From contig NZ_CP095482.1 of assembly GCF_023028225.1 (NCBI RefSeq), forward strand, positions 2,232,001-2,296,000: DNA of 64,000 nucleotides, in the 5' to 3' direction. The notes beneath the pieces are model-generated. The model was not told where the DNA came from. It was given only the letters and a program-made list of their open reading frames with translations, and made no database searches. Below, piece by piece: positions 1 to 64,000 of the stretch. The translations under genes and the position numbers were made by a program. Source of the DNA: Halorientalis litorea. GTDB taxonomy: Archaea; Halobacteriota; Halobacteria; Halobacteriales; Haloarculaceae. Numbering within the stretch: position 1 is the first letter of the stretch; every line of letters begins with the position of its first letter.

Positions 1-11
1 CTCTCATTTGC

Positions 12-41
12 GGTTGTTTATCAACGCTAGTATAAACAACC
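12..41. promoter_or_regulatory. Perfect 10-bp inverted repeat in an AT-rich promoter-like region
   Basis: Two exact 10-base arms (12-21 and 32-41) flank a 10-base spacer. Both arms contain TATA-like sequence (gtttat/ataaac), and a further TATA-like stretch lies at 46-52. The next gene to the right reads leftward and ends at 160, so this is most likely an operator/promoter for a gene beyond the left edge. A terminator stem-loop for the gene ending at 160 is the alternative. Confidence 0.4.
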
Positions 42-159
42 CTAATTTATACGGTCGGTCGAACGACCCGGGGCACGGTCGGCATGGCCCTGCTCGCTGG
101 TCGCACCGCTCTGTGGGTTCGCTCCAAAAGAAACGGTGTGGCTCGAAGTCGGTGGCCGC

Positions 160-891
160 TCAGAGAAGGAACTGCTTGTCGAGTTCGCTCGACACGTCGG
201 TCATCCGGATGGCCGAGTCCGTGTACTGGAGGATTTTCTGCATGTCGCCGTCAAGTTCGAGTTCGCCGGACATGATGCCGTCGACGGGGCCGAGGTCACC
301 GCTCACCAGTTTCTCCCACTGGTCGTAACTGCCGGTGAGGACGAACCCGGCGTCCCGTTCGTCGAGACTGTCGAGCGTGGCGACTTCGTAACAGCCGCCG
401 TCTTCGAGACCGATCCACGCGTAGACGGTCCCGTCGTCGGTGATGTTCTCTTCGAGTTCGTCCAGCAGGTCGTCCATGACCTCGGGCATGATGTTCCGCA
501 TCCCGGACCAGACCTTCTCGGGAGCCTCGGCGACGCTGGTCTCTTTCAGTTCCGCGACGGCACGCTCCTGCAAGGAGCCGTCACGCTCGTCGATGTTGTC
601 CTGCACCTCCTCGGGTGCGTCTTCGATAATCGTTTCGAGGGTGTCGTCCGGCAGTTGCGTAATCGCCTCTTCGAGTGCCGACCAGAGTTCCTCGGGGAGG
701 TCACCGACCGTCGTCTCTTCGAGCGGCAGGTCAGTAATCTCGAAGACGAAGTCGCCGTTCCAGCCGACGCCCCACCCTTCGGCGACGTCGCTGAGTTCCT
801 CGTCCTCGTCGAGTGCTACCTGATACCGTTGGAGCCATGCTGTCGTCGGGAAATACTCGTCGATGTCGTGTTGTTCCTGTGTCGCGCTCAT
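160..891 (-). CDS. SCP2-type lipid-binding domain protein
   Basis: A 243-aa acidic protein. The C-terminal part (about residues 175-230) has the sterol-carrier-protein-2 pattern: a beta strand ending in LTGSYDQW, then a G-D-L-G-P-x-x-x-I-M-S-G-E-L stretch and D-G-D-M, the usual end of SCP2 domains. SCP2 domains bind fatty acids, acyl-CoA or other lipids in a hydrophobic tunnel and have no catalytic residues. No signal peptide or membrane segment is seen, so it is probably cytoplasmic. Start ATG 891 was chosen over an in-frame upstream codon at 954 because the N-terminus then begins MSATQEQHD. It lies downstream of, and on the same strand as, the ferredoxin and R2lox genes but after 259 bp with its own TATA-like sequence, so co-transcription is uncertain. 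The lipid cargo is unknown. Confidence 0.72.
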   Translation of the reverse strand: MSATQEQHDIDEYFPTTAWLQRYQVALDEDEELSDVAEGWGVGWNGDFVFEITDLPLEETTVGDLPEELWSALEEAITQLPDDTLETIIEDAPEEVQDNIDERDGSLQERAVAELKETSVAEAPEKVWSGMRNIMPEVMDDLLDELEENITDDGTVYAWIGLEDGGCYEVATLDSLDERDAGFVLTGSYDQWEKLVSGDLGPVDGIMSGELELDGDMQKILQYTDSAIRMTDVSSELDKQFLL

Positions 892-1150
892 AGTGAATCC
901 CTCATCGAGTGAGCGGATGCGTGATCTGTCACACACCCACTCGCTGATGGACACCGTGTGATGACGCCCTCGTATGATAGTTGTTCTCCCACATATGCGG
1001 GTGGATTTATATACAGCCGTGCGACACGTGCCGAAAAGTCACGCTGATTCGTTCGACTAGTCGGTAAAATCACCAGACGGCAACCCGATACAGACCGAGC
1101 AGTACAACCGCTGCGAGCGGAGAAACAGCGTCGAGGACGTGATAGACGAG
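892..1150 (-). promoter_or_regulatory. Intergenic region with TATA-like element for the SCP2 gene
   Basis: 259 bp without a credible gene. A leftward TATA-like sequence (gtatataaatcc on the minus strand, about 1004-1015) lies roughly 115 bp before the SCP2-type start, which would leave a leader of about 90 nt. Nothing else is recognisable. Confidence 0.35.
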
Positions 1151-1498
1151 TTACAAGATGTCGTCGTCCATGCCGAACATGTCGTTCTGCGTGTCCGTCT
1201 CGATACGGCAGTCCGACTTCGGATAGGCGATGCACAGGAGCGCGAACCCGTCGTCTTGCTGCATCGGGTCCAGTGCTGTTCCTTCGCTCTGGTCGACGTC
1301 GCCATCGACTATCGTCCCGACACAGGAGGTGCATTGCCCCTGCCGACAGGAGTACGGGAGGTCGTACCCCGCCTCTTCGGCGGCGTCGAGGATGTACTCG
1401 TCCTCGGGGACGGACAGTGATACTGTTTCGCCGTCGTGGAGGAGTTCGACGTCGTGGACGTCTTCCTCGTCGTCGCCTGCCTCCGCCGCCCCGCTCAT
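1151..1498 (-). CDS. Plant-type [2Fe-2S] ferredoxin
   Basis: A 115-aa protein with the beta-grasp ferredoxin signature: C51-x4-C56-x2-C59 in YSCRQGQCTSCVG, and the fourth ligand C89 in ALLCIAYP. These four cysteines hold a [2Fe-2S] cluster for one-electron transfer in the cytoplasm. An acidic N-terminal extension of about 12 residues and an acidic tail (MDDDIL) fit haloadaptation. The start ATG overlaps the stop of the upstream 86-aa gene by four bases (ATGA), so translational coupling is likely. The operon is R2lox, then the 86-aa protein, then this ferredoxin, which makes it the obvious candidate electron donor to the oxidase. That role is inferred from gene order alone. Confidence 0.88.
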   Translation of the reverse strand: MSGAAEAGDDEEDVHDVELLHDGETVSLSVPEDEYILDAAEEAGYDLPYSCRQGQCTSCVGTIVDGDVDQSEGTALDPMQQDDGFALLCIAYPKSDCRIETDTQNDMFGMDDDIL

Positions 1499-1755
1499 AT
1501 CTCTTGTCTGAACTTGTACACTTCGAGGGCTTCGAGACGCGGGTCGTCTTCCGTGTCTTCGTTCGCGCCGGCGGCCGCCCCGCCGACCCCTTCGTTGTTG
1601 ACCGTGCCCGACCCGGAGTCGAGGATGTACGCGACTTCCTCGTGAACCTTCTCCGGGTCCATGCCGAGGTCGTCGGCCGTCTCCTCGACTGCTTGCTCTA
1701 TCTCCTCTTCGGAGGCCTCGAAACCGTCGCCGTCCATCTCGGTGAGCCGTGACAT
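1495..1755 (-). CDS. Small acidic protein in the R2lox operon, function unknown
   Basis: An 86-aa, very acidic protein. It starts 2 bp after the R2lox stop and overlaps the ferredoxin start by four bases. The first half is predicted helical (EEEIEQAVEETADDLGMDP). A Gly/Ala-rich low-complexity linker follows (about residues 55-65), then a short C-terminal helix ending VYKFRQEI. It has no cysteines and no membrane segment. The tight coupling on both sides makes it a real gene and a probable accessory factor, such as an assembly or adaptor protein for the oxidase/ferredoxin pair. I do not recognise a family. Confidence 0.75.
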   Translation of the reverse strand: MSRLTEMDGDGFEASEEEIEQAVEETADDLGMDPEKVHEEVAYILDSGSGTVNNEGVGGAAAGANEDTEDDPRLEALEVYKFRQEI

Positions 1756-1757
1756 CG

Positions 1758-2789
1758 TCAGTCACCTGCCATCCGCTGGGAGTAGATGTGTTCGTACTCG
1801 TCGATGACGTCGTCGTAGGTGCTGCCCTCTGCCTCGTTCACCGCGTCGGACGCGGCCATCGCGAAGTCCCGGGCACTCGCGCCTTCGAGTTCGAGCGTGT
1901 TGAACAGCATATCTCCGGCGAGGTTCGAGCCCCGGTTGATGACGCCGTCGAAATCCGCGTTCAGCGGGTCACCGACGTCGTTGGTGACGAAGTACGCCGT
2001 GTCGACGATGTAGCCGATGTCCTCGACGGCTTGGTCCCAGATGGCCTTCTGGACGCCCTGATACTCCGGAACCCCTTCGCGTTCCTTCTCGATGAGTTCC
2101 TGCAGGACTTCGAGGCCGAAGGTGATGTGTCGGCCCTCGTCGGTGCTGATGAACTGGAAGCCCTTGTTGAGGAGCGGCAGCGGCGACTCCTGCATCATGT
2201 TGTTCTTCAGGTAGTACCCACCGCGTGCGAGGATGCCTTCGACGCCGATGTGGTAGTTCGTCGCCGCTCGGGCGATGTCGGCGGGGTTCCCGCCGTGGGC
2301 GGCCTGTGCTTGGAGCGTTCCCTGCCGCTCGAACATCTCGCCTGCCCCACAGGCTTCCGTCCGGGGAATCTGGATGCCGCCCCGACGGTTGTCGATTTTG
2401 TACTGTGGGAACTTGTCCTCCATCACGTTCGTGATGTACAGGTCGAAAAACTGCGTGTGCTTTGCCTCTTCGACTGCCAAGGCCGACGCGAACATCTCCT
2501 TTTCGAGCGAGCGGTCGAAGTGCGGCGAGGACACCGACTTCATGATACGGCGGGCGTCCGCGGCCACCGCCTGCTCGCCGTCGATGAAGTACGAGATGAG
2601 CCGCGCCCACTGCTCTTTCTCGTCTTCTTCGAGCGAGTCCCACACTTCCTTGTCCTCCTCGAACCCGACTTTCTCCACGAGTTTGTTCGCGTCCCACGTC
2701 CCGAGTTCGATGGACTTCTGGTACAACTCGTAGTATATGCTATCGCTGTCGATTCGCCCCGTCGGAACTGGATTAGCACTGGCGCACAT
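1758..2789 (-). CDS. R2-like ligand-binding oxidase (R2lox), Mn/Fe type
   Basis: A 343-aa ferritin-like four-helix-bundle protein. All six metal ligands are visible: E72, E108-x2-H111, E184 and E218-x2-H221. V75 lies three residues after the first Glu and Y179 five residues before the third. That is the spacing of the Val-Tyr pair that forms the ether cross-link in R2lox, and it separates this family from true ribonucleotide reductase R2 despite frequent annotation as a beta subunit. Known R2lox proteins build a heterodinuclear Mn/Fe site, bind a long-chain fatty acid in the active site and activate O2; the natural substrate is unknown. ATG 2789 (MCASANPVPTG) is used; the longer in-frame reading adds 40 unrelated residues. 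It heads an operon with the 86-aa protein and ferredoxin and is divergent from an HTH regulator. Confidence 0.88.
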   Translation of the reverse strand: MCASANPVPTGRIDSDSIYYELYQKSIELGTWDANKLVEKVGFEEDKEVWDSLEEDEKEQWARLISYFIDGEQAVAADARRIMKSVSSPHFDRSLEKEMFASALAVEEAKHTQFFDLYITNVMEDKFPQYKIDNRRGGIQIPRTEACGAGEMFERQGTLQAQAAHGGNPADIARAATNYHIGVEGILARGGYYLKNNMMQESPLPLLNKGFQFISTDEGRHITFGLEVLQELIEKEREGVPEYQGVQKAIWDQAVEDIGYIVDTAYFVTNDVGDPLNADFDGVINRGSNLAGDMLFNTLELEGASARDFAMAASDAVNEAEGSTYDDVIDEYEHIYSQRMAGD

Positions 2790-3071
2790 AGACGTACTTC
2801 CGAACGTACGGTTTCTCAATACAAATATCTCCCACCATGTGAGGGGGTTTATGTCATCGTCCCCCAGTATTCCGGCCGTTTTACTCCGAGAACGGAACCG
2901 CATTCGCACTCCCGCTCGACCTGAGAGTGTACATTTCCGGCTTCAGATACCTCAAAACGAGTGATTCCGTCCTCATTCTGGACGTCGGCGAACTGCCGCG
3001 CGCGACAGTTCACCCGCGTCTTTCCACATCGTGCCGGTTAATTTTTCACGGCTCACGGAGAACGAACGGGT
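2790..3071. promoter_or_regulatory. Divergent promoter region between R2lox and the HTH regulator
   Basis: 282 bp between oppositely oriented genes. Just upstream of the R2lox start, 2791-2810 holds acgtac twice around a ttccga spacer, a possible protein-binding repeat. A TATA-like run (gttaattttt, about 3037-3046) lies 26-35 bp before the regulator ATG and fits a leaderless transcript. The arrangement suggests the regulator may act on R2lox; this is inference. Confidence 0.4.
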
Positions 3072-3728
3072 ATGCAGGAGTTCGATGTCGTCCTTCGGGC
3101 CGAGGACGGCACATACAATCCGATCGACCAAGCCATCGTCGAACATCCGACGCTCGAACGCCACGCAGCCCAGCACTTCGACCTGATGGCCGATGGCACC
3201 TGTGTCCTGCTGTACCACATTACCGGCGACGCGGCCGACCTCGAAGCCCTCCTCGACGACGAACCGAGCGCGCTCTCGTACGACGTGTTCCGAATCGAGG
3301 GCGACGGCCTCCGTGCGCACGTCCACCTCGCCCGTGACACCGTCATCGCGGCCCTCATCCACCTCATGGCGGAGTACGACCTCATCATCGACCCGCCCAT
3401 CGAAATCGACGACGACGGCGGCCTCCACATGAGTGTCGCCGGGAACGTCGACAACATCCGCGAGGCGGCGATGGACCGCCCGGAGAGCATCGAGGTGTCG
3501 CTCGAAGAGGCCGAAGGACGGAACGTCGGCAGAGTCGACGTGAACTCCCTGTTGACCGACCGACAGCAGGAGGTTCTCAGTGTCGCCGTCGAGAAAGGGT
3601 ACTACGAGATTCCCCGGCAGGCGACCAACGAGGACATCGCGGCCGAACTGGACTGCTCGACCAGCACCGTCGGCGAACACCTCCGCAAGATAGAGTCCCG
3701 TATCGTCTCGGAACTGGGCACGCCGTAG
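3072..3728 (+). CDS. Bat-type helix-turn-helix transcriptional regulator (HTH_10)
   Basis: A 218-aa protein with the architecture of haloarchaeal bacterio-opsin-activator-like regulators. An N-terminal alpha/beta domain of about 150 residues is followed by a C-terminal HTH_10 domain (about 158-215): LTDRQQEVLSVAVEKGYYEIPR, then TNEDIAAELDCSTSTVGEHLRK, which is the recognition-helix region. No PAS or GAF domain is obvious, so the signal is unknown. It is transcribed away from the R2lox operon across a shared intergenic region, a common arrangement for a local regulator. The DNA-binding assignment is firm; the target is inferred. Confidence 0.85.
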   Translation: MQEFDVVLRAEDGTYNPIDQAIVEHPTLERHAAQHFDLMADGTCVLLYHITGDAADLEALLDDEPSALSYDVFRIEGDGLRAHVHLARDTVIAALIHLMAEYDLIIDPPIEIDDDGGLHMSVAGNVDNIREAAMDRPESIEVSLEEAEGRNVGRVDVNSLLTDRQQEVLSVAVEKGYYEIPRQATNEDIAAELDCSTSTVGEHLRKIESRIVSELGTP

Positions 3729-3815
3729 GTCGCTGTCGCGGCCCCCTGCGTTTTCTCACCGGCCGAGATACCGGAGTCCGACACTCTAAAGCGCGCCCCT
3801 CCGCTCGTGGGCAGT

Positions 3816-6248
3816 ATGGAGTTCCACGAGGCGGCGAACTTCCTCTTCGATTTACGACGGTACCCGCCACGACCGGGCGTCGAGGCGACGCAGGACCTCC
3901 TCGCCCACCTCGACGACCCACAGGAGACGTACCGCTGCGTGCAGATTGCCGGCTCGAACGGCAAGGGCAGCACGGCCCGCATGACCGAACGCGTGCTCCG
4001 GGAGGCCGGCCTCGACGTGGGGCTGTACACCTCGCCACACCTCGACGACGTGCGCGAACGCGTCCGCATCAACGGCCGGACGCTCACCGAAGGGGCACTG
4101 ACCGAGTACGTCGAGACGGTCCGGCCGTACGTCACCGACCGGGCCGCGGCGAGCGAGGCACCGACGTTCTTCGAGACGCTGACCGGCCTCGCGCTGTGGG
4201 CGTTCCGGCGGGCCGACGTGGACGTGGCGGTACTGGAAGTGGGTATCGGCGGCCGCCACGACGCGACCAGCGTCGTCGACCCTGCCGCGAGTGCCGTCAC
4301 GGCCGTCGCACTCGAACACACCGACCTGCTCGGGGACTCGGTCGCCGAAATCGCCCGCGACAAGGCCCACGTCGCCCCCGAGGACACGCCGCTCGTGACC
4401 GGCGCGACCGGGGACGCACTCGACGCCGTTCGGGAAGTGGCCGGGGACGTTCTCACCGTCGGCGACGGCGACAGCGACGTGTCCATCACCTACGGCGGCC
4501 GCGAAGCCCTCGAAGGAATCGTGGCTATCGAGGCCGACGAGTGGGCCGTCGACACGCACCTCCCATTGCTCGGCGAGCATCAGGCCCGCAACGCGGGCGT
4601 CGCGGCGACGCTCGCGCGACAGGTCACGGACGCCGACACCGCCGACATCGAGCGCGGCCTGCGGAACGCCCACTGGCCGGGGCGGTTCGAGGTGATGGGG
4701 CAGGACCCGCTGGTCGTCCTCGATGGGGCACACAACCCGGGGGGCTGTCGCGCCCTCGCCGACACCCTCTCGACGTTCGAGTACGACCAGTTGCACCTCG
4801 TCGTCGGAACGATGAGTGACAAGGACCACCGCGGCATCGCCGAGGCACTCCCGACACCGGACCACGTCGTGACCGCTCGCCCGGCACTGGACCGTGCAGA
4901 ATCCGCCGGCGTCCTCGCCCGGACGTTCGAGGAGGTCCACCCGGACGCGACGGTGGAAACTGGTGGGGACGTGGCCGACGCCCACGAGACGGCGGTGGCC
5001 GCCGCCGGGCCGGACGACTGCGTGCTGGTCACCGGGTCGCTATACTGCGTCGCCGAGGTCCGAACGGCGTGGACGCGGCCGATGGTCCCCAAGCGCGTCG
5101 AGTCCCTCGAAGAGAGTCGCGAGACGCTGAAAGCCGCCAACGTCGGTGACCCCGGGACGTGGCGGATGCGCGGGAAGGGCGTCCACCGCGTGCTCCGGAC
5201 CCGCGTGCAGCCACGGCAGGCCCAGTACCTCAAAGAGGAGATGCTGTCGCTGGGCGGGGAGTGTGCCCTCTCGGCGTTGAACCAGCAGGACCGGGAGAAC
5301 GTCGACGCCGTGCTGATGGGGACGCTCGCCCAGTTCAAACGCCTCGCCGGGAAGTTGGAGGGCCAACACTACGGCCTCGCGCCGTTCGCCGACGAGGTGC
5401 GCGACGCCCTCGGAATCGAAGGGGGCGGGTCCGACGAGCGCGGCTACCCATGGGAGGATGGTACTGCCGTCATGGGCATCTTGAACGTCACGCCCGACAG
5501 CTTCCACGACGGCGGCGAGTACGACGCTACCGAGGCCGCCGTCGAACGCGCGATGGAGATGGTCGCGGACGGCGCAGACATCGTCGACGTGGGCGGGGAG
5601 TCGACCCGGCCCGGCGCGGACCCGGTGTCTGTCGAGGAGGAAATCGACCGCGTCGTACCGGTCGTCGAACGCATCGCGGACCTCGACGCCACGGTTTCCA
5701 TCGACACGCGGAAGGCCGATGTCGCTCGTGCCGCACTCGACGCCGGGGCCGACGTGCTCAACGACGTGTCCGGTCTCGAAGACCCCGAGATGCGACTGCT
5801 CGCCGCCGAACGCGACGTGCCCGTCGTGGTGATGCACAGCATCGAGACGCCCGTCGACCCCGGCACGGATATCGACTACGACGACGTAGTCGAGGACGTC
5901 ATCGCGGACCTGACCGAGCGCGTCCTGCTGGCGGAGAAGGCGGGGCTGGACCGCGAGCAAATAATCGTCGACCCGGGACTAGGCTTCGGCAAGTCCCCCG
6001 CCGAGGACTTCGAGTTGCTCGGCCGCGTCGGCGAGTTCGACACCTTCGGCTGTCCGGTGCTGGTCGGCCACTCCCACAAGTCGATGTTCGGCGAAATCGA
6101 CCGGGGACCCGACGAGCGGCTACAGGCGACGGTCGCCGCTACGGCACTCGCCGCCGAGCGCGGTGCCGACATCGTTCGGGTCCACGACGTGAAGGAGAAC
6201 GCCGCGGCCGTCAGGATCGTAGCGGCAGCCGACGACACCGGCGAGTAA
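3816..6248 (+). CDS. folCP: Fused dihydrofolate synthase / dihydropteroate synthase (FolC-FolP)
   Basis: An 810-aa bifunctional folate enzyme. The N-terminal Mur-ligase-like FolC part (about 1-425) has the P-loop GSNGKGST (46-53), TSPHLDDVRER and the VLDGAHNPGG motif; it adds glutamate to dihydropteroate or folate. A middle region (about 430-540) resembles the extra N-terminal domain of some bacterial DHPS proteins (EEMLSLGGECALS, VLMGTLAQFKRL). The C-terminal TIM-barrel DHPS (about 549-808) has GILNVTPDSFHDGG, GGESTRPGA, IDTRKADVA and GHSHKSMFG, and condenses the pterin pyrophosphate with p-aminobenzoate. This fusion is established in haloarchaea. ATG 3816 is preferred over an in-frame GTG at 3807. 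The next gene ends at the adjacent base on the other strand. Confidence 0.95.
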   Translation: MEFHEAANFLFDLRRYPPRPGVEATQDLLAHLDDPQETYRCVQIAGSNGKGSTARMTERVLREAGLDVGLYTSPHLDDVRERVRINGRTLTEGALTEYVETVRPYVTDRAAASEAPTFFETLTGLALWAFRRADVDVAVLEVGIGGRHDATSVVDPAASAVTAVALEHTDLLGDSVAEIARDKAHVAPEDTPLVTGATGDALDAVREVAGDVLTVGDGDSDVSITYGGREALEGIVAIEADEWAVDTHLPLLGEHQARNAGVAATLARQVTDADTADIERGLRNAHWPGRFEVMGQDPLVVLDGAHNPGGCRALADTLSTFEYDQLHLVVGTMSDKDHRGIAEALPTPDHVVTARPALDRAESAGVLARTFEEVHPDATVETGGDVADAHETAVAAAGPDDCVLVTGSLYCVAEVRTAWTRPMVPKRVESLEESRETLKAANVGDPGTWRMRGKGVHRVLRTRVQPRQAQYLKEEMLSLGGECALSALNQQDRENVDAVLMGTLAQFKRLAGKLEGQHYGLAPFADEVRDALGIEGGGSDERGYPWEDGTAVMGILNVTPDSFHDGGEYDATEAAVERAMEMVADGADIVDVGGESTRPGADPVSVEEEIDRVVPVVERIADLDATVSIDTRKADVARAALDAGADVLNDVSGLEDPEMRLLAAERDVPVVVMHSIETPVDPGTDIDYDDVVEDVIADLTERVLLAEKAGLDREQIIVDPGLGFGKSPAEDFELLGRVGEFDTFGCPVLVGHSHKSMFGEIDRGPDERLQATVAATALAAERGADIVRVHDVKENAAAVRIVAAADDTGE

Positions 6249-7316
6249 CTACAGTAGCCCCGCTTCGTCCTGCAGGTCCCGATACACGTCGAGATACTGG
6301 TCCAGTATCGCCTCGTGGTCGTACTCGGCAAGCGACTCGTCCATCTCCCGGCGGTCGTACTGGCCGGCCTCGGCGATGGCCTCGGCGACGCCCTCGTCGT
6401 CGGTGACGCGGAAACTCCGCTCGTACGTCTCGATGAGTTCGTGGGCACTGGACTCGGCTTGGTACTCGACGATGCCGACACAGCCACAGGCGAGTGCCCA
6501 GAGCAGTTCGGTGGCGAAGTTCTCCCGGTAGGCCGTCTGGACGAAGGTGTGCGCGCTCTTGTAGAGGGCGACCCGCTCCTCGCGGTCGATGTCCCCTGCG
6601 AAGGTCACCCGGTCGTCGATGCGGAGGTCGCTCGCTTGTCGCTCGTAGGTCGCCCGCTCGGGGCCGTCGCCGACCACCGTGGCCGCCCAGTCGCGGTCAC
6701 GGAGTTCCGCGAGCGCGAGGAACAGCGAGTCGAGGTTTGCGTCCCCGTCAAGTTCGCGAGCGTACACCACGTCCGCGGCGTCCGCACCCTCGGCGGCGTC
6801 GGTCGACTCGACCAGCGACACGTCGATGCTCTCGGGGATGACCGTCGTCGTCGCCTCGCTGGCCCCGAGTTCACGGACGACTGTGCGAACGAGTTCGGAG
6901 GGGGTGACGACCATCTCGGGCGAACTGGCCGCCCGACGGGTGAGGCGGCTGTCGGGCAGGTTTTCGTCGCCGAACCACTCGACGACGAGCGGCGCGCGGG
7001 CGAGCGTCGCACCGGTCCGGGCGGCGGCGACCTGTGCGGGCGGTTCGGGCGTGGCGTGGACCACGTCGGGCCGGTCCAGTGCGAGCAGGCCGGGCACCCG
7101 CGTCAGGAACGAGGAGTGGGCCGGGTCGACCGTCACCGCGCGGTAGGTGACACCCTCGTGGACGAAGAACTCGTCGTCGCTGTCCCAGAATCTGGTGCAG
7201 TAGACCGTCACGTCGTGGCCGACGTCGGCGAGGTTCGTGGCGACGCGACGGAGGCGCTCGCGGCCCTCGGTGGGCGTCTGGAACGCCGTCTGCTCCGTCA
7301 CGAAGACGACCCGCAT
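6249..7316 (-). CDS. Glycosyltransferase family 4 (GT-B fold)
   Basis: A 355-aa protein beginning with the Rossmann strand MRVVFVTEQTAFQTPTEG. It carries GT4 features: GHDVTVYCTRFW, DVVHATPEPP, a C-terminal donor-site region with VVGDGPERATYERQA and DDRVTFAGDI, and a loop LWALACGCVGIVEYQAESSAHELI corresponding to the nucleotide-sugar-binding segment. It transfers a sugar from an activated donor, probably to a lipid or glycan carrier; donor and acceptor cannot be told. ATG 7316 is chosen since upstream residues do not fit the fold. It ends immediately beside the FolC-FolP stop (convergent, no gap). It is downstream of ppk on the same strand with a 45-bp gap, so it may be co-transcribed. Confidence 0.82.
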   Translation of the reverse strand: MRVVFVTEQTAFQTPTEGRERLRRVATNLADVGHDVTVYCTRFWDSDDEFFVHEGVTYRAVTVDPAHSSFLTRVPGLLALDRPDVVHATPEPPAQVAAARTGATLARAPLVVEWFGDENLPDSRLTRRAASSPEMVVTPSELVRTVVRELGASEATTTVIPESIDVSLVESTDAAEGADAADVVYARELDGDANLDSLFLALAELRDRDWAATVVGDGPERATYERQASDLRIDDRVTFAGDIDREERVALYKSAHTFVQTAYRENFATELLWALACGCVGIVEYQAESSAHELIETYERSFRVTDDEGVAEAIAEAGQYDRREMDESLAEYDHEAILDQYLDVYRDLQDEAGLL

Positions 7317-7361
7317 ACGCCGGGCGACGAGCGGCCCGGGCAAAAATCCCCACCTTCCGCG

Positions 7362-9818
7362 TCAGTCCTCACCGTAGTACCGGTCGATGACGTTCGCCGC
7401 CCCGCGTGCCGTCTTCCGGTACGCACGGTCGCCGTCCGGCGTGTGAACCGCGTAGGCGTACGTCGCACTGTCGGGGACGTACCACTTCTCGCGGTGGGCG
7501 ACGAGCGTCTGCGGCAACTCCGCGACCACGTCGCCGCTGGTGCCCGACTGTGTTTCCCTGCCACCGTCCGTGTCTGTTGCAGGGGTGTCCGGGTCGGCCG
7601 TCTCGCCGCTGACCAGCAGTCCCGCGTCGGGGAGGTCGAACTCGCAGGGTATCCCGTCGGTTACGTCCGGGCGTTCGTGGGCGAGGCGTGCCTCCGCCAT
7701 CAACACCGCCTGCGTGTCGATGACGCGCTCGTCGTCTCGGGGGTGATGTTGGGTGTAGTCACCGCTCGCGGCCATCTCCCACCGCCGCCTGTTGTCCGCC
7801 AACACGAGTTCGAGGACGAAGCGGAGCTGTCGCTGGAGGTGTGAATCCTCGACGGGGGCCACGGCTTCGACGCGGTTGTCGAGGTTGCGCGTCATCCAGT
7901 CCGCTGACCCGATGTAGTACTCGGGCGGTCCGCCGGCGTCGTCCGACCCCGCTCCGTTCTCGAAGTAGAAGACTCTGGAGTGTTCGAGAAAGCGGCCGAC
8001 GACGCTGTGGACGGTGACGTTCTCGCTGACGCCCGCTAGCCCGGGCCGAAGCCGGCAGATGTCGCGCACGATGAGGTCGATGTCGACGCCAGCCATCGAC
8101 GCTTTGTACAGTTCCCGCACGATGTCGGGGTCTTCGAGTCCGTTGACCTTGGCGACGATTCGGGCGTCCCGGCCCGCCCGAGCGTGGTCCGCCTCCCGGC
8201 GGATGAACTGCGTGAACCGCTCGCGCATCGTCACCGGCGCGATGAGCAGTTCCCGGAACTCCTCGTCCAGCGACGGGCCGGTGAAGAAGTTGAACACCTT
8301 CGTCAGGTCTCGCCCGATGTCCTGATTCGCGGTCAGGAGGCCGAGGTCGACGTACCCCTTGGCCGTTTCGGAGTGGTAGTTGCCGGTGCCGATGTGTGAG
8401 TACATCTCCACGCCGTCGTCTTCCTCGCGGACGACCAGTGCCGTCTTGGTGTGTGTCTTCAGCCCGATAGTGCCGTAGGCGACGTGGATGCCGTGTTCTT
8501 CGAGTTTGCGGACCCATTCGAGGTTGTTCTGCTCGTCGAAGCGGGCCTTGAGTTCGACCATCACGGCGACTTGCTTGCCGTTCTCCGCGGCGTCGATGAG
8601 TGACTGGATGACCTGAGAGTCACTCGCGGTGCGGTAGATGGCCGCCTTGATGGCCAGGACGTCCGGGTCGGTGGCCGCCTCGTCGAGGAACCGCTGGACG
8701 GTCGCGGTGAAGGAGTGGTACGGGTGGTGGAGGAGGATGTCGCCGCGGTCGATTTCGGCGAAGATGTCCCGCGCCTCGCCGTCGGTCAGCCGCCCCCCGT
8801 AGCCACTCTGGCTTCGGGTTCCGTCGAGTCGGGGGTGCGGTTTCGGCTCCCACGGGTCGACTTTGCGGTCGGGCCGTGGCAAGTCGGTCAGCGTCTCGAA
8901 GTCACGGAAATCCAGCGGCGGTTCGAGTTCGAACACCTCCCGCTCGCTGAGTTCCAACTGCTCGACTAACGTCTCTCTGATCTGCTCGGGCGCGCCCGCC
9001 TCCAGTTCGAGGCGAACGACCGTGGCGAAACGGCGTTGCTCGATGACCTCCTCTATCATGTCGATGAGGTCCTCGGCGACCTCCTGATTCCGGCGGACCT
9101 CGGCGTTGCGGGTCAGGCGGAACAGTGCCGTGTCGACGACGGTGACGTTCGGGAAGAGCAGGTCGAGGTTGGCGCGAATGACCTCCTCGATGCGGACGTA
9201 CCGGTCGCCGTCGCCGACGGGCGTGAGACGGTCCCGGTTCGGCGGTATCTTGACGCGGGTGAACGTCGGGGATTCGGCACCCTCGTTCCGGGTGAGGACC
9301 GCGAGCGAGAGGCTCCGGTTCGAGATGAACGGGAACGGGTGGGCCGGGTCGAACGACAGCGGCGTCAGCGTCGGGAGGATGGCGTCCTCGAAGTAGGCCC
9401 GCATCTCGTCGCGTTCGGCCGCCGAGAGGTCGTCGTAGCCGAGCACGTCGATGCCGGCGTCGGCCAACGCGGGACGGACGATTTCGTGGTAACACTGTGC
9501 CTGTGTCTCGAACATCGGCCGGGCCGCTTCGAGCACGTCCTCCCACTGCTCCCGTGGCGTGCGGCCGTCGACGGTTCGTTCGGTGACGCCCGCCTCTATC
9601 TGCTGTTTGAGGCCACCGACCCGTTTCATGAAGAACTCGTCCATGTTGCGCGTGACGATGGCGAGAAAGCGCACCCGCTCGAGAAGCGGGTTCCGCGAGT
9701 CCAGTGCCTCGTGGAGGACACGTCGCTGGAAGGCGAGTTCACTGAGTTCCCGGTTCAGGTAGTACGACGGGTCCGAGAGGTCGACATCTGGCCCATCTGA
9801 CTCTCCGTCCGTGCCCAT
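7362..9818 (-). CDS. ppk1: Polyphosphate kinase 1
   Basis: An 818-aa enzyme that reversibly polymerises ATP gamma-phosphate into polyphosphate. The N-terminal domain begins with LNRELSELAFQRRVL, the typical PPK1 ATP-binding opening, followed by RNMDEFFMKRVGGL. The phospholipase-D-like catalytic domains carry KTHTK and YSHIGTGN. By alignment His456 is the autophosphorylated histidine and His475 the second essential one, 19 residues apart as in E. coli PPK1. The C-terminus has an extra acidic linker and a short conserved-looking tail of about 55 residues (REKWYVPDS, GAANVIDRYYGED) beyond the usual end. The start codon is immediately downstream of the metallophosphoesterase stop, implying one transcript and possible coupling. 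Confidence 0.95.
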   Translation of the reverse strand: MGTDGESDGPDVDLSDPSYYLNRELSELAFQRRVLHEALDSRNPLLERVRFLAIVTRNMDEFFMKRVGGLKQQIEAGVTERTVDGRTPREQWEDVLEAARPMFETQAQCYHEIVRPALADAGIDVLGYDDLSAAERDEMRAYFEDAILPTLTPLSFDPAHPFPFISNRSLSLAVLTRNEGAESPTFTRVKIPPNRDRLTPVGDGDRYVRIEEVIRANLDLLFPNVTVVDTALFRLTRNAEVRRNQEVAEDLIDMIEEVIEQRRFATVVRLELEAGAPEQIRETLVEQLELSEREVFELEPPLDFRDFETLTDLPRPDRKVDPWEPKPHPRLDGTRSQSGYGGRLTDGEARDIFAEIDRGDILLHHPYHSFTATVQRFLDEAATDPDVLAIKAAIYRTASDSQVIQSLIDAAENGKQVAVMVELKARFDEQNNLEWVRKLEEHGIHVAYGTIGLKTHTKTALVVREEDDGVEMYSHIGTGNYHSETAKGYVDLGLLTANQDIGRDLTKVFNFFTGPSLDEEFRELLIAPVTMRERFTQFIRREADHARAGRDARIVAKVNGLEDPDIVRELYKASMAGVDIDLIVRDICRLRPGLAGVSENVTVHSVVGRFLEHSRVFYFENGAGSDDAGGPPEYYIGSADWMTRNLDNRVEAVAPVEDSHLQRQLRFVLELVLADNRRRWEMAASGDYTQHHPRDDERVIDTQAVLMAEARLAHERPDVTDGIPCEFDLPDAGLLVSGETADPDTPATDTDGGRETQSGTSGDVVAELPQTLVAHREKWYVPDSATYAYAVHTPDGDRAYRKTARGAANVIDRYYGED

Positions 9819-9819
9819 C

Positions 9820-10563
9820 TCACTCACCCACGTCCGGGGTCGCACGTGCGTCGACGATGCTGTCGTCGCTCCGTGTCTGGTGTGTCTCCGCCGCTGGCAC
9901 GCTCACGAACTCGCTCGCCCGGTAGTCGTAGGCGGTGAGCGACCCGCCGTACACGCAGCCGGTGTCGAGGCCGACGGCCCACTCCGTCTCGAAGGGGGCG
10001 TCGAGGACAGTGTGGCCGAAGAACACGCGTGGCGGGTCGCGTCGCCGCTCGAACCAGAACGGCCGCTCGTATCCGCTTCCGGTCAGCGACCGCATCTCGA
10101 GCAGGTCCGTCGGGCTGTGTTCGACCAACGGCTTCCGGTGGTCGACGCCGCCGTGGACGACGAGGCAGTCGTCCCACGACACGGCGAGGGGGAACGATTC
10201 GAGGTCGGCTACGTCCGCCGCGTCGAGTGCCGGTGCTGACTTACTCCCGTCGATGACGCCCTGTTCGTTGTTGCCCCGGACGCTGACCGCGTTCTCGTGG
10301 GCGCGCACGAAGTCGAGCACCCCCGCGCTGTCGGGGCCTTTCCGAACGAGGTCGCCGACGAACACGAGCAAGTCGTCGGCACTCGGGTCGAGACGGTCGA
10401 GGAGGCGGTCGAGTGTCGCTCGACAGCCGTGTACGTCACCGACGATGTAGATGTCCGCCCACGCGTCGGCGTCGAGGCGGCGGTGGTGGTCTGTGACACC
10501 CGGCCCGAACGTGAGTGACGGGTCGGGACCGTCCTGCGGTTGACGATGCGCGGACTGCTCCAT
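9820..10563 (-). CDS. Metallophosphoesterase (ApaH/PrpA-like)
   Basis: A 247-aa calcineurin-like phosphoesterase. Its binuclear metal site is visible as GDVHGC, GDLVRKGPDS, GNNE and later VVHGGVD and FGHTV, in the order expected for PPP-type serine/threonine phosphatases and diadenosine tetraphosphatases. No signal peptide. The first 35 residues are low complexity and may be non-native: a GTG start near VTDHHRR would give a shorter protein, but ATG 10563 has a TATA-like element about 27 bp upstream. The gene stops 1 bp before the polyphosphate kinase start, so the two are probably co-expressed. A role in nucleotide or polyphosphate turnover is plausible; the substrate is not known. Confidence 0.85.
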   Translation of the reverse strand: MEQSAHRQPQDGPDPSLTFGPGVTDHHRRLDADAWADIYIVGDVHGCRATLDRLLDRLDPSADDLLVFVGDLVRKGPDSAGVLDFVRAHENAVSVRGNNEQGVIDGSKSAPALDAADVADLESFPLAVSWDDCLVVHGGVDHRKPLVEHSPTDLLEMRSLTGSGYERPFWFERRRDPPRVFFGHTVLDAPFETEWAVGLDTGCVYGGSLTAYDYRASEFVSVPAAETHQTRSDDSIVDARATPDVGE

Positions 10564-10713
10564 CTGGTGCAGGGCAGAACCCTGCCCGGAAATACGGTTT
10601 ATATGACGCCTACGGTCGCATATATACCGTACATACTCCTACGAACACCTTTCGAGGCCCGCGGTAGTCCCGGTTCGCACAACGCATATGCCCCGCCCGG
10701 CCCTCGGCTCGCC
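10564..10713. promoter_or_regulatory. Divergent promoter between the phosphoesterase and S9 peptidase genes
   Basis: Contains two TATA-like elements. On the minus strand, atataaacc at about 10592-10600 is about 30 bp before the phosphoesterase ATG. On the plus strand, gcatatatacc at about 10618-10628 would give a leader of roughly 60 nt for the peptidase. A gggcag/ctgccc stem-loop at about 10571-10586 lies just upstream of the phosphoesterase ATG. Confidence 0.45.
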
Positions 10714-12510
10714 ATGCACGATTTGGAACGGTACCTCAACGTCCGAAGCGCGTACGGCGCGTCTATCGGACCCGAAGGCACAGTCGCCTTTCTGATGAAC
10801 ACGACCGGGACGCCACAGCTCTGGACGCTCGACGAACCGGGTGCGTGGCCCGAACAGCGCACGTTCTACGACGAGCGCGTCACGTTCTGTACGTGGTCGC
10901 CCGAACGCCGCGAACTCGCCTTCGGGATGGACGAGGGCGGCGACGAGTTCACCCAACTGTTCCGCCTCGACGCCGGTACCGGCGAGGTCCACCCGCTGAC
11001 CGCGACGCCCGACGCCATCCACTACTGGGGCGGGTGGTCACACGACGGCGACCGCATCGCCTTCGCCGCGAACCGTCGCGACGAGTCCGTCTTCGACGTG
11101 TACGTGCAGGGCCGGGACGAGCAGGGTGACGACGCTCGGCTCGTCTACGAGGGCGACGCGTGGCTCTCGGCCGTCGGGTGGAGTCCCGACGACACGAGAC
11201 TCCTCCTCAGCGAGTCCCGGTCGTCGTTCGACCAGGACCTCTCCGTGCTGGATATCGAGACGGGCGACCGCACCCACCTCACGCCGGGCGAGGACGCGGC
11301 GCGGTACGCGAGTCCCTCGTGGGGTCCCGACGGCGAGGCGGTGTACTGCTGTACGGACCGCGAGTCGGACACCCTCGAACTCGTCCGCATCGACTGTGAC
11401 ACGCTCGAAACGGCGACGGTCGAGTCGGGCGGGCAGTGGAACCTCGACGGCATCGCACTGGACGACGAGACGGGGCGGTTCGCCTACTCGCGCAACGTCG
11501 ACGGCTACACCGAACTGACCGTGGGCGAGTTGACCGGTCCGACGGCGTACGAGACGGTCCCCGCCCCGGCCCTCCCAGACGGTGTCGCGGGCGGCGTCAG
11601 TTTCGAGCCGGACGCCGACGCCTTCGCCGTCTCGGCGTCCGGGCGGACGACGAACACCAACGTCTACGTGACCGAGTTCGGGGACAGCGACGCCGAGCAG
11701 TGGACGCGCGCCTCCACCGCGGGCATCCCGCCCGAGACGTTCCGCGCCCCCGAACTCGTCCACTACGAGTCCTTCGACGGCCGGGAGATACCGGCGTACT
11801 TCACGCTCCCCGCCGACGCCCCCGAGGGGGAGACGCCCGTCGTCGTGGACATCCACGGCGGCCCCGAGAGCCAGCGTCGCCCCTCCTTCTCTGGACTGAC
11901 CCAGTACCTCCTCTCGCGGGGCTACGCCGTCTTCGAACCGAACGTCCGGGGGTCGACGGGCTACGGACGGGCCTACACACACCTCGACGACGTGGAGAAG
12001 CGGATGGACTCCGTGCGGGACGTGCGGGCCGGGGCCGAGTGGCTGACCGCCCACCCTGCCGTCGACCCGGGCCGACTGGTCGCGTGGGGCGGGTCCTACG
12101 GCGGGTTCATGGTGCTTTCGGCACTGACCGAGTACCCAGACCTCTGGGCCGCGGGCGTGGACGTGGTGGGCATCGCGAACTTCGTCACCTTCCTCGAAAA
12201 CACCGGGTCGTGGCGGCGGGAACACCGGGAGGCCGAATACGGGTCGCTCGAAGAGGACCGCGCGTTCCTCGAATCTATCAGCCCCATCAACAGTGCCGAC
12301 AGCATCGCCGCGCCGCTGTTCGTCCTCCACGGAGCGAACGACCCACGCGTCCCCGTCGGCGAAGCCGAACAGATAGCCGAGGAAGTCGCCGAACAGGGCG
12401 TCCCTGTCGAAAAGCTGATATTCGAGGACGAGGGACACGGGCTCTCGAAACTGGCGAACAAAATCGAGGCGTACACGGCCGTCGTCGAGTTCCTCGACAC
12501 GCACGTCTGA
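10714..12510 (+). CDS. S9-family prolyl oligopeptidase-like peptidase
   Basis: A 598-aa cytoplasmic serine peptidase. The first roughly 360 residues form a WD40-like beta-propeller with repeated W-S-P/G-D motifs (FCTWSPERRELAF, WGGWSHDGDRIAF, VGWSPDDTRLLL). The alpha/beta-hydrolase domain follows with VDIHGGPESQRRP. Catalytic triad by motif: Ser461 in GGSYGGF, Asp543 in GANDPRVP, His575 in EDEGHGL. It cleaves short peptides, or removes acyl-amino acids in the acylaminoacyl-peptidase branch. ATG 10714 was picked over an in-frame codon 58 residues upstream because the upstream extension is unrelated and overlaps the divergent promoter. Confidence 0.92.
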   Translation: MHDLERYLNVRSAYGASIGPEGTVAFLMNTTGTPQLWTLDEPGAWPEQRTFYDERVTFCTWSPERRELAFGMDEGGDEFTQLFRLDAGTGEVHPLTATPDAIHYWGGWSHDGDRIAFAANRRDESVFDVYVQGRDEQGDDARLVYEGDAWLSAVGWSPDDTRLLLSESRSSFDQDLSVLDIETGDRTHLTPGEDAARYASPSWGPDGEAVYCCTDRESDTLELVRIDCDTLETATVESGGQWNLDGIALDDETGRFAYSRNVDGYTELTVGELTGPTAYETVPAPALPDGVAGGVSFEPDADAFAVSASGRTTNTNVYVTEFGDSDAEQWTRASTAGIPPETFRAPELVHYESFDGREIPAYFTLPADAPEGETPVVVDIHGGPESQRRPSFSGLTQYLLSRGYAVFEPNVRGSTGYGRAYTHLDDVEKRMDSVRDVRAGAEWLTAHPAVDPGRLVAWGGSYGGFMVLSALTEYPDLWAAGVDVVGIANFVTFLENTGSWRREHREAEYGSLEEDRAFLESISPINSADSIAAPLFVLHGANDPRVPVGEAEQIAEEVAEQGVPVEKLIFEDEGHGLSKLANKIEAYTAVVEFLDTHV

Positions 12511-12640
12511 CTCCCGGTTTCGGTGGAATCGAGGCTCGATAGAACCCGCCAGCCCTCCGGCGTCAACCGGTTATTGTGTCCTTCTGTAACGGTCGAAAAC
12601 GTCTGTCGGCTTTATTCCCGTTCGGTCCCCGGTTGGTTGC

Positions 12641-13117
12641 ATGACAGTCGTCGAGCGGTCGCGGGACCACGTCGAGGACTTCATCGAGGGACTGGAGGCA
12701 GTCTACGGTCGGGTGCCGGTCCAGCAGACGACGGTATCGGTACCGACGGACTACTACGACCGGGTGCGCGAGCAGTGTCTCGGGAGCGTCGGCCGACTCG
12801 AGGTTCACCTCCACAACGACGCGGACGAGGTGTTGCTGGTCGAGGACAGTTCGGACCCCGCACCGCCGAGTACTCGCATCGCCGTCCGTGACGACGTGGC
12901 GACGGCGGCACGGACTGTCGTCGAGGATACGGTCGGTGTCGCGTGCCAGTCCCGAGGCCTCGATGCGGTGACCATCGTCGGTGTCCACGACGAGGACAGC
13001 CCGGACCGTGACGCGCTGTACTGGCTGGTCACGACGCTGACCTGTGACCACGTCGCGGGAACGCCGACGCGGGGGTACTGGGCCAGCGACCTCCCGTCGA
13101 CGGACCTTCTCAGATGA
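12641..13117 (+). CDS. Nudix-fold-like protein with a degenerate Nudix box (tentative)
   Basis: A 158-aa protein. The order of elements resembles a Nudix fold: a strand EVHLHNDADEVLLVED, then a helix-like stretch RDDVATAARTVVEDTVGVAC where the Nudix box would be, then AVTIVGVHDED. The helix matches the REUxEExGU core only loosely, with no RE pair and the glycine displaced by one, so pyrophosphohydrolase activity is doubtful. A TATA-like ctttatt at 12610-12616 lies 25-31 bp before the ATG, supporting this start with a leaderless transcript. The last 8 bp overlap the end of egsA on the opposite strand. Confidence 0.5.
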   Translation: MTVVERSRDHVEDFIEGLEAVYGRVPVQQTTVSVPTDYYDRVREQCLGSVGRLEVHLHNDADEVLLVEDSSDPAPPSTRIAVRDDVATAARTVVEDTVGVACQSRGLDAVTIVGVHDEDSPDRDALYWLVTTLTCDHVAGTPTRGYWASDLPSTDLLR

Positions 13118-14168
13118 CGCCGGTGGCCCGCGCCACCTCGCGGGCGGCGGCCTCGCTCACGCCGTCCCCGAGAATCGTGTAGCGGTCCCGGATGCGGTGT
13201 GCGGTGGTCAGGGCTTCGATGACCGTCTCCGGGTCGATGCCCAGGTCCGCGGCCGTCGTCGGCGCGTCGATGCTCGCCAGCGCGTCCCGGATGTCGACCC
13301 ACTCCCCGCGCTGGCCGCTGTGGAGGTACTCCGTCAGGATGGACCCGACGCCGACCTGATGGCCGTGCAGGCCCGGGTCCTCGGCGAGGCGGTCTAACTG
13401 GTGAGAGAAGAGGTGTTCCGCGCCGCTGGCGGGCCGAGACGACCCCGCGATGGACATCGCCACGCCCGAGGAGACGAGTGCCTTCACGACAATCCACGCC
13501 GACTCTTCGAGTCCTTGTTTTATCGAGGCACTGTTCTCGACCAGCATCTCGGCGGTCATCTGGGAGAGCGCGCCCGCGTACTCGGAGTACTCGACGTTTT
13601 TCAGCCGGTTGGCCAACTGCCAGTCCTTGACGGCGGTGTAGTTGCTGATGATGTCGGCACACCCCGCCGTCGTCAACCGCCACGGAGCCTCCGCCAGAAC
13701 CTCCGTGTCTGCGACGACGGCCAGCGGCGGTTCGGCGGCGACGCTGTGGCGCGTGTCGCCCTCGGGCACCGACCCACGCCCGCTGACGATGCCGTCGTGA
13801 CTGGCCGCCGTCGGCACGGAGACGAACCCGAGGCCGAGTTCGTCGGCCGCCATCTTCGTGATGTCGATGGCCTTCCCGCCGCCGACGCCGACGAGGAACC
13901 CCGCGTCCATCTCCTCGGCCGTCGCCACGACGCCCTCGACGGCCCCGAAACTGGCCGTCTCGACGGTGGTCACCGCCGGGTCGGTCCCCGCCGCGGCGAA
14001 CCCCTCGGCGACGCGGTCACCGGCCACCTCCCGGGGGGTCGGACTCGTGACGACCAGCGGCCGCCCCGTCAGGTGGAGTTCGTCGATGGCCTCGACCGTT
14101 TGGTCGAGGACGCCGTGGCCAACCACGACGTTCCGTGGCAGGCGAATCCACGTCGACTTCTCGAACAT
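13110..14168 (-). CDS. egsA: sn-Glycerol-1-phosphate dehydrogenase
   Basis: A 352-aa NAD(P)H-dependent enzyme that reduces dihydroxyacetone phosphate to sn-glycerol-1-phosphate, the backbone of archaeal ether lipids. Family features are the nucleotide-binding GVGGGKAIDITK, SVPTAASHDGIVSG, AGCADIISNYTAVKDW, and the zinc-site region with ASGAEHLFSHQLD and LHGHQVGVGS. Length is standard. A TATA-like cttaat on the minus strand at about 14192-14197 is about 27 bp upstream of the ATG, suggesting a leaderless mRNA. It is an essential housekeeping gene and a strong archaeal marker for the window. Confidence 0.95.
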   Translation of the reverse strand: MFEKSTWIRLPRNVVVGHGVLDQTVEAIDELHLTGRPLVVTSPTPREVAGDRVAEGFAAAGTDPAVTTVETASFGAVEGVVATAEEMDAGFLVGVGGGKAIDITKMAADELGLGFVSVPTAASHDGIVSGRGSVPEGDTRHSVAAEPPLAVVADTEVLAEAPWRLTTAGCADIISNYTAVKDWQLANRLKNVEYSEYAGALSQMTAEMLVENSASIKQGLEESAWIVVKALVSSGVAMSIAGSSRPASGAEHLFSHQLDRLAEDPGLHGHQVGVGSILTEYLHSGQRGEWVDIRDALASIDAPTTAADLGIDPETVIEALTTAHRIRDRYTILGDGVSEAAAREVARATGVI

Positions 14169-14428
14169 ACACTCCCGTCTCGGGCCACGGATTAAGTGCT
14201 TGTCCCTGCGTGCATCGCCGGACGTGACCCTCGTCTATGTCACCTGTTCTCATTATTCCTCCACATTGGTTGCGGACTCTACACGACTGGATTCAAATCG
14301 GCAACGGTTGGCTACTCACTGGTATCTGGCAACTAACTACCTACGTCACTGTTGGGGTACTTCGGTATGGCACTGTCACCGACTACAGTCTCCGCCGACC
14401 GTCAGTCGACCGCTGGAAGGGGTTCGCG

Positions 14429-16336
14429 GTGAGTCCTCCCAGCCACACCCGGAACCGACGACTCGCGCTCGGACTGGCATGTGTGCTGGCCCTGTCGGTC
14501 GTCGCCGTCGGACCCGCCGCGGCCGACGACGGGCAGACCTACCACGTCCAGCAGGGCGACCGCTGTATCGAGTTCACGCCGATAGCGGGCGACGGGGACG
14601 CAACCTCTTTCTACGGCTACGACGGGTACCGTTCGCTGGGGACCCAAGCCCTCCAGCGGCCCGACACTAGCATCCTGCTGTTGCACGAGGCCCCCGACGG
14701 CACCGTGAGTCTCGTCGTCGTCCACGACGAGGTCGAGGCCGACGCGACCGGCGGTGCGGTGTCGTTCACCTTCGAGGGGATGCCCACCACCGGTACGTGG
14801 CGCGTCCAAGACGACACCGACGGCGTCGATGTCGGTCCCAGCCCCGATATCTGGGACGTGGGCGGCGAGAACCAGACCGTCTACTGGAACTGGAACCCTC
14901 GCTGGACCGACGGCGGGGTGTTCGGTCCCGTCGGAGCGGGACTGGACCTCCGCATCGTGCCGGGGTTCAACGACGATGCCGTCCTCGGCCCCGGGTACGC
15001 ACCCGGCGAGGTGAACCGCTGGCACCTCCTCTCGGGGAACCGCTCGAACCCGACCCGCCACACGCTCTCGATGACCGACCCCATCCGCATCCGTGAGGGG
15101 CCGTGTGGGAGCGGAGCCGACACCAACGTGGCGACTGCGGCGGACGGTGGCCCGGTGTTCCCCGTGTTCGGCATCGAGTCCGCCGCGATGAACCGAACGA
15201 CGGTCCCCGTTGGCGAACCGGTCGCGGTGTCGGTCGCCGTCGAGAACTACGCCGGGGTCGACCGCGAGTACCGGAGTCTGCTCCGGGCCGACATGGAACT
15301 ACTGAACAGCACGACGGTACCCATCCCCGGCGAGTCGACTCGCACCGTCACCCACGTCGTGGCCTTCGAGGAGACGGGCACCTACCAGATACGCGACGAG
15401 TCCGACTACCTCGGAGATATCGTCGTGACGCCGCCGCCCGAACCGGCCGCCAACGCCACCGCCGAGAACAGCACCGTCGAGGTGGCCGTGACGCACGCCG
15501 ACCCCGGAACCACGCTCGCCACGGCCCTCCCGGCACCGAACGAGTCCGTCTCAGCCCGCGTCGGCGCGCTCGAACTGACTGTCGGGACCGAAGTCGACCA
15601 CGCCGAACTGACCGTGGACCACGCCGCCGGGCCGCCCAACGGCACGGCACTCGCCGAGCGTGACGGCCACCGGCTGGTCGAGTACGTCGCCGTCGAGAAC
15701 GCCGCCGACATCGCCGACACCGCGACGATGGACCTCGCGGTGGACGGGCGTCTCGATGCGTCGAACCTGACGGTCCGGCAGTACGACGGAAACGAGAGCA
15801 CGTGGACCACGCCCACCGTCACCCGCGTGAACGGGTCGCTCTGGGTCACCGTCTCCGAATTCAGCACGTTCGCCGTCACCGAGCGTGTCCCCGACGTGAC
15901 CGTGGACGGTGCCACCGTCGGGTCAACCGAGGTCACCGCTGGCGAGGCGGTGACCGTCACCGGGACGGTCACGAACGACGGCCTCGCCGACGGCACGGCC
16001 ACACTGGGACTCCGTGCCGACGGGTCCCGCGTCGGGGCGGCAACCGTCACCGTCCCGGCCGGCGAGAACCGGACCGTCGCTGCCGAACACACGTTCGCCG
16101 AGGCTGGCGCGTACCGCCTCGCCCTCGGGAACAGCACAGCCGGCACCGTCGCTGTGACGGCAGAACCGACGCCGGACACGCTGACACCGGGCACCGAGAC
16201 GGACGCACCGCCCGCGACGGCCACTGTCGACAACGTGGCCGCCGGGACCGGCCCCGGGTTCGGCCCGGTGGTCGGACTGGTGGCCGTGGTGCTGAGCGTC
16301 GGCGTGGCGATGGTGGCACTGACGCGGGGCGAGTAG
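14429..16336 (+). CDS. Secreted surface protein with a PGF-CTERM archaeosortase signal
   Basis: A 635-aa protein if started at GTG 14429, which gives a Sec signal peptide (basic THTRNRR, hydrophobic ALGLACVLALSVVAV, AAA-type cleavage before DDGQTYH). The extracellular part has Asn-rich NxS/T sequons and repeated beta-sandwich-like segments (VAVSVAVENYAG about 250; VTVTGTVTNDGLADGTATL about 510) typical of CARDB/Ig-like domains. The C-terminus has a Thr/Pro-rich linker, then PGFG, a hydrophobic helix and a short basic end (TRGE). This is the PGF-CTERM signal processed by archaeosortase A to anchor proteins to lipid. The reading frame is open upstream to 14237, but those residues look non-coding. 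Function unknown beyond being surface-exposed. Confidence 0.82.
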   Translation: MSPPSHTRNRRLALGLACVLALSVVAVGPAAADDGQTYHVQQGDRCIEFTPIAGDGDATSFYGYDGYRSLGTQALQRPDTSILLLHEAPDGTVSLVVVHDEVEADATGGAVSFTFEGMPTTGTWRVQDDTDGVDVGPSPDIWDVGGENQTVYWNWNPRWTDGGVFGPVGAGLDLRIVPGFNDDAVLGPGYAPGEVNRWHLLSGNRSNPTRHTLSMTDPIRIREGPCGSGADTNVATAADGGPVFPVFGIESAAMNRTTVPVGEPVAVSVAVENYAGVDREYRSLLRADMELLNSTTVPIPGESTRTVTHVVAFEETGTYQIRDESDYLGDIVVTPPPEPAANATAENSTVEVAVTHADPGTTLATALPAPNESVSARVGALELTVGTEVDHAELTVDHAAGPPNGTALAERDGHRLVEYVAVENAADIADTATMDLAVDGRLDASNLTVRQYDGNESTWTTPTVTRVNGSLWVTVSEFSTFAVTERVPDVTVDGATVGSTEVTAGEAVTVTGTVTNDGLADGTATLGLRADGSRVGAATVTVPAGENRTVAAEHTFAEAGAYRLALGNSTAGTVAVTAEPTPDTLTPGTETDAPPATATVDNVAAGTGPGFGPVVGLVAVVLSVGVAMVALTRGE

Positions 16337-16375
16337 AACGAGGAGGGCCACGTCCCCAAGCGGGGGAGACGGTGG

Positions 16376-19300
16376 CTAGTCGTCGGCCTGTCCGGGCACG
16401 GCGTCGTCGCTCCCGCCCGCAGTCGGCGTGGCGGCGGCGGGCGGTTCGGTGCGCACGTCGGCCTCGTCGTCCTCCGCGATGATGTCCGCGTAGGCGTCGG
16501 GCAGGACCTTCACGAAGTTCTCGAGTTCGTCCTCCCAGTTGTCCAGCACGTACTGGCCACGGTCGCTGCCGGTGTAGGCGACGTGGTTCTCGACGAGGCG
16601 GCGGAGCATCCGGCGGTCCCGGTCGTCCAGCGTGTCGAACGTCGAGACCATGCCGCGGTTGACCTTCGCCTCGAAGTCGCCTTCGCGGTCCAGCACGTAG
16701 GCGACGCCGCCGGACATCCCGGCCGCGAAGTTCTTGCCCGTGTCGCCCAGCACCGCGACGGCCCCACCGGTCATGTACTCACAGCCGTGGTCGCCGACCG
16801 ATTCGACGACGGCTTTCACGCCGGAGTTGCGGACGGCGAAGCGTTCGCCGGCCTGTCCGTTGACGTAGGCCTCGCCTTGGGTCGCGCCGTAGAGTGCGAC
16901 GTTGCCGATGAGGGTGTTGTCCTCCGGTTCGTAGGGCGCGTCGGCGGGCGTGTTGACGACGAGGCGGCCGCCGGAGAGCCCTTTGCCGACGTAGTCGTTG
17001 GCGGTCCCGGTCAACTCGAAGGTCACGCCGTCCTGTAGGAAGGCACCGTAGGACTGTCCGGCGGTCCCCTCGAAGTCGACCCGGATGGTGTCGTCGGGCA
17101 GGCCGTCCGTGCCGTGTTCGGTGGAGATGCGGTTCGAGAGCGTCGCGCCGACGGCACGGTGGACGTTCGAGATGTCCATGTCGAGCGAGATGGGGTCGCC
17201 GCGCTCGATGGCGTCCTCGGCCTCGTCGATGATGTCCCAGTCGAGTTGCTCGTCGACTTCGTGGGTCTGCTCGCGGGTCTTGTAGCGGTCGTCGTCGCCC
17301 GCGGGTTCCGCGAGGATGGACGAGAGGTCGAGTTTCTTCGCCTTGGGGTGAGTCAGGTCCTCACGCTGGCGGAGCACGTCGACGCGGCCGACCATCTCGT
17401 CGACCGTCTCGAAGCCGAGTTCGGCCATGATTTCGCGCAGTTCCTGCGCGATGAAGGTCATGTAGTTGACGACGTGTTGGGGTTGTCCGGGGAAGCGGTC
17501 ACGCAGGTCCTCGTTCTGCGTGGCGACGCCGACGGGGCAGGTGTTCTCGTGACACTGCCGGGCCATCACACAGCCGGAGGTGACCATCGACGCCGTACCG
17601 AAGGCGAACCCTTCCGCACCCAACAGAGTGCCCACGGCCACGTCGCGGCCCGTCTTCATGCCGCCGTCGGTGGTGACCTTGATGCGCGAGCGCAGGTCCG
17701 TCGCCCGGAGCATCTGGTTGGCTTCGGCGATGCCCAGTTCCCACGGCAGGCCCGCGTTCTTGATGCTCGTCTTCGGCGACGCGCCGGTCCCGCCGGAGTG
17801 ACCCGAGATGTGGACCACGTCGGCGTTGGCCTTGGCGACGCCCGCCGCGATGGTACCGATACCGTCCTCGGCGACGAGCTTCACGTTGATGTCCGCGTCG
17901 GGGTTCGCCGCCTTCAGGTCGTGGATGAGCTGCTTGAGGTCCTCGATGGAGTAGATGTCGTGCAGCGGCGGCGGCGAGATGAGGCCGACGCCCGGTGTCG
18001 CGTACCGGACGTGTGCAATCATCTCGTTGACCTTCTTGCCCGGCAGGTGGCCGCCCTCCCCGGGCTTCGACCCCTGTGCCATCTTGATTTGAATCTGGTC
18101 GGCCGAGGAGAGGTAGTCGGAGGTGACGCCGAAGCGACCGGAGGCGACCTGTTTGGTCTTGCACTCCTTTTCGGTGTCGAACCGCTCGGGCGGTTCGCCA
18201 CCTTCGCCGGTGTTCGCCCGTCCGCCGAGGCGGTTCATGGCGATAGCGTTGTTCTCGTGCATCTCCGGCGAGAGACTCCCGAGACTCATCGCCGCCGTCT
18301 CGAACCGCTCGACGATGTCGGTGACGGGTTCGACGTCCTCGATGGGGACGGACTCCCGTTCTTCGCCGTCGAAGGTGAGGAGGCCGCGGAGCGTCTGGAG
18401 TGTCTCGTTCTGGTCGTTTATCATCTCCGCGAACTCCTTGTACTTCTCGTAGTCGCCGGTGCGGACCGCCTGTTGGAGCGTGCCGACGGTCTGTGGGTTC
18501 CACTGGTGGTGGATACCGTCCGAGCGGTGTTCGTACTCGCCCTGCCGCTCCATCTCGGGTTCGTCATCGCCGAAGGCGACGGTGTACCGTTGGCGGAGGT
18601 CGGACTCGACATCCTCGATGTCGATACCTTCCGTCCGGCAGGTCGTGCCCTCGAAGTACTCGGCGACGAAGTCCGAATCGAGGCCGACCGCCTCGAAAAT
18701 CTGGGCACCCTGATAACTCTCGACCGTCGAGATACCCATCTTGGCCATCGTCTTCAGCAGACCGTCCTCGACGGCCTTGACGTAGCCGTCGATGGCCGTG
18801 TCGAGGTTCGCGCCGTCCGGACCGGCCACGAGGTCCTCGATAGTCTGATAGGCGAGGTAGGGGTTGACCGCGCCCGCACCGTAGCCGATGAGGGTGGCGA
18901 AGTGGTGGACTGCACGCGGGTCGCCCGATTCGAGGACGATACCGACGTGGTTGCGCAGGCCGTTGCGAACGAGGTGATGGTGGACGCCGCCCACCGCGAG
19001 CAGACTCGGAATCGGGATGGCGTCTTCCCCCGCGTTGCGGTCCGAGAGGACGAGGATGTCGTGTTCGGTCGCCGCCTCGTCCGCGGCGGCACGGACCTGT
19101 TCGACGGCTTCGCGCAGGTCGTCCTCGGGGTCGTAGGTGATGTCGATGACCTTCGAGGAGAGGTCGTTCTCGTCGATGTCTTTGATGGCCGCCGTCTCCT
19201 CGTCGGTCAGGATGGGCGAGTCGAGAACGAGTTGCCGGGCGTGGGTCTGCGTCTCGTCCAGCAGGTTCCGCTGGTACCCCAGCCGTGACTCCAGCGAGGT

Positions 19301-20944
19301 GACCATCTCCTCGCGGATGTAGTCGAGCGGCGGGTTCGTCACCTGTGCGAACAGTTGCTTGAAGTAGGTGAACAGCGGGCGATTGAAGTCCGACAGCACC
19401 GACAGCGGCGTGTCGTCGCCCATCGACCCGATGGGGTCTTTCCCCTGTTCGGCCATCGGCTGGATGAGGTGGTCCACCTCGTCGTAGGTGTAGCCGTACA
19501 GTGCCTGCTGGGAGCGTAGGGCGTCGACGGGCCCTCTCGGTTCGGGGTCGCGGTCCGTGAGTCGGTGCAACTGCACCTGCTCTTCGCCGACCCACTGGGC
19601 GTACTTCTCGTCCACGAGGCCCTCGAACACTTCCTCGTCGGGGATGACCCGCCCCTCGTTGGGGTCCGCGAGGAACAGCTGTCCGGGCTGGAGACGCCCG
19701 CGCTCCTCGATGTCGGCGGGGTCGTGGTCCAGCGCGCCGGCCTCGCTCGACATGACCAGTCGGCCGTTCTGGAGCACGTCGTACCGGCATGGTCGCAGGC
19801 CGTTACGGTCGAGTACCGCACCGACGCGTTCGCCGTCGGTCGCTGCAACGAGCGCGGGACCGTCCCACGGTTCGACCAGCGAGGCGTGGTAGTCGTACCA
19901 GTCTTGGCGTTCCTCACTGACCATGTTCATCTCGCCGCGCCACGCCTCGGGGATGAGCATCCGGAGCGCGTGCGGGAGGTCACGACCCGTCTCCATCAGG
20001 AGTTCGAGCGCGTTGTCGACGCTCGCCGTGTCGGACTGCTCGGGGTCGTCGATGATGGGCCTGAGCTTCGCCATCTCCTCGTCGGTGTAGTGGTCGGCGA
20101 AGCCCTCGGCGGTGAGGTCCGTCTCGCGGGCGCGCATCCAGTTGATGTTGCCCTGAATCGTGTTGAACTCGCCGTTGTGGATGATGTTGCGGTACGGATG
20201 GGCGAGGTGCCACGCGCCGAGCGTGTTCGTGGAGAAGCGGGCGTGGACCATCGCGAACGTCGAGGTCATCCGCTCGTCGGTGAGTTCGGGGTAGTACTCG
20301 GGGAGTTGCTCGGCGAGCAGGAGGCCCTTGTAGACGATAGTGTCGCGGTCGAGGGAGACGACGTAGAAGCGGTGGTGTCCGTCCGGCTGTTCGTCCTCGA
20401 TGCGGTTCTCGACGACCCGACGGCCGACGTAGAGCCGCTTGTCGAACGTCTCGGCCGAAACGTCGCCTTCGGGGCGGACGAACGCCTGTTCGACTCGTGG
20501 CTCGGACTCGACGGCGGTGTCGCCGAGCGTGCTGTTGTCCGTCTCGACAGTCCGCCAGTGGAACACGTCCAGCCCTTCGCTTGCGAGTTCCGTTTCCACG
20601 ATGTCCTTCAGCCCCGCGGTGGCCTCCGTGTCGTCTTTCGGGAGGAAGAACGACCCGACGGCGTACTCGCCCTGCGGCGGGAGGTCCACGTCGAGTTCGT
20701 CCGCGAAGAACTCGTGGGGCATCTGGAGGAGGATACCGGACCCGTCGCCGGTGTTCTCCTCCGCGCCCGTGGTCCCGCGGTGTTCGAGGTTCTCGAGCAG
20801 TTCCAAACCGTCGGCGACGACGTCGTTCGCGCGACCCCCCTCGAGGTCCATTACGACGCCGACGCCACAGTTCGACCGTGCGTCGGTCGGGTCCGCGAGC
20901 CCGGCGTCGCCCGCAGACTCATCAGTAGTCCGTTGTCCAACCAT
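16376..20944 (-). CDS. gltB: Glutamate synthase, large (GltB-type) subunit
   Basis: A 1522-aa enzyme that makes glutamate from glutamine and 2-oxoglutarate. Domains in order: class II glutamine amidotransferase with catalytic Cys26 (SNCGVG, exposed by removing the propeptide), central domain, FMN-binding synthase barrel (KMAQGSKPGEGGHLPG, SGHSGGTGASP, TDGGMKTGRDV), the 3Fe-4S cysteine cluster (SGCVMARQCHENTCPVG) and a C-terminal GXGXG beta-helix domain. No GltD-like NADPH subunit gene is adjacent, so ferredoxin could be the electron donor; this is inference. ATG 20944 (MVGQRTTDES) is chosen because the residues upstream do not belong to the family. Preceded by an AT-rich control region. Confidence 0.95.
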   Translation of the reverse strand: MVGQRTTDESAGDAGLADPTDARSNCGVGVVMDLEGGRANDVVADGLELLENLEHRGTTGAEENTGDGSGILLQMPHEFFADELDVDLPPQGEYAVGSFFLPKDDTEATAGLKDIVETELASEGLDVFHWRTVETDNSTLGDTAVESEPRVEQAFVRPEGDVSAETFDKRLYVGRRVVENRIEDEQPDGHHRFYVVSLDRDTIVYKGLLLAEQLPEYYPELTDERMTSTFAMVHARFSTNTLGAWHLAHPYRNIIHNGEFNTIQGNINWMRARETDLTAEGFADHYTDEEMAKLRPIIDDPEQSDTASVDNALELLMETGRDLPHALRMLIPEAWRGEMNMVSEERQDWYDYHASLVEPWDGPALVAATDGERVGAVLDRNGLRPCRYDVLQNGRLVMSSEAGALDHDPADIEERGRLQPGQLFLADPNEGRVIPDEEVFEGLVDEKYAQWVGEEQVQLHRLTDRDPEPRGPVDALRSQQALYGYTYDEVDHLIQPMAEQGKDPIGSMGDDTPLSVLSDFNRPLFTYFKQLFAQVTNPPLDYIREEMVTSLESRLGYQRNLLDETQTHARQLVLDSPILTDEETAAIKDIDENDLSSKVIDITYDPEDDLREAVEQVRAAADEAATEHDILVLSDRNAGEDAIPIPSLLAVGGVHHHLVRNGLRNHVGIVLESGDPRAVHHFATLIGYGAGAVNPYLAYQTIEDLVAGPDGANLDTAIDGYVKAVEDGLLKTMAKMGISTVESYQGAQIFEAVGLDSDFVAEYFEGTTCRTEGIDIEDVESDLRQRYTVAFGDDEPEMERQGEYEHRSDGIHHQWNPQTVGTLQQAVRTGDYEKYKEFAEMINDQNETLQTLRGLLTFDGEERESVPIEDVEPVTDIVERFETAAMSLGSLSPEMHENNAIAMNRLGGRANTGEGGEPPERFDTEKECKTKQVASGRFGVTSDYLSSADQIQIKMAQGSKPGEGGHLPGKKVNEMIAHVRYATPGVGLISPPPLHDIYSIEDLKQLIHDLKAANPDADINVKLVAEDGIGTIAAGVAKANADVVHISGHSGGTGASPKTSIKNAGLPWELGIAEANQMLRATDLRSRIKVTTDGGMKTGRDVAVGTLLGAEGFAFGTASMVTSGCVMARQCHENTCPVGVATQNEDLRDRFPGQPQHVVNYMTFIAQELREIMAELGFETVDEMVGRVDVLRQREDLTHPKAKKLDLSSILAEPAGDDDRYKTREQTHEVDEQLDWDIIDEAEDAIERGDPISLDMDISNVHRAVGATLSNRISTEHGTDGLPDDTIRVDFEGTAGQSYGAFLQDGVTFELTGTANDYVGKGLSGGRLVVNTPADAPYEPEDNTLIGNVALYGATQGEAYVNGQAGERFAVRNSGVKAVVESVGDHGCEYMTGGAVAVLGDTGKNFAAGMSGGVAYVLDREGDFEAKVNRGMVSTFDTLDDRDRRMLRRLVENHVAYTGSDRGQYVLDNWEDELENFVKVLPDAYADIIAEDDEADVRTEPPAAATPTAGGSDDAVPGQADD

Positions 20945-21299
20945 ACGCAGTACTTTGACTGGCGAACAAAGAGCCTGTCCCTGAAGGGCTAAGGGTCTGT
21001 TAAACTCAAATAAGGTAATATAATCACCCACCACATAATACTGACACTCCGTGACGGTACGAGCCACCTACACGCCCCTGTGGTGTCGTTTTCCGCGTCG
21101 CACGCGTGTCGCTACCCGAATACGAAACGCAACACGTTTCGCGTTCACAGTCACTGCGCGACGGCAGACCGACTGGACGACGCGTTTCTGCGGGCAGAAC
21201 AGGGCGGGTGTCCCGAGGATGTGGCCCGGGGCGGCGCGCGGCCGGACACGGCTGTCCTGACGACGACAGCACCGAGAAAAACGGCCGAACCCTCCTCCG
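20945..21299 (-). promoter_or_regulatory. Long AT-rich leader/promoter region of gltB
   Basis: 355 bp with no credible gene. On the minus strand, gattatatta (about 21017-21026) and ttatttgag (about 21005-21013) are TATA-like and would give leaders of roughly 25-50 nt. A cgaaacg/cgtttcg inverted repeat with a 5-bp spacer (21123-21141) lies further upstream. A ccctgaaggg stem (20979-20988) sits in the putative leader. The AT content is clearly above the flanking DNA, as expected of a regulated promoter. No known nitrogen-regulator box was recognised. Confidence 0.45.
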
Positions 21300-22751
21300 T
21301 CAGTAGCTCTTGGCGAAGTAGGCGGTCTCTTCTGCGCCGTCCCCACAGATGGCGCACTCGTCGCCGATGGGTTCGGCGTCCCTGTCGAGGGGGACCATCA
21401 CGATTTCGGCGGCGATGGCCTTCTTGATGGGGTTCTCACAGTCCTCGTCACCACACCACGGGGCCTTGACGTAGCCCCCGTGTTGGCCGATGGTCCCGAG
21501 GATGTCCTCGCGGCTGTGGGCCTCGCGGACGTTGTTTTCGAGTGTCTCCTCGGCACCGGCTTTCAGTTTGGCGAACACGGTGTCGAGGTGGTCCTCGACG
21601 GTTTCGACGAGGCCGTCGCGGGCGACGGTTTCCGACTCGCCGTCGGGACGGTGGTTGAGCGTAATCTCCCCGTTTTCGACTTCGTTGGGGCCGACTTCGA
21701 TGCGGAGCGGGACGCCGTTGAGCTCCCACTCGTTGAACTTGAAGCCGGGGTTGCGCTCGTCCCTGTCGTCGAGGTGGACGCGGAACTCGTCGTCGAGGTC
21801 CGCGGCCAACGCCGCCGCGTAGTCGAGAACCTCGTCTTTCGTGTCCTCCTGCCAGATGGGGACGACGACGACCTGTTTGGGCGCGAGCGCGGGCGGAACG
21901 ACGAGGCCTTGGTCGTCGGAGTGTGTCATCACGAGCGCGCCCAGCGCGCGCCACGAGAGGCCCCACGAGGTGGTGTGGGCCGTCTGCTCGTCCTCGTCCT
22001 CGTCGACGTACGTCACGTCGTAGGCCTCCGCGAAGGAGGTGCCGAGGTAGTGGGAGGTCGCTCCCTGCACGCTCTTGCCGTCGGGCATCAGGGCCTCGAC
22101 GGTCGTCGTCGTGTGCGCGCCGGGGAACTTGTCGTGTTCGGGCTTGCGGCCCCGGAGAACCGGGATACCCAGTACGTCCTCGTAGAGTCGCTCGTATTGG
22201 TCGAGACGAGTCATCGCCTCGTCCCACGCGCCGTCCTCGTCCTCGTGGGCGGTGTGACCCTCCTGCCAGAGGAACTCCTTGGTCCGGAAGAAGGGCTTGG
22301 TCTCGGTGGCCTCCCAGCGGACGACTGAACACCACTGGTTCACGCGGTGGGGCAGGTCACGGTGGCTCCGGGTCCACTGTGCGAGGAAGGGCGTGATGAT
22401 GCTCTCGCTGGTGGGCCGCACCGCGAGGCGCTCTTCCAGTTCCTCGTAGCCGCCGTGAGTGACCCACGCGACTTCGGGGTCGAACCCCTCTACGATGTCT
22501 TTCTCCTTCTCCAGATACGACTCGGGGATGAACATCGGGAAGTAGGCGTTGGTGACGCCCGTGTCTTTGAACCACGAGTCCAGATGCGACTGGAGGTTCT
22601 CCCAGAGCGCGTAGCCGCGCGGTCGGGTGACGATGAACCCCCCCATCGGCGCGTAGTCCGCCAAGCCTGCCTTCTGGACGACTTCGGCGTACCACTCGCC
22701 GGTGGCGTGTTCCTTGCTCTCGGTGATGCCGAGGTCCTGCTCGTCGCTCAT
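21300..22751 (-). CDS. proS: Prolyl-tRNA synthetase, archaeal/eukaryotic type
   Basis: A 483-aa class II aminoacyl-tRNA synthetase. Motif 1/2 regions are seen (MGGFIVTRPRGYALWE, RPTSESIITP, QWCSVVRWE, KPFFRTKEFLWQEGHTAH), with motif 3 around TTSWGLSWRALGALVMTHSDD, followed by an anticodon-binding domain (QVVVVPIWQED) and the C-terminal zinc-binding extension (APWCGDEDCENP, DECAICGDGAEE, ending in Tyr), all diagnostic of the short archaeal form. It charges tRNA-Pro. A TATA-like tttatta about 27 bp upstream of the ATG suggests a leaderless mRNA. Confidence 0.96.
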   Translation of the reverse strand: MSDEQDLGITESKEHATGEWYAEVVQKAGLADYAPMGGFIVTRPRGYALWENLQSHLDSWFKDTGVTNAYFPMFIPESYLEKEKDIVEGFDPEVAWVTHGGYEELEERLAVRPTSESIITPFLAQWTRSHRDLPHRVNQWCSVVRWEATETKPFFRTKEFLWQEGHTAHEDEDGAWDEAMTRLDQYERLYEDVLGIPVLRGRKPEHDKFPGAHTTTTVEALMPDGKSVQGATSHYLGTSFAEAYDVTYVDEDEDEQTAHTTSWGLSWRALGALVMTHSDDQGLVVPPALAPKQVVVVPIWQEDTKDEVLDYAAALAADLDDEFRVHLDDRDERNPGFKFNEWELNGVPLRIEVGPNEVENGEITLNHRPDGESETVARDGLVETVEDHLDTVFAKLKAGAEETLENNVREAHSREDILGTIGQHGGYVKAPWCGDEDCENPIKKAIAAEIVMVPLDRDAEPIGDECAICGDGAEETAYFAKSY

Positions 22752-22867
22752 ATCCGGTTGTCCGCCAGCGTGCTAATAAACCCGCCGTGTCGGGCCTCAG
22801 AAGGGGTGGGTCACACTGTCACTACAGCGCGAAAATACATTTACATCAAGAAGGTCAAGTGTAAAAT

Positions 22868-23251
22868 ATGGACAACGAACCGCCACGCACGGACGAGGTG
22901 CTGGACGCTCTCGCTAGCCAGCGTCGGCGTCGTGTTCTCGCCTACCTCCGCGAACACGGTGACGCCACCCGGGAAGAACTCGCCGACGTGTTGACCGGGT
23001 GGCTGGCGACGGACCGGGCGTCCGGGCGGGCGGACGCCGAAGACCACGCCCGGATAGCCATCTCGCTCTCACACGTCGCCCTCCCGAAACTCGACGACGC
23101 GGGGTTGGTGGCCGTCGAGGAAGAAACCGACACCGTGGCCCTCGAAGCGACGGCACCGTGGGTCGAGACGTGTCTCGATGCAGTTCTCGACGCCGACACG
23201 GGGACGGACGACAGGGTGGTCCGACCGTGGTCCGAGTCGGAGGACGCCTGA
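22868..23251 (+). CDS. Winged-HTH regulator paired with a DICT sensor
   Basis: A 127-aa acidic protein. The first 75 residues form a winged helix: EVLDALASQRRRRVLAYLREHG, ATREELADVLTGWLATD, and a wing region HARIAISLSHVALPKLDDAGLV. This matches the small haloarchaeal HTH proteins (ArsR-like or DUF7344-like). The C-terminal 50 residues show no motif. A TATA-like acatttacatc about 27-35 bp upstream fits a leaderless transcript. It is followed after 6 bp by the DICT-domain gene, so the two are almost certainly one operon and may form a sensor-regulator unit. Confidence 0.8.
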   Translation: MDNEPPRTDEVLDALASQRRRRVLAYLREHGDATREELADVLTGWLATDRASGRADAEDHARIAISLSHVALPKLDDAGLVAVEEETDTVALEATAPWVETCLDAVLDADTGTDDRVVRPWSESEDA

Positions 23252-23257
23252 CGGCCG

Positions 23258-23977
23258 ATGACACTCTGCGACATCTTCGCCGGGATGGGTGCGCGACGGC
23301 GGACCGTCACCGTCTACAATGCCGACCCCGTCCCGGAGTTGGACGCGTACTTTACGGACTGGAACGTCGAACTCCGTTTCGACCGCCTCCCCGGCGACAC
23401 GGACGAGGCGTTCGTGACGGTTCGTGCGGGCGGCGAGTTCCTCGGGAGCGTCGACATCGAGGTCCTGACACCGCTCCTCGAACCGGGCGGGGACCGGGCG
23501 TGGGACGACGAACCGCTACCGCCGACCGACGCGTTCCTCAGACTGCTCGACGGCACGACGTTCCGCACCGACGACCGCGACCACCTACTTGCGGTCAGCC
23601 GCGAGTTCGAAGACCGCGCGTGGCGTGTCGGCGACGGACACCTCCACGCCGGATTCCAGCGACCTGCGGCGTTCCGCACCCAGTGCGACGCCTACGCCCG
23701 CCTCGCCGACCGCGGCCTCGACGTTCACCTCTACGCCGACGGGGCGTGGGATGCCCCCGGAGTCGAGGGAGCTTCGGTCACGACGACGACCGACGGCGAA
23801 CTGGGCCGCTACTGGTTCGTCGCCTTCGACGACGGAGACCGGCCCGACGACACCTCACAGGCGTGTGCCCTGCTGGCCGAGGAACACCAGCCGGGGTCCT
23901 ACGTCGGATACTGGACGTACGACCCCGAGTGGGTCCGCGACCTGACCGACTACCTGACCGAGACCTACGGCGAGTGA
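23258..23977 (+). CDS. DICT-domain sensory protein
   Basis: A 239-aa protein resembling haloarchaeal DICT (diguanylate cyclase and two-component) sensory domains. The opening RRTVTVYNADPVPELDAYFTDWNVEL matches the typical KTLTVFN..-then-helix start. A strand/helix FVTVRAGGEFLGSVDIEVL follows, and a second half RLADRGLDVHLYADG / GRYWFVAFDDGD completes the alpha/beta sensory fold. No output domain is attached, so the signal is probably passed to another protein, most simply the HTH protein encoded 6 bp upstream. The ligand is unknown. The last 13 bp overlap the next gene tail-to-tail. Confidence 0.72.
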   Translation: MTLCDIFAGMGARRRTVTVYNADPVPELDAYFTDWNVELRFDRLPGDTDEAFVTVRAGGEFLGSVDIEVLTPLLEPGGDRAWDDEPLPPTDAFLRLLDGTTFRTDDRDHLLAVSREFEDRAWRVGDGHLHAGFQRPAAFRTQCDAYARLADRGLDVHLYADGAWDAPGVEGASVTTTTDGELGRYWFVAFDDGDRPDDTSQACALLAEEHQPGSYVGYWTYDPEWVRDLTDYLTETYGE

Positions 23978-24462
23978 ACACTCGACCGCCACCGGCCGTA
24001 CCCCCACACCGCGACAGCGGCCGTCCCAGCGAGGACAGACGGCCACACGTCCGAACTGAGATAGACGTTCACGGCCGGTAGCTCCGCCCACGTCACCGGA
24101 TAGAGGTACGGCGGCACGTACCCACCCGTCCTGACGACGAAGTAATCGAGGACGACGTGCAGGCCGACACCACCGAGCAGTGCGGGGAGGGCGACGCGCC
24201 GCTCTTCGGGTGTGACGAGGACGCCTCCCACGAGGGCAAACGCCACCGCGACGCCGAGTGTCTGGAGTGCGAGCAGTGAGATTTCGACGCCGGCGACGGT
24301 GTGTCTGATACCGCCGAGGACGAAGTACACCTTCGCTACGTCGGGGACGCCCGCCCCGACCATCGCTAGCGGGACGTGTCGGGGGCGGACTCCGTCGAGA
24401 CGCCAGACGGCGAGCGTCGCGAGGACGTAGGCCGCGAGGACGTGGGTCAGCAGGTCAGTCAC
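23965..24462 (-). CDS. DUF457-type (YdjM-like) integral membrane metal-dependent hydrolase
   Basis: A 165-aa multi-spanning membrane protein from GTG 24462 (VTDLLTHVLAAYVLA). It shows the family's pattern of a His near the N-terminus (THVLAAY), then GAGVPD, and a second HVVLDYF helix, with four to five hydrophobic stretches. Proteins of this group are predicted membrane-bound metal-dependent hydrolases, with no firmly known substrate here. The GTG start overlaps the end of the upstream 152-aa membrane-protein gene by 8 bp, indicating an operon. A longer reading from 24495 would add an unlikely basic N-terminus. Confidence 0.7.
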   Translation of the reverse strand: MTDLLTHVLAAYVLATLAVWRLDGVRPRHVPLAMVGAGVPDVAKVYFVLGGIRHTVAGVEISLLALQTLGVAVAFALVGGVLVTPEERRVALPALLGGVGLHVVLDYFVVRTGGYVPPYLYPVTWAELPAVNVYLSSDVWPSVLAGTAAVAVWGYGRWRSSVHSP

Positions 24463-24913
24463 CGTCGCCCTCCCGCGGGACGAAGTAACCCGCACGGGTC
24501 GGTCGCCAGTGCCGGAGGCCGAGAGCGACGGTCAGCACGACGGCGAGTGCCGAGACGCCGAACATGTATCGGCGGTTCGCGGGGGCACTGACGGCCGTCT
24601 GTTCGGCCGCGATTCGTGGTCCCGGACGGGCGACGCCGTACACCTGCACGGCGTCGCCGGGCGCGAGTGCCGCGGGGATGTCGCCGGTGACGGCCCACCC
24701 GTTCGTCGCTCGGAAGCCGTCGGGTGTCGTCGCCTCGACGGTCACCCACACTTCGACTGCCTCGCCGTGGTGGGCGGAAAAGTCGCTGCCGAGTGCCTCG
24801 TTCGTCGGATAGCGCGACTGCTCGCCTTCGACGGCCGCGTAGTCGGCGAGCGTCCACCCGACGAACGCTAACAGGAGGCAGACGACCACGACGCGGACGA
24901 CTGGCCGTTCCAT
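24455..24913 (-). CDS. Two-helix membrane protein with an OB-like external domain, function unknown
   Basis: A 152-aa protein. An N-terminal transmembrane helix (about 5-25, VVRVVVVCLLLAFVGWTL) is followed by a soluble beta-rich domain (about 45-105) with the look of an OB fold (GEAVEVWVTVEATTPDGF, LAPGDAVQVYGVARPG), then a second helix (about 117-134) and a short basic tail. The topology would place the domain outside the cell. It lies upstream of the DUF457-like gene with an 8-bp overlap. I do not recognise a named family; resemblance to NfeD- or CcmE-like OB domains is superficial. Confidence 0.68.
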   Translation of the reverse strand: MERPVVRVVVVCLLLAFVGWTLADYAAVEGEQSRYPTNEALGSDFSAHHGEAVEVWVTVEATTPDGFRATNGWAVTGDIPAALAPGDAVQVYGVARPGPRIAAEQTAVSAPANRRYMFGVSALAVVLTVALGLRHWRPTRAGYFVPREGDGD

Positions 24914-24956
24914 CGGCGGGACCGACGGGGTGGCGGGGCAAACGCGTTGTGGAATC

Positions 24957-25442
24957 TCACCGCTCGCTGGCGAAGGGGCCCGCAGTCTCGGTCCACTCCC
25001 ACCCCGGGAGCCGGGTCTGGAGGCCCGCCGCCAGCGCGGCGTCCAAGTCGTCGGCCCCGGCCGCGTCCTCCGGGCCGCCGTGGTGCAGCACGTCCGCGAA
25101 GTGGAACGTCGCCTCCCCGAGCAGGCGGAGGGGCTGGTTCCCGGCGAGCATCCCCGCGAGTTCACGCCCGAGTAGTTCGTCGACGACGAACCCGGGGTAG
25201 TCGCCGTCCACGTCCACGTCACGGAGCAAGCCGACGAGCGCGGCCACGTTGACGGCGAGGTCACCGTTGGCGAACACGGTATCGACGGCCTGTCGGTACT
25301 GGGCGGCCGACACCTCGTCGACGTGGGTGTCGAAGTGCGTCCCGAGTTCCGCACGGACGGTGTTCACGAGCGCGACGACTTCGGGTGCCCGGTCACGGGT
25401 CCACTCGTGTTCGGCGGCGACGGTAGCGGGCGTAACGTGCAT
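24957..25442 (-). CDS. Hypothetical cytoplasmic protein
   Basis: A 161-aa acidic, mainly helical protein starting MHVTPATVAAEHEW. There are no cysteines, signal peptide or membrane segments. It has a Trp/His-bearing N-terminus and several amphipathic helices (PEVVALVNTVRAEL, AQYRQAVDTVFANGD, AVNVAALVGLLRDVD). A TATA-like ttataaaag on the minus strand (about 25481-25489) precedes the start and is flanked by an inverted repeat, so expression is likely regulated. No family recognised; synteny with the membrane-protein pair downstream (43-bp gap) suggests one transcript. Confidence 0.65.
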   Translation of the reverse strand: MHVTPATVAAEHEWTRDRAPEVVALVNTVRAELGTHFDTHVDEVSAAQYRQAVDTVFANGDLAVNVAALVGLLRDVDVDGDYPGFVVDELLGRELAGMLAGNQPLRLLGEATFHFADVLHHGGPEDAAGADDLDAALAAGLQTRLPGWEWTETAGPFASER

Positions 25443-25470
25443 ACAGCCCTCTGGACGCCGACGACCTACT

Positions 25471-25505
25471 CTTTTGCGAAGGCTTTTATAATGGAGAGGC
25501 AAAAG
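25471..25505. promoter_or_regulatory. Inverted repeat flanking a TATA box
   Basis: cttttgc (25471-25477) and gcaaaag (25499-25505) are exact 7-bp arms around a 21-bp core that contains the TATA-like element of the leftward 161-aa hypothetical gene. An operator overlapping the basal promoter elements would block TBP/TFB binding, which suggests repression; not proven. Confidence 0.45.
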
Positions 25506-25527
25506 ACGCGAATACAGGCCGGTTTTC

Positions 25528-25549
25528 CGAACTCGTCATTGAGAGTTCG
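25528..25549. promoter_or_regulatory. Second inverted repeat upstream of the aCPSF1 gene
   Basis: cgaactc (25528-25534) and gagttcg (25543-25549) with an 8-bp spacer. It lies between the divergent promoters of the 161-aa hypothetical and the aCPSF1 gene, about 150 bp before the latter's ATG. It could be an operator or an RNA hairpin; no further evidence. Confidence 0.3.
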
Positions 25550-25698
25550 GCTCGTCAGTACACCGGACCCGCCGGGGCTATCATGTCATCCAGAGAATAC
25601 AGCCTGTGTGCTACTGCTGTGGGTCGTGTCGAGCGGACTCGCCGACCCGTCAGCGACGAGTTCCCCGCGAGGACCGACTTTTTCGCCACGTTTGACCT

Positions 25699-27621
25699 AT
25701 GAGTACGGTAGACACGCAATTAGAGGAGTTGAAATCGGAGATAGTTAGCGAAGTTCCAAACGAGATTTCCATCTCGGACGTCACCTACGAGGGGCCGGAA
25801 CTGGTCGTCTACACGCGCGACCCGAAGAAGTTCGCCGGGGACGGCGACCTCATCCGGCGGCTTGCGAGCAAACTCCGCAAGCGAATCACCGTCCGGCCGG
25901 ACCCGGACGTCCTCTCGGTGCCGGACCGCGCCCGGGAGCAGATTATGGACGTCGTGCCCGAGGACGCCGGCATCACTGACCTCGACTTCCACGCCGACAC
26001 CGGCGAGGTGGTCATCGAGGCCCAAAAGCCCGGGATGGTCATCGGTCGCCACGGGTCGACGCTGCGGGAGATAACCCAGCAGGTCGGCTGGACGCCCGAA
26101 GTCGTGCGGACCCCGCCCATCGAGTCCTCGACGGTTTCGAACGTTCGGAACTTCCTCAAGCAGGAACGCGACGAGCGTCGGGACATTCTCGAACGCATCG
26201 GGCGGCAAATCCACCGCGAGGAGATGTCCGACGACGAGTGGGTTCGCATCACGACGCTGGGCTGTTGCCGTGAAGTCGGTCGCGCTTCCTTCATCGTCTC
26301 GACGCCCGAGACGCGCGTCCTCGTGGACTGCGGCGACAAGCCCGGTGCGGAGGACGAGGTGCCCTATCTACAGGTGCCCGAGGCCCTCGGCTCCGGGGCG
26401 AACTCCATCGACGCTGTCGTCCTCACACACGCCCACCTCGACCACTCGGCACTCATCCCCCTGTTGTTCAAGTACGGCTACGACGGTCCTATCTACTGCA
26501 CGGAGCCGACGCGTGACCTGATGGGCTTGCTGACGCTGGACTACCTCGACGTGGCCGCCAAAGAGGGACGCGCGCCGCCGTACGAGTCCGAGATGGTCCG
26601 GGAAGCAATCAAACACTGCATCCCCATCGAGTACGGCGACGTGACCGACATCTCGCCGGACATCAAACTCACCCTCCACAACGCGGGGCACATCCTCGGC
26701 TCGTCCATCGCACACTTCCACATCGGCGACGGCCTCTACAACGTCGCCTTCTCCGGGGACATCCACTACACGGACACGCGCCTGTTCAACGGTGCGGTCA
26801 ACGAGTTCCCGCGCGTCGAGACGCTGGTCCTCGAATCGACCTACGGGGGCCGCAACGACTACCAGACCGACCAGGCCGACTCGGAGCGCGACCTCAAGCG
26901 GGTCATCAACGAGGCCTACGACAGGGACGGAAAGGTCCTCATCCCCGCGTTCGCAGTCGGGCGGTCACAGGAAATCATGCTCGTCCTCGAAGAGGCGATG
27001 CGGAGCGGCGACATCCCGGAGATGCCGGTCCACCTCGACGGGATGATATGGGAGGCGACGGCCATCCACACGACCTACCCCGAGTATCTCCGGGACGACC
27101 TCCGGGACCGCATCTTCCACGAGGACGAGAACCCCTTCCTCGCCGACCAGTTCAACCACATCGACGGCGGCGAGGAGGAACGGCAGGAGGTCGCCGACGG
27201 TGGTCCCGCAATCATCCTCTCGACGTCGGGGATGGTCACCGGCGGCCCCATCATGTCGTGGCTCGAACACCTCGGGACGGACCCGGACACGTCGATGGTG
27301 TTCGTCGGCTACCAGGCACAGGGGACGCTCGGCCGCCGCATCCAGAACGGCTGGGACGAGATTCCCGTCGGCAACGGCGGCCGGGGCCGTGGCGACACAC
27401 TCACGCTGAACTGCAACGTCGAGACGGTCGACGGCTTCTCCGGCCACGCCGACCGGCAGGGGTTGGAGAACTTCGTGAAGACGATGAACCCCCGGCCCGA
27501 GAAGGTCCTCTGTGTCCACGGCGACGAGTCCTCGACACAGGACCTCTCGTCGGCACTGTACCACGAGTACAACATGCGGACGTTCGCGCCGAAGAACCTC
27601 GAAACGTTCCGCTTCCTCTGA
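25699..27621 (+). CDS. aCPSF1/FttA beta-CASP ribonuclease, transcription termination factor
   Basis: A 640-aa protein of the archaeal CPSF73-like family. Two N-terminal KH-like domains (about 1-145, including GMVIGRHGSTLREI) precede a metallo-beta-lactamase domain with the THAHLDHSA zinc motif (about 245), NAGHILGSS and AFSGDIHYTD. The beta-CASP insert and C-terminal motifs follow (STYGGRND, VGYQAQGTLGRRI, DGFSGHADR, CVHGDESS). Known members cleave nascent RNA and terminate transcription by archaeal RNA polymerase. Length and order are standard. It is convergent with the kinase gene at 27932 across a hairpin-rich spacer. Confidence 0.95.
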   Translation: MSTVDTQLEELKSEIVSEVPNEISISDVTYEGPELVVYTRDPKKFAGDGDLIRRLASKLRKRITVRPDPDVLSVPDRAREQIMDVVPEDAGITDLDFHADTGEVVIEAQKPGMVIGRHGSTLREITQQVGWTPEVVRTPPIESSTVSNVRNFLKQERDERRDILERIGRQIHREEMSDDEWVRITTLGCCREVGRASFIVSTPETRVLVDCGDKPGAEDEVPYLQVPEALGSGANSIDAVVLTHAHLDHSALIPLLFKYGYDGPIYCTEPTRDLMGLLTLDYLDVAAKEGRAPPYESEMVREAIKHCIPIEYGDVTDISPDIKLTLHNAGHILGSSIAHFHIGDGLYNVAFSGDIHYTDTRLFNGAVNEFPRVETLVLESTYGGRNDYQTDQADSERDLKRVINEAYDRDGKVLIPAFAVGRSQEIMLVLEEAMRSGDIPEMPVHLDGMIWEATAIHTTYPEYLRDDLRDRIFHEDENPFLADQFNHIDGGEEERQEVADGGPAIILSTSGMVTGGPIMSWLEHLGTDPDTSMVFVGYQAQGTLGRRIQNGWDEIPVGNGGRGRGDTLTLNCNVETVDGFSGHADRQGLENFVKTMNPRPEKVLCVHGDESSTQDLSSALYHEYNMRTFAPKNLETFRFL

Positions 27622-27931
27622 AACTAAGCCCTCGGCCCGCCTTGGCAGGCGGGCCTCGCCCTTAGTATTCCTAACCAGGTGACCCCGCAAGGGGGTTCCG
27701 CGCGTCGCGTGGCACGCGACACGCGGTCGGTGGCGCGGCGCACGAGCGCGCCGCGCGTCGGTGAGACAGTGCGGCAGGCCTGCCCTCCCCCGAGTCGTGC
27801 GGCCCGCGCACTGCGCGGGCACGCACTCCCGGCCACCGTCGTGATGGCCGGTCACTGACCGGGACCTGCCTGACCTTCCGTCTCTCGAACTGTTCTCTAT
27901 CGAGCGGCCGACACGCCGGCGCGACTGTGCC
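27622..27931. other. Array of eight consecutive hairpins between convergent genes; candidate structured RNA or terminator region
   Basis: No credible protein gene. Stems read directly: 27634-27655 (8 bp, inside a wider ctaag/cttag closure 27624-27665); 27683-27694 (4 bp, GCAA tetraloop); 27705-27719 (6 bp plus an outer cgcg pair); 27733-27756 (9 bp); 27773-27784 (perfect 12-bp palindrome); 27802-27820 (8 bp, 3-nt loop); 27829-27851 (7 bp); 27850-27860 (5 bp, 1-nt loop). The first begins 2 nt after the aCPSF1 stop. There are no long T tracts, unlike ordinary archaeal terminators. Hallmarks of RNase P RNA (gaggaaagtc) and of SRP RNA domain IV were looked for on both strands and not found. 27861-27931 shows nothing recognisable. 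Confidence 0.5.
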
Positions 27932-28984
27932 TCACAGTGGTTCCGCGCCGTCGATAATCCGCCGCGCTCGCGCGACCAGTTCCGGCACCGCCGTCTCCAC
28001 CGTCGCGAACGCCTCGCGGTCGTCCCCGCGCAGGTGGCGCAGGTAGTACCCCTCACAGACTGCCGCCATCTCGAACACTGCCAGCGCGCGGTAGAACCGG
28101 TCGTGTTCGAACGCCCGGCCGGTCGCGTCCTCGTAGCGGTCGACCAGTGCCGCCCTGTCGTGGTACCCCGACCGAACCGTGAAGTCGGGCACTACCGACG
28201 GTGGGAGGCCGGCACGCTCCGCGTCGTCCTCGAACCAGAACGCGAGCAGGGACCCGAAGTCGGTCAGCGGGTCACCGACGCCAGCCCGCTCCCAGTCCAG
28301 CACGCTCACGAGGGAGGGCGGCGCGCTCTCGGAGAAGGTGACGTTGCCGAGGTGGAAGTCCCCGTGGACGAGCGTGCGCTCGCCGTCCGGCGCGTTCGCC
28401 GCCAGCCAGTCGCCCACGTCGTCGACGCCCGCCACCGCGCGGTCGGTGGCCTCGCGGTAGCGGTCGAACCGCTCGCGCCACGCCCCGACGCGTGCCCCGA
28501 GGCCGGCGTGGGACGCCTCGACGTCGAGTTCGTCGTGGTCGGCGTCGTGTAGTGTCGCCAGCGCGTCGACCATCTCCGCACCGACCCGCCGCCGGTGGTC
28601 GGGTGCCGCGTACTCGACCGGCTCGCCGTGTCTGAGGACGTGTCCGCCCACGCGCTCCTGGACGGTGAACGGCGCGCCGGCCACCGACTCGTCCCGACAG
28701 ACCAACACCGGACGCGGCGTCGGCACGCCGGTGTAATCGAGTGCCGAGAGAACCCGGTACTCCCGGAGCACGTCGTGGCTGTCGCGGGTCGCCGCCGAGA
28801 GCGGCGGCCGCCGGAGGACGAACCGTCGCCCGTCCCACAGCAGAAAGAGCGTCTCGTTGCCGAGGCCGGCGTCGTGGGGACTGAGTGCCCACTGCTCCGC
28901 CCGGCCGAGCTGTTCGGCGACGCGGGCGTAGACGCCCTCCGTGTCGACGTACCGACTCGCGCCGCCCGCCGTCGGGTCAGTCAT
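27932..28984 (-). CDS. APH-family phosphotransferase (ACAD10/11-like kinase)
   Basis: A 350-aa protein with a protein-kinase-like fold of the aminoglycoside phosphotransferase group. It has GLGNETLFLLWDGRRFVLRRPP as the ATP-binding lobe, LVHGDFHLGNVTF as the catalytic loop and VLDWERAGVGDPLTDFG as the metal-binding motif. Relatives of this length act as small-molecule kinases, often linked to acyl-CoA metabolism; the substrate here is unknown. ATG 28984 (MTDPTAGG) is chosen; its coding region overlaps the end of the endonuclease III gene by 8 bp, so the two are co-transcribed. Confidence 0.85.
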   Translation of the reverse strand: MTDPTAGGASRYVDTEGVYARVAEQLGRAEQWALSPHDAGLGNETLFLLWDGRRFVLRRPPLSAATRDSHDVLREYRVLSALDYTGVPTPRPVLVCRDESVAGAPFTVQERVGGHVLRHGEPVEYAAPDHRRRVGAEMVDALATLHDADHDELDVEASHAGLGARVGAWRERFDRYREATDRAVAGVDDVGDWLAANAPDGERTLVHGDFHLGNVTFSESAPPSLVSVLDWERAGVGDPLTDFGSLLAFWFEDDAERAGLPPSVVPDFTVRSGYHDRAALVDRYEDATGRAFEHDRFYRALAVFEMAAVCEGYYLRHLRGDDREAFATVETAVPELVARARRIIDGAEPL

Positions 28985-29798
28985 GGGTAGGCCCCGCCTC
29001 TGCCGGGTCAACTACGTCGCCCGCTACGGTGTCGACCCCCACTCTGTCGCAGGCGTCCGCGAGCGGACAGGCCTCCGGGTCGTCGAGACACGCGGGTTCG
29101 CGCGCGGTGCAGTACTCGCGGCCGAACTGAATCATCGCCGTGTGGCCGAACCCACATTTCTCGGCGGGAACCGCCGCCTCCAACGCCTCGCGCACCCCCT
29201 CGTGGTCGGCGTCGGCCGGGGCCACCCCCATCCGGCGGGCGATGCGGTGGACGTGCGTGTCGACGGGGAAGACGCCGCCGCGGCCGCCCGAGAACAGCAG
29301 GACGCAGTCGGCGGTTTTCGGCCCGACGCCACCCATGTCCAGCAACGTCTCCCGGACCGTCGCCGGGTCTTCGTCCTTCACGAAGTCGTCGAACCCCGCC
29401 TCGCCCCCGTACTCCGCGACGACGCGCTCGGCGATGGCGATGATTCGCTCGGACTTCTGGTTGTACAGGCCCGCGGAACTGATGGTCTCGGCGAGCGTCT
29501 GCTGGTCGGCGTCGGCGAGCGTTCGAGCGAGGTCACCGTCCGCCGAGTCGTAGCGAGCGAGCAGTTCCTCGTGGGCCGGTTGGCTCGCCGTGTCGCTGGT
29601 GTTCTGGCTCAGGATGGTGCGGACGAGACACTCGAAGGCGTCCCGGCCGCCGTAGGTCTTGGTCCAGTACAGGTCACCGAGGCGGTCCACGACGGCCTCG
29701 GCCCGACTCTCAGGGTCGTCGCCGTCGAACGCCGTTTCGTACCCGCCGCCCGAATCGCCACCGCTGATGTTCACCGCTGGCTCGGGGTCCTCTGCCAT
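28977..29798 (-). CDS. nth: Endonuclease III, DNA glycosylase/AP lyase
   Basis: A 273-aa base-excision-repair enzyme. The helix-hairpin-helix motif LLDMGGVGPKTADCVLL contains catalytic Lys161, and Asp180 lies in FPVDTHVHRIARRMG. Four C-terminal cysteines, C230, C237, C244 and C250, form the 4Fe-4S site. Spacing is C-x6-C-x6-C-x5-C, so the second gap is four residues longer than the usual x2. A variable, acidic N-terminal extension of about 30 residues precedes the fold. It removes oxidised pyrimidines and cleaves the abasic site. It is downstream of the DUF371 gene with a 45-bp gap and overlaps the kinase gene. Confidence 0.93.
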   Translation of the reverse strand: MAEDPEPAVNISGGDSGGGYETAFDGDDPESRAEAVVDRLGDLYWTKTYGGRDAFECLVRTILSQNTSDTASQPAHEELLARYDSADGDLARTLADADQQTLAETISSAGLYNQKSERIIAIAERVVAEYGGEAGFDDFVKDEDPATVRETLLDMGGVGPKTADCVLLFSGGRGGVFPVDTHVHRIARRMGVAPADADHEGVREALEAAVPAEKCGFGHTAMIQFGREYCTAREPACLDDPEACPLADACDRVGVDTVAGDVVDPAEAGPTHD

Positions 29799-29843
29799 GT
29801 CCGTGCCTAGGGACTGAACGACAAAACGATGCGTGCCTCGACC

Positions 29844-30263
29844 TCACGCCGGGTCGACTCGCAGCGTCACCGTCAGGTCGGCACCGGCCGCGAGTGCCGC
29901 GGCCAATTCGCGGTTCAGGTCGGCCGCCGCGGCGTCCGCATCGACCAGTACCGTGCGGTCGTCCACGTAGTCGCTGGTCCGCCCGACCGCACTCCGGTCG
30001 CTCTCGAAGGTCAACGCCGGATCGCCGCGGCCAGTGACCGTCGCCGTGTGGCCGTCGGCGTCGAGCGTGACGGTAATCGTCGCGTCGGCCGACTGGCAGG
30101 CCCTGACGAACGCCGGGTCGAAGTCCGCCGGGGCACGGTCGGCGTCGATACCGAGGATGCAGTCGCCCGCGGGCGTCAGGTAGTCGTCAGTGGTGACCTC
30201 GAAGGTGCTCGCGTGTTCGGCGGCGACGTTCTCGTGGCCGCTGGCGTGAACGACTTCCTCCAT
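29844..30263 (-). CDS. DUF371-family protein
   Basis: A 139-aa protein matching the archaeal DUF371 family. Features are an opening ASGHENVAAEHASTFEVTTDDYLTPAGDCILGIDAD with the conserved H/N/GDC pattern, an ITVTLDADGHTATVTGRGDPALTF middle, and a final strand-rich half containing RTVLVDADAAAADLNREL. It is widespread in archaea with no assigned function. It sits in an apparent operon: mini zinc protein, DUF371, endonuclease III, kinase. Confidence 0.8.
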   Translation of the reverse strand: MEEVVHASGHENVAAEHASTFEVTTDDYLTPAGDCILGIDADRAPADFDPAFVRACQSADATITVTLDADGHTATVTGRGDPALTFESDRSAVGRTSDYVDDRTVLVDADAAAADLNRELAAALAAGADLTVTLRVDPA

Positions 30264-30289
30264 GGCGTGGCGTCGCCGACGGCGGTACT

Positions 30290-30445
30290 TCAGGGGGTCG
30301 TTTCACACTCGGCCACGGTGACCGTCACCGTCCCGCAGGCACACTCGTACGCGCGGCGTTCCCCGCCTTCGTCGCGGTACACGAGGTGTGGGTCGGCGAG
30401 GGAACGCTCACAGCCCCGGCAGGTCGCGGTCAGGTCCTCGAACAT
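30290..30445 (-). CDS. 51-aa zinc-ribbon mini-protein
   Basis: A short protein from ATG 30445 (MFEDLTATCRGCERSL) with two cysteine pairs, C9-x2-C12 and a later C-x-C in YECACGTVTVTV. Together they can bind one zinc in a rubredoxin-like knuckle fold. The in-frame extension to 30532 looks non-coding. The gene ends 26 bp before the DUF371 start on the same strand. Function unknown. Confidence 0.7.
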   Translation of the reverse strand: MFEDLTATCRGCERSLADPHLVYRDEGGERRAYECACGTVTVTVAECETTP

Positions 30446-30541
30446 ACCACACACTCGGGCCGGACGGGGTATCAAGGCGAGCCATCCGCGGAGTGAAAGT
30501 GAAAGTGGTCGCCCTCGGGCGTCGTGTCTCACGTAAAGGAT

Positions 30542-32404
30542 ATGACCCCGGCGGCCGCCCTCACAGGTATGTTGGGTGAGTGGAGCGGGGCGTCCGTCGA
30601 CCCCGGCGAGGGAAAGCCGGACCCGGGCGTGTGGACGCCGGTGGCCGTTCCGGGCCGGTCGTCGGCACTCTCGGAGGCCGACGCCGCCGCCTACCGCGTC
30701 GAGTTCGACGACCCGCGCGACGACGGCGACGAGCGCGCGCTACTGGTCCTCCGCGGTCTGTACGCTCACGCCCGCGTCTGGCTGAACGACGAACTGGTCG
30801 GCGAACACGACGCCTACTTCGTCCCCTTCCGCCACGCCTTCGAACCCGACCCGACGAACGAACTCGTCGTCGAGTGCCGTGTACCCGAGGACCGGTTCGG
30901 CGGCATCCACGACACGCCCGTGTCGGCGGACGCGGCCCCCGGCATCTGGTGGGGGGCCGACGTGGAGACGCACCCGGAGACGTTCTTCTCCGCCCTCAGT
31001 GCACACCCCCGGCGGACCGACGACGGGGCCGAAATCGACGTCGAGGCCGTGGTCGAGGCCGGCACGGACCTCGACGACCGTATCACCTTCTCGCTCCGTC
31101 CCGAGGGCGAGTTCCAGAGTCGCGGGATGATGGACCGCGCGAGCGTCGAGGCGGCGGCCGGGGAGACGGTCATCGTCGACCACACCATCGACATCCACGA
31201 CCCAGAACTGTGGTGGCCCCGCGGAATGGGTCCACAGCACCGCTACACCGTTCGTGCGAAACTCGGCGACGAGACGCGGAGCGTCACCACCGGCATCTGC
31301 TCGGTCACCTGCGACGCCGACGGCCTCTCGGTCAACGGCGAGCGCGTGCCCGTCCGCGGCGTGAACGTCCTGTCGGCGACGCCCGACGACGTGTCCCGGG
31401 CAGTCGACGCGAACGCGACGCTCGCCCGGATGCACGCCCACGTCCCCCCGCGGGAGGTGAACGAGGCCTGTGACGAGGCGGGCGTCCTCGTCTGGCAGGA
31501 CCTCCCGCTGACCGGCCCGGGGACCTTCGACGTGGAGCGGGGCCGGACCGTCGCCCGGAACCTCGCCCGTGCCCGCCACGCCCACCCGAGCCTCGCGGCC
31601 TTTAGCGTCCACGACGACCCGGCGACGCCGTTCGAAGACGGCCTCGGTACCGGGGTCATCGACCGACTACGACTGCGCTGGCGGGCGTGGCGTGCGGGGT
31701 ACGACCGGACCGACGCCGAAGCGGTGGCCGACGCGCTCCCGACGGACCGGCCCGTGTTCCCCGTGGTCGGCCCCCTCGGCGTCGGTGGCGACGCCACGAC
31801 CCTGTATCCCGGCTGGGACTACGGCGAGGCGGCCGACATCGGGGGGTTGCTGGACCGCTACGACCCCGCCGTCGTGGCGGAGTTCGGTGCGGGCGCGCTC
31901 GGCGCGCTCGACCCCGGGGAGGTGCCGGGTTTCGACCGGGCGAAACACGACGCACACGTCGACGGCGGGACCGACGCCTCACAGCGGTATCAGGCCCGCG
32001 TCCTCAAACGCGTGGCCGAGACGCTCCGCCGCCGTGACGTGGCCGTGCCCGTCGCGTTCGCGCTCCGGGACATCGGGGCCGCGGGGTTCGGCGTCTTCGA
32101 GCGCGACGGCACCGAGAAGACGAGCGCGAACGCGCTCGCGCAGTCCTACGAACCGGTGCAGGCGACGCTCGTCACCCCCGAGGCTGGCGCGAACTCGGCC
32201 ATCGTCGCGGTGAACGACACCGACGAGGCCGTCGCGTGCCGCGTCGAGTGGACGGCAGGTGAGACGAACGGCGGCGCGACGGCCGAGGTGGCCCCACACT
32301 CGACCGAACCCGTCGAATCCGTCGCCGTTCCGGCGGATGCGGACCGAGCGTCGCTCTCGTTGTCTGTCGGTGACCGCACCGTCGAGAACCGATACTATTT
32401 ATAA
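30542..32404 (+). CDS. GH2-like (beta-mannosidase-type) protein with altered catalytic residues
   Basis: About 620 aa from ATG 30542; ATG 30569 (MLGEWSGASV) is an alternative start. The jelly-roll sugar-binding domain (AAYRVEFDDP, ARVWLNDELVGEHDAYFVPFRHAF), Ig-like domain (WWPRGMGPQHRYTV) and a shortened TIM barrel (VNGERVPVRGVNVLSA, ACDEAGVLVWQDLPL, HPSLAAFSVHDDPA) follow GH2 order. The acid/base position, normally G-N-E in W-S-x-G-N-E, reads H357-D358-D359. The likely nucleophile Glu447 (AEFGAG) is kept. Activity is therefore uncertain, and it may be a non-hydrolytic or specialised paralogue. No signal peptide is seen, so it is cytoplasmic. Confidence 0.72.
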   Translation: MTPAAALTGMLGEWSGASVDPGEGKPDPGVWTPVAVPGRSSALSEADAAAYRVEFDDPRDDGDERALLVLRGLYAHARVWLNDELVGEHDAYFVPFRHAFEPDPTNELVVECRVPEDRFGGIHDTPVSADAAPGIWWGADVETHPETFFSALSAHPRRTDDGAEIDVEAVVEAGTDLDDRITFSLRPEGEFQSRGMMDRASVEAAAGETVIVDHTIDIHDPELWWPRGMGPQHRYTVRAKLGDETRSVTTGICSVTCDADGLSVNGERVPVRGVNVLSATPDDVSRAVDANATLARMHAHVPPREVNEACDEAGVLVWQDLPLTGPGTFDVERGRTVARNLARARHAHPSLAAFSVHDDPATPFEDGLGTGVIDRLRLRWRAWRAGYDRTDAEAVADALPTDRPVFPVVGPLGVGGDATTLYPGWDYGEAADIGGLLDRYDPAVVAEFGAGALGALDPGEVPGFDRAKHDAHVDGGTDASQRYQARVLKRVAETLRRRDVAVPVAFALRDIGAAGFGVFERDGTEKTSANALAQSYEPVQATLVTPEAGANSAIVAVNDTDEAVACRVEWTAGETNGGATAEVAPHSTEPVESVAVPADADRASLSLSVGDRTVENRYYL

Positions 32405-32667
32405 CACCCTCCGACACACTGCCGGTCCCGTGTGAGGCTGTAGCGTACTGCTGTGCCGCGTTTGGTAGTACCTTCCACGGGTCAGTGCGACCGGAATATT
32501 TAAACACGTATCCCCGCTATTGTTTGGTACCAGAACGCCTCCGGCGTTCAGGCAGTATCGTGCGACGCCCGTAGAATGACAGGGAACTTTCCTTATCAGG
32601 TGCTGGCTGTAGCCCGAGAGTCCCACCTGCCGTCCGCCGGAGCGGTAATGGCATCGAGGTACAACCC
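32405..32667 (+). promoter_or_regulatory. Promoter and structured leader before the coiled-coil gene
   Basis: 263 bp with no credible gene. A strong TATA-like atatttaaac (32496-32505) would start RNA near 32530. That is 138 nt before the coiled-coil ATG, unusually far for this largely leaderless genome. Right at the predicted RNA 5' end is an exact 7-bp stem with a 3-nt loop (gaacgcc/ggcgttc, 32533-32549). This looks like a structured 5' leader or a separate small RNA. Confidence 0.45.
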
Positions 32668-33558
32668 ATGGCAGAATCAATAGACGAATCAAAGAACATC
32701 GAAGTGACAGACGACGACATCGAAAACAAATCCAAAGGCGAACTCATCAAACTCGCCGGACAGCTCCGTGACCGACGGAACGAGCTGAACCAACTCGCCT
32801 CCGAGCGCGCCTCGGACCGCGACGACCTGAACGCCAAGACTCGCGAGAAGGTCGACGAGGCCCAAGAACACCGCGAGAAGCGCGACGAACTGAACTCCCA
32901 GGTACAGGAGCACAAGGAGAAGCGCAACGAACTCAACGCCGAGGCCAACGAACTCTTCGACAAAGTCGAGGAGATGAAATCGGACCTCGAACTCGACGAG
33001 GGCAAGAGCCTCGACAACCTCGAAGAGGAAATCGAGGATTTGGAGTTCAAACAGCAGACTGAGGTTCTCAACCCCGAGGAAGAGCGGGAACTCATCGAGA
33101 AAATCGAGGCAAAGCGCGAGGAGTACCAGGAGCGCAAGGAGAAACTCGACCAGACCGATGACGTGGAAGGCATCAAGGAGGAAGCCGAGGAGATTCGCTC
33201 CGAAGCCTCCAAGCACCACCAGAAGGTCACCGAACTCGCGGACGAGGCCCAGAAACACCACAACCAGATGATAGAGGCCTACCGCGAGGCGGACGAGATT
33301 CGCGACGAGGCCGACGAGATGCACGAGCAGTTCGTGGACGCTCAGGAGGCCGCCGACCAGCACCACGAGGACTTCGTGACCGTCCAGAAGCGCCTGCGCG
33401 AACTCGACAAGAAGGAAGAAGAGCAGGAGCGCAACAAGCGCGAGGAAGAGCAGGAGGCCGCCCGCGAGGAGGCCGAGGAAATCTACCAGAAGTTCAAGGA
33501 CGGCGAGACCCTCGACACCGAGGACCTGATGAAGCTCCAGAAGACGGGGCTGCTCTAA
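32668..33558 (+). CDS. Archaeal coiled-coil protein (COG1340-like)
   Basis: A 296-aa protein that is almost entirely coiled coil (about 25-275), very rich in Glu, Lys, Arg and Gln. Heptads are visible in NELNQLASERASDRDDLNAK and later stretches. A small C-terminal non-coil part (EIYQKFKDGETLDTEDLMKLQ) ends in KTGLL. This matches the archaeal family grouped as COG1340, sometimes mislabelled phosphoserine phosphatase; no catalytic motif is present. It has notably more lysine than its neighbours. A structural or RNP-associated role is possible, not shown. Confidence 0.82.
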   Translation: MAESIDESKNIEVTDDDIENKSKGELIKLAGQLRDRRNELNQLASERASDRDDLNAKTREKVDEAQEHREKRDELNSQVQEHKEKRNELNAEANELFDKVEEMKSDLELDEGKSLDNLEEEIEDLEFKQQTEVLNPEEERELIEKIEAKREEYQERKEKLDQTDDVEGIKEEAEEIRSEASKHHQKVTELADEAQKHHNQMIEAYREADEIRDEADEMHEQFVDAQEAADQHHEDFVTVQKRLRELDKKEEEQERNKREEEQEAAREEAEEIYQKFKDGETLDTEDLMKLQKTGLL

Positions 33559-33606
33559 ACTGCTGTAGCTGATACTTTTACGGTTCTCGCACACCCAGCC
33601 ACAGGC

Positions 33607-34611
33607 ATGCCTCCAGCAGGGCAGAGTCTCACCCAGTCGGTCGGTCGGAGTATCGTCGCCCTCGTGAGTGCCGTGGTCGTCGCGGCCCTCGCGTGGGTGC
33701 TGTTCGTCGCGTATCCCGGCGACCTGACGGACCTGTTCGGCGTCCTCCTCGTGGTTGCCCTGCTTCCGGCCGCCGTCAAACTCGGAACCAACGTCGCCGA
33801 GAGCGCGTTCCCGTCGTACAACGTCGCGGAAGTGGCCGTCGAAGGACCGATAACCCGCTCGTCGGGCGGCGGCGTCATCTCTCCCCCAGTCGGGACTGAC
33901 GCCGACGATGTCGTCGACCAGATAGAGCAAGCCGACGAGAGTGCCGCCGACGCGTTGCTCGTGAAACTGAACACGCCGGGCGGTGAAATCGTCCCGAGCG
34001 AGGACATCCGGCTGGCGGCCGAGCGGTTCGACGGCCCGACCGTCGCCTACACGACCGACGTGTGTGCCAGCGGCGGGTACGACATCGCCAGCGGCTGTGA
34101 CGAACTCTGGGCGCGGTCGGGGAGCATCGTCGGCTCCATCGGCGTCGTCGGGTCCCGGGTGAACGTCGCCGACCTCGCCGACGAGGTGGGCGTCAGTTAC
34201 GAGCAGTTCACCGCCGGAGAGTTCAAGGACGCCGGCGTCCCGCTGAAGGACATCTCCGAGGACGAACGCGAGTACTTGCAAGGCATCGTTGACGACTACT
34301 ACGACGACTTCGTGGAGACAGTCGCCGAGGGTCGGGACATGGACCCCGAGGCGGTGCGTGACACCGAGGCTCGCATCTACCTCGGCGAGACGGCGGCGGA
34401 CCTCGGACTGGTCGACGAACTCGGGACGCGGGCCGACGTGGAGGACCGCATCGCGCAGCGACTGGACGAACCGGTTAGCGTCCGAGAGTTCCAACCCGCC
34501 GTCGGGTTGCGCGGGCGGCTTCGCGGCGGTGCCGAACGGGTGGCCTACGCCTTCGGTGCCGGTGTCGCCAGCGTCTTCGACGACGCGGACGGGTTCGACT
34601 TCAGGCTGTAA
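33607..34611 (+). CDS. sppA: Membrane-anchored signal peptide peptidase SppA-like (S49) protease
   Basis: A 334-aa protein with two N-terminal transmembrane helices (about 15-36 and 43-58) and a ClpP-like S49 protease domain. Catalytic Ser155 is in CASGGYDIASG and general base Lys207 in FTAGEFKDAG; LLVKLNTPGG and SGSIVGSIGV are the typical flanking strands. It is a single-domain form, like archaeal and Bacillus SppA, and degrades cleaved signal peptides or membrane fragments. A TATA-like sequence (acttttacgg) about 27 bp upstream fits a leaderless mRNA. Confidence 0.9.
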   Translation: MPPAGQSLTQSVGRSIVALVSAVVVAALAWVLFVAYPGDLTDLFGVLLVVALLPAAVKLGTNVAESAFPSYNVAEVAVEGPITRSSGGGVISPPVGTDADDVVDQIEQADESAADALLVKLNTPGGEIVPSEDIRLAAERFDGPTVAYTTDVCASGGYDIASGCDELWARSGSIVGSIGVVGSRVNVADLADEVGVSYEQFTAGEFKDAGVPLKDISEDEREYLQGIVDDYYDDFVETVAEGRDMDPEAVRDTEARIYLGETAADLGLVDELGTRADVEDRIAQRLDEPVSVREFQPAVGLRGRLRGGAERVAYAFGAGVASVFDDADGFDFRL

Positions 34612-34653
34612 CGAGCGGCGGGTTTTTATTTGTCGGCGCGCGAATCTTTCGGT

Positions 34654-35781
34654 GTGACAACGCTGGTGGCGTGTATCGACCGGAGCGACGACGTGGATGT
34701 CACGGCTCCGGTCGTCGGCTGGGAGGCAGTCCGGTCGCTCGTCACCGAGATGGGCGTCGCCGACCCGGAGGACAGTCGCGTCAACTGCGTCCTCGAAGGC
34801 CTCCGCATCACGCGGTCGCTCCGCGACGACGACGAGGACGTGGTGGTCGCAGTCATCTCGGCGGCCGGCGACTCCGTCTCGGCGGACCGGGCGGTGGCCC
34901 GACAGACCGAGGACTTGGTGGCCGAGTACGACCCCGACTCGGCCGTCGTCGTCGTCGACAGTGCCGAGGACGAGCGACTGGTCCCCATCGTGGAGAGCCG
35001 TGTCCGCGTGGACGCGGTGGACCGTGTCGTCGTCCGGCAGGCCCGCGACATCGAGTCGACCTACTACCTGCTCAAGCAGTTCCTCGCCGACGAGGAACTG
35101 CGCAAGACGGTGCTGGTCCCCGTCGGTATCGCTCTCCTCGCCTTCCCGGTGTTACTGTTCGTCGCGGACAGTCTCGCAACCGCCGTCGGTGCCATCGCCA
35201 CCGTCATCGGGACGTTCTTCCTCTACAAGGGGCTCGGCGTCGACTCCTCGCTCGCCACGCTCTCGACGCAGGTTCGGGACGGTCTGTACTCCGGGCAGGT
35301 GTCGCTCGTCACCTACGTCGCCGCCATCGGACTGACGCTCATCGGTGTGTTCGTGGGAGCTATCGGCATCTCGGGGATGAACGACCAGGCGACGCTCATC
35401 GTGGCGATGCGTTTCGCCTTCGACAGCATCCCGTGGCTGACGGTGGCGGCACTCGCGGCCGCGACTGGCCGCCTCATCGACGAACTCATTCGCGACGAGG
35501 GCGTTCGGAGTGCCTACGTCAACCTCCCGTTCGGTGCGGTGGCCGTCGGCCTCGTCGTCCGCGGGTTCTCGGCGTACTTCCTCGAACGCGCCGACGTGTT
35601 CGCACCCTTCACCATGTCCCGGATGGACCTCGGACTGGTCACCGTCGAGTCGTTCTCGCTCGAACCGCGCGTCAGACTCGCCCTGTTCATCCTCGCCGGT
35701 ATCTTCGTTAGTCTCGTCGGCGTCCGCTTCGCCGCGTACTTCAACGGGGACGGCGTCACCGAGGACCTCGTCGAGCAGTAA
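34654..35781 (+). CDS. DUF373 family membrane protein
   Basis: A 375-aa protein from GTG 34654 (VTTLVACIDRSDDV). An N-terminal cytoplasmic domain of about 150 residues (VACIDRSDDVDV, SRVNCVLEGLRITRSL, VVAVISAAGDSVSADRAVARQTEDL) is followed by six or so transmembrane helices. This is the archaeal DUF373 arrangement. The GTG start is supported by a TATA-like gtttttatt about 28 bp upstream; an in-frame TTG at 34630 would lie inside that element. Function unknown; it may be a membrane sensor or transporter. Confidence 0.85.
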   Translation: MTTLVACIDRSDDVDVTAPVVGWEAVRSLVTEMGVADPEDSRVNCVLEGLRITRSLRDDDEDVVVAVISAAGDSVSADRAVARQTEDLVAEYDPDSAVVVVDSAEDERLVPIVESRVRVDAVDRVVVRQARDIESTYYLLKQFLADEELRKTVLVPVGIALLAFPVLLFVADSLATAVGAIATVIGTFFLYKGLGVDSSLATLSTQVRDGLYSGQVSLVTYVAAIGLTLIGVFVGAIGISGMNDQATLIVAMRFAFDSIPWLTVAALAAATGRLIDELIRDEGVRSAYVNLPFGAVAVGLVVRGFSAYFLERADVFAPFTMSRMDLGLVTVESFSLEPRVRLALFILAGIFVSLVGVRFAAYFNGDGVTEDLVEQ

Positions 35782-35819
35782 CCGACGCGGATTTAGCCCC
35801 GGGTCGGCTACGGAGCGGT

Positions 35820-36560
35820 ATGGATACGGGCGCGTGGGTCAGTCTCTTCTCCGGCGGCAAAGACTCCTCGTGGGCACTCTACCGGGCACTCGAAACAGGA
35901 CTGTCCGTCGAGCGGCTGGTGACGGTCCACCCCGAGGGTGACTCCTACATGTACCACGTCCCGGCGACCGACCTCGCGTCGCTAGCCGCCGAGAGCATCG
36001 GCATTCCGCTCGTGGATGTCAACCCCGACGACTTCGGAGCCGACGACGTGGCCGACGCCGGCGCGCAGGGCGACGACGAACTCGAACCGCTCGAAATCGC
36101 GCTCAGTGACCTCGCGACGGAGTTGGGCGACGGGGCGAACGGGGCCGATGGCGGTATCGCGGGCCTCGTCGCCGGGGCCGTAGAGAGCGAGTACCAGACT
36201 TCCCGCATCGAGGGGATGGCCGACCGTCTCGACGCCGAGTTGTTCGCCCCGCTTTGGCAGGAAGACCCCCGCGAACTCGCCGACGCGATGCTCGACGCCG
36301 GGTTCGAGATTCGCATCGTCCAAGTCGCGGCCTACGGTCTCGACGAGTCCTGGCTCGGACGCACGCTCGACGCCGACGCGCTGGCCGACCTCGAAGCCGT
36401 ACACGAGGAGTACGGCGTCCACATCCTCGGAGAAGGTGGCGAGTTCGAGACGCTGGTGACCGACGCCCCGCACATGGACCGCCCGATTCGGCTGGACGCC
36501 GAACCGGTGTGGGAGGGCGACCGCGGCCATCTCGACATCACGGACGCGTGGTTGGCGTAG
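35820..36560 (+). CDS. Diphthine-ammonia ligase-type ATP pyrophosphatase (Dph6/DUF71)
   Basis: A 246-aa protein with the PP-loop SGGKDSS (11-17) of adenine-nucleotide alpha hydrolases, then YHVPATDLASLAAESIGIP, AGAVESEYQTSRIEGMADRL and ILGEGGEFETLVTDAPHM. These are typical of archaeal DUF71 proteins, which act in the last amidation step of diphthamide on elongation factor 2. A TATA-like atttag is about 27 bp upstream. The 3' end is odd: its final 48 bp are repeated twice more downstream in a 163-bp tandem structure, and the third copy encodes a slightly different ending (WLD instead of WLA). Confidence 0.88.
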   Translation: MDTGAWVSLFSGGKDSSWALYRALETGLSVERLVTVHPEGDSYMYHVPATDLASLAAESIGIPLVDVNPDDFGADDVADAGAQGDDELEPLEIALSDLATELGDGANGADGGIAGLVAGAVESEYQTSRIEGMADRLDAELFAPLWQEDPRELADAMLDAGFEIRIVQVAAYGLDESWLGRTLDADALADLEAVHEEYGVHILGEGGEFETLVTDAPHMDRPIRLDAEPVWEGDRGHLDITDAWLA

Positions 36561-36886
36561 CATCCGAGGAACGGAGTGAGTCGGTTCACCGCACGAGCGA
36601 AGCGAGTGCGGCCTTTTCGCCCACGTTTTTGCGGGAGCGGTTCGCGCGTTACGCGAACCCGGACGCAAAAAGGTGGAGGGCAACTGCGGCCATCTCGACA
36701 TCACGGACGCGTGGTTGGCGTAGCATCCGAGGAACGGAGTGAGTCGGTTCACCGCACGAGCGAAGCGAGTGCGGCCTTTTCGCCCACGTTTTTGCGGGAG
36801 CGGTTCGCGCGTTACGCGAACCCGGACGCAAAAAGGTGGAGGGCGACCGCGGACACCTCGACATCACGGACGCGTGGCTCGACTAG
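36513..36886. repeat. 163-bp tandem element duplicating the dph6-like gene tail
   Basis: Two full 163-bp units (36513-36675 and 36676-36838) are followed by a partial third tail copy (36839-36886). Each unit has 48 bp of gene tail ending in TAG and 115 bp of element. The element contains a ccgcac/gtgcgg stem and a nested hairpin: outer arms cacgtttttgcg/cgcaaaaaggtg (36622-36633, 36664-36675; one mismatch) around ggttcgcg/cgcgaacc (36639-36646, 36652-36659). The first and third tails differ at six bases, five of them silent and one codon changed (A to D). The second tail has two replacement changes. This fits recombination with an allele carrying the element, followed by tandem amplification. 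It accounts for most of the 386-bp gap to the thioredoxin gene. Confidence 0.85.
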
Positions 36887-36946
36887 CCCGTCGGCGCGCG
36901 AGCAGTGCTGCCGTGTGCTTTTAGCCATGCAGGGCGTATTCTCGCT

Positions 36947-37294
36947 GTGACTGATACCGACCGACCCGACACCCGACGCGTCACCGACCTCGAAGACGAG
37001 GCGACCCTCGACGCCTTCGTCTCGGAGACGTCGGTCGCGCTCGTGGAGTTCTACACCGACGGCTGTGGCATCTGTGCCCAGATGGAACCGGTGTTGGACG
37101 TGGTCGCGAAAAAGACCGACGCCGCGGTGGCGACGGTCAATCCGCGCGACGACCCGCCGTTGGTCGACCGCTTTCGCGTCCAGAGCGTCCCGCTGTTCGT
37201 TGTCTTCGTCGACGGCGAACCGGTCGCCCGGCGCGCCGAGGGGTACGTCGGTGCCGAGGACCTCACGTCGTGGGTCGAATCGGCCGGGGCGTAA
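36947..37294 (+). CDS. Thioredoxin-like protein with CGIC active site
   Basis: A 115-aa thioredoxin fold from GTG 36947. The active site is C40-G-I-C43 in FYTDGCGICAQMEP, with the cis-Pro in QSVPLFVVF and the usual length. Classical thioredoxin has CGPC; Ile at that place should change the redox potential. It reduces protein disulfides in the cytoplasm. The TATA-like cttttag lies about 26-30 bp before the GTG, supporting a leaderless start just downstream of the tandem repeat. It is convergent with the nucleotidyltransferase gene (3-bp gap). Confidence 0.88.
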   Translation: MTDTDRPDTRRVTDLEDEATLDAFVSETSVALVEFYTDGCGICAQMEPVLDVVAKKTDAAVATVNPRDDPPLVDRFRVQSVPLFVVFVDGEPVARRAEGYVGAEDLTSWVESAGA

Positions 37295-37297
37295 CCG

Positions 37298-38263
37298 TCA
37301 CTGCCCGTTGGTAATCTGGGTGTGGGCTCCGATGAGCGCGCCCGCGAGGTCGAGACTCTCGATGTGGGTGTCGTTGTCGATAATCGACTCGCGGATTTCA
37401 CAGTCCTCGATGGTCGTGTCCGAGAAGATGACCGACTGCTCGACGGTGGAGTCGACCACCGTCGCGCCGGGGAGGATGTGGACGTTCTCGCCGATGTCTG
37501 ACCCCTCGACAGTCGCGCTCTCGGCGACGAGTCGCCCGCCGTCGAGTTCCCACGCGACCGCTTCGAGGTAGCTCTCCGGCGTCCCGATGTCGTACCACGC
37601 GTCCTCGAAGGTGAACGCGTGGACTGCCTCGCGTTCTTGGAGCCACTGGATGAACCACCCCGGTTCGTCGGGGTTGTTGCCGCCCTCCAGATACTCGGAG
37701 AACCGGATGCTCTCGGCGGGGAACGCGTAGCAGGCGATGGAGACGAGGGTGCTGTTCGGGTCGTCGGGTTTCTCTTGGAAGTCCACGACCCGGTCACCGT
37801 CCAGTTCGAGGAGACCGTACGAACTCGCTTTCTCCAGCGACCCGACATCGTAGGCGGCGAGCATCGGTGCCCCCTGTTCCTCGAAGTCGTCGAGGAACTC
37901 GCCGATGGAAAAGCCCATCAGGTTGTCCCCGGCGACGACGAGCAGGTCGTCCGTGATATCCTCGCGCTCGACGAGTTGTGCGAGTGCCCCGACGACGCCG
38001 AACTTCTCGTCTTCCTCGGTCGTCTCCTCGACCGAGAGTTGTGGCTTCTCGTACCCCTGTTCGGCGACGTGGGCCTCGAAGTCCGGCCCGAACCGCTCGT
38101 TCGTGCTGACGTACACGTCCTCGACGCGCTCGTCGGTTTCGAGGGCCGTTAGAATCCTGTCGATGACCGTCGTCTCTCCTACCGGGAGCAACATCTTCGG
38201 CCGGTGCTTCGTCACTGGCCACAACCGCGTTGCGTATCCCCCGGCAAGAACCACGGCGTCCAT
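37298..38263 (-). CDS. Sugar-1-phosphate nucleotidyltransferase with left-handed beta-helix tail
   Basis: A 321-aa protein. The N-terminal nucleotidyltransferase domain has VVLAGGYATRLWPVTKHRPKM as the NTP-binding signature, VVAGDNLMGF as the metal Asp region and VVDFQEKPDDPNS. The C-terminal part (about 240-321) has hexapeptide-like repeats (ATVEGSDIGENVHILPGATV) of an LbH domain. It makes a UDP- or dTDP-sugar for glycan synthesis; the sugar cannot be told from sequence. A TATA-like element about 27 bp upstream fits leaderless transcription. Confidence 0.88.
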   Translation of the reverse strand: MDAVVLAGGYATRLWPVTKHRPKMLLPVGETTVIDRILTALETDERVEDVYVSTNERFGPDFEAHVAEQGYEKPQLSVEETTEEDEKFGVVGALAQLVEREDITDDLLVVAGDNLMGFSIGEFLDDFEEQGAPMLAAYDVGSLEKASSYGLLELDGDRVVDFQEKPDDPNSTLVSIACYAFPAESIRFSEYLEGGNNPDEPGWFIQWLQEREAVHAFTFEDAWYDIGTPESYLEAVAWELDGGRLVAESATVEGSDIGENVHILPGATVVDSTVEQSVIFSDTTIEDCEIRESIIDNDTHIESLDLAGALIGAHTQITNGQ

Positions 38264-38371
38264 ATGCCTCGGTCACGGCACGACCTAAAGTTCTTTTTGG
38301 ACCACACCTCGGTCGGGTTCGATGCTCGACCTGTCCAGAAAGGGTTTGCCACTCCACCACGAATCGGTCGT

Positions 38372-38668
38372 ATGCGCGAGGCGAAGTCGAGCCAGACGAC
38401 CCGCCAGCGCGTCGCCGACCGCCTCCGAACCGAGGCGATGGCCGCCGGAGCCATCGCCCGCGAGTTCGAGGTCGAAACGAGCACCGCCGTCAGCCACGTC
38501 GAACACATCGCCCGGTCGCTCGAACACACCGACGAGGAGTTGCTGGTCGCGCCGCCGACGTGCCGGGATTGTGGCTTCGACGACTTCGACGATTTGCTCA
38601 ACCGCCCGGGTCGCTGTCCCGAGTGCAAGAGCGAATCCGTCGAGGAACCGGCGTTCCGCATCGACTAG
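38372..38668 (+). CDS. Small HTH/zinc-ribbon transcriptional regulator
   Basis: A 98-aa protein. The N-terminal helix-turn-helix (RQRVADRLRTEAMAAGAIAREF, VETSTAVSHVEHIARSLEH) is followed by a zinc ribbon with C-x2-C in PTCRDCGFDD and C-x2-C in GRCPECKSES. This is the archaeal predicted regulator architecture of an ArsR-like HTH plus zinc ribbon. The frame is open upstream to 38204, but the ATG at 38372 starts the recognisable domain. Target unknown. Confidence 0.85.
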   Translation: MREAKSSQTTRQRVADRLRTEAMAAGAIAREFEVETSTAVSHVEHIARSLEHTDEELLVAPPTCRDCGFDDFDDLLNRPGRCPECKSESVEEPAFRID

Positions 38669-38836
38669 CGGTGCGTCGCCGTCGTCGTCGCCCCTGGTGA
38701 GAAACGCAGTTACACCCTGCCGGGGAACACCGTAGCGACGGACAGACCCTTTCTTCGAACGCATATCTAAACACGACAGGAACTCTCATAATTGATTGTG
38801 AAATAAGGCGAACGACTCGACGGGGGAAACGAACCA

Positions 38837-39217
38837 ATGCCAATCGATGACCTCGCCCGGAGTGATGTTGTCACCGCCAGCCCTGAGACGCCAGTCACCG
38901 ACCTCGCAGTAACGATGGCCGAGGAAAACGTCGGGAGCGTCGTCATCACGAACGGGGACACACCAGTCGGTATCGTGACCGACCGTGACCTGACCGTTCG
39001 GACGCTCGCCGACGGTGCCGACCCGACCGCACAGACCGCCAGCGACGTGATGTCCAGCGACCTCTGTACGGCCGAACGCGACGCCGGGTTCTACGCGGCG
39101 ACCAGTTCGATGGCCGAACACGGCGTCCGACGACTCCCGGTCTGTGAGAATGAGACCCTCGTGGGTATCATCACGTCGGACGACCTGATGGAGTTGCTCG
39201 CCGACGAACAGCAGTAG
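38837..39217 (+). CDS. CBS-domain pair protein
   Basis: A 126-aa protein consisting of two CBS motifs (about 8-58 and 72-122): VTASPETPVTDLAVTMAEENVGSVVI / TPVGIVTDRDLTVR and DLCTAERDAGFYAATSSMAEHGVRRLPV / VGIITSDDLMELL. Such pairs bind adenine nucleotides and regulate partners. It stands alone here. The 168-bp upstream region contains TATA-like atatctaaac near 38763-38772 and an AT-rich stretch at 38785-38805. Confidence 0.92.
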   Translation: MPIDDLARSDVVTASPETPVTDLAVTMAEENVGSVVITNGDTPVGIVTDRDLTVRTLADGADPTAQTASDVMSSDLCTAERDAGFYAATSSMAEHGVRRLPVCENETLVGIITSDDLMELLADEQQ

Positions 39218-39259
39218 TTCGCGTCGGTGATTCAAGCACAACGCCCGGAGTACTGACAC

Positions 39260-39299
39260 GGCACTCGCCCGAGGTTCGGCCCGGGCGTGATTCAGTGCC
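39260..39299. terminator. Stem-loop between convergent CBS and Rieske genes
   Basis: Nested inverted repeats: ggcact/agtgcc (39260-39265, 39294-39299) outside cgcccg/cgggcg (39266-39271, 39282-39287). The position between two converging genes suggests a bidirectional terminator or RNA-stability element. There is no T tract. Confidence 0.4.
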
Positions 39300-39356
39300 C
39301 ACCCGCGTCGTTCGATGTCCGACACAACGACCGATTGGCGGCGCGCCCCTCCTTGT

Positions 39357-39776
39357 TCAGAACTCGTAGTTGGACTTCGAACCGAGGTCCACGTCGTCGG
39401 TTTCGATAGGACCCACGCCGGCGAACGTGTACTCGTCGTCGGTCAGATACACCGCGCCGTCGCTGACGGTCACGGCCACCTCTTGGAGGTACGCCCCCTC
39501 ACAGGGGCCGTACGTACAGCGACCGCTCTCCTCCTCGAAGTACGCACCGTGGTTGGTACAGATGAGTTCGCCGTCCCGCATCTCCGCGCCGGACCCCTTG
39601 TCGAGTTTGATGTGCGTGAAGTGCTGGCAGTAGTTGAGCCAGCAGGCGACGCCGTCGGCGAGTGACACGAGGATGGCCTCCTGTTGTTCGTCGATTCCGT
39701 TCTCCTGCACCCGGAACAGAAACGTCGAGTCCTCGGGAACCTCGTTGACCGACACGACGCGACTTCCCTCGTCCAT
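39357..39776 (-). CDS. Rieske-type [2Fe-2S] protein
   Basis: A 139-aa soluble protein from ATG 39776 (MDEGSRVVSV). The cluster ligands are C-x-H in NYCQHFTH and C-x2-H in LICTNHGAYF, separated as in Rieske ferredoxins. It lacks the disulfide cysteines of cytochrome-bc Rieske proteins, so it is of the low-potential ferredoxin type. Strand pattern VACWLNYC / GAYFEEESGRCTYGPCEGAYLQ is typical. It probably supplies electrons to an oxygenase or another oxidoreductase; no partner gene is adjacent. A TATA-like cttaat about 27 bp upstream fits a leaderless start. Confidence 0.88.
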   Translation of the reverse strand: MDEGSRVVSVNEVPEDSTFLFRVQENGIDEQQEAILVSLADGVACWLNYCQHFTHIKLDKGSGAEMRDGELICTNHGAYFEEESGRCTYGPCEGAYLQEVAVTVSDGAVYLTDDEYTFAGVGPIETDDVDLGSKSNYEF

Positions 39777-39858
39777 ATCGGACGCTGGGCCGTCTCCGAC
39801 CTTAATCACACGGTCCACTGCTCTCGGTTATCCCTCTGTCTGGCTACGAACCCCTATT

Positions 39859-39870
39859 CTGACGCGTCAG
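39859..39870. promoter_or_regulatory. Perfect 12-bp palindrome at the reductase promoter
   Basis: ctgacgcgtcag reads identically on both strands and abuts the TATA-like ggttaagg (39870-39877), which lies about 27 bp before the ATG at 39901. The palindrome falls on the BRE position, a classic site for a repressor or activator. Confidence 0.4.
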
Positions 39871-39900
39871 GTTAAGGACGGTGCCGCGTGTGGACGAGGC

Positions 39901-40947
39901 ATGGACCTGCTCATCTACGGGTCGTACGGCTACACGGGGGACCTCATCGCGGACACGGCCGCCGACCGCGGCCACGACCCGACCCTCGCCGGTCGCAACG
40001 AGCGGAAAGTGGCCGACCAAGCGGCCGAACTGGGGTTCGACCACCGCGTCTTCGACCTCGACGACACCGGGGCCGTCCACGACGCGCTCGACGCCCACGA
40101 CGCCGTCCTGAACTGTGCTGGCCCGTTCGTCCAGACGTACGAACCGCTGGTCGAAGCCTGCATCGAGACGGGCACGCACTACCTCGACATCACCGGTGAG
40201 ATAGTGGTGTTCCAAGCCATCGCCGAGTACGACGACGCGGCCAGCGAGGCGGGCGTGATGCTGATGCCGGGCGTCGGTTTCGACGTGGTGCCGACCGACT
40301 GTCTCGCCGCCCACCTCCACGAGCGTCTACCCGAGGCAACCCACCTCGCACTGGGATTCGACGCGATGGCCGGAATCTCCCCCGGGACGGCCAAGACGGT
40401 CATCGACTCGCTGGACGAACCGGGGTACGTCCGCGAAGGCGGGCTACTCGAATCCGTCCCGGCCGCCCACAACACCCGCCGCATCGACTTCGGTCGCGGT
40501 GAGAAGTCCGCCGCGACCATCCCGTGGGGCGACCTCGTGACTGCCTACCACACCACCGGCATCGAGAACGTGGAAGTCTACACCGCCCTCCCGGAGCCAG
40601 CCATCTGGGCGATGCGCGCCAGCCGTCCGTTCACGCCGCTGTTGTCGCTCCCGCCGCTCAAATCCGGCCTCGAACTCCTCGTCGACACCACCGTCTCCGG
40701 GCCGAGCGAACGCGAGCGCGAGACGGGCCGCAGTTTCGTCTGGGGTGAGGCGAGTACCGCCGAGGGCGAGCGCGCCGTCTCGCGGTTGGAGACACCTGAG
40801 ACGTACGCCCTGACGGTCGAGACGGCCCTCGAAATCGCCGGGCGCGTCCTCGACGGCGACGCCCCCGAGGGGTTCCAGACGCCCGCCGGCGCGTACGGCC
40901 CGGACCTGATTCTGTCCATCGACGGAACCGAGCGACACGACGAGTAG
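39901..40947 (+). CDS. Saccharopine dehydrogenase-like NAD(P)-binding oxidoreductase
   Basis: A 348-aa protein with an N-terminal Rossmann fold (LLIYGSYGYTGDLIADTAADRG, LAGRNERKVADQA, VLNCAGPFVQTYEPLVEAC, HYLDITGE), as in the saccharopine dehydrogenase / trans-acting enoyl reductase group. The C-terminal part carries GVGFDVVPTDCLAAHL and the family's GTAKTVIDSL. It is probably a reductase acting on a lipid or polyketide enoyl group rather than on saccharopine, but this is inferred from family membership. Confidence 0.85.
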   Translation: MDLLIYGSYGYTGDLIADTAADRGHDPTLAGRNERKVADQAAELGFDHRVFDLDDTGAVHDALDAHDAVLNCAGPFVQTYEPLVEACIETGTHYLDITGEIVVFQAIAEYDDAASEAGVMLMPGVGFDVVPTDCLAAHLHERLPEATHLALGFDAMAGISPGTAKTVIDSLDEPGYVREGGLLESVPAAHNTRRIDFGRGEKSAATIPWGDLVTAYHTTGIENVEVYTALPEPAIWAMRASRPFTPLLSLPPLKSGLELLVDTTVSGPSERERETGRSFVWGEASTAEGERAVSRLETPETYALTVETALEIAGRVLDGDAPEGFQTPAGAYGPDLILSIDGTERHDE

Positions 40948-41001
40948 CCGCGAACTCACAGTTTGAAGTGATGGGCTGTTCACACGCCGAGTAGACACAC
41001 G

Positions 41002-41781
41002 ATGTGACTCCCCGCTGCCCTCCTCGCCCTCCTCGTCGTCACCGCCGGGTGTAGCGCGCTCTCGGAGAGCCAACCACCGAGCGACCAGCGCGCCCTCGAC
41101 GTACAGAACCGGACTCTCACCGCCGCCGAGAACGTCTCGACGTACCGCTACACCATCGACGTGCACGTCTCTGCTACCGACGGCACCGACTCACGGGCCG
41201 TCGGTATCGACGGGCACGGCGTCGTCGACTACCGAGCAGAACAGGCTGTCGCGAACGCCACCACGGCCGGCGAGACGCGGTCGGTGTACGTCGACGGCGA
41301 CACCGTCTACACCGAGTGTCCGTCTCCGTGGGACGGCTGGGGCGTCGAGAACGCGTCCGAAGAGATAGCGTGGGCCGAGTTGAGTCCACTCGGCCGGCAA
41401 CTGTCCCTGCTCGAACGGACCAACGTCTACTATCAGGGCAACCGGACGCTCGACGGCAACCGGACGCTCGACGGCAACCGGACCATCCTCGTCGTCGCCC
41501 ACCCCTCACAGCAGACCCTCCAGTCACTCCCCGACACCGGTAGTCGGTCGTCCGTGGACTTCTCGGACGCGAACGTCGACAACGCGACGTTCGAGTTGTG
41601 GGTCGACCCACAGACTGACCGCCCGGTGCGGACCGAACTCCGCATCGAAGTCTCGTCGTCGGACGCCTCGGGTGTCGCCGAGATCGAGACGCGGTTCCGC
41701 GACTGGAACGAACCGGCCAGCATCTCGATTCCAGACTCCACCCGGACCGACCAACACGAATTCGGCTGTCCGGGGGCGTGA
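41002..41781 (+). pseudogene. Lipoprotein gene with an in-frame stop at codon 2
   Basis: From ATG 41002 the frame reads M, TGA, then LPAALLALLVVTAGC, a complete lipoprotein signal with lipobox (VTAGC) and an open frame to 41781. One C-to-T change (CGA to TGA) at codon 2 would explain it. No other ATG/GTG/TTG precedes the signal in frame, so the intact lipoprotein cannot be made by standard rules. The first usable in-frame start is GTG 41161, which would give a 206-aa protein without the signal. The mature part is beta-rich (AENVSTYRYTIDVHVS; FELWVDPQTDRPVRTEL) with an 18-bp repeat encoding GNRTLD twice plus GNRT. It resembles haloarchaeal lipoproteins of unknown function. A sequencing error must be excluded. 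Confidence 0.65.
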
Positions 41782-41841
41782 CAAACGTACTGTGTTCGAC
41801 CGGTCAACACACTTTACTTCGCGCTGTCTCATTACGATGAC

Positions 41842-42129
41842 ATGTGCCAACTGCGGAGAATGATTGAAGACTTCTTTTACAAGCACATGTACGGTGACTG
41901 GGAGTCTGTCTCCCACGGTCTTTGGATGTACGGCCACATTTCAATCTTGGTTGCGACCGCGCTCGTCGGCTATACGTTCGCCAGACAGCAGTACCTGCTC
42001 ACCGTGCTTCTCCTCCCGTTTCCACTCGTGTACTTCTACAAACGCCACGAAAAGGCCCGAGAGTACACGGTTCAGTCAGAGACGCCCATCGAACCCGGTG
42101 AGGATTACGATCCGAGCGAACACCACTGA
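41842..42129 (+). CDS. Small membrane protein, function unknown
   Basis: A 95-aa protein (ATG 41842; a second in-frame ATG at 41860 gives MIEDFFYKHMYGDW). Two closely spaced hydrophobic segments (about 32-46 and 51-64) form a helical hairpin, followed by a charged tail YKRHEKAREY...DPSEHH. It is richer in Phe, Tyr, Lys and Met and lower in G+C than its neighbours. No family recognised. A TATA-like cactttactt lies about 25-35 bp upstream of the first ATG. Confidence 0.65.
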   Translation: MCQLRRMIEDFFYKHMYGDWESVSHGLWMYGHISILVATALVGYTFARQQYLLTVLLLPFPLVYFYKRHEKAREYTVQSETPIEPGEDYDPSEHH

Positions 42130-42150
42130 AGCCATGCTTTACTGACACAC

Positions 42151-42250
42151 CGTCCGTTCGCCCGGTCGTCTATCGGGCGGACGACTCGGACTCGCGTTAC
42201 TCGTCCTTTCAGTCCTCGTCTTCGTCCACGTCGCCAGACTACGTCTGGCG
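42151..42250. terminator. Two hairpins just downstream of dnaK
   Basis: Stem 42232-42250 (cgccaga/tctggcg, 5-nt loop) begins 3 nt past the dnaK stop on the minus strand. A second stem (cgcccg/cgggcg with outer cgtc/gacg) spans 42151-42183. This fits the dnaK 3' end and, for the second, the end of the rightward small membrane-protein gene. Confidence 0.45.
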
Positions 42251-42253
42251 GGC

Positions 42254-44182
42254 TCAGGAGGACGACTCCTCGTCGTCCTCCTGAACGTCCTCGAAGTCTG
42301 CGTCCACGTACTCCTCGCCGTCACCTTCGGGACCAGCACCGGGGCCGGCACCGCCGGGACCTGCGCCCGCCGCGCCCGCGCCGGGTCCGGCACCGCCTGC
42401 GGCCTGTTGGGCCTCCTGCTGGTACATCTGCTTCCCGATTTCCTGCAGTTCCGTCGAGAGGCTCTCGGTGGCCGATTCGAGGGCGTCGGCGGCGGTGTCG
42501 AGGTCCGCGCTGTCGACGCTCTCGTACTCGGCGAGGGCTTCCTCGACGCGTTCGATCTCGGCCTCGATGTCGCTCCGCAGGTCGTCGTCCACCTCGTCCT
42601 CGTTCTCGTCCAGCAGTTTCTCGGCGCGCTGGACCGCGGCCTCGGCGTCGTTGCGGGCCTCGACGAACGCGCGACGTTTCTGGTCTTCCTCGGCGTGTTC
42701 CTCGGCCTCCTCCTGCATCTGGTCTATCTGGTCGTCGGAGAGACCGGCACCGCCCTCGATGGTGATGGACTCGGCGTTGCCCGACCCCTTGTCCTCGGCT
42801 TCGACGTTGACGATGCCGTCCTCGTCGATGCTGAATCCGACCTCGATTTGCGGCGTTCCGGCCGGCGCGGGCGGGATACCGGTCAACTGGAACTCGCCGA
42901 GCAGTTCGTTCTCCTCGGCCATCTCGCGTTCACCTTGGAACACCCGGACCTGCACGGAGGTCTGGTTGTCCGCGGCGGTGGTGAAGATTTTCGACTCCTC
43001 GGTCGGGATGGTCGTGTTCTTCTCGATGAGCCGCTCGAACAGGCCGCCCTTGACCTCGATACCGAGCGAGAGGGGCGTCACGTCCAACAGCACGATGTCG
43101 TCCACGTCGCCGGAGAGGACGCCGCCCTGAATGGCCGCACCCAGCGCGACTGCCTCGTCGGGGTTGACGTTCTTTTTCGGTTCCTGTCCGGCGAGGTCCT
43201 CGACGCGCTCCTGAATCATCGGCATCCGGGTCGACCCGCCGACCAACAGCACTTCGTCGATGTCGCTCTCGTCGTAGCCCGCGTCGGCGAGTGCCTGCTC
43301 GGTCGGACCGACGGTCCGCTCGACGAGGTCCTCGGTCAGGGACTCGAACTTGGCACGCGTAATCTTCTGTTCGAGGTCCTTGGGGCCGCTGTCGTCGGCC
43401 GCGATGAACGGGAGCGTGACGGTCGTCTCCTTGCGCGAGGAGAGTTCGACCTTGGCTTCCTCGGCGGCGTCTTTCAGCCGCTGGAGGGCCTGCCGGTCGT
43501 CGCGCAGGTCGATGCCGTGTTCGGCCTCGAACTCGTCGGCGAGGTAGTCGATGATGGCGTGGTCCCAGTCGTCGCCCCCGAGGTCGTTGTCCCCGTTCGT
43601 GGCGACCACTTCGTAGACGCCGCCGCCCAAATCCAGAATAGACACGTCGAACGTCCCTCCACCGAGGTCGTAGACCAGCACCGTCTGGTCCGACTCGTCG
43701 TCGAGGCCGTAGGCCATCGACGCCGCGGTCGGTTCGTTGATGATGCGTTCGACCTCGAACCCGGCGATTTCGCCGGCGTCCTTGGTCGCCTGTCGCTGGC
43801 GGTCCGAGAAGTACGCGGGGACCGTGATGACGGCCTTCTCGATGTCGTCGCCGAGGTACTCCTCGGCGTCCCGCTTTATTTTCTGGAGAATCATCGCCGA
43901 GACCTGTTCCGGCGTGTAGTCCTCGCCGTCCATCTCGACGGTGTACCCGTCCTCGCCCATGTGCCGCTTGATGGACTCGACGGTGTTCTCGGGGTTCTGG
44001 ATGGCCTGGTTTTTGGCCGGTTTCCCGACGAGACGCTCGCCGTCCTCGGTGAACGCGACTACCGACGGTGTGGTCCGCTCGCCCTCACCGTTGACGATGA
44101 TTTCGGGGTCGCTCCCCTCCATCACAGCGAAGGCACTGTTGGTGGTGCCGAGGTCGATACCGAGAATCTTGTTGCTCGTCAT
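42254..44182 (-). CDS. dnaK: Molecular chaperone DnaK (Hsp70)
   Basis: A 642-aa ATP-dependent chaperone. The ATPase domain starts [19 protein letters not shown] and contains [17 protein letters not shown] and [10 protein letters not shown]. The substrate-binding domain has [14 protein letters not shown] and [23 protein letters not shown]. The lid is acidic and ends in a Gly/Pro/Ala-rich linker and a very acidic tail ([14 protein letters not shown]). Upstream on the same strand is grpE, with a 181-bp gap. No dnaJ follows. A TATA-like cttttaac about 30 bp before the ATG suggests its own promoter. Confidence 0.97.
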
Positions 44183-44363
44183 GTTACCCTACTCTACCCG
44201 TCTCGGCCGGTTAAAAGTTGCTAGATACCGGGACACACGCCCTCCGGCCGCCCCGATGCCGTACGTCGGTTTCTGCGAACCACGCCGACACGTCAACACG
44301 AACTATATCCGGACCGCAACTAGACCGCGGCCGGCCGAGACCCCGCCACACGATGCCGGAGTG

Positions 44364-45053
44364 TCACGACCCGTCCGCGTCGCCCGCTCCACCCTCGCTG
44401 ACGGTCACCTGTGCCGTCCGAATGACCTTCCCAGCCATCTCGTAGCCAGGACGGTGGACCTCTGCGACGGTTCCGTCCGGTTGGTCACTCTCGACTCGGA
44501 GCAACACTTCGTGGCGTTGTGGGTCGACCTCATCGCCCGGTTGTGGGTCGACCGTCTCGACGTTCTCGTGGTCGAGTTCCTCGTCGAACTGCCGGAGCGT
44601 CGTCTCGATACCGTCGCGGATGTCGGCACCTTCGTCCTGTTCGAGTGCCCGGACGAGGTTGTCGCGCACGTCGAGCAGTCGTGTCACGAGGTCCTCCGTC
44701 GCCCGCTGTTTCTCCTCCTCGCGGCGTTTGTCCATCCGCTTTTTGTAGTTCTGGAAGTCCGCTTTCGTCCGTGCGAGCTGTGACTCCAGTTCCTCGACTT
44801 CCTCCTCCCGCGTTTCGAGTTGTGACTCCAGCGAGTCGACGCGCATTCGCAGCGACGCGACTTCCCGAGCCATCTGCTCGGGGTCGGCGTCGGCGACTCG
44901 TTCCACGAGGTCGTCGTCTATCTCTCCGTCCTCACCACCCTCGGCGATGTCCGCCAGCGAGTCGTCCGCCCCGGCGGACGACTCCGGGGTTCTCTCGACG
45001 TCTTCGTCGGCTGTCTCCGTGCCGTCCGGTTCAGAGGCGTCCTGCTCGCTCAT
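44364..45053 (-). CDS. grpE: Nucleotide exchange factor GrpE
   Basis: A 229-aa DnaK co-chaperone. The acidic, disordered N-terminus (1-60) is followed by a long coiled coil (EVASLRMRVDSLESQLETRE, KADFQNYKKRMDKRREEEKQ) and the beta-wing domain (HEVLLRVESDQPDGTVAEVHRPGYEMAGKVIRTAQVTV), the GrpE signature near the C-terminus. It releases ADP from DnaK. A TATA-like cttatacg about 30 bp before the ATG supports this start. Confidence 0.95.
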   Translation of the reverse strand: MSEQDASEPDGTETADEDVERTPESSAGADDSLADIAEGGEDGEIDDDLVERVADADPEQMAREVASLRMRVDSLESQLETREEEVEELESQLARTKADFQNYKKRMDKRREEEKQRATEDLVTRLLDVRDNLVRALEQDEGADIRDGIETTLRQFDEELDHENVETVDPQPGDEVDPQRHEVLLRVESDQPDGTVAEVHRPGYEMAGKVIRTAQVTVSEGGAGDADGS

Positions 45054-45173
45054 GTCAATACGGAACCGCGGGACGCGTATAAGGGTTCAGAAATCCACTA
45101 CCGTTCCGCTGTCTTTCGAATCAGTTCTCGACCTGTTACTGCCGTTGAAATGGCTGTAGACCCTCCTTTGAGT

Positions 45174-45815
45174 ATGGGCGACCGTGGCGTCAGTCCCGTC
45201 ATCGGGGTCGTGCTGATGGTCGTCGTGACCATCCTACTCGCCTCCGTGTTCGCCACGAACTTCATCAGCCTCACCGACGGGGAACGACAGGACGCGAAAG
45301 AAGCGGTCGGACAGGTCGAGGAGGAACTGTCCGGCGACGACAGGGTCGTCGACCCCGAGGGGGCGAGACTTCGGGGCGAACTCGTCTTCGCACACGACGA
45401 GACGCCCGGGGCGACGACGACGCACGAAGTCAACTGGGACGTCGGAACGGGCGACGGGACCGCCGAAATCGGCAACTCACTCAACAAGCTCAACGTAATC
45501 TACAGCGGGTCGGCCGACGTGTCCGGTGTCAGTGCTTCGGACGTTCTAGTATATCTAAACAAAGACGACGATGCCACTATCGAGGTGAACGCGACGGACG
45601 ACGTTAGTGGCGTCTCGTCCAGCGGCGGCGGCACGAAGATTACAATCACGCTCACGGGCAACTACGACATCGAAGAACGCGACACTATCGTCGTCGCTTA
45701 CAGCAACGCACAGAACCCGGGGTCCAGTGGGAACTACAACACGAAAGTGACGATTAACGGCGACGCACCCGATGCTGGCGACGAGACACAGACCGGGCCG
45801 CTGGATATCGACTGA
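45174..45815 (+). CDS. Type IV pilin-like protein
   Basis: A 213-aa protein from ATG 45174. The N-terminus MGDRGVSPVIGVVLMVVVTILLASVFA is a short prepilin leader followed by the hydrophobic helix of haloarchaeal pilins (DUF1628-type); cleavage by PibD is expected near G-V-S-P. The mature part is Ser/Thr/Asp-rich and beta-stranded (GGTKITITLTGNYDI). It is a surface fibre subunit or minor pilin. ATG 45150 would add eight residues before the leader and is less likely. Confidence 0.85.
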   Translation: MGDRGVSPVIGVVLMVVVTILLASVFATNFISLTDGERQDAKEAVGQVEEELSGDDRVVDPEGARLRGELVFAHDETPGATTTHEVNWDVGTGDGTAEIGNSLNKLNVIYSGSADVSGVSASDVLVYLNKDDDATIEVNATDDVSGVSSSGGGTKITITLTGNYDIEERDTIVVAYSNAQNPGSSGNYNTKVTINGDAPDAGDETQTGPLDID

Positions 45816-45859
45816 CCCGGCCCGTAGCGGTTAAACCCCGGACGGACGGAGTGGCGCAC

Positions 45860-47251
45860 GTGTCCGGCGTCACGCTCACCTTCGAGGACGGGACGATTCG
45901 GGTCGACAGCGACGGCGTGCCCGACCCCGTCACCGACCTCCCGGGCGTCGAGTTCGACGCCCGTACGAAGACCGCTCGCGCGCCAGCCATCCGCTACCGC
46001 GAGTTGTGCCGTGCCCTCGCCGAGCGTGGCGTCGACTACAGCGACGACGTGGGCGACTGGGCGACGCTGACCCTCACCTCCGCGTACGAACTCCGCGAGT
46101 ACCAGCGGACGGCTCTCGACGCGTGGTTCGACACCGACGACCGCGGCGGGACCACGGGTGACGACAGCCCTGCCGCCCCGCGCGGCGTGCTGGAACTCCC
46201 GACGGGGAGCGGCAAGACCGTCATCGGCATCGCGGCTGTGGCGGCACTGGGCCTGCCGACACTCGTCGTCGTTCCGACCATCGACCTGCTCGAACAGTGG
46301 CGGCGCGAACTCGAAACCGAGTTCGACGTGCCCGTCGGCCAGTTCGGCGGCGGGGAACAGCGACGGGAGGCGATAACCGTCTCGACGTACGACTCGGCGT
46401 ATCTGAAGGCCGACGACGTGGGCGGCGAGTTCGGTTTCGTCGTCTTCGACGAGGTGCATCACCTCGGCGGCGAGGGTTACCGCGACATCGCGCGACTGCT
46501 CGCCGCGCCCGCCCGCCTCGGCTTGACGGCCACCTTCGAGCGGCCCGACGGCGCGCACGAAGTCGTCGCGGACCTCGTCGGCCCGCTGGTCCACAGCGTC
46601 ACCGTCGACGAACTGGCCGGTGACCATCTGGCGGCCTACGACATCAAGCGAATCGAGGTGTCGCTCACCCCCGCCGAGCGCGAGGAGTACGAGCGCCACC
46701 AGTCGGTGTTCACCGACTACCTCGCGGCGTCGAACATCGAGATGCGAAGCGGGAGCGACTATCAGGAACTCGTCAAGCGGTCGGGCACCGACCCGCGTGC
46801 CCGGGAGGCTCTGCTGGCGAAACAGCGCGCCCGCGACGTGATGCTCAACGCCGACCGGAAGGTCGAGGAACTGGCGGCCATCCTCGACAGACACCGCGAC
46901 GACCGTCTCATCGTGTTCACCGCCCACACCGACATGGTGTACCGACTCTCCGAGCGGTTCCTGCTCCCGGCGATTACGCACGAGACGGCCGCGAGCGAAC
47001 GCCGCGAGATACTGGAACGGTTCCGCCGCGGTGACTACTCCCGAGTCGTGACGGCGAACGTCCTCGACGAGGGTGTGGACGTGCCAGACGCGAACGTGGC
47101 TGTCGTCCTCGCGGGGAGCGGGAGCGAACGCGAGTTCACACAGCGACTCGGGCGGGTCCTGCGCCCGAAGGCCGACGGTGGCCGCGCTCTCCTCTACGAA
47201 CTCGTCAGCGAGGAGACGGCCGAGGAGCGTGTCGCACAGCGGCGGCGGTGA
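45860..47251 (+). CDS. xpb: XPB-type SF2 helicase
   Basis: A 463-aa DNA helicase from GTG 45860 (VSGVTLTFEDGTI). The N-terminal damage-recognition-like domain (1-75) is followed by LREYQRTALDAW, Walker A LPTGSGKTV, VVVPTIDLLEQW, the DEVH box FDEVHHLGGEGYRDI, LTATFERPDG, and helicase motifs IV-VI (RLIVFTAHTDM, ANVLDEGVDVPDANVAVVL, QRLGRVLRP). Archaeal XPB works with the nuclease Bax1 in DNA repair. A TATA-like ttaaac lies about 27 bp before GTG 45860, so this start is preferred to GTG 45851. Bax1 lies 499 bp further on, separated by an opposed gene. Confidence 0.9.
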   Translation: MSGVTLTFEDGTIRVDSDGVPDPVTDLPGVEFDARTKTARAPAIRYRELCRALAERGVDYSDDVGDWATLTLTSAYELREYQRTALDAWFDTDDRGGTTGDDSPAAPRGVLELPTGSGKTVIGIAAVAALGLPTLVVVPTIDLLEQWRRELETEFDVPVGQFGGGEQRREAITVSTYDSAYLKADDVGGEFGFVVFDEVHHLGGEGYRDIARLLAAPARLGLTATFERPDGAHEVVADLVGPLVHSVTVDELAGDHLAAYDIKRIEVSLTPAEREEYERHQSVFTDYLAASNIEMRSGSDYQELVKRSGTDPRAREALLAKQRARDVMLNADRKVEELAAILDRHRDDRLIVFTAHTDMVYRLSERFLLPAITHETAASERREILERFRRGDYSRVVTANVLDEGVDVPDANVAVVLAGSGSEREFTQRLGRVLRPKADGGRALLYELVSEETAEERVAQRRR

Positions 47252-47262
47252 GCGTCGGAGTG

Positions 47263-47670
47263 CTAGTCGTACTCGAACGTGAAATCCAACTGCCCGTCGC
47301 CCCCGTCCCACTCGGTGTAGGACAGCGGTACCGTCACCGCGACCTCGCGCTCTTCGCCCGGGCCGAGTTCGAACGTCTGTGTCGCCGACCGCTGACCGTC
47401 CCCGACCGCTGCCGTCACGCGAACCGACCCCTCCCGAACGCGTCGCGCCGGGTTCGAGACGGTCACGTCCACGACCAGATTCCCCTCGTCTCCCGCGCGC
47501 GCCGAGAACTCGGCGACCTCTAGCTCCGGGAACGCGGTGAGGCCGACGGTTTCGGTCTCCGGCGGCGGCGTCCCGGTTGGCGGCGACGGCGTCGGCCTCC
47601 GCGTGTTCGAACAGCCAGCACTGCCGGCAGCGAGGAGGCCCAGCGCGGCGACGACCTGTCGGCGGCGCAT
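47263..47670 (-). CDS. Small lipoprotein with Tat-like signal
   Basis: A 135-aa protein from ATG 47670: MRRRQVVAALGLLAAGSAGCSN, an arginine-rich n-region, hydrophobic core and lipobox ending AGC. A Thr/Pro-rich spacer (TPSPPTGTPPPETET) leads to a single Ig-like beta domain (LVVDVTVSNPARRVREGSVRVTAAV; GEEREVAVTVPLSY). It is anchored outside the cell. Function unknown. It lies between xpb and bax1 on the opposite strand, convergent with xpb (11 bp apart) and divergent from bax1. Confidence 0.8.
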   Translation of the reverse strand: MRRRQVVAALGLLAAGSAGCSNTRRPTPSPPTGTPPPETETVGLTAFPELEVAEFSARAGDEGNLVVDVTVSNPARRVREGSVRVTAAVGDGQRSATQTFELGPGEEREVAVTVPLSYTEWDGGDGQLDFTFEYD

Positions 47671-47749
47671 ACCACCCGGTGGACGCGGGGCCAGCATGAA
47701 TCTTCCCGTGTTCGGGCGGCTTTTGACCCTCGGGGACCACGGTCCGGGC

Positions 47750-49252
47750 GTGCTGACGAAGGACCTGCTCCGGGTGTCCCGTGCCGGTGGCGGCTACCAG
47801 CCACGCTTCGCGGACGGGGGTGACCGTGACCTCGCGGCCCGCGTCATCGGCACCGTGCAGGGCCACGTCGGCGAACCCCGCGCCGACCTCGACGCGGCAC
47901 TGACGGCTCTCGAACGCGAGGCCGACGACTTCAAACTCGTGCGCGGGTTCGCCAAGCTCTTGGACCGCGAGGCGACGTTCGAGACCCGGGCACCGGTCGA
48001 CCCCGAACGCGCCCGGCGCGCCGCGTACACCGCCGCCGAGACGGTCGGTGTCGTCACGGAGCGCGAACGCGAGAGGGCACTGGTGCGGGCGGCCGACCGC
48101 CTCGACTGCACGCCCGACGCCGTCGCGGAGTCGCTCTACGCCGACCGCGAGACGCGGCAGGTCCTCGCGGACGTGTCCGTTCGCTGGGACCCGGCGGCCC
48201 TCCTCGCCCAGTACAACCTCTCGCTGGCACAGACCGCGCTGTTCGACGCCACGGCGGTCCGCGTCCGTGCCTCGGACCCGAAAGCTGTCGTCTCGGCCGT
48301 CAAGCGTCTGCGCCTGCTCTACGAGATTCGGAAGACGGACGCGGGCCGCGAGGTGGTCGTGACAGGGCCGGACGCCCTGTTCCGGCGGACCCGGCGGTAC
48401 GGGACGGCGTTCGCTCGCCTCCTCCGCACGGTGGCGAAGACGGCGGACTGGCGACTCACCGCCACTATCGACGACAGAGGTACCGACCGCGAGATGACGC
48501 TCACCGACGACGACCTGACCGTGCCCGACACCGACCCGGTCACCGAGATGACGTTCGACAGCGGCGTCGAGGCCGACTTCGCCGCCCGCTTCCAGTCGCT
48601 GGACCTCGACTGGACGCTCGTGCGTGAACCGGAACCGCTCGAAGCGGGCGCGCACGTCGTCATCCCCGACTTCGCGTTCGACTATCGGCACGCCGACTTC
48701 CGCGTGTTCTTCGAGATAATGGGCTTTTGGACGCCCGAGTACGTCGAGAAGAAACTCTCCCGGTTGGCCGAGTTGGAGGACGTCGACATGCTGGTCGCCG
48801 TCGACGAGAGCCTCGGGGTTGGCGAGGACATCGAAGCCCGCGACCACCGCGCGATTCCGTACGCCGGGACGGTCCGCATCAAGGACGTTCGGGACGCCCT
48901 CCGGCAGTACGAGACGGAACTGGTGGCCGAGGCCGCGACGGCACTCCCCGCCGAACTCGTGCCCGACGACGACGTGGTTCCCCTCGCGGCACTGGCCGAC
49001 CGCCACGGCGTCAGCGAAGATGCCCTCGAAGGAAAGGAATTTCCGGAGCACGAACTGGTCGGGCGGACGTTGATTCGGCCTGCCGTACTCGACGCACTCG
49101 CCGACGACCTGACCGCCGGACTGTCGCTCGACGCCGCCGAGGAACGCCTCGACGCGCACGGTATCGACGACGCGAGCGCGACGCTCGCCCGGCTCGGGTA
49201 CCGCGTCGAGTGGGAGGGGTTGAGCGGCGGGACGCTCAGAGCGCGGGAGTGA
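47750..49252 (+). CDS. bax1: Bax1 nuclease (DUF790), XPB partner
   Basis: A 500-aa protein of the archaeal Bax1 family, starting at GTG 47750 (VLTKDLLRVSRAGGGYQPRF). A TATA-like cttttgacc is about 27 bp upstream; an in-frame ATG at 47696 would add 18 residues. It contains the DUF790 core (YNLSLAQTALFDATAVRVRA, LLYEIRKTDAGREVVVTGP) and a C-terminal nuclease-like segment (PDFAFDYRHADFRVFFEIMGFWTPEYVEKKLSRL), where P-D...E-I-x-G-F-W-T resembles a PD-(D/E)XK site. Bax1 is a structure-specific nuclease that works with XPB. Confidence 0.9.
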   Translation: MLTKDLLRVSRAGGGYQPRFADGGDRDLAARVIGTVQGHVGEPRADLDAALTALEREADDFKLVRGFAKLLDREATFETRAPVDPERARRAAYTAAETVGVVTERERERALVRAADRLDCTPDAVAESLYADRETRQVLADVSVRWDPAALLAQYNLSLAQTALFDATAVRVRASDPKAVVSAVKRLRLLYEIRKTDAGREVVVTGPDALFRRTRRYGTAFARLLRTVAKTADWRLTATIDDRGTDREMTLTDDDLTVPDTDPVTEMTFDSGVEADFAARFQSLDLDWTLVREPEPLEAGAHVVIPDFAFDYRHADFRVFFEIMGFWTPEYVEKKLSRLAELEDVDMLVAVDESLGVGEDIEARDHRAIPYAGTVRIKDVRDALRQYETELVAEAATALPAELVPDDDVVPLAALADRHGVSEDALEGKEFPEHELVGRTLIRPAVLDALADDLTAGLSLDAAEERLDAHGIDDASATLARLGYRVEWEGLSGGTLRARE

Positions 49253-49297
49253 CACGGGAGCCGAAGTCGTTTTGAACGTCCCGCGCTCCCTCATCTC

Positions 49298-49714
49298 ATG
49301 GACCTCAGTGCCCACCACTACGGCGTGACCGTCTCGGACCTCGACCGGGCCGTCGCGTTCTACCGCGACACGCTCGGACTCGACGTACTCGACCGGTTCT
49401 CCGTCGGCGGCAACGCCTTCGCCACCGGCGTCGGCATCGAGGGTGCAGCCGCCGAGTTCGCCCACCTCGACGCCGACGGCACCCGTCTCGAACTCGTCTC
49501 CTACGACCCCGCGGGGAGCGACCAGACCGGCGGCGGCGTGAACCGCCCCGGCGCGAAACACCTCGGGTTCGAGGTCACCGATATCGACGCGTTCCACCGG
49601 GACCTCTCGGACGACGTGTCGACGGTCAGCGAGCCACAGACTACCGAGAGCGGCACGACCATCCTCTTTCTCCGCGACCCCGAGGGCAACCTCGTGGAGA
49701 TTCTCGAACCGTAG
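49298..49714 (+). CDS. Glyoxalase/VOC-fold protein
   Basis: A 138-aa vicinal-oxygen-chelate protein. Two beta-alpha-beta-beta-beta modules: HHYGVTVSDLDRAVAFYRDTLGLDVLDRF with a metal-ligand His, RLELVSYDP with Glu, AKHLGFEVTDIDAFHRDL with the second His, and FLRDPEGNLVEILEP with the last Glu, i.e. the full H/E/H/E metal set. It could be a lactoylglutathione lyase-like or dioxygenase-like enzyme; substrate not known. A TATA-like gttttgaac about 27 bp upstream supports the start. Confidence 0.88.
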   Translation: MDLSAHHYGVTVSDLDRAVAFYRDTLGLDVLDRFSVGGNAFATGVGIEGAAAEFAHLDADGTRLELVSYDPAGSDQTGGGVNRPGAKHLGFEVTDIDAFHRDLSDDVSTVSEPQTTESGTTILFLRDPEGNLVEILEP

Positions 49715-49759
49715 CCGACCGCCACGGTACTTATGCGGACTGCCGTGGGACATCTTCGC

Positions 49760-50152
49760 ATGCGCCTCCGCACGCTCGCTCTCGCGCTCGCGGCGGGAGT
49801 CTCCGCGTTCGTCCTCGTCGCCGTCGCCGTGACCGAACTCGCGTCTTCCCGCATCGAGTTCTCACTGTTCCTCGGCCTCCCTGCCGGCCTCGTCGCCGGT
49901 GCGGTCACCACTGCCCTCGTCGCGGTCGGACTCGGTCGGTCGCCGGCCAGCCGTCGGTTCGCACTCGCCGCCGCCGCGTTCGGCGTGGCGTTTCCTCTCT
50001 CACTGGTCGCCATCGCGTTCCTCGTCGGGAGTGGCATCTTGACGGCGATGGCTGTCGCCGTCGTCGTCGGCACCGCCGCCGCTGTCGGGACGTACGTGCG
50101 AGCGCGCAACACCGAGACGGCACCCGAAGAACCGGAACGGGCGGGCGGTTGA
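49760..50152 (+). CDS. Four-helix membrane protein, function unknown
   Basis: A 130-aa protein from ATG 49760 (MRLRTLALALAAGVSAF). Four hydrophobic helices (about 5-25, 33-53, 63-84, 89-110) are rich in Ala, Val and Leu, with a charged tail RARNTETAPEEPERAGG. A TATA-like acttatg is about 27 bp upstream, favouring this ATG over the one at 49733. No family recognised. The gene is followed at once by the three-hairpin element. Confidence 0.7.
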   Translation: MRLRTLALALAAGVSAFVLVAVAVTELASSRIEFSLFLGLPAGLVAGAVTTALVAVGLGRSPASRRFALAAAAFGVAFPLSLVAIAFLVGSGILTAMAVAVVVGTAAAVGTYVRARNTETAPEEPERAGG

Positions 50153-50155
50153 CCA

Positions 50156-50284
50156 CCAGCATCCGCCGAGCGCGAAGCGCGAGGCGGTTCACTCGGCACG
50201 ACCAGCGGTCGCGCCGAGCAGTTTTTATACTAAATTTTTGCGAGTAGGGGTCGCCAGTGGCGACCCCTCGAAGTGAAAATTTAG
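50156..50284. repeat. Three-hairpin element, related in layout to the 36.5-kb unit
   Basis: Three stems in order. The first is ccgcc/ggcgg around gagcgcgaagcgcgag (about 50163-50187). The second is tcggc/gccga with inner cgacc/ggtcg (about 50193-50217). The third has outer arms ctaaatttt/aaaatttag (50230-50238, 50276-50284) around an exact 10-bp stem aggggtcgcc/ggcgacccct (50246-50255, 50259-50268). As in the 36.5-kb element, it begins catccg after a gene end, has ggttcac between the first two stems, and tttttgcg in the third. It ends 2 bp before the PAPS-reductase-like stop, so it lies between convergent genes and may terminate both. Confidence 0.65.
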
Positions 50285-50286
50285 TC

Positions 50287-51255
50287 CTACATGTAACCGA
50301 GGTCGCGCAGACGCTCCATCAGGTCCTCCTTGTCCTGGGCGCGGCCGGCGCGCTCGGTCGTGTTGGCCATGTCCTGCAGCCAGGCAGGCTCTTCGGCGGA
50401 CTTGTCGGTCGAGACTTCACTGCCGAGCGAGCGGAACCCGGCGAAGTACTTCGGACTGACGGGGAGGTCGTCCTTGGTGAGGTCGCCGGGGATGTCGTCC
50501 TGTCCCTGCGGGACGTACCCGTCGTCGGGGTACTCCTCGACAGTGTCCGGGACGACGAAGTGCCAGTAGGCGTCCCACACGTCGGGTTCGGAGAACTGCA
50601 GAATCGTCTGAATCCGGTCGTGGGGCGGGTAGATGTCCGGGTCGTGACGCGGCGAGAAGAACGTCTCGTCGGCGCGCGCTTCCTGTTCGTCCCAGCGCAC
50701 ACCCGAGAGGATGCCGTCGACGTCGTACTCCTCGATGGTGTCGTTGAGCGCGACCGTCTTCAGCAGGTGGTTCCCGACGTAGGTGTCGAGTAGGAACGGG
50801 AAGGTGTCCTCCTCGTACTCCAGAATGTTCCGGATGTGGTGCTGGTTGTGTTCGCTGAGTTCGTCGACGGGGATGTCGTCACCCGGCGTCAGGTCGTTCT
50901 CGTCGACGTACTCGCCCACGTCCTCGTTGCGGGCGTAGATGAGTTCGAGGTCCCACTCGTCGGCCCACTTCTCGACGAAGTCGAACAGTTCGTCGAAGTG
51001 CTGGTAGTGGTCGATGAAGACCGCCGGGGGGACTTCGAGGTCGTACTTCTCGGCGACTTCCTTGATGAAGTACAGCGTCAGCGTCGAGTCCTTCCCACCG
51101 GTCCACATCACGACGGGATTCTCGTACTGTTCGAGGCCTTCGCGGGTGACCTCGATTGCCTTCTCTATCTTGTCCTCGATGGTCGGGTAGTCGTCCGGGT
51201 CTTCGCCTTTGCCGTCCTCGTAATCGACGTCGAGATACTCTGGGAAGTCTGCCAT
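50287..51255 (-). CDS. Phosphoadenosine phosphosulfate reductase-family protein (CysH/CysD-like)
   Basis: A 322-aa protein from ATG 51255 (MADFPEYLDVDYEDG). The adenine-nucleotide alpha hydrolase core has the PP-loop WTGGKDSTLTLYF, VFIDHYQHFDELFDF, SGVRWDEQEARADETFFSPR and HDRIQTILQFSEPDVWDAYW. There is no C-terminal CxxC or Cys motif of true PAPS reductase, so it may be a CysD-like sulfate adenylyltransferase or a tRNA/sulfur-transfer enzyme. The AT-rich promoter has taattatatctc on the minus strand near 51268-51279. Confidence 0.82.
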   Translation of the reverse strand: MADFPEYLDVDYEDGKGEDPDDYPTIEDKIEKAIEVTREGLEQYENPVVMWTGGKDSTLTLYFIKEVAEKYDLEVPPAVFIDHYQHFDELFDFVEKWADEWDLELIYARNEDVGEYVDENDLTPGDDIPVDELSEHNQHHIRNILEYEEDTFPFLLDTYVGNHLLKTVALNDTIEEYDVDGILSGVRWDEQEARADETFFSPRHDPDIYPPHDRIQTILQFSEPDVWDAYWHFVVPDTVEEYPDDGYVPQGQDDIPGDLTKDDLPVSPKYFAGFRSLGSEVSTDKSAEEPAWLQDMANTTERAGRAQDKEDLMERLRDLGYM

Positions 51256-51377
51256 GGTGTAATGAGATATAATTAGATGCTGTAAGTGTTTTTCGGCCTG
51301 TGCTTTCCGTGGGGCGGTGTCCCATCTCCCGTGCGCGTGACGAGTACTTTTTGACCGTCGGTGCTGAATCGCGCGGT

Positions 51378-51947
51378 ATGGACCGACTGCCACGCTCGCT
51401 CCGTGACGCGCCCGTCGTCGAGAAGGACGGGTACCACTACTTCGTGCATCCCGTCAGCGACGGCGTGCCCGCGCTCGACCCGGGACTCCTCCGGGAGATA
51501 ACCGTCCGCATCCTCCGCAAGGCCAATCTGGCGGACGTGGACAAAATCGTCACCCCCGCCGCGATGGGCATCCACATCAGCACCGCCCTCTCGCTCGCCA
51601 CCGACCTCCCCCTCGTCGTCGTCCGCAAACGGCAGTACGGCCTCGACGGCGAAGTCTCCCTCTCGCAGGTCACCGGCTACTCCGAGAGCGAGATGTACGT
51701 CAACGACGTGTCCGCCGGTGACCGCGTCCTCCTCCTCGACGACGTACTCTCGACGGGCGGCACCCTCTCGGCCCTCATCGGCGCGCTGGAGGACATCGGT
51801 GCCGAGGTGACGGATACCGTCGCCGTCATCAAGAAAGTCGGCGGCGGCGACGCCCTCGACGACACCGACCACGACATCAAGACGCTCGTCAACGTCGACG
51901 TCGTCGACGGCGAGGTGGTCGTCGTGGACGAGGACGGCGACGGCTAG
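51378..51947 (+). CDS. Purine phosphoribosyltransferase (hypoxanthine/adenine type)
   Basis: A 189-aa type I PRTase from ATG 51378 ([18 protein letters not shown]). The PRPP-binding loop is [52 protein letters not shown] is the hood/flexible region. It converts free purine bases to nucleotides in salvage. A TATA-like actttttga about 27 bp upstream supports a leaderless start. Tail-to-tail overlap of 4 bp with the cupin gene. Confidence 0.88.
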
Positions 51948-52516
51948 CGGTCCTGCCAGTACGCCTCGTCGAGGAACCGCTCGTACGTCGCGCTGTAGCC
52001 CAACGCCCGTCCGACCGGTCCGAGTGCCGTCCCGACCGCTCGCTGGACCGGATACGGAACGTCGGTGAAGTACACGTCGTCGATCGTCTCCGCGGCCATC
52101 ACCGCCCCCTGTAACACTCCGGGCCGACCTCGTTCGTCCGTGTCCCCCTCCTGTGCGAGGCCGAACAGGGTGGCCACCACCTTCCCGAGTCGCTCGTTCG
52201 CCGGGAGCGTCCGCACCCGGAATGCCGCGTCACCGTCCCCGTCGTTTCGGAACGTGTGCGCCGTCCCCGGCGCGACCCGAATCGCTGTCCCCGGTTCGAG
52301 CGTCCGCTCGCGCCCGCCCACGCGGAACGCCACGTGACCGTCGAGAACCTCGAACCGCTCCTCGGTGTCGGGATGGACGTGTTCGGGCGGCCCGGATGCC
52401 CCCGGGTCGAGATGCACGTCCGCCGCCCCTTCCGGTGCATCCGCTGGCGGTTCACGGATGCGGACTCCCGTCACCGGGTTCGAAATCTCCGCGTTCTCAA
52501 CCGTCCCGCTTGTCAT
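51944..52516 (-). CDS. Cupin-domain protein
   Basis: A 190-aa protein from ATG 52516. Cupin motif 1 ([19 protein letters not shown]) with H-x-H and Glu, and motif 2 (PGTAHTFRN) give a single metal-binding beta-barrel (about 25-115). The helical C-terminal 75 residues ([41 protein letters not shown]) are hydrophobic in places and occur in haloarchaeal cupins near membranes. Substrate unknown. Confidence 0.85.
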
Positions 52517-52561
52517 GGGTAGACTGCAAGAGTTCACGCCTCAAAACCCTTCGCTCACGGT

Positions 52562-52585
52562 GCCGCGGAGACGGGACTCCGCGGC
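52562..52585. terminator. Stem-loop downstream of initiator tRNA
   Basis: Exact 9-bp stem gccgcggag/ctccgcggc with a 6-nt loop, 20 nt past the tRNA 3' end on the minus strand and 46 bp before the cupin ATG. It may end or process the tRNA transcript. Confidence 0.4.
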
Positions 52586-52605
52586 GTGTTGTTCGCGTCA
52601 GAAGT

Positions 52606-52679
52606 AGCGGGAGGTAGATTTGAACTACCGATCTGCGGGTTATGAGCCCGCCGGAATCTCCTGGCTATCCCATCCCGCT
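52606..52679 (-). tRNA. Initiator tRNA-Met (CAU)
   Basis: A 74-nt cloverleaf on the minus strand: acceptor arms agcggga/tcccgct, anticodon loop ctCATaa, T-arm ggtag/ctacc with ttcaaat. The A1:U72 pair and the three G:C pairs next to the anticodon loop (ggg/ccc) are hallmarks of the archaeal initiator, separating it from elongator Met and Ile2. No intron; CCA is not encoded. Confidence 0.96.
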
Positions 52680-52739
52680 ACATCTGGGTAATCCCGACCG
52701 CCAATTAAGGGTTGTGATTCACGGGCCGTCTGTGAATTT

Positions 52740-53201
52740 CTACCCGGATTCACCCGTGTGAACTTTCCACGTGAACAGGCTCTCGAACACGTAGTTCACC
52801 ACCATCCCGACGCCGATACCGATCCACTTCGCGCCGACCAACCACACGTCGACGCCGCGGACGGCGAGCGAGAGCGTCACGAAGTTGATGAGCGCGACGA
52901 AGATGACGTACTGCACGAGTGACCCACTGGCCCGGACCGCGTGGGACTTCAGGAGTCGACTCCCCAACCCGCGGCCGTCGTCCTCGGCCGCGAACGTCCA
53001 GTTCTCGTTGATGGCGAACATCACGAGAATCGCCGTCTCGATGCTCAGGACGTTCGCTATCTCCGGCGCGAGACCAGCCTGCTCGACGAGGGCGAGCAGG
53101 ACGATGGTGTCACACACAGCACCGATGGCTCCGACGGAGACGAACTTGCCGAACCGGACCCGCGACAGCAACGAGTCGAGGTGTCGTGTCCGGTCGCTCA
53201 T
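52740..53201 (-). CDS. GtrA-family membrane protein (putative lipid-sugar flippase)
   Basis: A 153-aa protein with four transmembrane helices in the GtrA pattern: FGKFVSVGAIGAVCDTIVLLALVE, ANVLSIETAILVMFAINENWTF, QYVIFVALINFVTLSLAV, and KWIGIGVGMVVNYVFESLFTWK. GtrA proteins are proposed to flip polyprenyl-phosphate sugars. The start overlaps the end of the glycosyltransferase gene by four bases, a coupled pair. Confidence 0.88.
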   Translation of the reverse strand: MSDRTRHLDSLLSRVRFGKFVSVGAIGAVCDTIVLLALVEQAGLAPEIANVLSIETAILVMFAINENWTFAAEDDGRGLGSRLLKSHAVRASGSLVQYVIFVALINFVTLSLAVRGVDVWLVGAKWIGIGVGMVVNYVFESLFTWKVHTGESG

Positions 53202-53971
53202 TCTTGTTCCACGAGTGCGGATGGGTCGTCGCGCTGTGCGGCAATCGCGCTGTGGAGTCGACTGTCACGGACCTGCTTCGCACGGTGGCGGGCGGCCAGC
53301 ACGGCACGCCCCATCCGCAGGGCCGTCCGTATCGGGTCGACGGTGGAGCCCGGGCGGTCCTCCCACGTAATCGGCACCTCCGCGATTCGCAGGTCGAACG
53401 CCGCCGCCATCGCCACGAGTTCGATGTCCCACGCGAACCCCGGTTCGTAGAGGTGTTCCCGGACCTGCGTCCACCCCTCCCTCGTGATGGCTTTCGCCCC
53501 GCACTGGTAGTCGTGCAGGTCGGTGTTGAGCAAGCGGCGGGCGACGCGGACGAACCCGTCCCCCAGCAGTCGACGGGCGACGGTCTGGTGGCCGGCGACG
53601 GTCGCATCGGGATGGCGACGCGACCCGACGGCGAGGTCAGCGTCCCCGTTCCGGACCTGTGCCACCACGTCGGTGAAGGAGTCGGCGGTCGTACTTCCAT
53701 CGGCGTCGACGAACGCGAGAATATCCGTGTCGAGTGCCTCGAACCCGGCCGTGACGGCCGCACCCTTCCCGCGGCGGTACGGGGACACGTTCACCGTGGT
53801 CGGGGTATCGGCCAGTGCGGCCTCTACCGCCGCGGTGGTCCCGTCGCTCGGCGCGTCGAGTTCGACGCGAATCGTCTCGGGAGCGAGCGTGTCGTGGAGG
53901 GCAGCGGTGTAGGCGACCAACCTGTCGGTGTCCGGCCGGTACGCCGGAACGACGACACCCAGAGACCTCAT
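53198..53971 (-). CDS. GT2 polyprenyl-phosphate glycosyltransferase (Dpm1/Alg5-like)
   Basis: A 257-aa glycosyltransferase from ATG 53971 (MRSLGVVVPAYRPDTD). GT-A features: NVSPYRRGKGAAVTAGFEALDTDILAFVDADGSTTADSF with the D-x-D metal motif, then GSRRHPDATVAGHQTVARRLLGDGFVRVARRLL, DYQCGAKAITREGW and GFAWDIELVAMA. It makes dolichol-phosphate-linked hexose. Followed by gtrA in an ATGA overlap. A long frame open upstream belongs to no real protein. Confidence 0.88.
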   Translation of the reverse strand: MRSLGVVVPAYRPDTDRLVAYTAALHDTLAPETIRVELDAPSDGTTAAVEAALADTPTTVNVSPYRRGKGAAVTAGFEALDTDILAFVDADGSTTADSFTDVVAQVRNGDADLAVGSRRHPDATVAGHQTVARRLLGDGFVRVARRLLNTDLHDYQCGAKAITREGWTQVREHLYEPGFAWDIELVAMAAAFDLRIAEVPITWEDRPGSTVDPIRTALRMGRAVLAARHRAKQVRDSRLHSAIAAQRDDPSALVEQE

Positions 53972-54061
53972 CGTTTCGTGGAACCGTGGGCGCGAGTAAA
54001 AACCATTCGTCTCCCCCGGAGACGGAAGACGTATAGTTCCGGCCGCGTCTCTGTCGGGTGA

Positions 54062-56431
54062 ATGGAGTACGGTCTCGTCGCGCTCTGGATGGGCGTGTAC
54101 CTCGCGCTCTTGCTCGCAGGGCTGCCGCTCGCCGCGGTGCTGTTCCCGCGACTCGCGGACCGTGGCGTCGGCGTCGCGATTCCACTCGCCGCCACCATCC
54201 TCTGGTTCGTCGGCTACCTCCTCGGCCACGTTTCCCTCTCGCTCGCAGTTCCCGCCGGCGTCGTCGTCCTCCTCGCCCTCGCGGCGGCGGCGTTCTACCG
54301 CCGACGCCCGGCCATCGACACCGCCGTCGTCGGCGAGACGGCCGCCGTCTTCGCCGTCGCGTTCCTGTTTCTGGTCGCTATCCGCGCCGTCGACCCGGCG
54401 GTCCATCCCATCGGCGGGGAGAAGTTCCTCGATTTCGGCCTGCTTCGGTCGCTGCTGCGGGCCGAGACGCTCCCGCCCGAGGACATGTGGTTCGCCGGTG
54501 AGCCGGTCAGTTACTACTACGGGGGCCACCTGCTCGCGAGTCTCCTCACGCGACTGACCGGCACCGCCCCGCGGTTCGCCTACAACCTCGCGCTCGCGGG
54601 CTTCTACGCCATGCTCGTGACAGCCGCGTACGGCCTCGCCGGGTCGCTCGCCGCCCACCGCGGGACGCCCCGCCGGTCCGGTGCGGTTCTGGGCGCGCTC
54701 TTCGTCGGCATCGCAAGCAACCTCTCGACGCCGGTGGAACTGCTCGCGTGGCTGCTCCCAGACGGCGTGGTTGCCGCTGTCGCCGGGCTGTTGTCGGTGG
54801 ACCCGACGGTGGTGAACCCGCCCGCGGAGTTCAACTACTGGGACGCCAGCCGCGTCATCGAGGGGACAATCAACGAGTTCCCGTTGTTCGCTTTCCTGAA
54901 CGGTGACCTCCACGCCCACATGATGAGTACACCGTTCCTGTTGCTAGTCGGCGCGCTCTGTTTCAGTTACTACCTGACGCCCGAGTCGGCACTGCGACGG
55001 CGGCGGCTGCTCGTCGCCGGCCTCCTTCCGCCACTCGCCGGCCTCCTCGCCGTCGTCAACACGTGGTCGTTCCCGACGGCCGGCGGCCTCACCGCGCTGA
55101 CCCTCCTGTTCGCGCCGAGCGACCCGCGGACGCTCCTACCCGGCACACTCCGGACCCGTCTCACCGCCGACGACTGGCGGGCCGACGAGAGCCTCCGGAC
55201 GCTCGTCGCGGTCGGTGGCGGCGCGCTCGTCGTCGCCGTCGGTGTCCTCTGGTCGCTCCCCTTCTGGCTGGGGACGGCCAGCACCCGGTCGGTCGCCGTC
55301 CTCCCCGACCGGAGTCCGCTCGGCCCGCTCGTGCTGGTTCACGGGACGTTCCTGCTCGTGTTCGTCCCCTATGTTCTCCGGCACGCTGTGCCGCGGCTGA
55401 CCGGCCGGTGGCGACTCGCCGCCGCCGCGTCCGTCGCAGTCGTCGTGGCCGTCGGCGTCGCCGTCGACGCGGCGGCGGTGGCAGTGTTCGCGCCGCTCCT
55501 CGTCGTGGGATGGCTCCTGCTCCGACTGACCGAGCGGGCGACAGTCGCCGCCGGGGCCGACGCTGGCGTCGCCAGCACCGACGGCGGTGCCGAGGCGTCG
55601 ACTGCACGCGGAACGGAGCCAGCAGACGACGGCGGCCCGCCCCTCGACCGGCCGGGATTCGAACTCGTGTTGCTCGTCGCGGGTGCGGGGTTGCTCCTTC
55701 TCGTGGAGTTCGTCTACATCGAGGAACAGGCCGCACCGGGTCGGTTCAACACGGTGTTCAAGACGTACATGCAGATATGGGTGCTGTGGGCCGTCGCGGC
55801 GGGCGCGGCACTCGCCCACCTCTGTTACCGGCACCGCCCGACGCTCGCGCTCTCCGGCGAGCGATGGGGGCAAGCCATGCGCGCGTTCGCGGTGGTGCTC
55901 CTCGTCTCCGCGTCGGTGTACGGTGCCTTCGCGCTGGCGAACCACTTCGACGACGACGGTGCCATCGCCCGGACGGACGACCCGACGCTCGACGCGACGG
56001 CGTTCGTGGCGACGGCCCACCCCGGCGAGGCACCGGCGATTCGCTGGCTGGACAACCGAACGGGACGGCCGACCATCGTCTCCGCGCCCGGCGGGTACAA
56101 CTGGAACGGGGCCGAGGGCGACGGCGCGAGCGCGGCCGCCAGTCTCACCGGCCTTCCGACGGTGGTCGGCTGGCACCACGAAATCGGGTACCGGGGCGAG
56201 GACGCATACACCAACCGCACGGCGGACGTGCGCCGCATCTACGTCGGGTCGCCCGAGCGGCAGGCCGAACTGCTCCGGGCGTACAACGTGAGTTACATCT
56301 ACGTCGGGCCGGCCGAGCGTGCCACGTACGCGGACATCACTGTCAGGAACGTGCCGGGCGTGACCGTCGAACTGGCGCGGGGTGACGTGGTGATATACGG
56401 CGTCGAGCGGGACGCGCTTCCGCGCGAGTAA
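54062..56431 (+). CDS. DUF2298 (YYY-motif) polytopic membrane protein
   Basis: A 789-aa protein with about 12-14 transmembrane helices. The diagnostic VSYYYGGHLLASLLTRLTG, FNYWDASRVIEGTINEFPLFAFLNGDLHAHMMS and RFNTVFKTYMQIW place it in the DUF2298 (Chlor_Arch_YYY) family, thought to be GT-C-like glycosyltransferases or transporters of lipid-linked sugars. The C-terminal 150 residues form a soluble extracellular part (TVVGWHHEIGYRG, YVGSPERQAELLRAYNVSYIYVG). A TATA-like gtatag lies about 29 bp before the ATG. Divergent from GT2/gtrA. Confidence 0.85.
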   Translation: MEYGLVALWMGVYLALLLAGLPLAAVLFPRLADRGVGVAIPLAATILWFVGYLLGHVSLSLAVPAGVVVLLALAAAAFYRRRPAIDTAVVGETAAVFAVAFLFLVAIRAVDPAVHPIGGEKFLDFGLLRSLLRAETLPPEDMWFAGEPVSYYYGGHLLASLLTRLTGTAPRFAYNLALAGFYAMLVTAAYGLAGSLAAHRGTPRRSGAVLGALFVGIASNLSTPVELLAWLLPDGVVAAVAGLLSVDPTVVNPPAEFNYWDASRVIEGTINEFPLFAFLNGDLHAHMMSTPFLLLVGALCFSYYLTPESALRRRRLLVAGLLPPLAGLLAVVNTWSFPTAGGLTALTLLFAPSDPRTLLPGTLRTRLTADDWRADESLRTLVAVGGGALVVAVGVLWSLPFWLGTASTRSVAVLPDRSPLGPLVLVHGTFLLVFVPYVLRHAVPRLTGRWRLAAAASVAVVVAVGVAVDAAAVAVFAPLLVVGWLLLRLTERATVAAGADAGVASTDGGAEASTARGTEPADDGGPPLDRPGFELVLLVAGAGLLLLVEFVYIEEQAAPGRFNTVFKTYMQIWVLWAVAAGAALAHLCYRHRPTLALSGERWGQAMRAFAVVLLVSASVYGAFALANHFDDDGAIARTDDPTLDATAFVATAHPGEAPAIRWLDNRTGRPTIVSAPGGYNWNGAEGDGASAAASLTGLPTVVGWHHEIGYRGEDAYTNRTADVRRIYVGSPERQAELLRAYNVSYIYVGPAERATYADITVRNVPGVTVELARGDVVIYGVERDALPRE

Positions 56432-56454
56432 GAGAAAGCGGGACGGCGAGCGGT

Positions 56455-56712
56455 TCAGGCGGACGCCTTTCCGACGACTTCGATGGCCTCGGCGTCGACG
56501 GCTACGGTGTCGAGGTGGTTCGGGATGTACTCGCGGCGTTGGTACGTCTCGCGTTCGTCCTCGTCGCCGATGGTACACCACAGTTGGACCTCTTCGGGGC
56601 CGTGCCAGTCGCCCTGCCGGGCGACGCCGAAGCAGACGTACTCCTCGCCGTCGAGTTCGATGACCGACTCCTTGCGGATGCCGGGGTCCCCGTGGACGAT
56701 GAGTTTCTTCAT
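56455..56712 (-). CDS. HAH_0734-family small protein
   Basis: An 85-aa cytoplasmic protein from ATG 56712: [65 protein letters not shown]. This matches a small haloarchaeal family of unknown function. The upstream in-frame extension to 56841 is unlikely. Divergent from rpl44e. Confidence 0.75.
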
Positions 56713-56818
56713 GCACCCCGCTTCGGACAATCGGGCATTAAGCGCTTCGAAGGCTCGTCCGCGGGAAACCAAACGGGTTTTAGTGGCCCCTCTCCTACGG
56801 TCCGCAAGGTCGATATCT

Positions 56819-57103
56819 ATGCAGATGCCACGCCGCTTCAATACGTACTGTCCACACTGTAACGAACATCACGAACACGAGGTCGAGAAGGTCCGAACGG
56901 GCCGGTCCTCGGGAATGAAGAAGGTCAACGACCGGCAGGCCGCCCGGCGCGGCTCCGGCATCGGGAACAAGGGGAAGTTCTCCAAGGTCCCCGGTGGCGA
57001 CAAGCCGACGAAGAAGACCGACCTGAAGTACCGTTGCAGCGACTGCGGCAAGGCTCACCTCCGCGAGGGATGGCGCGCCGGTCGACTGGAGTTCCAGGAG
57101 TAA
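56819..57103 (+). CDS. rpl44e: 50S ribosomal protein L44e
   Basis: A 94-aa basic protein, [20 protein letters not shown]..., with zinc pairs C11-x2-C14 and C73-x2-C76 ([22 protein letters not shown]). It binds 23S rRNA at the E-site region. It is the first gene of a conserved archaeal cluster with S27e 2 bp downstream, aIF2-alpha, Nop10 and PAC2. A TATA-like ttttag is about 27 bp before a leader of some 10 nt. Confidence 0.96.
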
Positions 57104-57105
57104 CA

Positions 57106-57279
57106 ATGGCAGGAAGCTTCTACCGCGTTCAGTGTCCGGATTGTGAGAACGAACAGGTCGTCTTCGGGAAGGTCGCGACCGAAGTCTCGTGTGCCGTCTG
57201 TGGGCACACGCTCGCCCGCCCGACTGGCGGCAACGCGGCCATCGAAGGCGAGGTGACCGAGACCGTCGAGGCACGATAA
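57106..57279 (+). CDS. rps27e: 30S ribosomal protein S27e
   Basis: A 57-aa zinc-ribbon protein, [20 protein letters not shown], with a second pair in [16 protein letters not shown]. Standard length. Starts 2 bp after the L44e stop; its TAA overlaps the next ATG by one base. Confidence 0.96.
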
Positions 57280-58079
57280 TGAAATACAGTGGCTGGCCGG
57301 ACCCCGGCGAACTCGTCGTCGGCCGCATCGACGAGATAGAGGACTTCGGCGTGTTCCTCGACCTGCAGGAGTATCAGGACAAACGGGGCCTCTGTCACGT
57401 CAGCGAAGTCGCGTCCGGGTGGATAAAGAACGTCCGCGACCACGTCAGCGAGGGCCAGACCGTCGTCGCCAAGGTACTCGACGTGGACAAGGAGAGCCAG
57501 CAGATAGACCTCTCCATCAAGGACGTCAACGACCACCAGCGCAAGGACAAGATACAGGAGTGGAAAAACGAGCAGAAGGCCGACAACTGGATGGAAATCG
57601 CCTTCGGCGAGGACATCGCCGACGAGACGTACGCCGCCATCGCGAACGAACTCCTCGCCGAGTTCGGGTCGATGTACGACGGTTTCGAGCAGGCCGCCAT
57701 CCACGGGGCGGAAACACTCGAAGACACCGACCTCTCCGAGGACGAAATCGAGGCTATCGTCGAGGCCGCCCGCGAGAACGTCTCCGTTCCCTACGTCAAC
57801 GTCACCGGCTACGTGGACCTCTCCTGTCCGAGCCCCGACGGCGTGGACGTCATCAAGGAGGCACTGCAGGCCGCGGAGGGTAACGGCGAGATTCCCGACG
57901 AAGTCGAACTCGACGTGACGTACGTCGGGTCGCCCGAGTACCGCATCGAAGTCAGGGCACCCGACTACAGCACCGCCGAGTCCCACCTCGAAGAGAGTGC
58001 AGAGCGTGCGAGTGCCGTCGTCGCCGACCACGGTGGCTCCGGCGAGTACCACCGCGAGCGTCGACAGGACGACGAGTAA
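57279..58079 (+). CDS. Translation initiation factor aIF2 subunit alpha
   Basis: A 266-aa protein. The N-terminal S1/OB domain ([68 protein letters not shown]) is followed by a helical domain and a C-terminal alpha/beta domain ([46 protein letters not shown]). With beta and gamma it delivers initiator Met-tRNA to the small subunit; the initiator tRNA gene lies 4.6 kb away. Coupled to S27e by a TAATG overlap. Confidence 0.96.
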
Positions 58080-58088
58080 CGCTCGGCG

Positions 58089-58271
58089 ATGAAATCCGAC
58101 ATCCGCGTCTGTCTGCAGTGGGAGACCGAACACGAGCGGCCAGTCTACACGCTGTCTGACACCTGTCCCGACTGTGGCGGTGCCGCCGGCAACAGCGCGC
58201 CGGCACCGTTCGACCCTGAGGACCCCTACGGAAAATATCGACGCGCTATTAAGCGACGCAGGTCCGAATAG
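58089..58271 (+). CDS. nop10: H/ACA RNP protein Nop10
   Basis: A 60-aa protein: MKSDIRVCLQWETEHERPVYTLS, a CPDCGG zinc remnant, and APAPFDPEDPYGKYRRAIKRR, the Nop10 signature. It acts with Cbf5 in RNA-guided pseudouridylation. Nine bp after aIF2-alpha. Confidence 0.95.
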   Translation: MKSDIRVCLQWETEHERPVYTLSDTCPDCGGAAGNSAPAPFDPEDPYGKYRRAIKRRRSE

Positions 58272-58276
58272 GGGGT

Positions 58277-59032
58277 ATGGACGAATTCGAAGTCGAGACA
58301 CTCGCCGACCCCGACCTGTCGGACCCGGTACTGGTCGAGGGACTGCCGGGTGTGGGGCACGTCGGGAAACTCGCCGCCGAACATCTCGTCGAGGAGTTAG
58401 ACGGTGACGCCGTGCGCCGCATCTACTCACAGCACTTCCCGCCACAGGTCGCCATCGAGGACGGCCGCTCGGAACTGGCAAACGCCGAGTTTCACGCCGT
58501 CCAGACCGAGCAGGGACAGGACCTGCTGGTTCTCACCGGTGACCATCAGGCACAGAGCAACCGCGGTCACTACCTGCTGACCGACCGCATCCTCGACGTG
58601 GCGGCGGAATTCGGCGTCGACCGGGCGTTCGCCCTCGGCGGCGTCCCCACCGGCGAACTCATCGAGGAGTACGACGTACTCGGTGCCGGGACGACCGACG
58701 ACGTGGTCGCGGACCTCGAAGATGTCGGCGTGGAGTTCCGCGACGACGAACCGGCGGGCGGCATCGTCGGCGTCTCCGGTCTCATGCTCGGACTGGGCGA
58801 ACGCCGAGACATCGAGACGGCCTGCCTGATGGGCGAGACGAGCGGCTATCTCGTCGACCCCAAGAGCGCGCAGGCAGTGCTCACGGTGTTGGAGGACCTC
58901 GTCGGCTTCGAGGTGGACTTCGGGTCGCTGGAGGACCGCGCCGAGGAGATGGAGGAAGTCGTGCGCAAGATACAGGAGATGGAACAGGGCACGCCGACGC
59001 CGTCCGACGAGGACCTGCGATACATCGGCTGA
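58277..59032 (+). CDS. PAC2-family (proteasome assembly chaperone-like) protein
   Basis: A 251-aa acidic protein with the PAC2/DUF75 pattern: DPVLVEGLPGVGHVGKLAAEHLVEEL, YSQHFPPQVAIEDG, LLVLTGDHQAQSNRGHY, ALGGVPTGE, GIVGVSGLMLGLGERRDIETACLMGETSGYLVDPKSAQAVL. Eukaryotic PAC2 assists 20S proteasome assembly; the archaeal role is unproved. Last gene of the cluster, 5 bp after Nop10, with a charged C-terminal helix. Confidence 0.92.
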   Translation: MDEFEVETLADPDLSDPVLVEGLPGVGHVGKLAAEHLVEELDGDAVRRIYSQHFPPQVAIEDGRSELANAEFHAVQTEQGQDLLVLTGDHQAQSNRGHYLLTDRILDVAAEFGVDRAFALGGVPTGELIEEYDVLGAGTTDDVVADLEDVGVEFRDDEPAGGIVGVSGLMLGLGERRDIETACLMGETSGYLVDPKSAQAVLTVLEDLVGFEVDFGSLEDRAEEMEEVVRKIQEMEQGTPTPSDEDLRYIG

Positions 59033-59082
59033 GAGCGACGGACTCCGAGACATTCTTTAGCATCTGACCCATACAGTGGGGC

Positions 59083-59682
59083 GTGTACGGCGCGGTGTTA
59101 CAGTCGTTTCCGGCGTGGTTCGTGGAGGGCCTCCTGCTCGGTGTCGCCGCTAGCGTCCTCGTCGCGGGCCTGTTCTACGTCGCCGTCCGTCGGTTTCCGA
59201 GCCGGGAACCGGAGCGGCAGACGGACAGTGGCGACACGCGCCGCAGAGCCGAAATCCGCAACTACCTCGACGCCATCGACGAGCAGTACGCGGAACGGCA
59301 CTTCGTCGAGGGACAGCACGTCGCGTTCTACCTCCCGAAGCGTGACGTCGCCATCACGTTCGACGCCCGTGCGTTCTACCGCATCGAGCGGTCGGCGACG
59401 AGTCCGGTGTTGGTGGAACACGAACTGCCCGGCGTCGCGCTCGGGCCGCGACTGCCGTTCGAGACGCCCGACATCGACCTCGAAGACGAGACGGAGTCGG
59501 ACCTCGACCCGCGCCGGGCCGCCTTCGCCGTCCTCGGCCTCCCCAGCGGGGCCGGACTGGACGAAATAAAGACCGCGTACCGCCGGAAAGTCAAAGAGGT
59601 CCACCCCGACCACGGCGGCGACGAAGACGAGTTCAAGCGCGTCCGGGAAGCGTACACCACCGCGAAACAGCACGCGGGGTGA
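59083..59682 (+). CDS. Membrane-anchored J-domain protein
   Basis: A 199-aa protein from GTG 59083. An N-terminal transmembrane helix (about 10-38, WFVEGLLLGVAASVLVAGLFYVAV), a middle soluble region (HFVEGQHVAFYLPKRDVAITFDA), then a C-terminal J domain (about 140-198): AFAVLGLPSGAGLDEIKTAYRRKVKEVHPDHGG with the HPD triad that stimulates Hsp70 ATPase. It is a candidate co-chaperone for the DnaK encoded at 42-44 kb. TATA-like ctttagc about 27 bp before the GTG. Confidence 0.88.
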   Translation: MYGAVLQSFPAWFVEGLLLGVAASVLVAGLFYVAVRRFPSREPERQTDSGDTRRRAEIRNYLDAIDEQYAERHFVEGQHVAFYLPKRDVAITFDARAFYRIERSATSPVLVEHELPGVALGPRLPFETPDIDLEDETESDLDPRRAAFAVLGLPSGAGLDEIKTAYRRKVKEVHPDHGGDEDEFKRVREAYTTAKQHAG

Positions 59683-59746
59683 GTTTCGCCCGGGCCGGAC
59701 GGGTCGGACGGCAGGCATTTACTCGCGGGGTCCCGATTCAGGCCCG

Positions 59747-60463
59747 ATGGAGGCCACCTTCCGTGACCGTGCCCTCGTCCTCGACGAGACACTCGTCTGT
59801 GCTGACCTCCACATCGGAAAAGGGCGGACCGCGAACGTCGACCTGCCGCTCGGCGAACGCGAGAATATCGTGGACCGTCTCGAGGCACTTCTGGCGGCTC
59901 ACGACATCGAGCGGGTGGTGTTCGCCGGGGACGTACTCCACTCGTTCGACCGCGTGCCCGCCGACGCCGAGGGGACGCTGACGGCACTGATACGGACGGT
60001 CGGTGACGCCGGGGCCGAACTCGTCGTCATCCGCGGGAACCACGACACGATGCTGGAGACGCTCTGGAACGGGACGGTCCACGACGAGTACGTCCTCGAC
60101 GCCGTCCCGGGCGTCGGGGCCGACGGCGCGGGAACGGCCGTGGTCTGTCACGGACACCACGAACCGACGACCGAGGCCGAGTTGTACGTCGTCGGTCACG
60201 ACCACCCGACGATTACCATCGAGGGCCAGAAGTGGCACTGCTACCTCTACGGCCCCGGCGTCTATCGCGGCGCGGACGTTCTCGTCCTGCCGGCGTTCAG
60301 CCACCTCGTCGAGGGCGTCCCGGTCGACGGGCGGTACGGCCCCCCCTCGCTCATGTCCCCGCTAGTTTCCGACCTCGACCGGTTCCGGCCGGTCGTCCGG
60401 GACGAGACTGCCGGCGAGACCCGCACGTTCCCAGCCCTCGGCGAGTTTCGGCACCTACTCTAA
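59747..60463 (+). CDS. Metallophosphoesterase (COG1407-like)
   Basis: A 238-aa calcineurin-like phosphoesterase: ETLVCADLHIGKGRT, VVFAGDVLHSF, VVIRGNHD, VVCHGHHEP and YVVGHDHPTI form the binuclear metal site. The opening with DLHIGKG is typical of archaeal proteins predicted to act on nucleic acids or in DNA repair. Substrate unknown. TATA-like atttactc about 27 bp upstream. Overlaps the end of the FAD gene by 9 bp. Confidence 0.88.
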   Translation: MEATFRDRALVLDETLVCADLHIGKGRTANVDLPLGERENIVDRLEALLAAHDIERVVFAGDVLHSFDRVPADAEGTLTALIRTVGDAGAELVVIRGNHDTMLETLWNGTVHDEYVLDAVPGVGADGAGTAVVCHGHHEPTTEAELYVVGHDHPTITIEGQKWHCYLYGPGVYRGADVLVLPAFSHLVEGVPVDGRYGPPSLMSPLVSDLDRFRPVVRDETAGETRTFPALGEFRHLL

Positions 60464-61711
60464 CAGGGCCGCGGCGACGCGGCCGCTCTCCAGGGCTCCC
60501 TGAATCGAGGACCAGCGGGTGTAATCGCCCGCGAGGACCACGGGGCCGTCGGGCGTGTCGGGGGCCGGCAGGTCGGCCCGGAACCCCGGCAGTTGGTCGA
60601 ACTGTGCCACGTCGACGCGGTCGGTCCGCAGCAGTTCCATCGCGTCGAATCGTCGCTCGGGGTACCAGCTTTCGAGTGTCGACCGCCCACGCTCGAACAG
60701 CGTCCCGTCGTCGGCTTCGGGGGTCCCGAGCCACGTCGCGGAGAGGAGCGTCCGGTCGTCGGGCGCGTAGGACGGCGCGACGGCCGACAGCGGCGCGACC
60801 TGGTTGGGGTCGGTCCCGTCGGCGTTGAGCAGTATCTTCTTGCCGGTGTCCAACTCGACGTGGCCGGGCAGGCCGTAGTACTGGGTGACACAGCCCCGCG
60901 TCTCAGTCGGAATCCCGTCGACGCCGGTCAGGTCCGCCGCCGTCGGCGGGTCCGTGGCGACCACGGCGGCGTCGGCGGCCACCGTTCCGTCGGCCGTCTC
61001 GACGGTCACGCCGTCCTCGTCCGTGTCGAGGGCCGTGACCGCCGTTCCGAGTCGGATATCGGCACCGGCTCGGCGGGCGCGGTCCGCGAGTTGGTCCGAT
61101 ATCGCACCCATCCCGCGGGCGGGCACCGCTGTCTGTCCCTCGCCGAGCATCTTGAACGTGTACCGGAAGACGCCGGCGTCCGTCGAGAGCGAGCGGTCGA
61201 GCGTGATACCGCCGTAGAACGGCGCGGCGAAGTTGTCGAGAAAGTCCCGCGAGAAACCCCGACCGACGAGATAGGACTCGACGGACTCCCGAGGTCCACG
61301 GTCGAACAGTGCCTCGTCGTCGACGCCCGACAGCGCGCGCTGGAGGCGGAAGAGTCGAACCTTGTCGCCCAGCGTCACGTCGGTGTTGAACAGCGTCTCG
61401 GTGATGTCGCCGGGGCTGTCGAGCGGGTCGGCGAGGACCGTCCGGCGGTTTGGGTGGGCGATGGTCGCGCCGCCGGTGAACGAGCGGAGGTCGAGTTCGT
61501 CGTAGTCGAGTTCCCGGCGGGCGGCGGGGTAGGCGGTGAAGAGGACCTGAAACCCGCGGTCGAAGACGAACCCGTCCTCACGGACCGACCGGACCCGCCC
61601 GCCGACTGCCTCGCGGGCTTCGTACAGCGTCACGTCGGCACCGTCGGCGGCGAGGTGGCGGGCCGCGACCAGTCCGGCGAGGCCTCCACCGACGACTACC
61701 ACGTCTGTCAT
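60455..61711 (-). CDS. FAD-dependent amine/protoporphyrinogen oxidase-like oxidoreductase
   Basis: A 418-aa flavoprotein from ATG 61711. MTDVVVVGGGLAGLVAARHLAADGADVTLYEAREAVGGRV is the FAD-binding GxGxxG with downstream GG motif; FDRGFQVLFTAYPAARREL, PFYGGITLDRSLSTD and VLAGDYTRWSSIQGALESGRVAA (the C-terminal FAD segment) mark the phytoene-desaturase / amine-oxidase superfamily. Possible roles: carotenoid or prenyl-chain oxidation; substrate not known. Leaderless promoter likely (gttttttgacc about 27 bp upstream). Confidence 0.88.
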   Translation of the reverse strand: MTDVVVVGGGLAGLVAARHLAADGADVTLYEAREAVGGRVRSVREDGFVFDRGFQVLFTAYPAARRELDYDELDLRSFTGGATIAHPNRRTVLADPLDSPGDITETLFNTDVTLGDKVRLFRLQRALSGVDDEALFDRGPRESVESYLVGRGFSRDFLDNFAAPFYGGITLDRSLSTDAGVFRYTFKMLGEGQTAVPARGMGAISDQLADRARRAGADIRLGTAVTALDTDEDGVTVETADGTVAADAAVVATDPPTAADLTGVDGIPTETRGCVTQYYGLPGHVELDTGKKILLNADGTDPNQVAPLSAVAPSYAPDDRTLLSATWLGTPEADDGTLFERGRSTLESWYPERRFDAMELLRTDRVDVAQFDQLPGFRADLPAPDTPDGPVVLAGDYTRWSSIQGALESGRVAAALLE

Positions 61712-61788
61712 GCCCGGACAGAGGTCGCGGCCGGTCAAAAAACTCCTGTCACACAACGATTATCCGCCGCCCGTCCGAACTCGCCGCC

Positions 61789-62106
61789 ATGCCCTCCGAA
61801 ACTGGTGCTCCGCCGACGGATAGCCAGCCGATTCGCTTTTTCCACCCGTCCAGATTCGCGGACGCCGCCGTGTTCCTGTTCTGTGGCCTCGTCCTCCTGT
61901 ACAGTCTGCTCATCGTCCAGCAGATACTCGTCGGCCTCCTCGCCGTGACGATGGTGTTGGTGGTGTACTACGGCGTGCGGTTCTTGCGCTGGTTCGCGAC
62001 GACGTACCGCCGACGGACGGACGCGCTCGAATCCATCGCGTCGTCGCTGGCGACGATGGTCGAACGCGAGGACGACGGTACGGGTGGGGACGACGCCAAC
62101 CCGTGA
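61789..62106 (+). CDS. Small membrane protein, function unknown
   Basis: A 105-aa protein. A proline/polar N-terminus of about 22 residues, two adjacent transmembrane helices (about 25-45 and 48-66, AAVFLFCGLVLLYSLLIVQQ, LVGLLAVTMVLVVYYGVRFL), then a cytoplasmic helix RRTDALESIASSLATMVERED and an acidic tail. No family recognised. TATA-like gattatcc about 27 bp upstream. Confidence 0.7.
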   Translation: MPSETGAPPTDSQPIRFFHPSRFADAAVFLFCGLVLLYSLLIVQQILVGLLAVTMVLVVYYGVRFLRWFATTYRRRTDALESIASSLATMVEREDDGTGGDDANP

Positions 62107-62153
62107 GGACGCGAACGGACAGGGATTAGTCCGTCGCGCCCGGAGGGACGCTC

Positions 62154-63344
62154 ATGCACACGTCTCCGGCAGTCCGCGGCGTGACCTGTGACGACTGCGA
62201 TGCGACGTTCGACCCCGCCGAGGCGACGGGCCGCTGTCCCGACTGTGGCGGTTCGCTCGCCGTCGAGTACGACCACGGCGTGATGTCCGTCTCCCGCGAG
62301 ACGCTCGCCGACGAGCGGTTCGATGGCGTCGCCCGCTACGCCGACCTCCTGCCGTTCGACCGGGACGCCCTCGTGACGATGGACGAGGGCGCGACGCCGC
62401 TGGTCGGGTCGCCGCGACTCGCCGACGAACTCGGCGTGGCCGAAGTGTACATCAAAGACGAGGGGGCGAACCCCACGGGGAGCGTCACCGACCGCGGCCT
62501 CGCGCTGGCCGTGACGGCCGCACACGAGGCAGGGGCCGACGCCGTCGCCCTCCCGACGCCGGGTCCGGCCGGCCAGTCGGCCGCCGCCTACGCCGCCCGC
62601 GCTGACCTCGACTCTCACTCGTTCGTCCCGTCGCGCACGCCGTTCGACCACAAGGCGATGATAAACGTTCACGGCGGCGAGATGAACGTCGTCGGCGGCC
62701 GCTACGGCGACGCCGTCGACGCGTTCGCGGACGCCGTCGCCGACGAACCGTGGCACTCACTCGCCGCCTTCGACCAACCGTATCGGCGGGAGGGTGCCAA
62801 GACCCTCGCGTACGAACTCGCCGAGCAACTCGACTGGTCACCCCCGGACGCGGTGGTCTACCCGACCGGCGAGGGCGTCGGCCTCACCGGCGTCCGCCGT
62901 GGGATGGCCGACCTGCGGGAACTCGGCCTGGTCGAAGACGTGCCCGCTCTCTACGCCGCACAGGCCGCGGACTGTGCCCCCGTCGCCGAGGCGTTCGAGG
63001 CGGGCGAGGACGACACCGAGGCGTGGGAGCGGCCGGACACCATCTGTGGCGGTGTCGAGGTAGCCGACCCAGCCGGTGGGGCCACGGTGCTGGAGGCGGT
63101 CCGGGCGACAGACGGGGGTGCCGTCGCCACCGACGACCCGGATATCCTCGACAGTGCCGTCACCGTGGCACAGGCCGAGGGCGTCGAGATGGCGGCCAGT
63201 GCCGGACCCGCCGCCAGCGGTGCGTGGGAACTGAGCGAGTCGGGGGCGTTCGACGCCGACGACACCGTCGTCCTCGTGAACACGCTCGCCGGCGGTGTCG
63301 AGGCCGACCTCCTCCGCAGTCACCTGATGAGCAAGGGCATCTGA
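62154..63344 (+). CDS. Threonine synthase-like protein lacking the PLP lysine
   Basis: A 396-aa fold-type II PLP-enzyme paralogue. The N-terminal zinc ribbon (C12-x2-C15, C28-x2-C31) is as in archaeal threonine synthases. DEGATPLVGSPRLADELGVAEVYIKDEGANPTGS follows the family closely, but the next residues are V-T-D-R-G: Thr112 stands where the Schiff-base lysine of S-F-K-D-R-G should be. The loop normally S-T-G-N-T-S reads PTPGPAGQS, so the cofactor contacts are also altered. It is therefore probably not a threonine synthase and may bind a ligand without PLP chemistry. Followed 2 bp later by the LysE-type exporter gene. Confidence 0.82.
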   Translation: MHTSPAVRGVTCDDCDATFDPAEATGRCPDCGGSLAVEYDHGVMSVSRETLADERFDGVARYADLLPFDRDALVTMDEGATPLVGSPRLADELGVAEVYIKDEGANPTGSVTDRGLALAVTAAHEAGADAVALPTPGPAGQSAAAYAARADLDSHSFVPSRTPFDHKAMINVHGGEMNVVGGRYGDAVDAFADAVADEPWHSLAAFDQPYRREGAKTLAYELAEQLDWSPPDAVVYPTGEGVGLTGVRRGMADLRELGLVEDVPALYAAQAADCAPVAEAFEAGEDDTEAWERPDTICGGVEVADPAGGATVLEAVRATDGGAVATDDPDILDSAVTVAQAEGVEMAASAGPAASGAWELSESGAFDADDTVVLVNTLAGGVEADLLRSHLMSKGI

Positions 63345-63346
63345 GC

Positions 63347-64000
63347 ATGACAGCGGGTGACCCGCTCGCGACGGCACTGGCGGGGGCGGTGTTCGGACTG
63401 GCACTCGCCGCACCGCCGGGGCCGATGAACGCCGTCATCGCCGAGGAGAGCGTCGTCCAAGGGTGGCTCGCGGGCTTCGTCGCCGGTGTCGGTGCGATGG
63501 TCGCCGACGCGTGCTTCCTCCTCCTCGCGCTGGTCGGCGTCGTCGCCGTCGTCCAGCGGCAACCGACCGTTCGGGGTGTGATGGTTCTCGCCGGTGGCTG
63601 TCTCATGTTGTATTTCGCGTACGCCACAGTCGGCGACGCCCGCCGAGCGTTCGGCGTGGCGGCGGCGGATGGGACGGACACCCAGCAGTCCGACACGGGG
63701 GCGGGGCCGTGGGACGCGGCCCGTGGCTTCCGACGGGCGTTCCTGCTCGCCATCACGAACCCGTATCAGGTCGCCTTCTGGCTGACCGTCGGCGTCGGCC
63801 TGCTCGAACCGGGCACCGTGGACGTCCTCGCACAGACGCCGTACGTGGGCGCGTCGCTGGCCGACCTCCTCGTCGTCAGGACGGGCAGCCCGCTCCTCAT
63901 CGCGGGGCTGTTCGGCGGTATCGTCGTCTGGATAACGGGGTTCCCGGCGGTGCTGGTGGCGGCCGGGCGACGCGTCGACAGACTCGGCCCGGCCGTCGCG
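63347..64000 (+). CDS. LysE-family amino acid exporter (3' end beyond window)
   Basis: 218 codons, open to the right edge. The N-terminus GAVFGLALAAPPGPMNAVIAEESVVQGW carries the PGP motif of LysE/RhtB exporters, followed by VAGVGAMVADACFLLLALVG and further helices with the second conserved segment FLLAITNPYQVAFWLTVGVGLL. It probably exports an amino acid or analogue. Starts 2 bp after the threonine-synthase-like stop, so the two are likely co-transcribed. Confidence 0.85.
   Translation, partial: MTAGDPLATALAGAVFGLALAAPPGPMNAVIAEESVVQGWLAGFVAGVGAMVADACFLLLALVGVVAVVQRQPTVRGVMVLAGGCLMLYFAYATVGDARRAFGVAAADGTDTQQSDTGAGPWDAARGFRRAFLLAITNPYQVAFWLTVGVGLLEPGTVDVLAQTPYVGASLADLLVVRTGSPLLIAGLFGGIVVWITGFPAVLVAAGRRVDRLGPAVA

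Follow-up and report, generated by a model that had tools for sequence, protein, structure and literature searches.

Haloarchaeal hairpin elements located at gene 3′ ends and flanked by duplicated gene tails

A family of non-coding elements, each composed of three hairpins and bearing T tracts, was found at the 3′-ends of haloarchaeal genes, where in part of the copies the tail of the host gene is present twice, once as the coding end before the element and once behind it. Our search returned no earlier description of such a family. We see an even chance that the element spreads by homologous recombination in which the duplicated tail acts as its attachment site.

RESULTS

Two tandem tail–element units follow dph6

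The window (the whole 64,000-nucleotide stretch of Halorientalis litorea DNA that was analysed) contains a dph6 gene, whose ORF scored 250.6 bits against TIGR03679 (cutoff 197.3, E=9e-75). The original prediction was that two 163-bp units, each made up of the dph6 tail and a hairpin element, are followed by a third tail, and this was confirmed at 36512-36887 (Table 1). The units form a direct repeat (36512-36674 and 36675-36837) with 161/163 identical positions (99%, two differences), and the region downstream of the third tail runs to a thioredoxin-like gene. As predicted, the mode of insertion preserves the gene end, since the first tail leaves the gene intact. The AG of its stop overlaps the left-end motif of the element, AGCATCCG, which is adjoined on its 3′ side by hairpin a (CCGAGG..CGG), followed by CGGTTCACC, hairpin b (GCACGAGCGAAGCGAGTGC), the T tracts TTTTCGCCCACGTTTTT, the terminal hairpin (genome 2268610-2268677 in element copy 1) and the right end CAAAAAGGTGG. 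The palindromic character proposed for the 115-bp insert was borne out by folding, which was significantly better than that of shuffled sequences both as RNA (z -2.8) and as DNA (z -3.8).

Table 1. Features of the dph6 locus, in window positions
Feature	Position	Strand	Remarks
Host gene dph6 (diphthine--ammonia ligase)	35820..36560	+	NCBIfam TIGR03679, Pfam PF01902; 3′ end is tail copy 1
Tail copy 1	36512..36560	+	Coding 3′ end of dph6, 49 bp, stop TAG
Element copy 1	36561..36675	+	115 bp, three hairpins, T tracts
Tail copy 2	36675..36723	+	Non-coding, two replacement-type changes, immediately 3′ of GGTGG
Element copy 2	36724..36838	+	No differences from element copy 1
Tail copy 3	36838..36886 (or 36887)	+	dph6 allele, ~49-50 bp, 88% identity

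Tails 1 and 3 had been said to differ by five silent changes and one A/D codon. The mostly silent character and the A/D codon were found again, but the count is four silent nucleotides (GGC/GGA, CAT/CAC, TTG/CTC) and one replacement codon changed at two bases (GCG/GAC, A to D). The replacement changes expected in the middle tail were also present, both of its differences from tail 1 being of this type (GAC to AAC, D to N; CGC to TGC, R to C). Halorientalis salina and H. persicus belong to the same genus as the window, judged by dph6 similarity; the dph6 genes of the genus relatives are only 78-82% identical to that of the window, which is too distant to tell its native tail.

The element belongs to a structured family of one archaeal order

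BLAST of the 115-bp element against its own genome gave more than a dozen clear additional matches. With a covariance model of the terminal hairpin (R1), which scored element copy 1 at 75.7 bits, about 35 copies with E below 1e-4 were detected in this 3.2-Mb genome, weaker rows being partly the same copies read from the opposite strand. The model was then applied to 295 genomes of the phylum, 53 of them from the same order, with at most 17 candidates scored per genome. Matches occurred in 45/53 same-order genomes, often with E below 1e-10 and, among the matches listed, in many copies, while outside the order only weak matches (E ~1e-4 or more) were obtained in the 295 genomes. The family is thus multi-copy, three-hairpin and, in the 295 genomes sampled, confined to the order beyond noise.

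The predicted structure was examined for covariation in 89 distinct sequences from other genomes. Because the alignment had been fitted to the model, sliding the pairing partners was the relevant control. The 17-pair structure gave 161 double-changed cells (alignment A2) compared with a mean of 52.8 after shuffling and 10-22 in the slid versions. The outer CCA/TGG stem is paired in 89/89 sequences, and sliding the pairing partners of the structure abolished the covariation signal. An Rfam scan found no match to the element, the best hit having an E of 0.07, far under the gathering score. A relative of the element lies on a plasmid of Halomicrobium urmianum (NZ_CP084091.1 364240-364368; 77% over 72% of the query). 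A match to the T-tract pattern in viral contigs (L300) was rejected as an unrelated chance match in AT-rich sequence.

The family occupies gene 3′ ends and duplicates gene tails

In the original prediction the element was tied to the end of dph6, and a search for relatives after haloarchaeal stop codons was proposed. Such relatives do exist, in multiple copies and at gene 3′-ends; the dph6 tails are real, but tail duplication is a habit of the whole dispersed haloarchaeal family and not specific to dph6. Duplication was scored when a direct repeat was present whose right copy started <=12 nt from the GGTGG end and whose left copy ended just left of the hairpins. By this measure, 46/141 element copies had a duplicated tail, versus 6/835 when they were paired with the right flanks of other loci, where orthologous genes, dph6 among them, should give rise to a few matches. 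The duplicate comprises the last 28-225 bp of the preceding gene up to its stop and starts 0-12 nt after the conserved AAAAAGGTGG end. The right junction contains 1-9 filler bases, the left copy mostly terminates at the stop +-8 nt, and the homology between the tails runs out within a few bases of the stop codon. In the duplication-bearing copies, microhomology at the right junction was in general not found, and no common core sequence was shared by the junctions.

The same arrangement was present in the window's genome behind at least six other genes, among them that of a DHHA1-domain protein, which is followed by two tandem units. Nine loci had closely spaced tandem units, eight of them beyond the window (periods 142-256 bp) and seven in other genomes. 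As most copies at other loci consist of a single unit, tandem amplification is a side event: the sequence of insertion and tandem duplication suggested earlier was right in that the tandem units are real, but they do not belong to the mode of insertion. Screening the first 400 kb of the genome and the window for duplicated tails yielded nothing above the control, since few elements lie there and the simple gene caller kept an antisense ORF over dph6; it was replaced by the element-centred analysis described here.

Behind a DHHA1-domain gene (L137, G000:C1:1685304-1685518), the coding tail ends 13 codons before the end of the native tail, which was left downstream, and the 59 bp preceding the differing ends of the two tails are identical. 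In most genus relatives the C-terminus is the longer one; in one relative (G295), an element comes immediately after the stop.

The copies without detected duplication also showed a preference for gene ends. In 27/94 of them the stop of a convergent gene lies 0-5 nt from the GGTGG end, forming a sharp peak, and no other measured stop lies closer to this end than 61 nt. A number of tRNA genes also terminate 0-2 nt from it. In the duplication-bearing copies, the gene stop was located mostly 19-36 nt left of the model start, which is the foot of hairpin b. T tracts stand directly behind the stops on both strands, TTTTTN8TTTTT toward the left gene and CACCTTTTT 0-5 nt behind the 27/94 convergent stops, and this placement after a gene end on either strand makes it plausible that the element serves as a two-way transcription terminator. 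The idea that the left end AGCATCCG always supplies the stop codon was dropped, as this is true of only some copies.

Two further arrangements were recorded. In L131, L142, L179, L180 and L235, the CACC end of the element lies within 0-2 nt of the 3′-ends of tRNA-Arg or tRNA-Pro genes, and extra copies of tRNA 3′ halves occur beyond the far side of the element in L131 and L179/L205. In L151, the two flanks of the element carry copies of a 33-bp stretch resembling a gene start and not a gene end.

dph6 has been targeted repeatedly

Tail duplication was scored in 11/112 dph6 loci examined, the 11 including two pairs that are the same organism in two collections. One junction, GGTGGTTCTGAGAC, is common to Natronococcus, Natrinema, Halosimplex, a Natrialbaceae MAG and two further genomes; the hairpins between the tails differ among these carriers, and tail 2 is still coding-like in each host. 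At least four other dph6 junctions with different start points were found (the window, H. salina, Haloarchaeobius and Haloarcula pellucida). The varied start points show that several independent junction events took place in one gene, while the presence of one junction across families, together with the coding-like tail 2, agrees more readily with repeated transfer than with prolonged vertical inheritance. Natronococcus sp. A-GB7 shows serial insertion, with a second, partial remnant and the end of a third tail. In Halosimplex aquaticum, the element directly following tail 2 is of the sister-species type and differs from the one that follows tail 1.

Two loci have unusual reading frames. In H. 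salina (L031 3700-3760), tail 1 of dph6 reads GCG CAG GCATCCGGTGAGTGA, the stop beside the AGCATCCG motif apparently having mutated so that the protein reads into the element. The first dph6 tail of the Natrialbaceae MAG (L048 3640-3720) has an in-frame TAG about 50 bp before the usual stop, which may be a sequencing error or indicate a broken gene at this element-bearing locus.

Empty sites and divergence between the tails

Loci with and without the element could be compared, as envisaged originally, in four dph6 cases, where the post-stop position is empty in a sister species. In these, the sequence that follows tail 2 in the carrier comes straight after the stop of the sister species (L060/L053 94/101; L102/L065 105/121; L075/L095 126/133; L031/L036 125/147), and the sequence that follows tail 1, that is, the element, has no counterpart there. 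These empty sites indicate that the tail and the element were inserted together.

The gene could be read in 32 tail pairs, whose differences comprised 104 silent changes and 28 replacements, with 100/132 at the third base of a codon. Silent changes would make up about 23% in a non-coding copy undergoing decay, versus the 104/132 seen, and such coding-like differences point to tails that are alleles from different lineages. The recombination with an element-bearing allele that had been predicted for dph6 is supported by this silent-dominated pattern in many genes and genera as well as by the empty sites. The divergent origin of the tails holds for the pairs with silent differences (84-92% identical, with mostly silent changes), but recent pairs can be completely identical, or identical except for the last codons. 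L149 (61/61) and L144 (45/45) are fully identical, and L241 matches at 43/43 positions. In L199, L208, L241 and the window the tails are (nearly) identical save the last codons and both stop at the same length. The latter pattern is expected if the donor allele gave the last codons, the stop and the element and the remainder is the recipient's. The recent pairs also suggest that the duplication can arise from the recipient's own sequence.

DISCUSSION

If the element spreads by recombination, the inserting unit would be the host gene end with its stop and the element, and the recipient's own gene end would stay behind as a second, untranslated tail. The unit would move between element-bearing and element-free alleles by the general homologous recombination of the host, presumably in cells that are mating or carry many genome copies, since haloarchaea show both polyploidy and mating through cell fusion (PMC10085750, PMC5496957). 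With the gene body as left arm and tail 2 as right arm, the duplicated tail would work as an integrase-free attachment site, and recombination between the two tails, the reverse reaction, would remove the element and leave no scar. The fixed right end at the hairpin base, the random entry point, the filler and the lack of microhomology suggest a break or a stalled fork at the hairpin base, followed by re-entry at a random upstream point, as the origin of the first joining of a tail to the right end of the element, which is our guess. The recombination reading accounts for the silent differences, the preserved gene ends, the empty sites, the junction found across species and the identical stretches with foreign last codons. 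More tentatively, and with somewhat less than even confidence, we propose an integrase-free, gene-specific mobile element, for which the duplicate tail would be a portable homology arm in general recombination between species, with the gene kept intact and scarless removal possible.

Several observations speak against recombination. If the right crossover fell anywhere in tail 2, a mosaic gradient would be expected along the tails, and overall none was seen, the positions of the differences being flat. The identical pairs (L149, L144) fit a target-site duplication equally well. The tail phylogeny, based on about 110 bp and too short to establish origin, fails in some cases to show clearly a native tail 2 and a foreign tail 1. 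Among elements with the common dph6 junction, the inner hairpins are not always the most similar, and the sample of one genome per species contained no within-species pair of empty and filled sites.

The main rival is transposition with a long target-site duplication of variable length, which we hold to be doubtful but worth keeping in view. Here, a transposase would make staggered nicks 28-225 bp apart, one of them near the stop, the element would be inserted between them, and a later allele exchange would replace the coding copy and bring in the silent differences. The dispersed, multi-copy family fits this well, and so do the identical tail pairs (L241 included) and the combination of a fixed right end, a variable start point, few filler bases and no microhomology at the right junction. 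However, random target duplication does not give a second breakpoint anchored at the stop (+-8 nt) in tails that often differ in their last codons yet have the same stop position. Moreover, the silent-dominated differences would require an extra exchange in most old copies, and no associated gene was found. We know of no transposase that makes variable target duplications of 28-225 bp.

The right end fixed at the hairpin base, the random re-entry and the filler of 1-9 nt are also expected if a replication fork stalled or broke at the hairpin and switched template, resuming upstream in the gene on an element-free chromosome. Re-entry on the same chromosome would then produce the tandem units found at about nine places, and differences spread flat along the tails agree with it too. 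But each junction would be a separate non-homologous event, so the identical dph6 junction GGTGGTTCTGAGAC in several families requires one event followed by spread, and why the element is scattered over many genes is left unexplained; we regard this explanation as unlikely. It is very improbable that a terminator-ended transcript, broken upstream at random, was copied to DNA and recombined into the gene: the unit does resemble a transcript 3′-end, with a random 5′-end in the gene and a fixed 3′-end at a terminator-like hairpin, but the T tracts should stop the transcript before the terminal hairpin is complete, and the element can also lie beside stops in the reverse orientation. A remnant of classical integrative elements, for which gene 3′-ends are the attachment sites of a tyrosine integrase, has in its favour that duplication of gene and tRNA 3′-ends is their hallmark and that some copies of the present element abut tRNA 3′-ends exactly, yet units of 130-350 bp without an integrase-sized ORF, in dozens of copies at unrelated genes and with no common junction core, make it scarcely credible. 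Tandem repeats are prone to mis-assembly, but an artefact, against which the original prediction had warned, is practically negligible, as the two units differ at two bases, tandems recur at eight other loci and the same architecture is present in many genomes, complete ones included.

Short dispersed palindromes are mostly dismissed as inert debris, and the movement of repeats that lack a transposase is poorly understood. The present element is structured, shows covariation and is carried by an entire archaeal order, and its insertions leave a clear scar that can be read, the second copy of the gene end, in which silent changes record the source lineage; the route of spread can consequently be tested on sequenced genomes and in a host amenable to experiments. 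The tail copies would also be a record of between-species recombination at single genes, and the arrangement offers a likely explanation for how new terminators can be added behind genes without damage.

Integrase-driven elements that duplicate gene 3′-ends are well established, as are phages and integrative elements residing in gene 3′-ends, for example phage 21 and e14 in icd, or those integrated in tRNA genes. The likeness to phage 21 or e14 is close, for in both cases the element restores the gene end with its own silent-variant copy and displaces the original end downstream, and here, too, the 3′-end is duplicated and the gene intact. Unlike these systems, the present one has no integrase and no ORF, a unit of only 130-350 bp, dozens of host genes and no shared core, the 115-bp element having no room for an integrase and the junctions no sequence in common. 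An integrase may act on it in trans, which is compatible with the observations. The attC sites of integron cassettes fold as single strands into hairpins with conserved mismatches. They resemble the element in having such a hairpin directly behind a stop and in forming tandem units, but the units described here have no complete ORF, integrase or attC core, and the comparison, made through the Rfam scan, gave no match.

Bacterial palindromes of the REP, ERIC, RUP and SPRITE types, the last being an intergenic palindrome named in PMC10969869, are likewise dispersed intergenic hairpins, some terminator-like and often located behind genes. They differ from the haloarchaeal family in sequence and in host domain. 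To our knowledge, no gene-tail duplication accompanies palindromes of these types. The nearest counterparts within haloarchaea are the PATEs, SMRs and MITEs of Haloquadratum walsbyi, known repeats that, like the present element, are short, non-coding, palindrome-rich, multi-copy and devoid of a transposase gene (PMC3119063). PATEs and SMRs cause no target duplication, MITEs only the one typical of their transposon, SMRs target other mobile elements, and for none of the three is a position right at stop codons, or a second copy of 28-225 bp from a gene end, described (PMC3119063). The element has palindromes of its own, and its duplications, found in 46 of the 141 copies, set it apart from PATE and other IS605-derived elements, which are marked by near-terminal palindromes similar to those of IS605-type transposons. 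The variable length of these duplications, which end at the stop codon, distinguishes it from MITEs, which have terminal inverted repeats related to a transposon and short fixed duplications. The openly accessible literature yielded no description of short non-coding hairpins that duplicate gene tails at dozens of unrelated genes. The element is best seen as a kind of non-autonomous palindromic element, and there is a real chance that its mode of movement is new.
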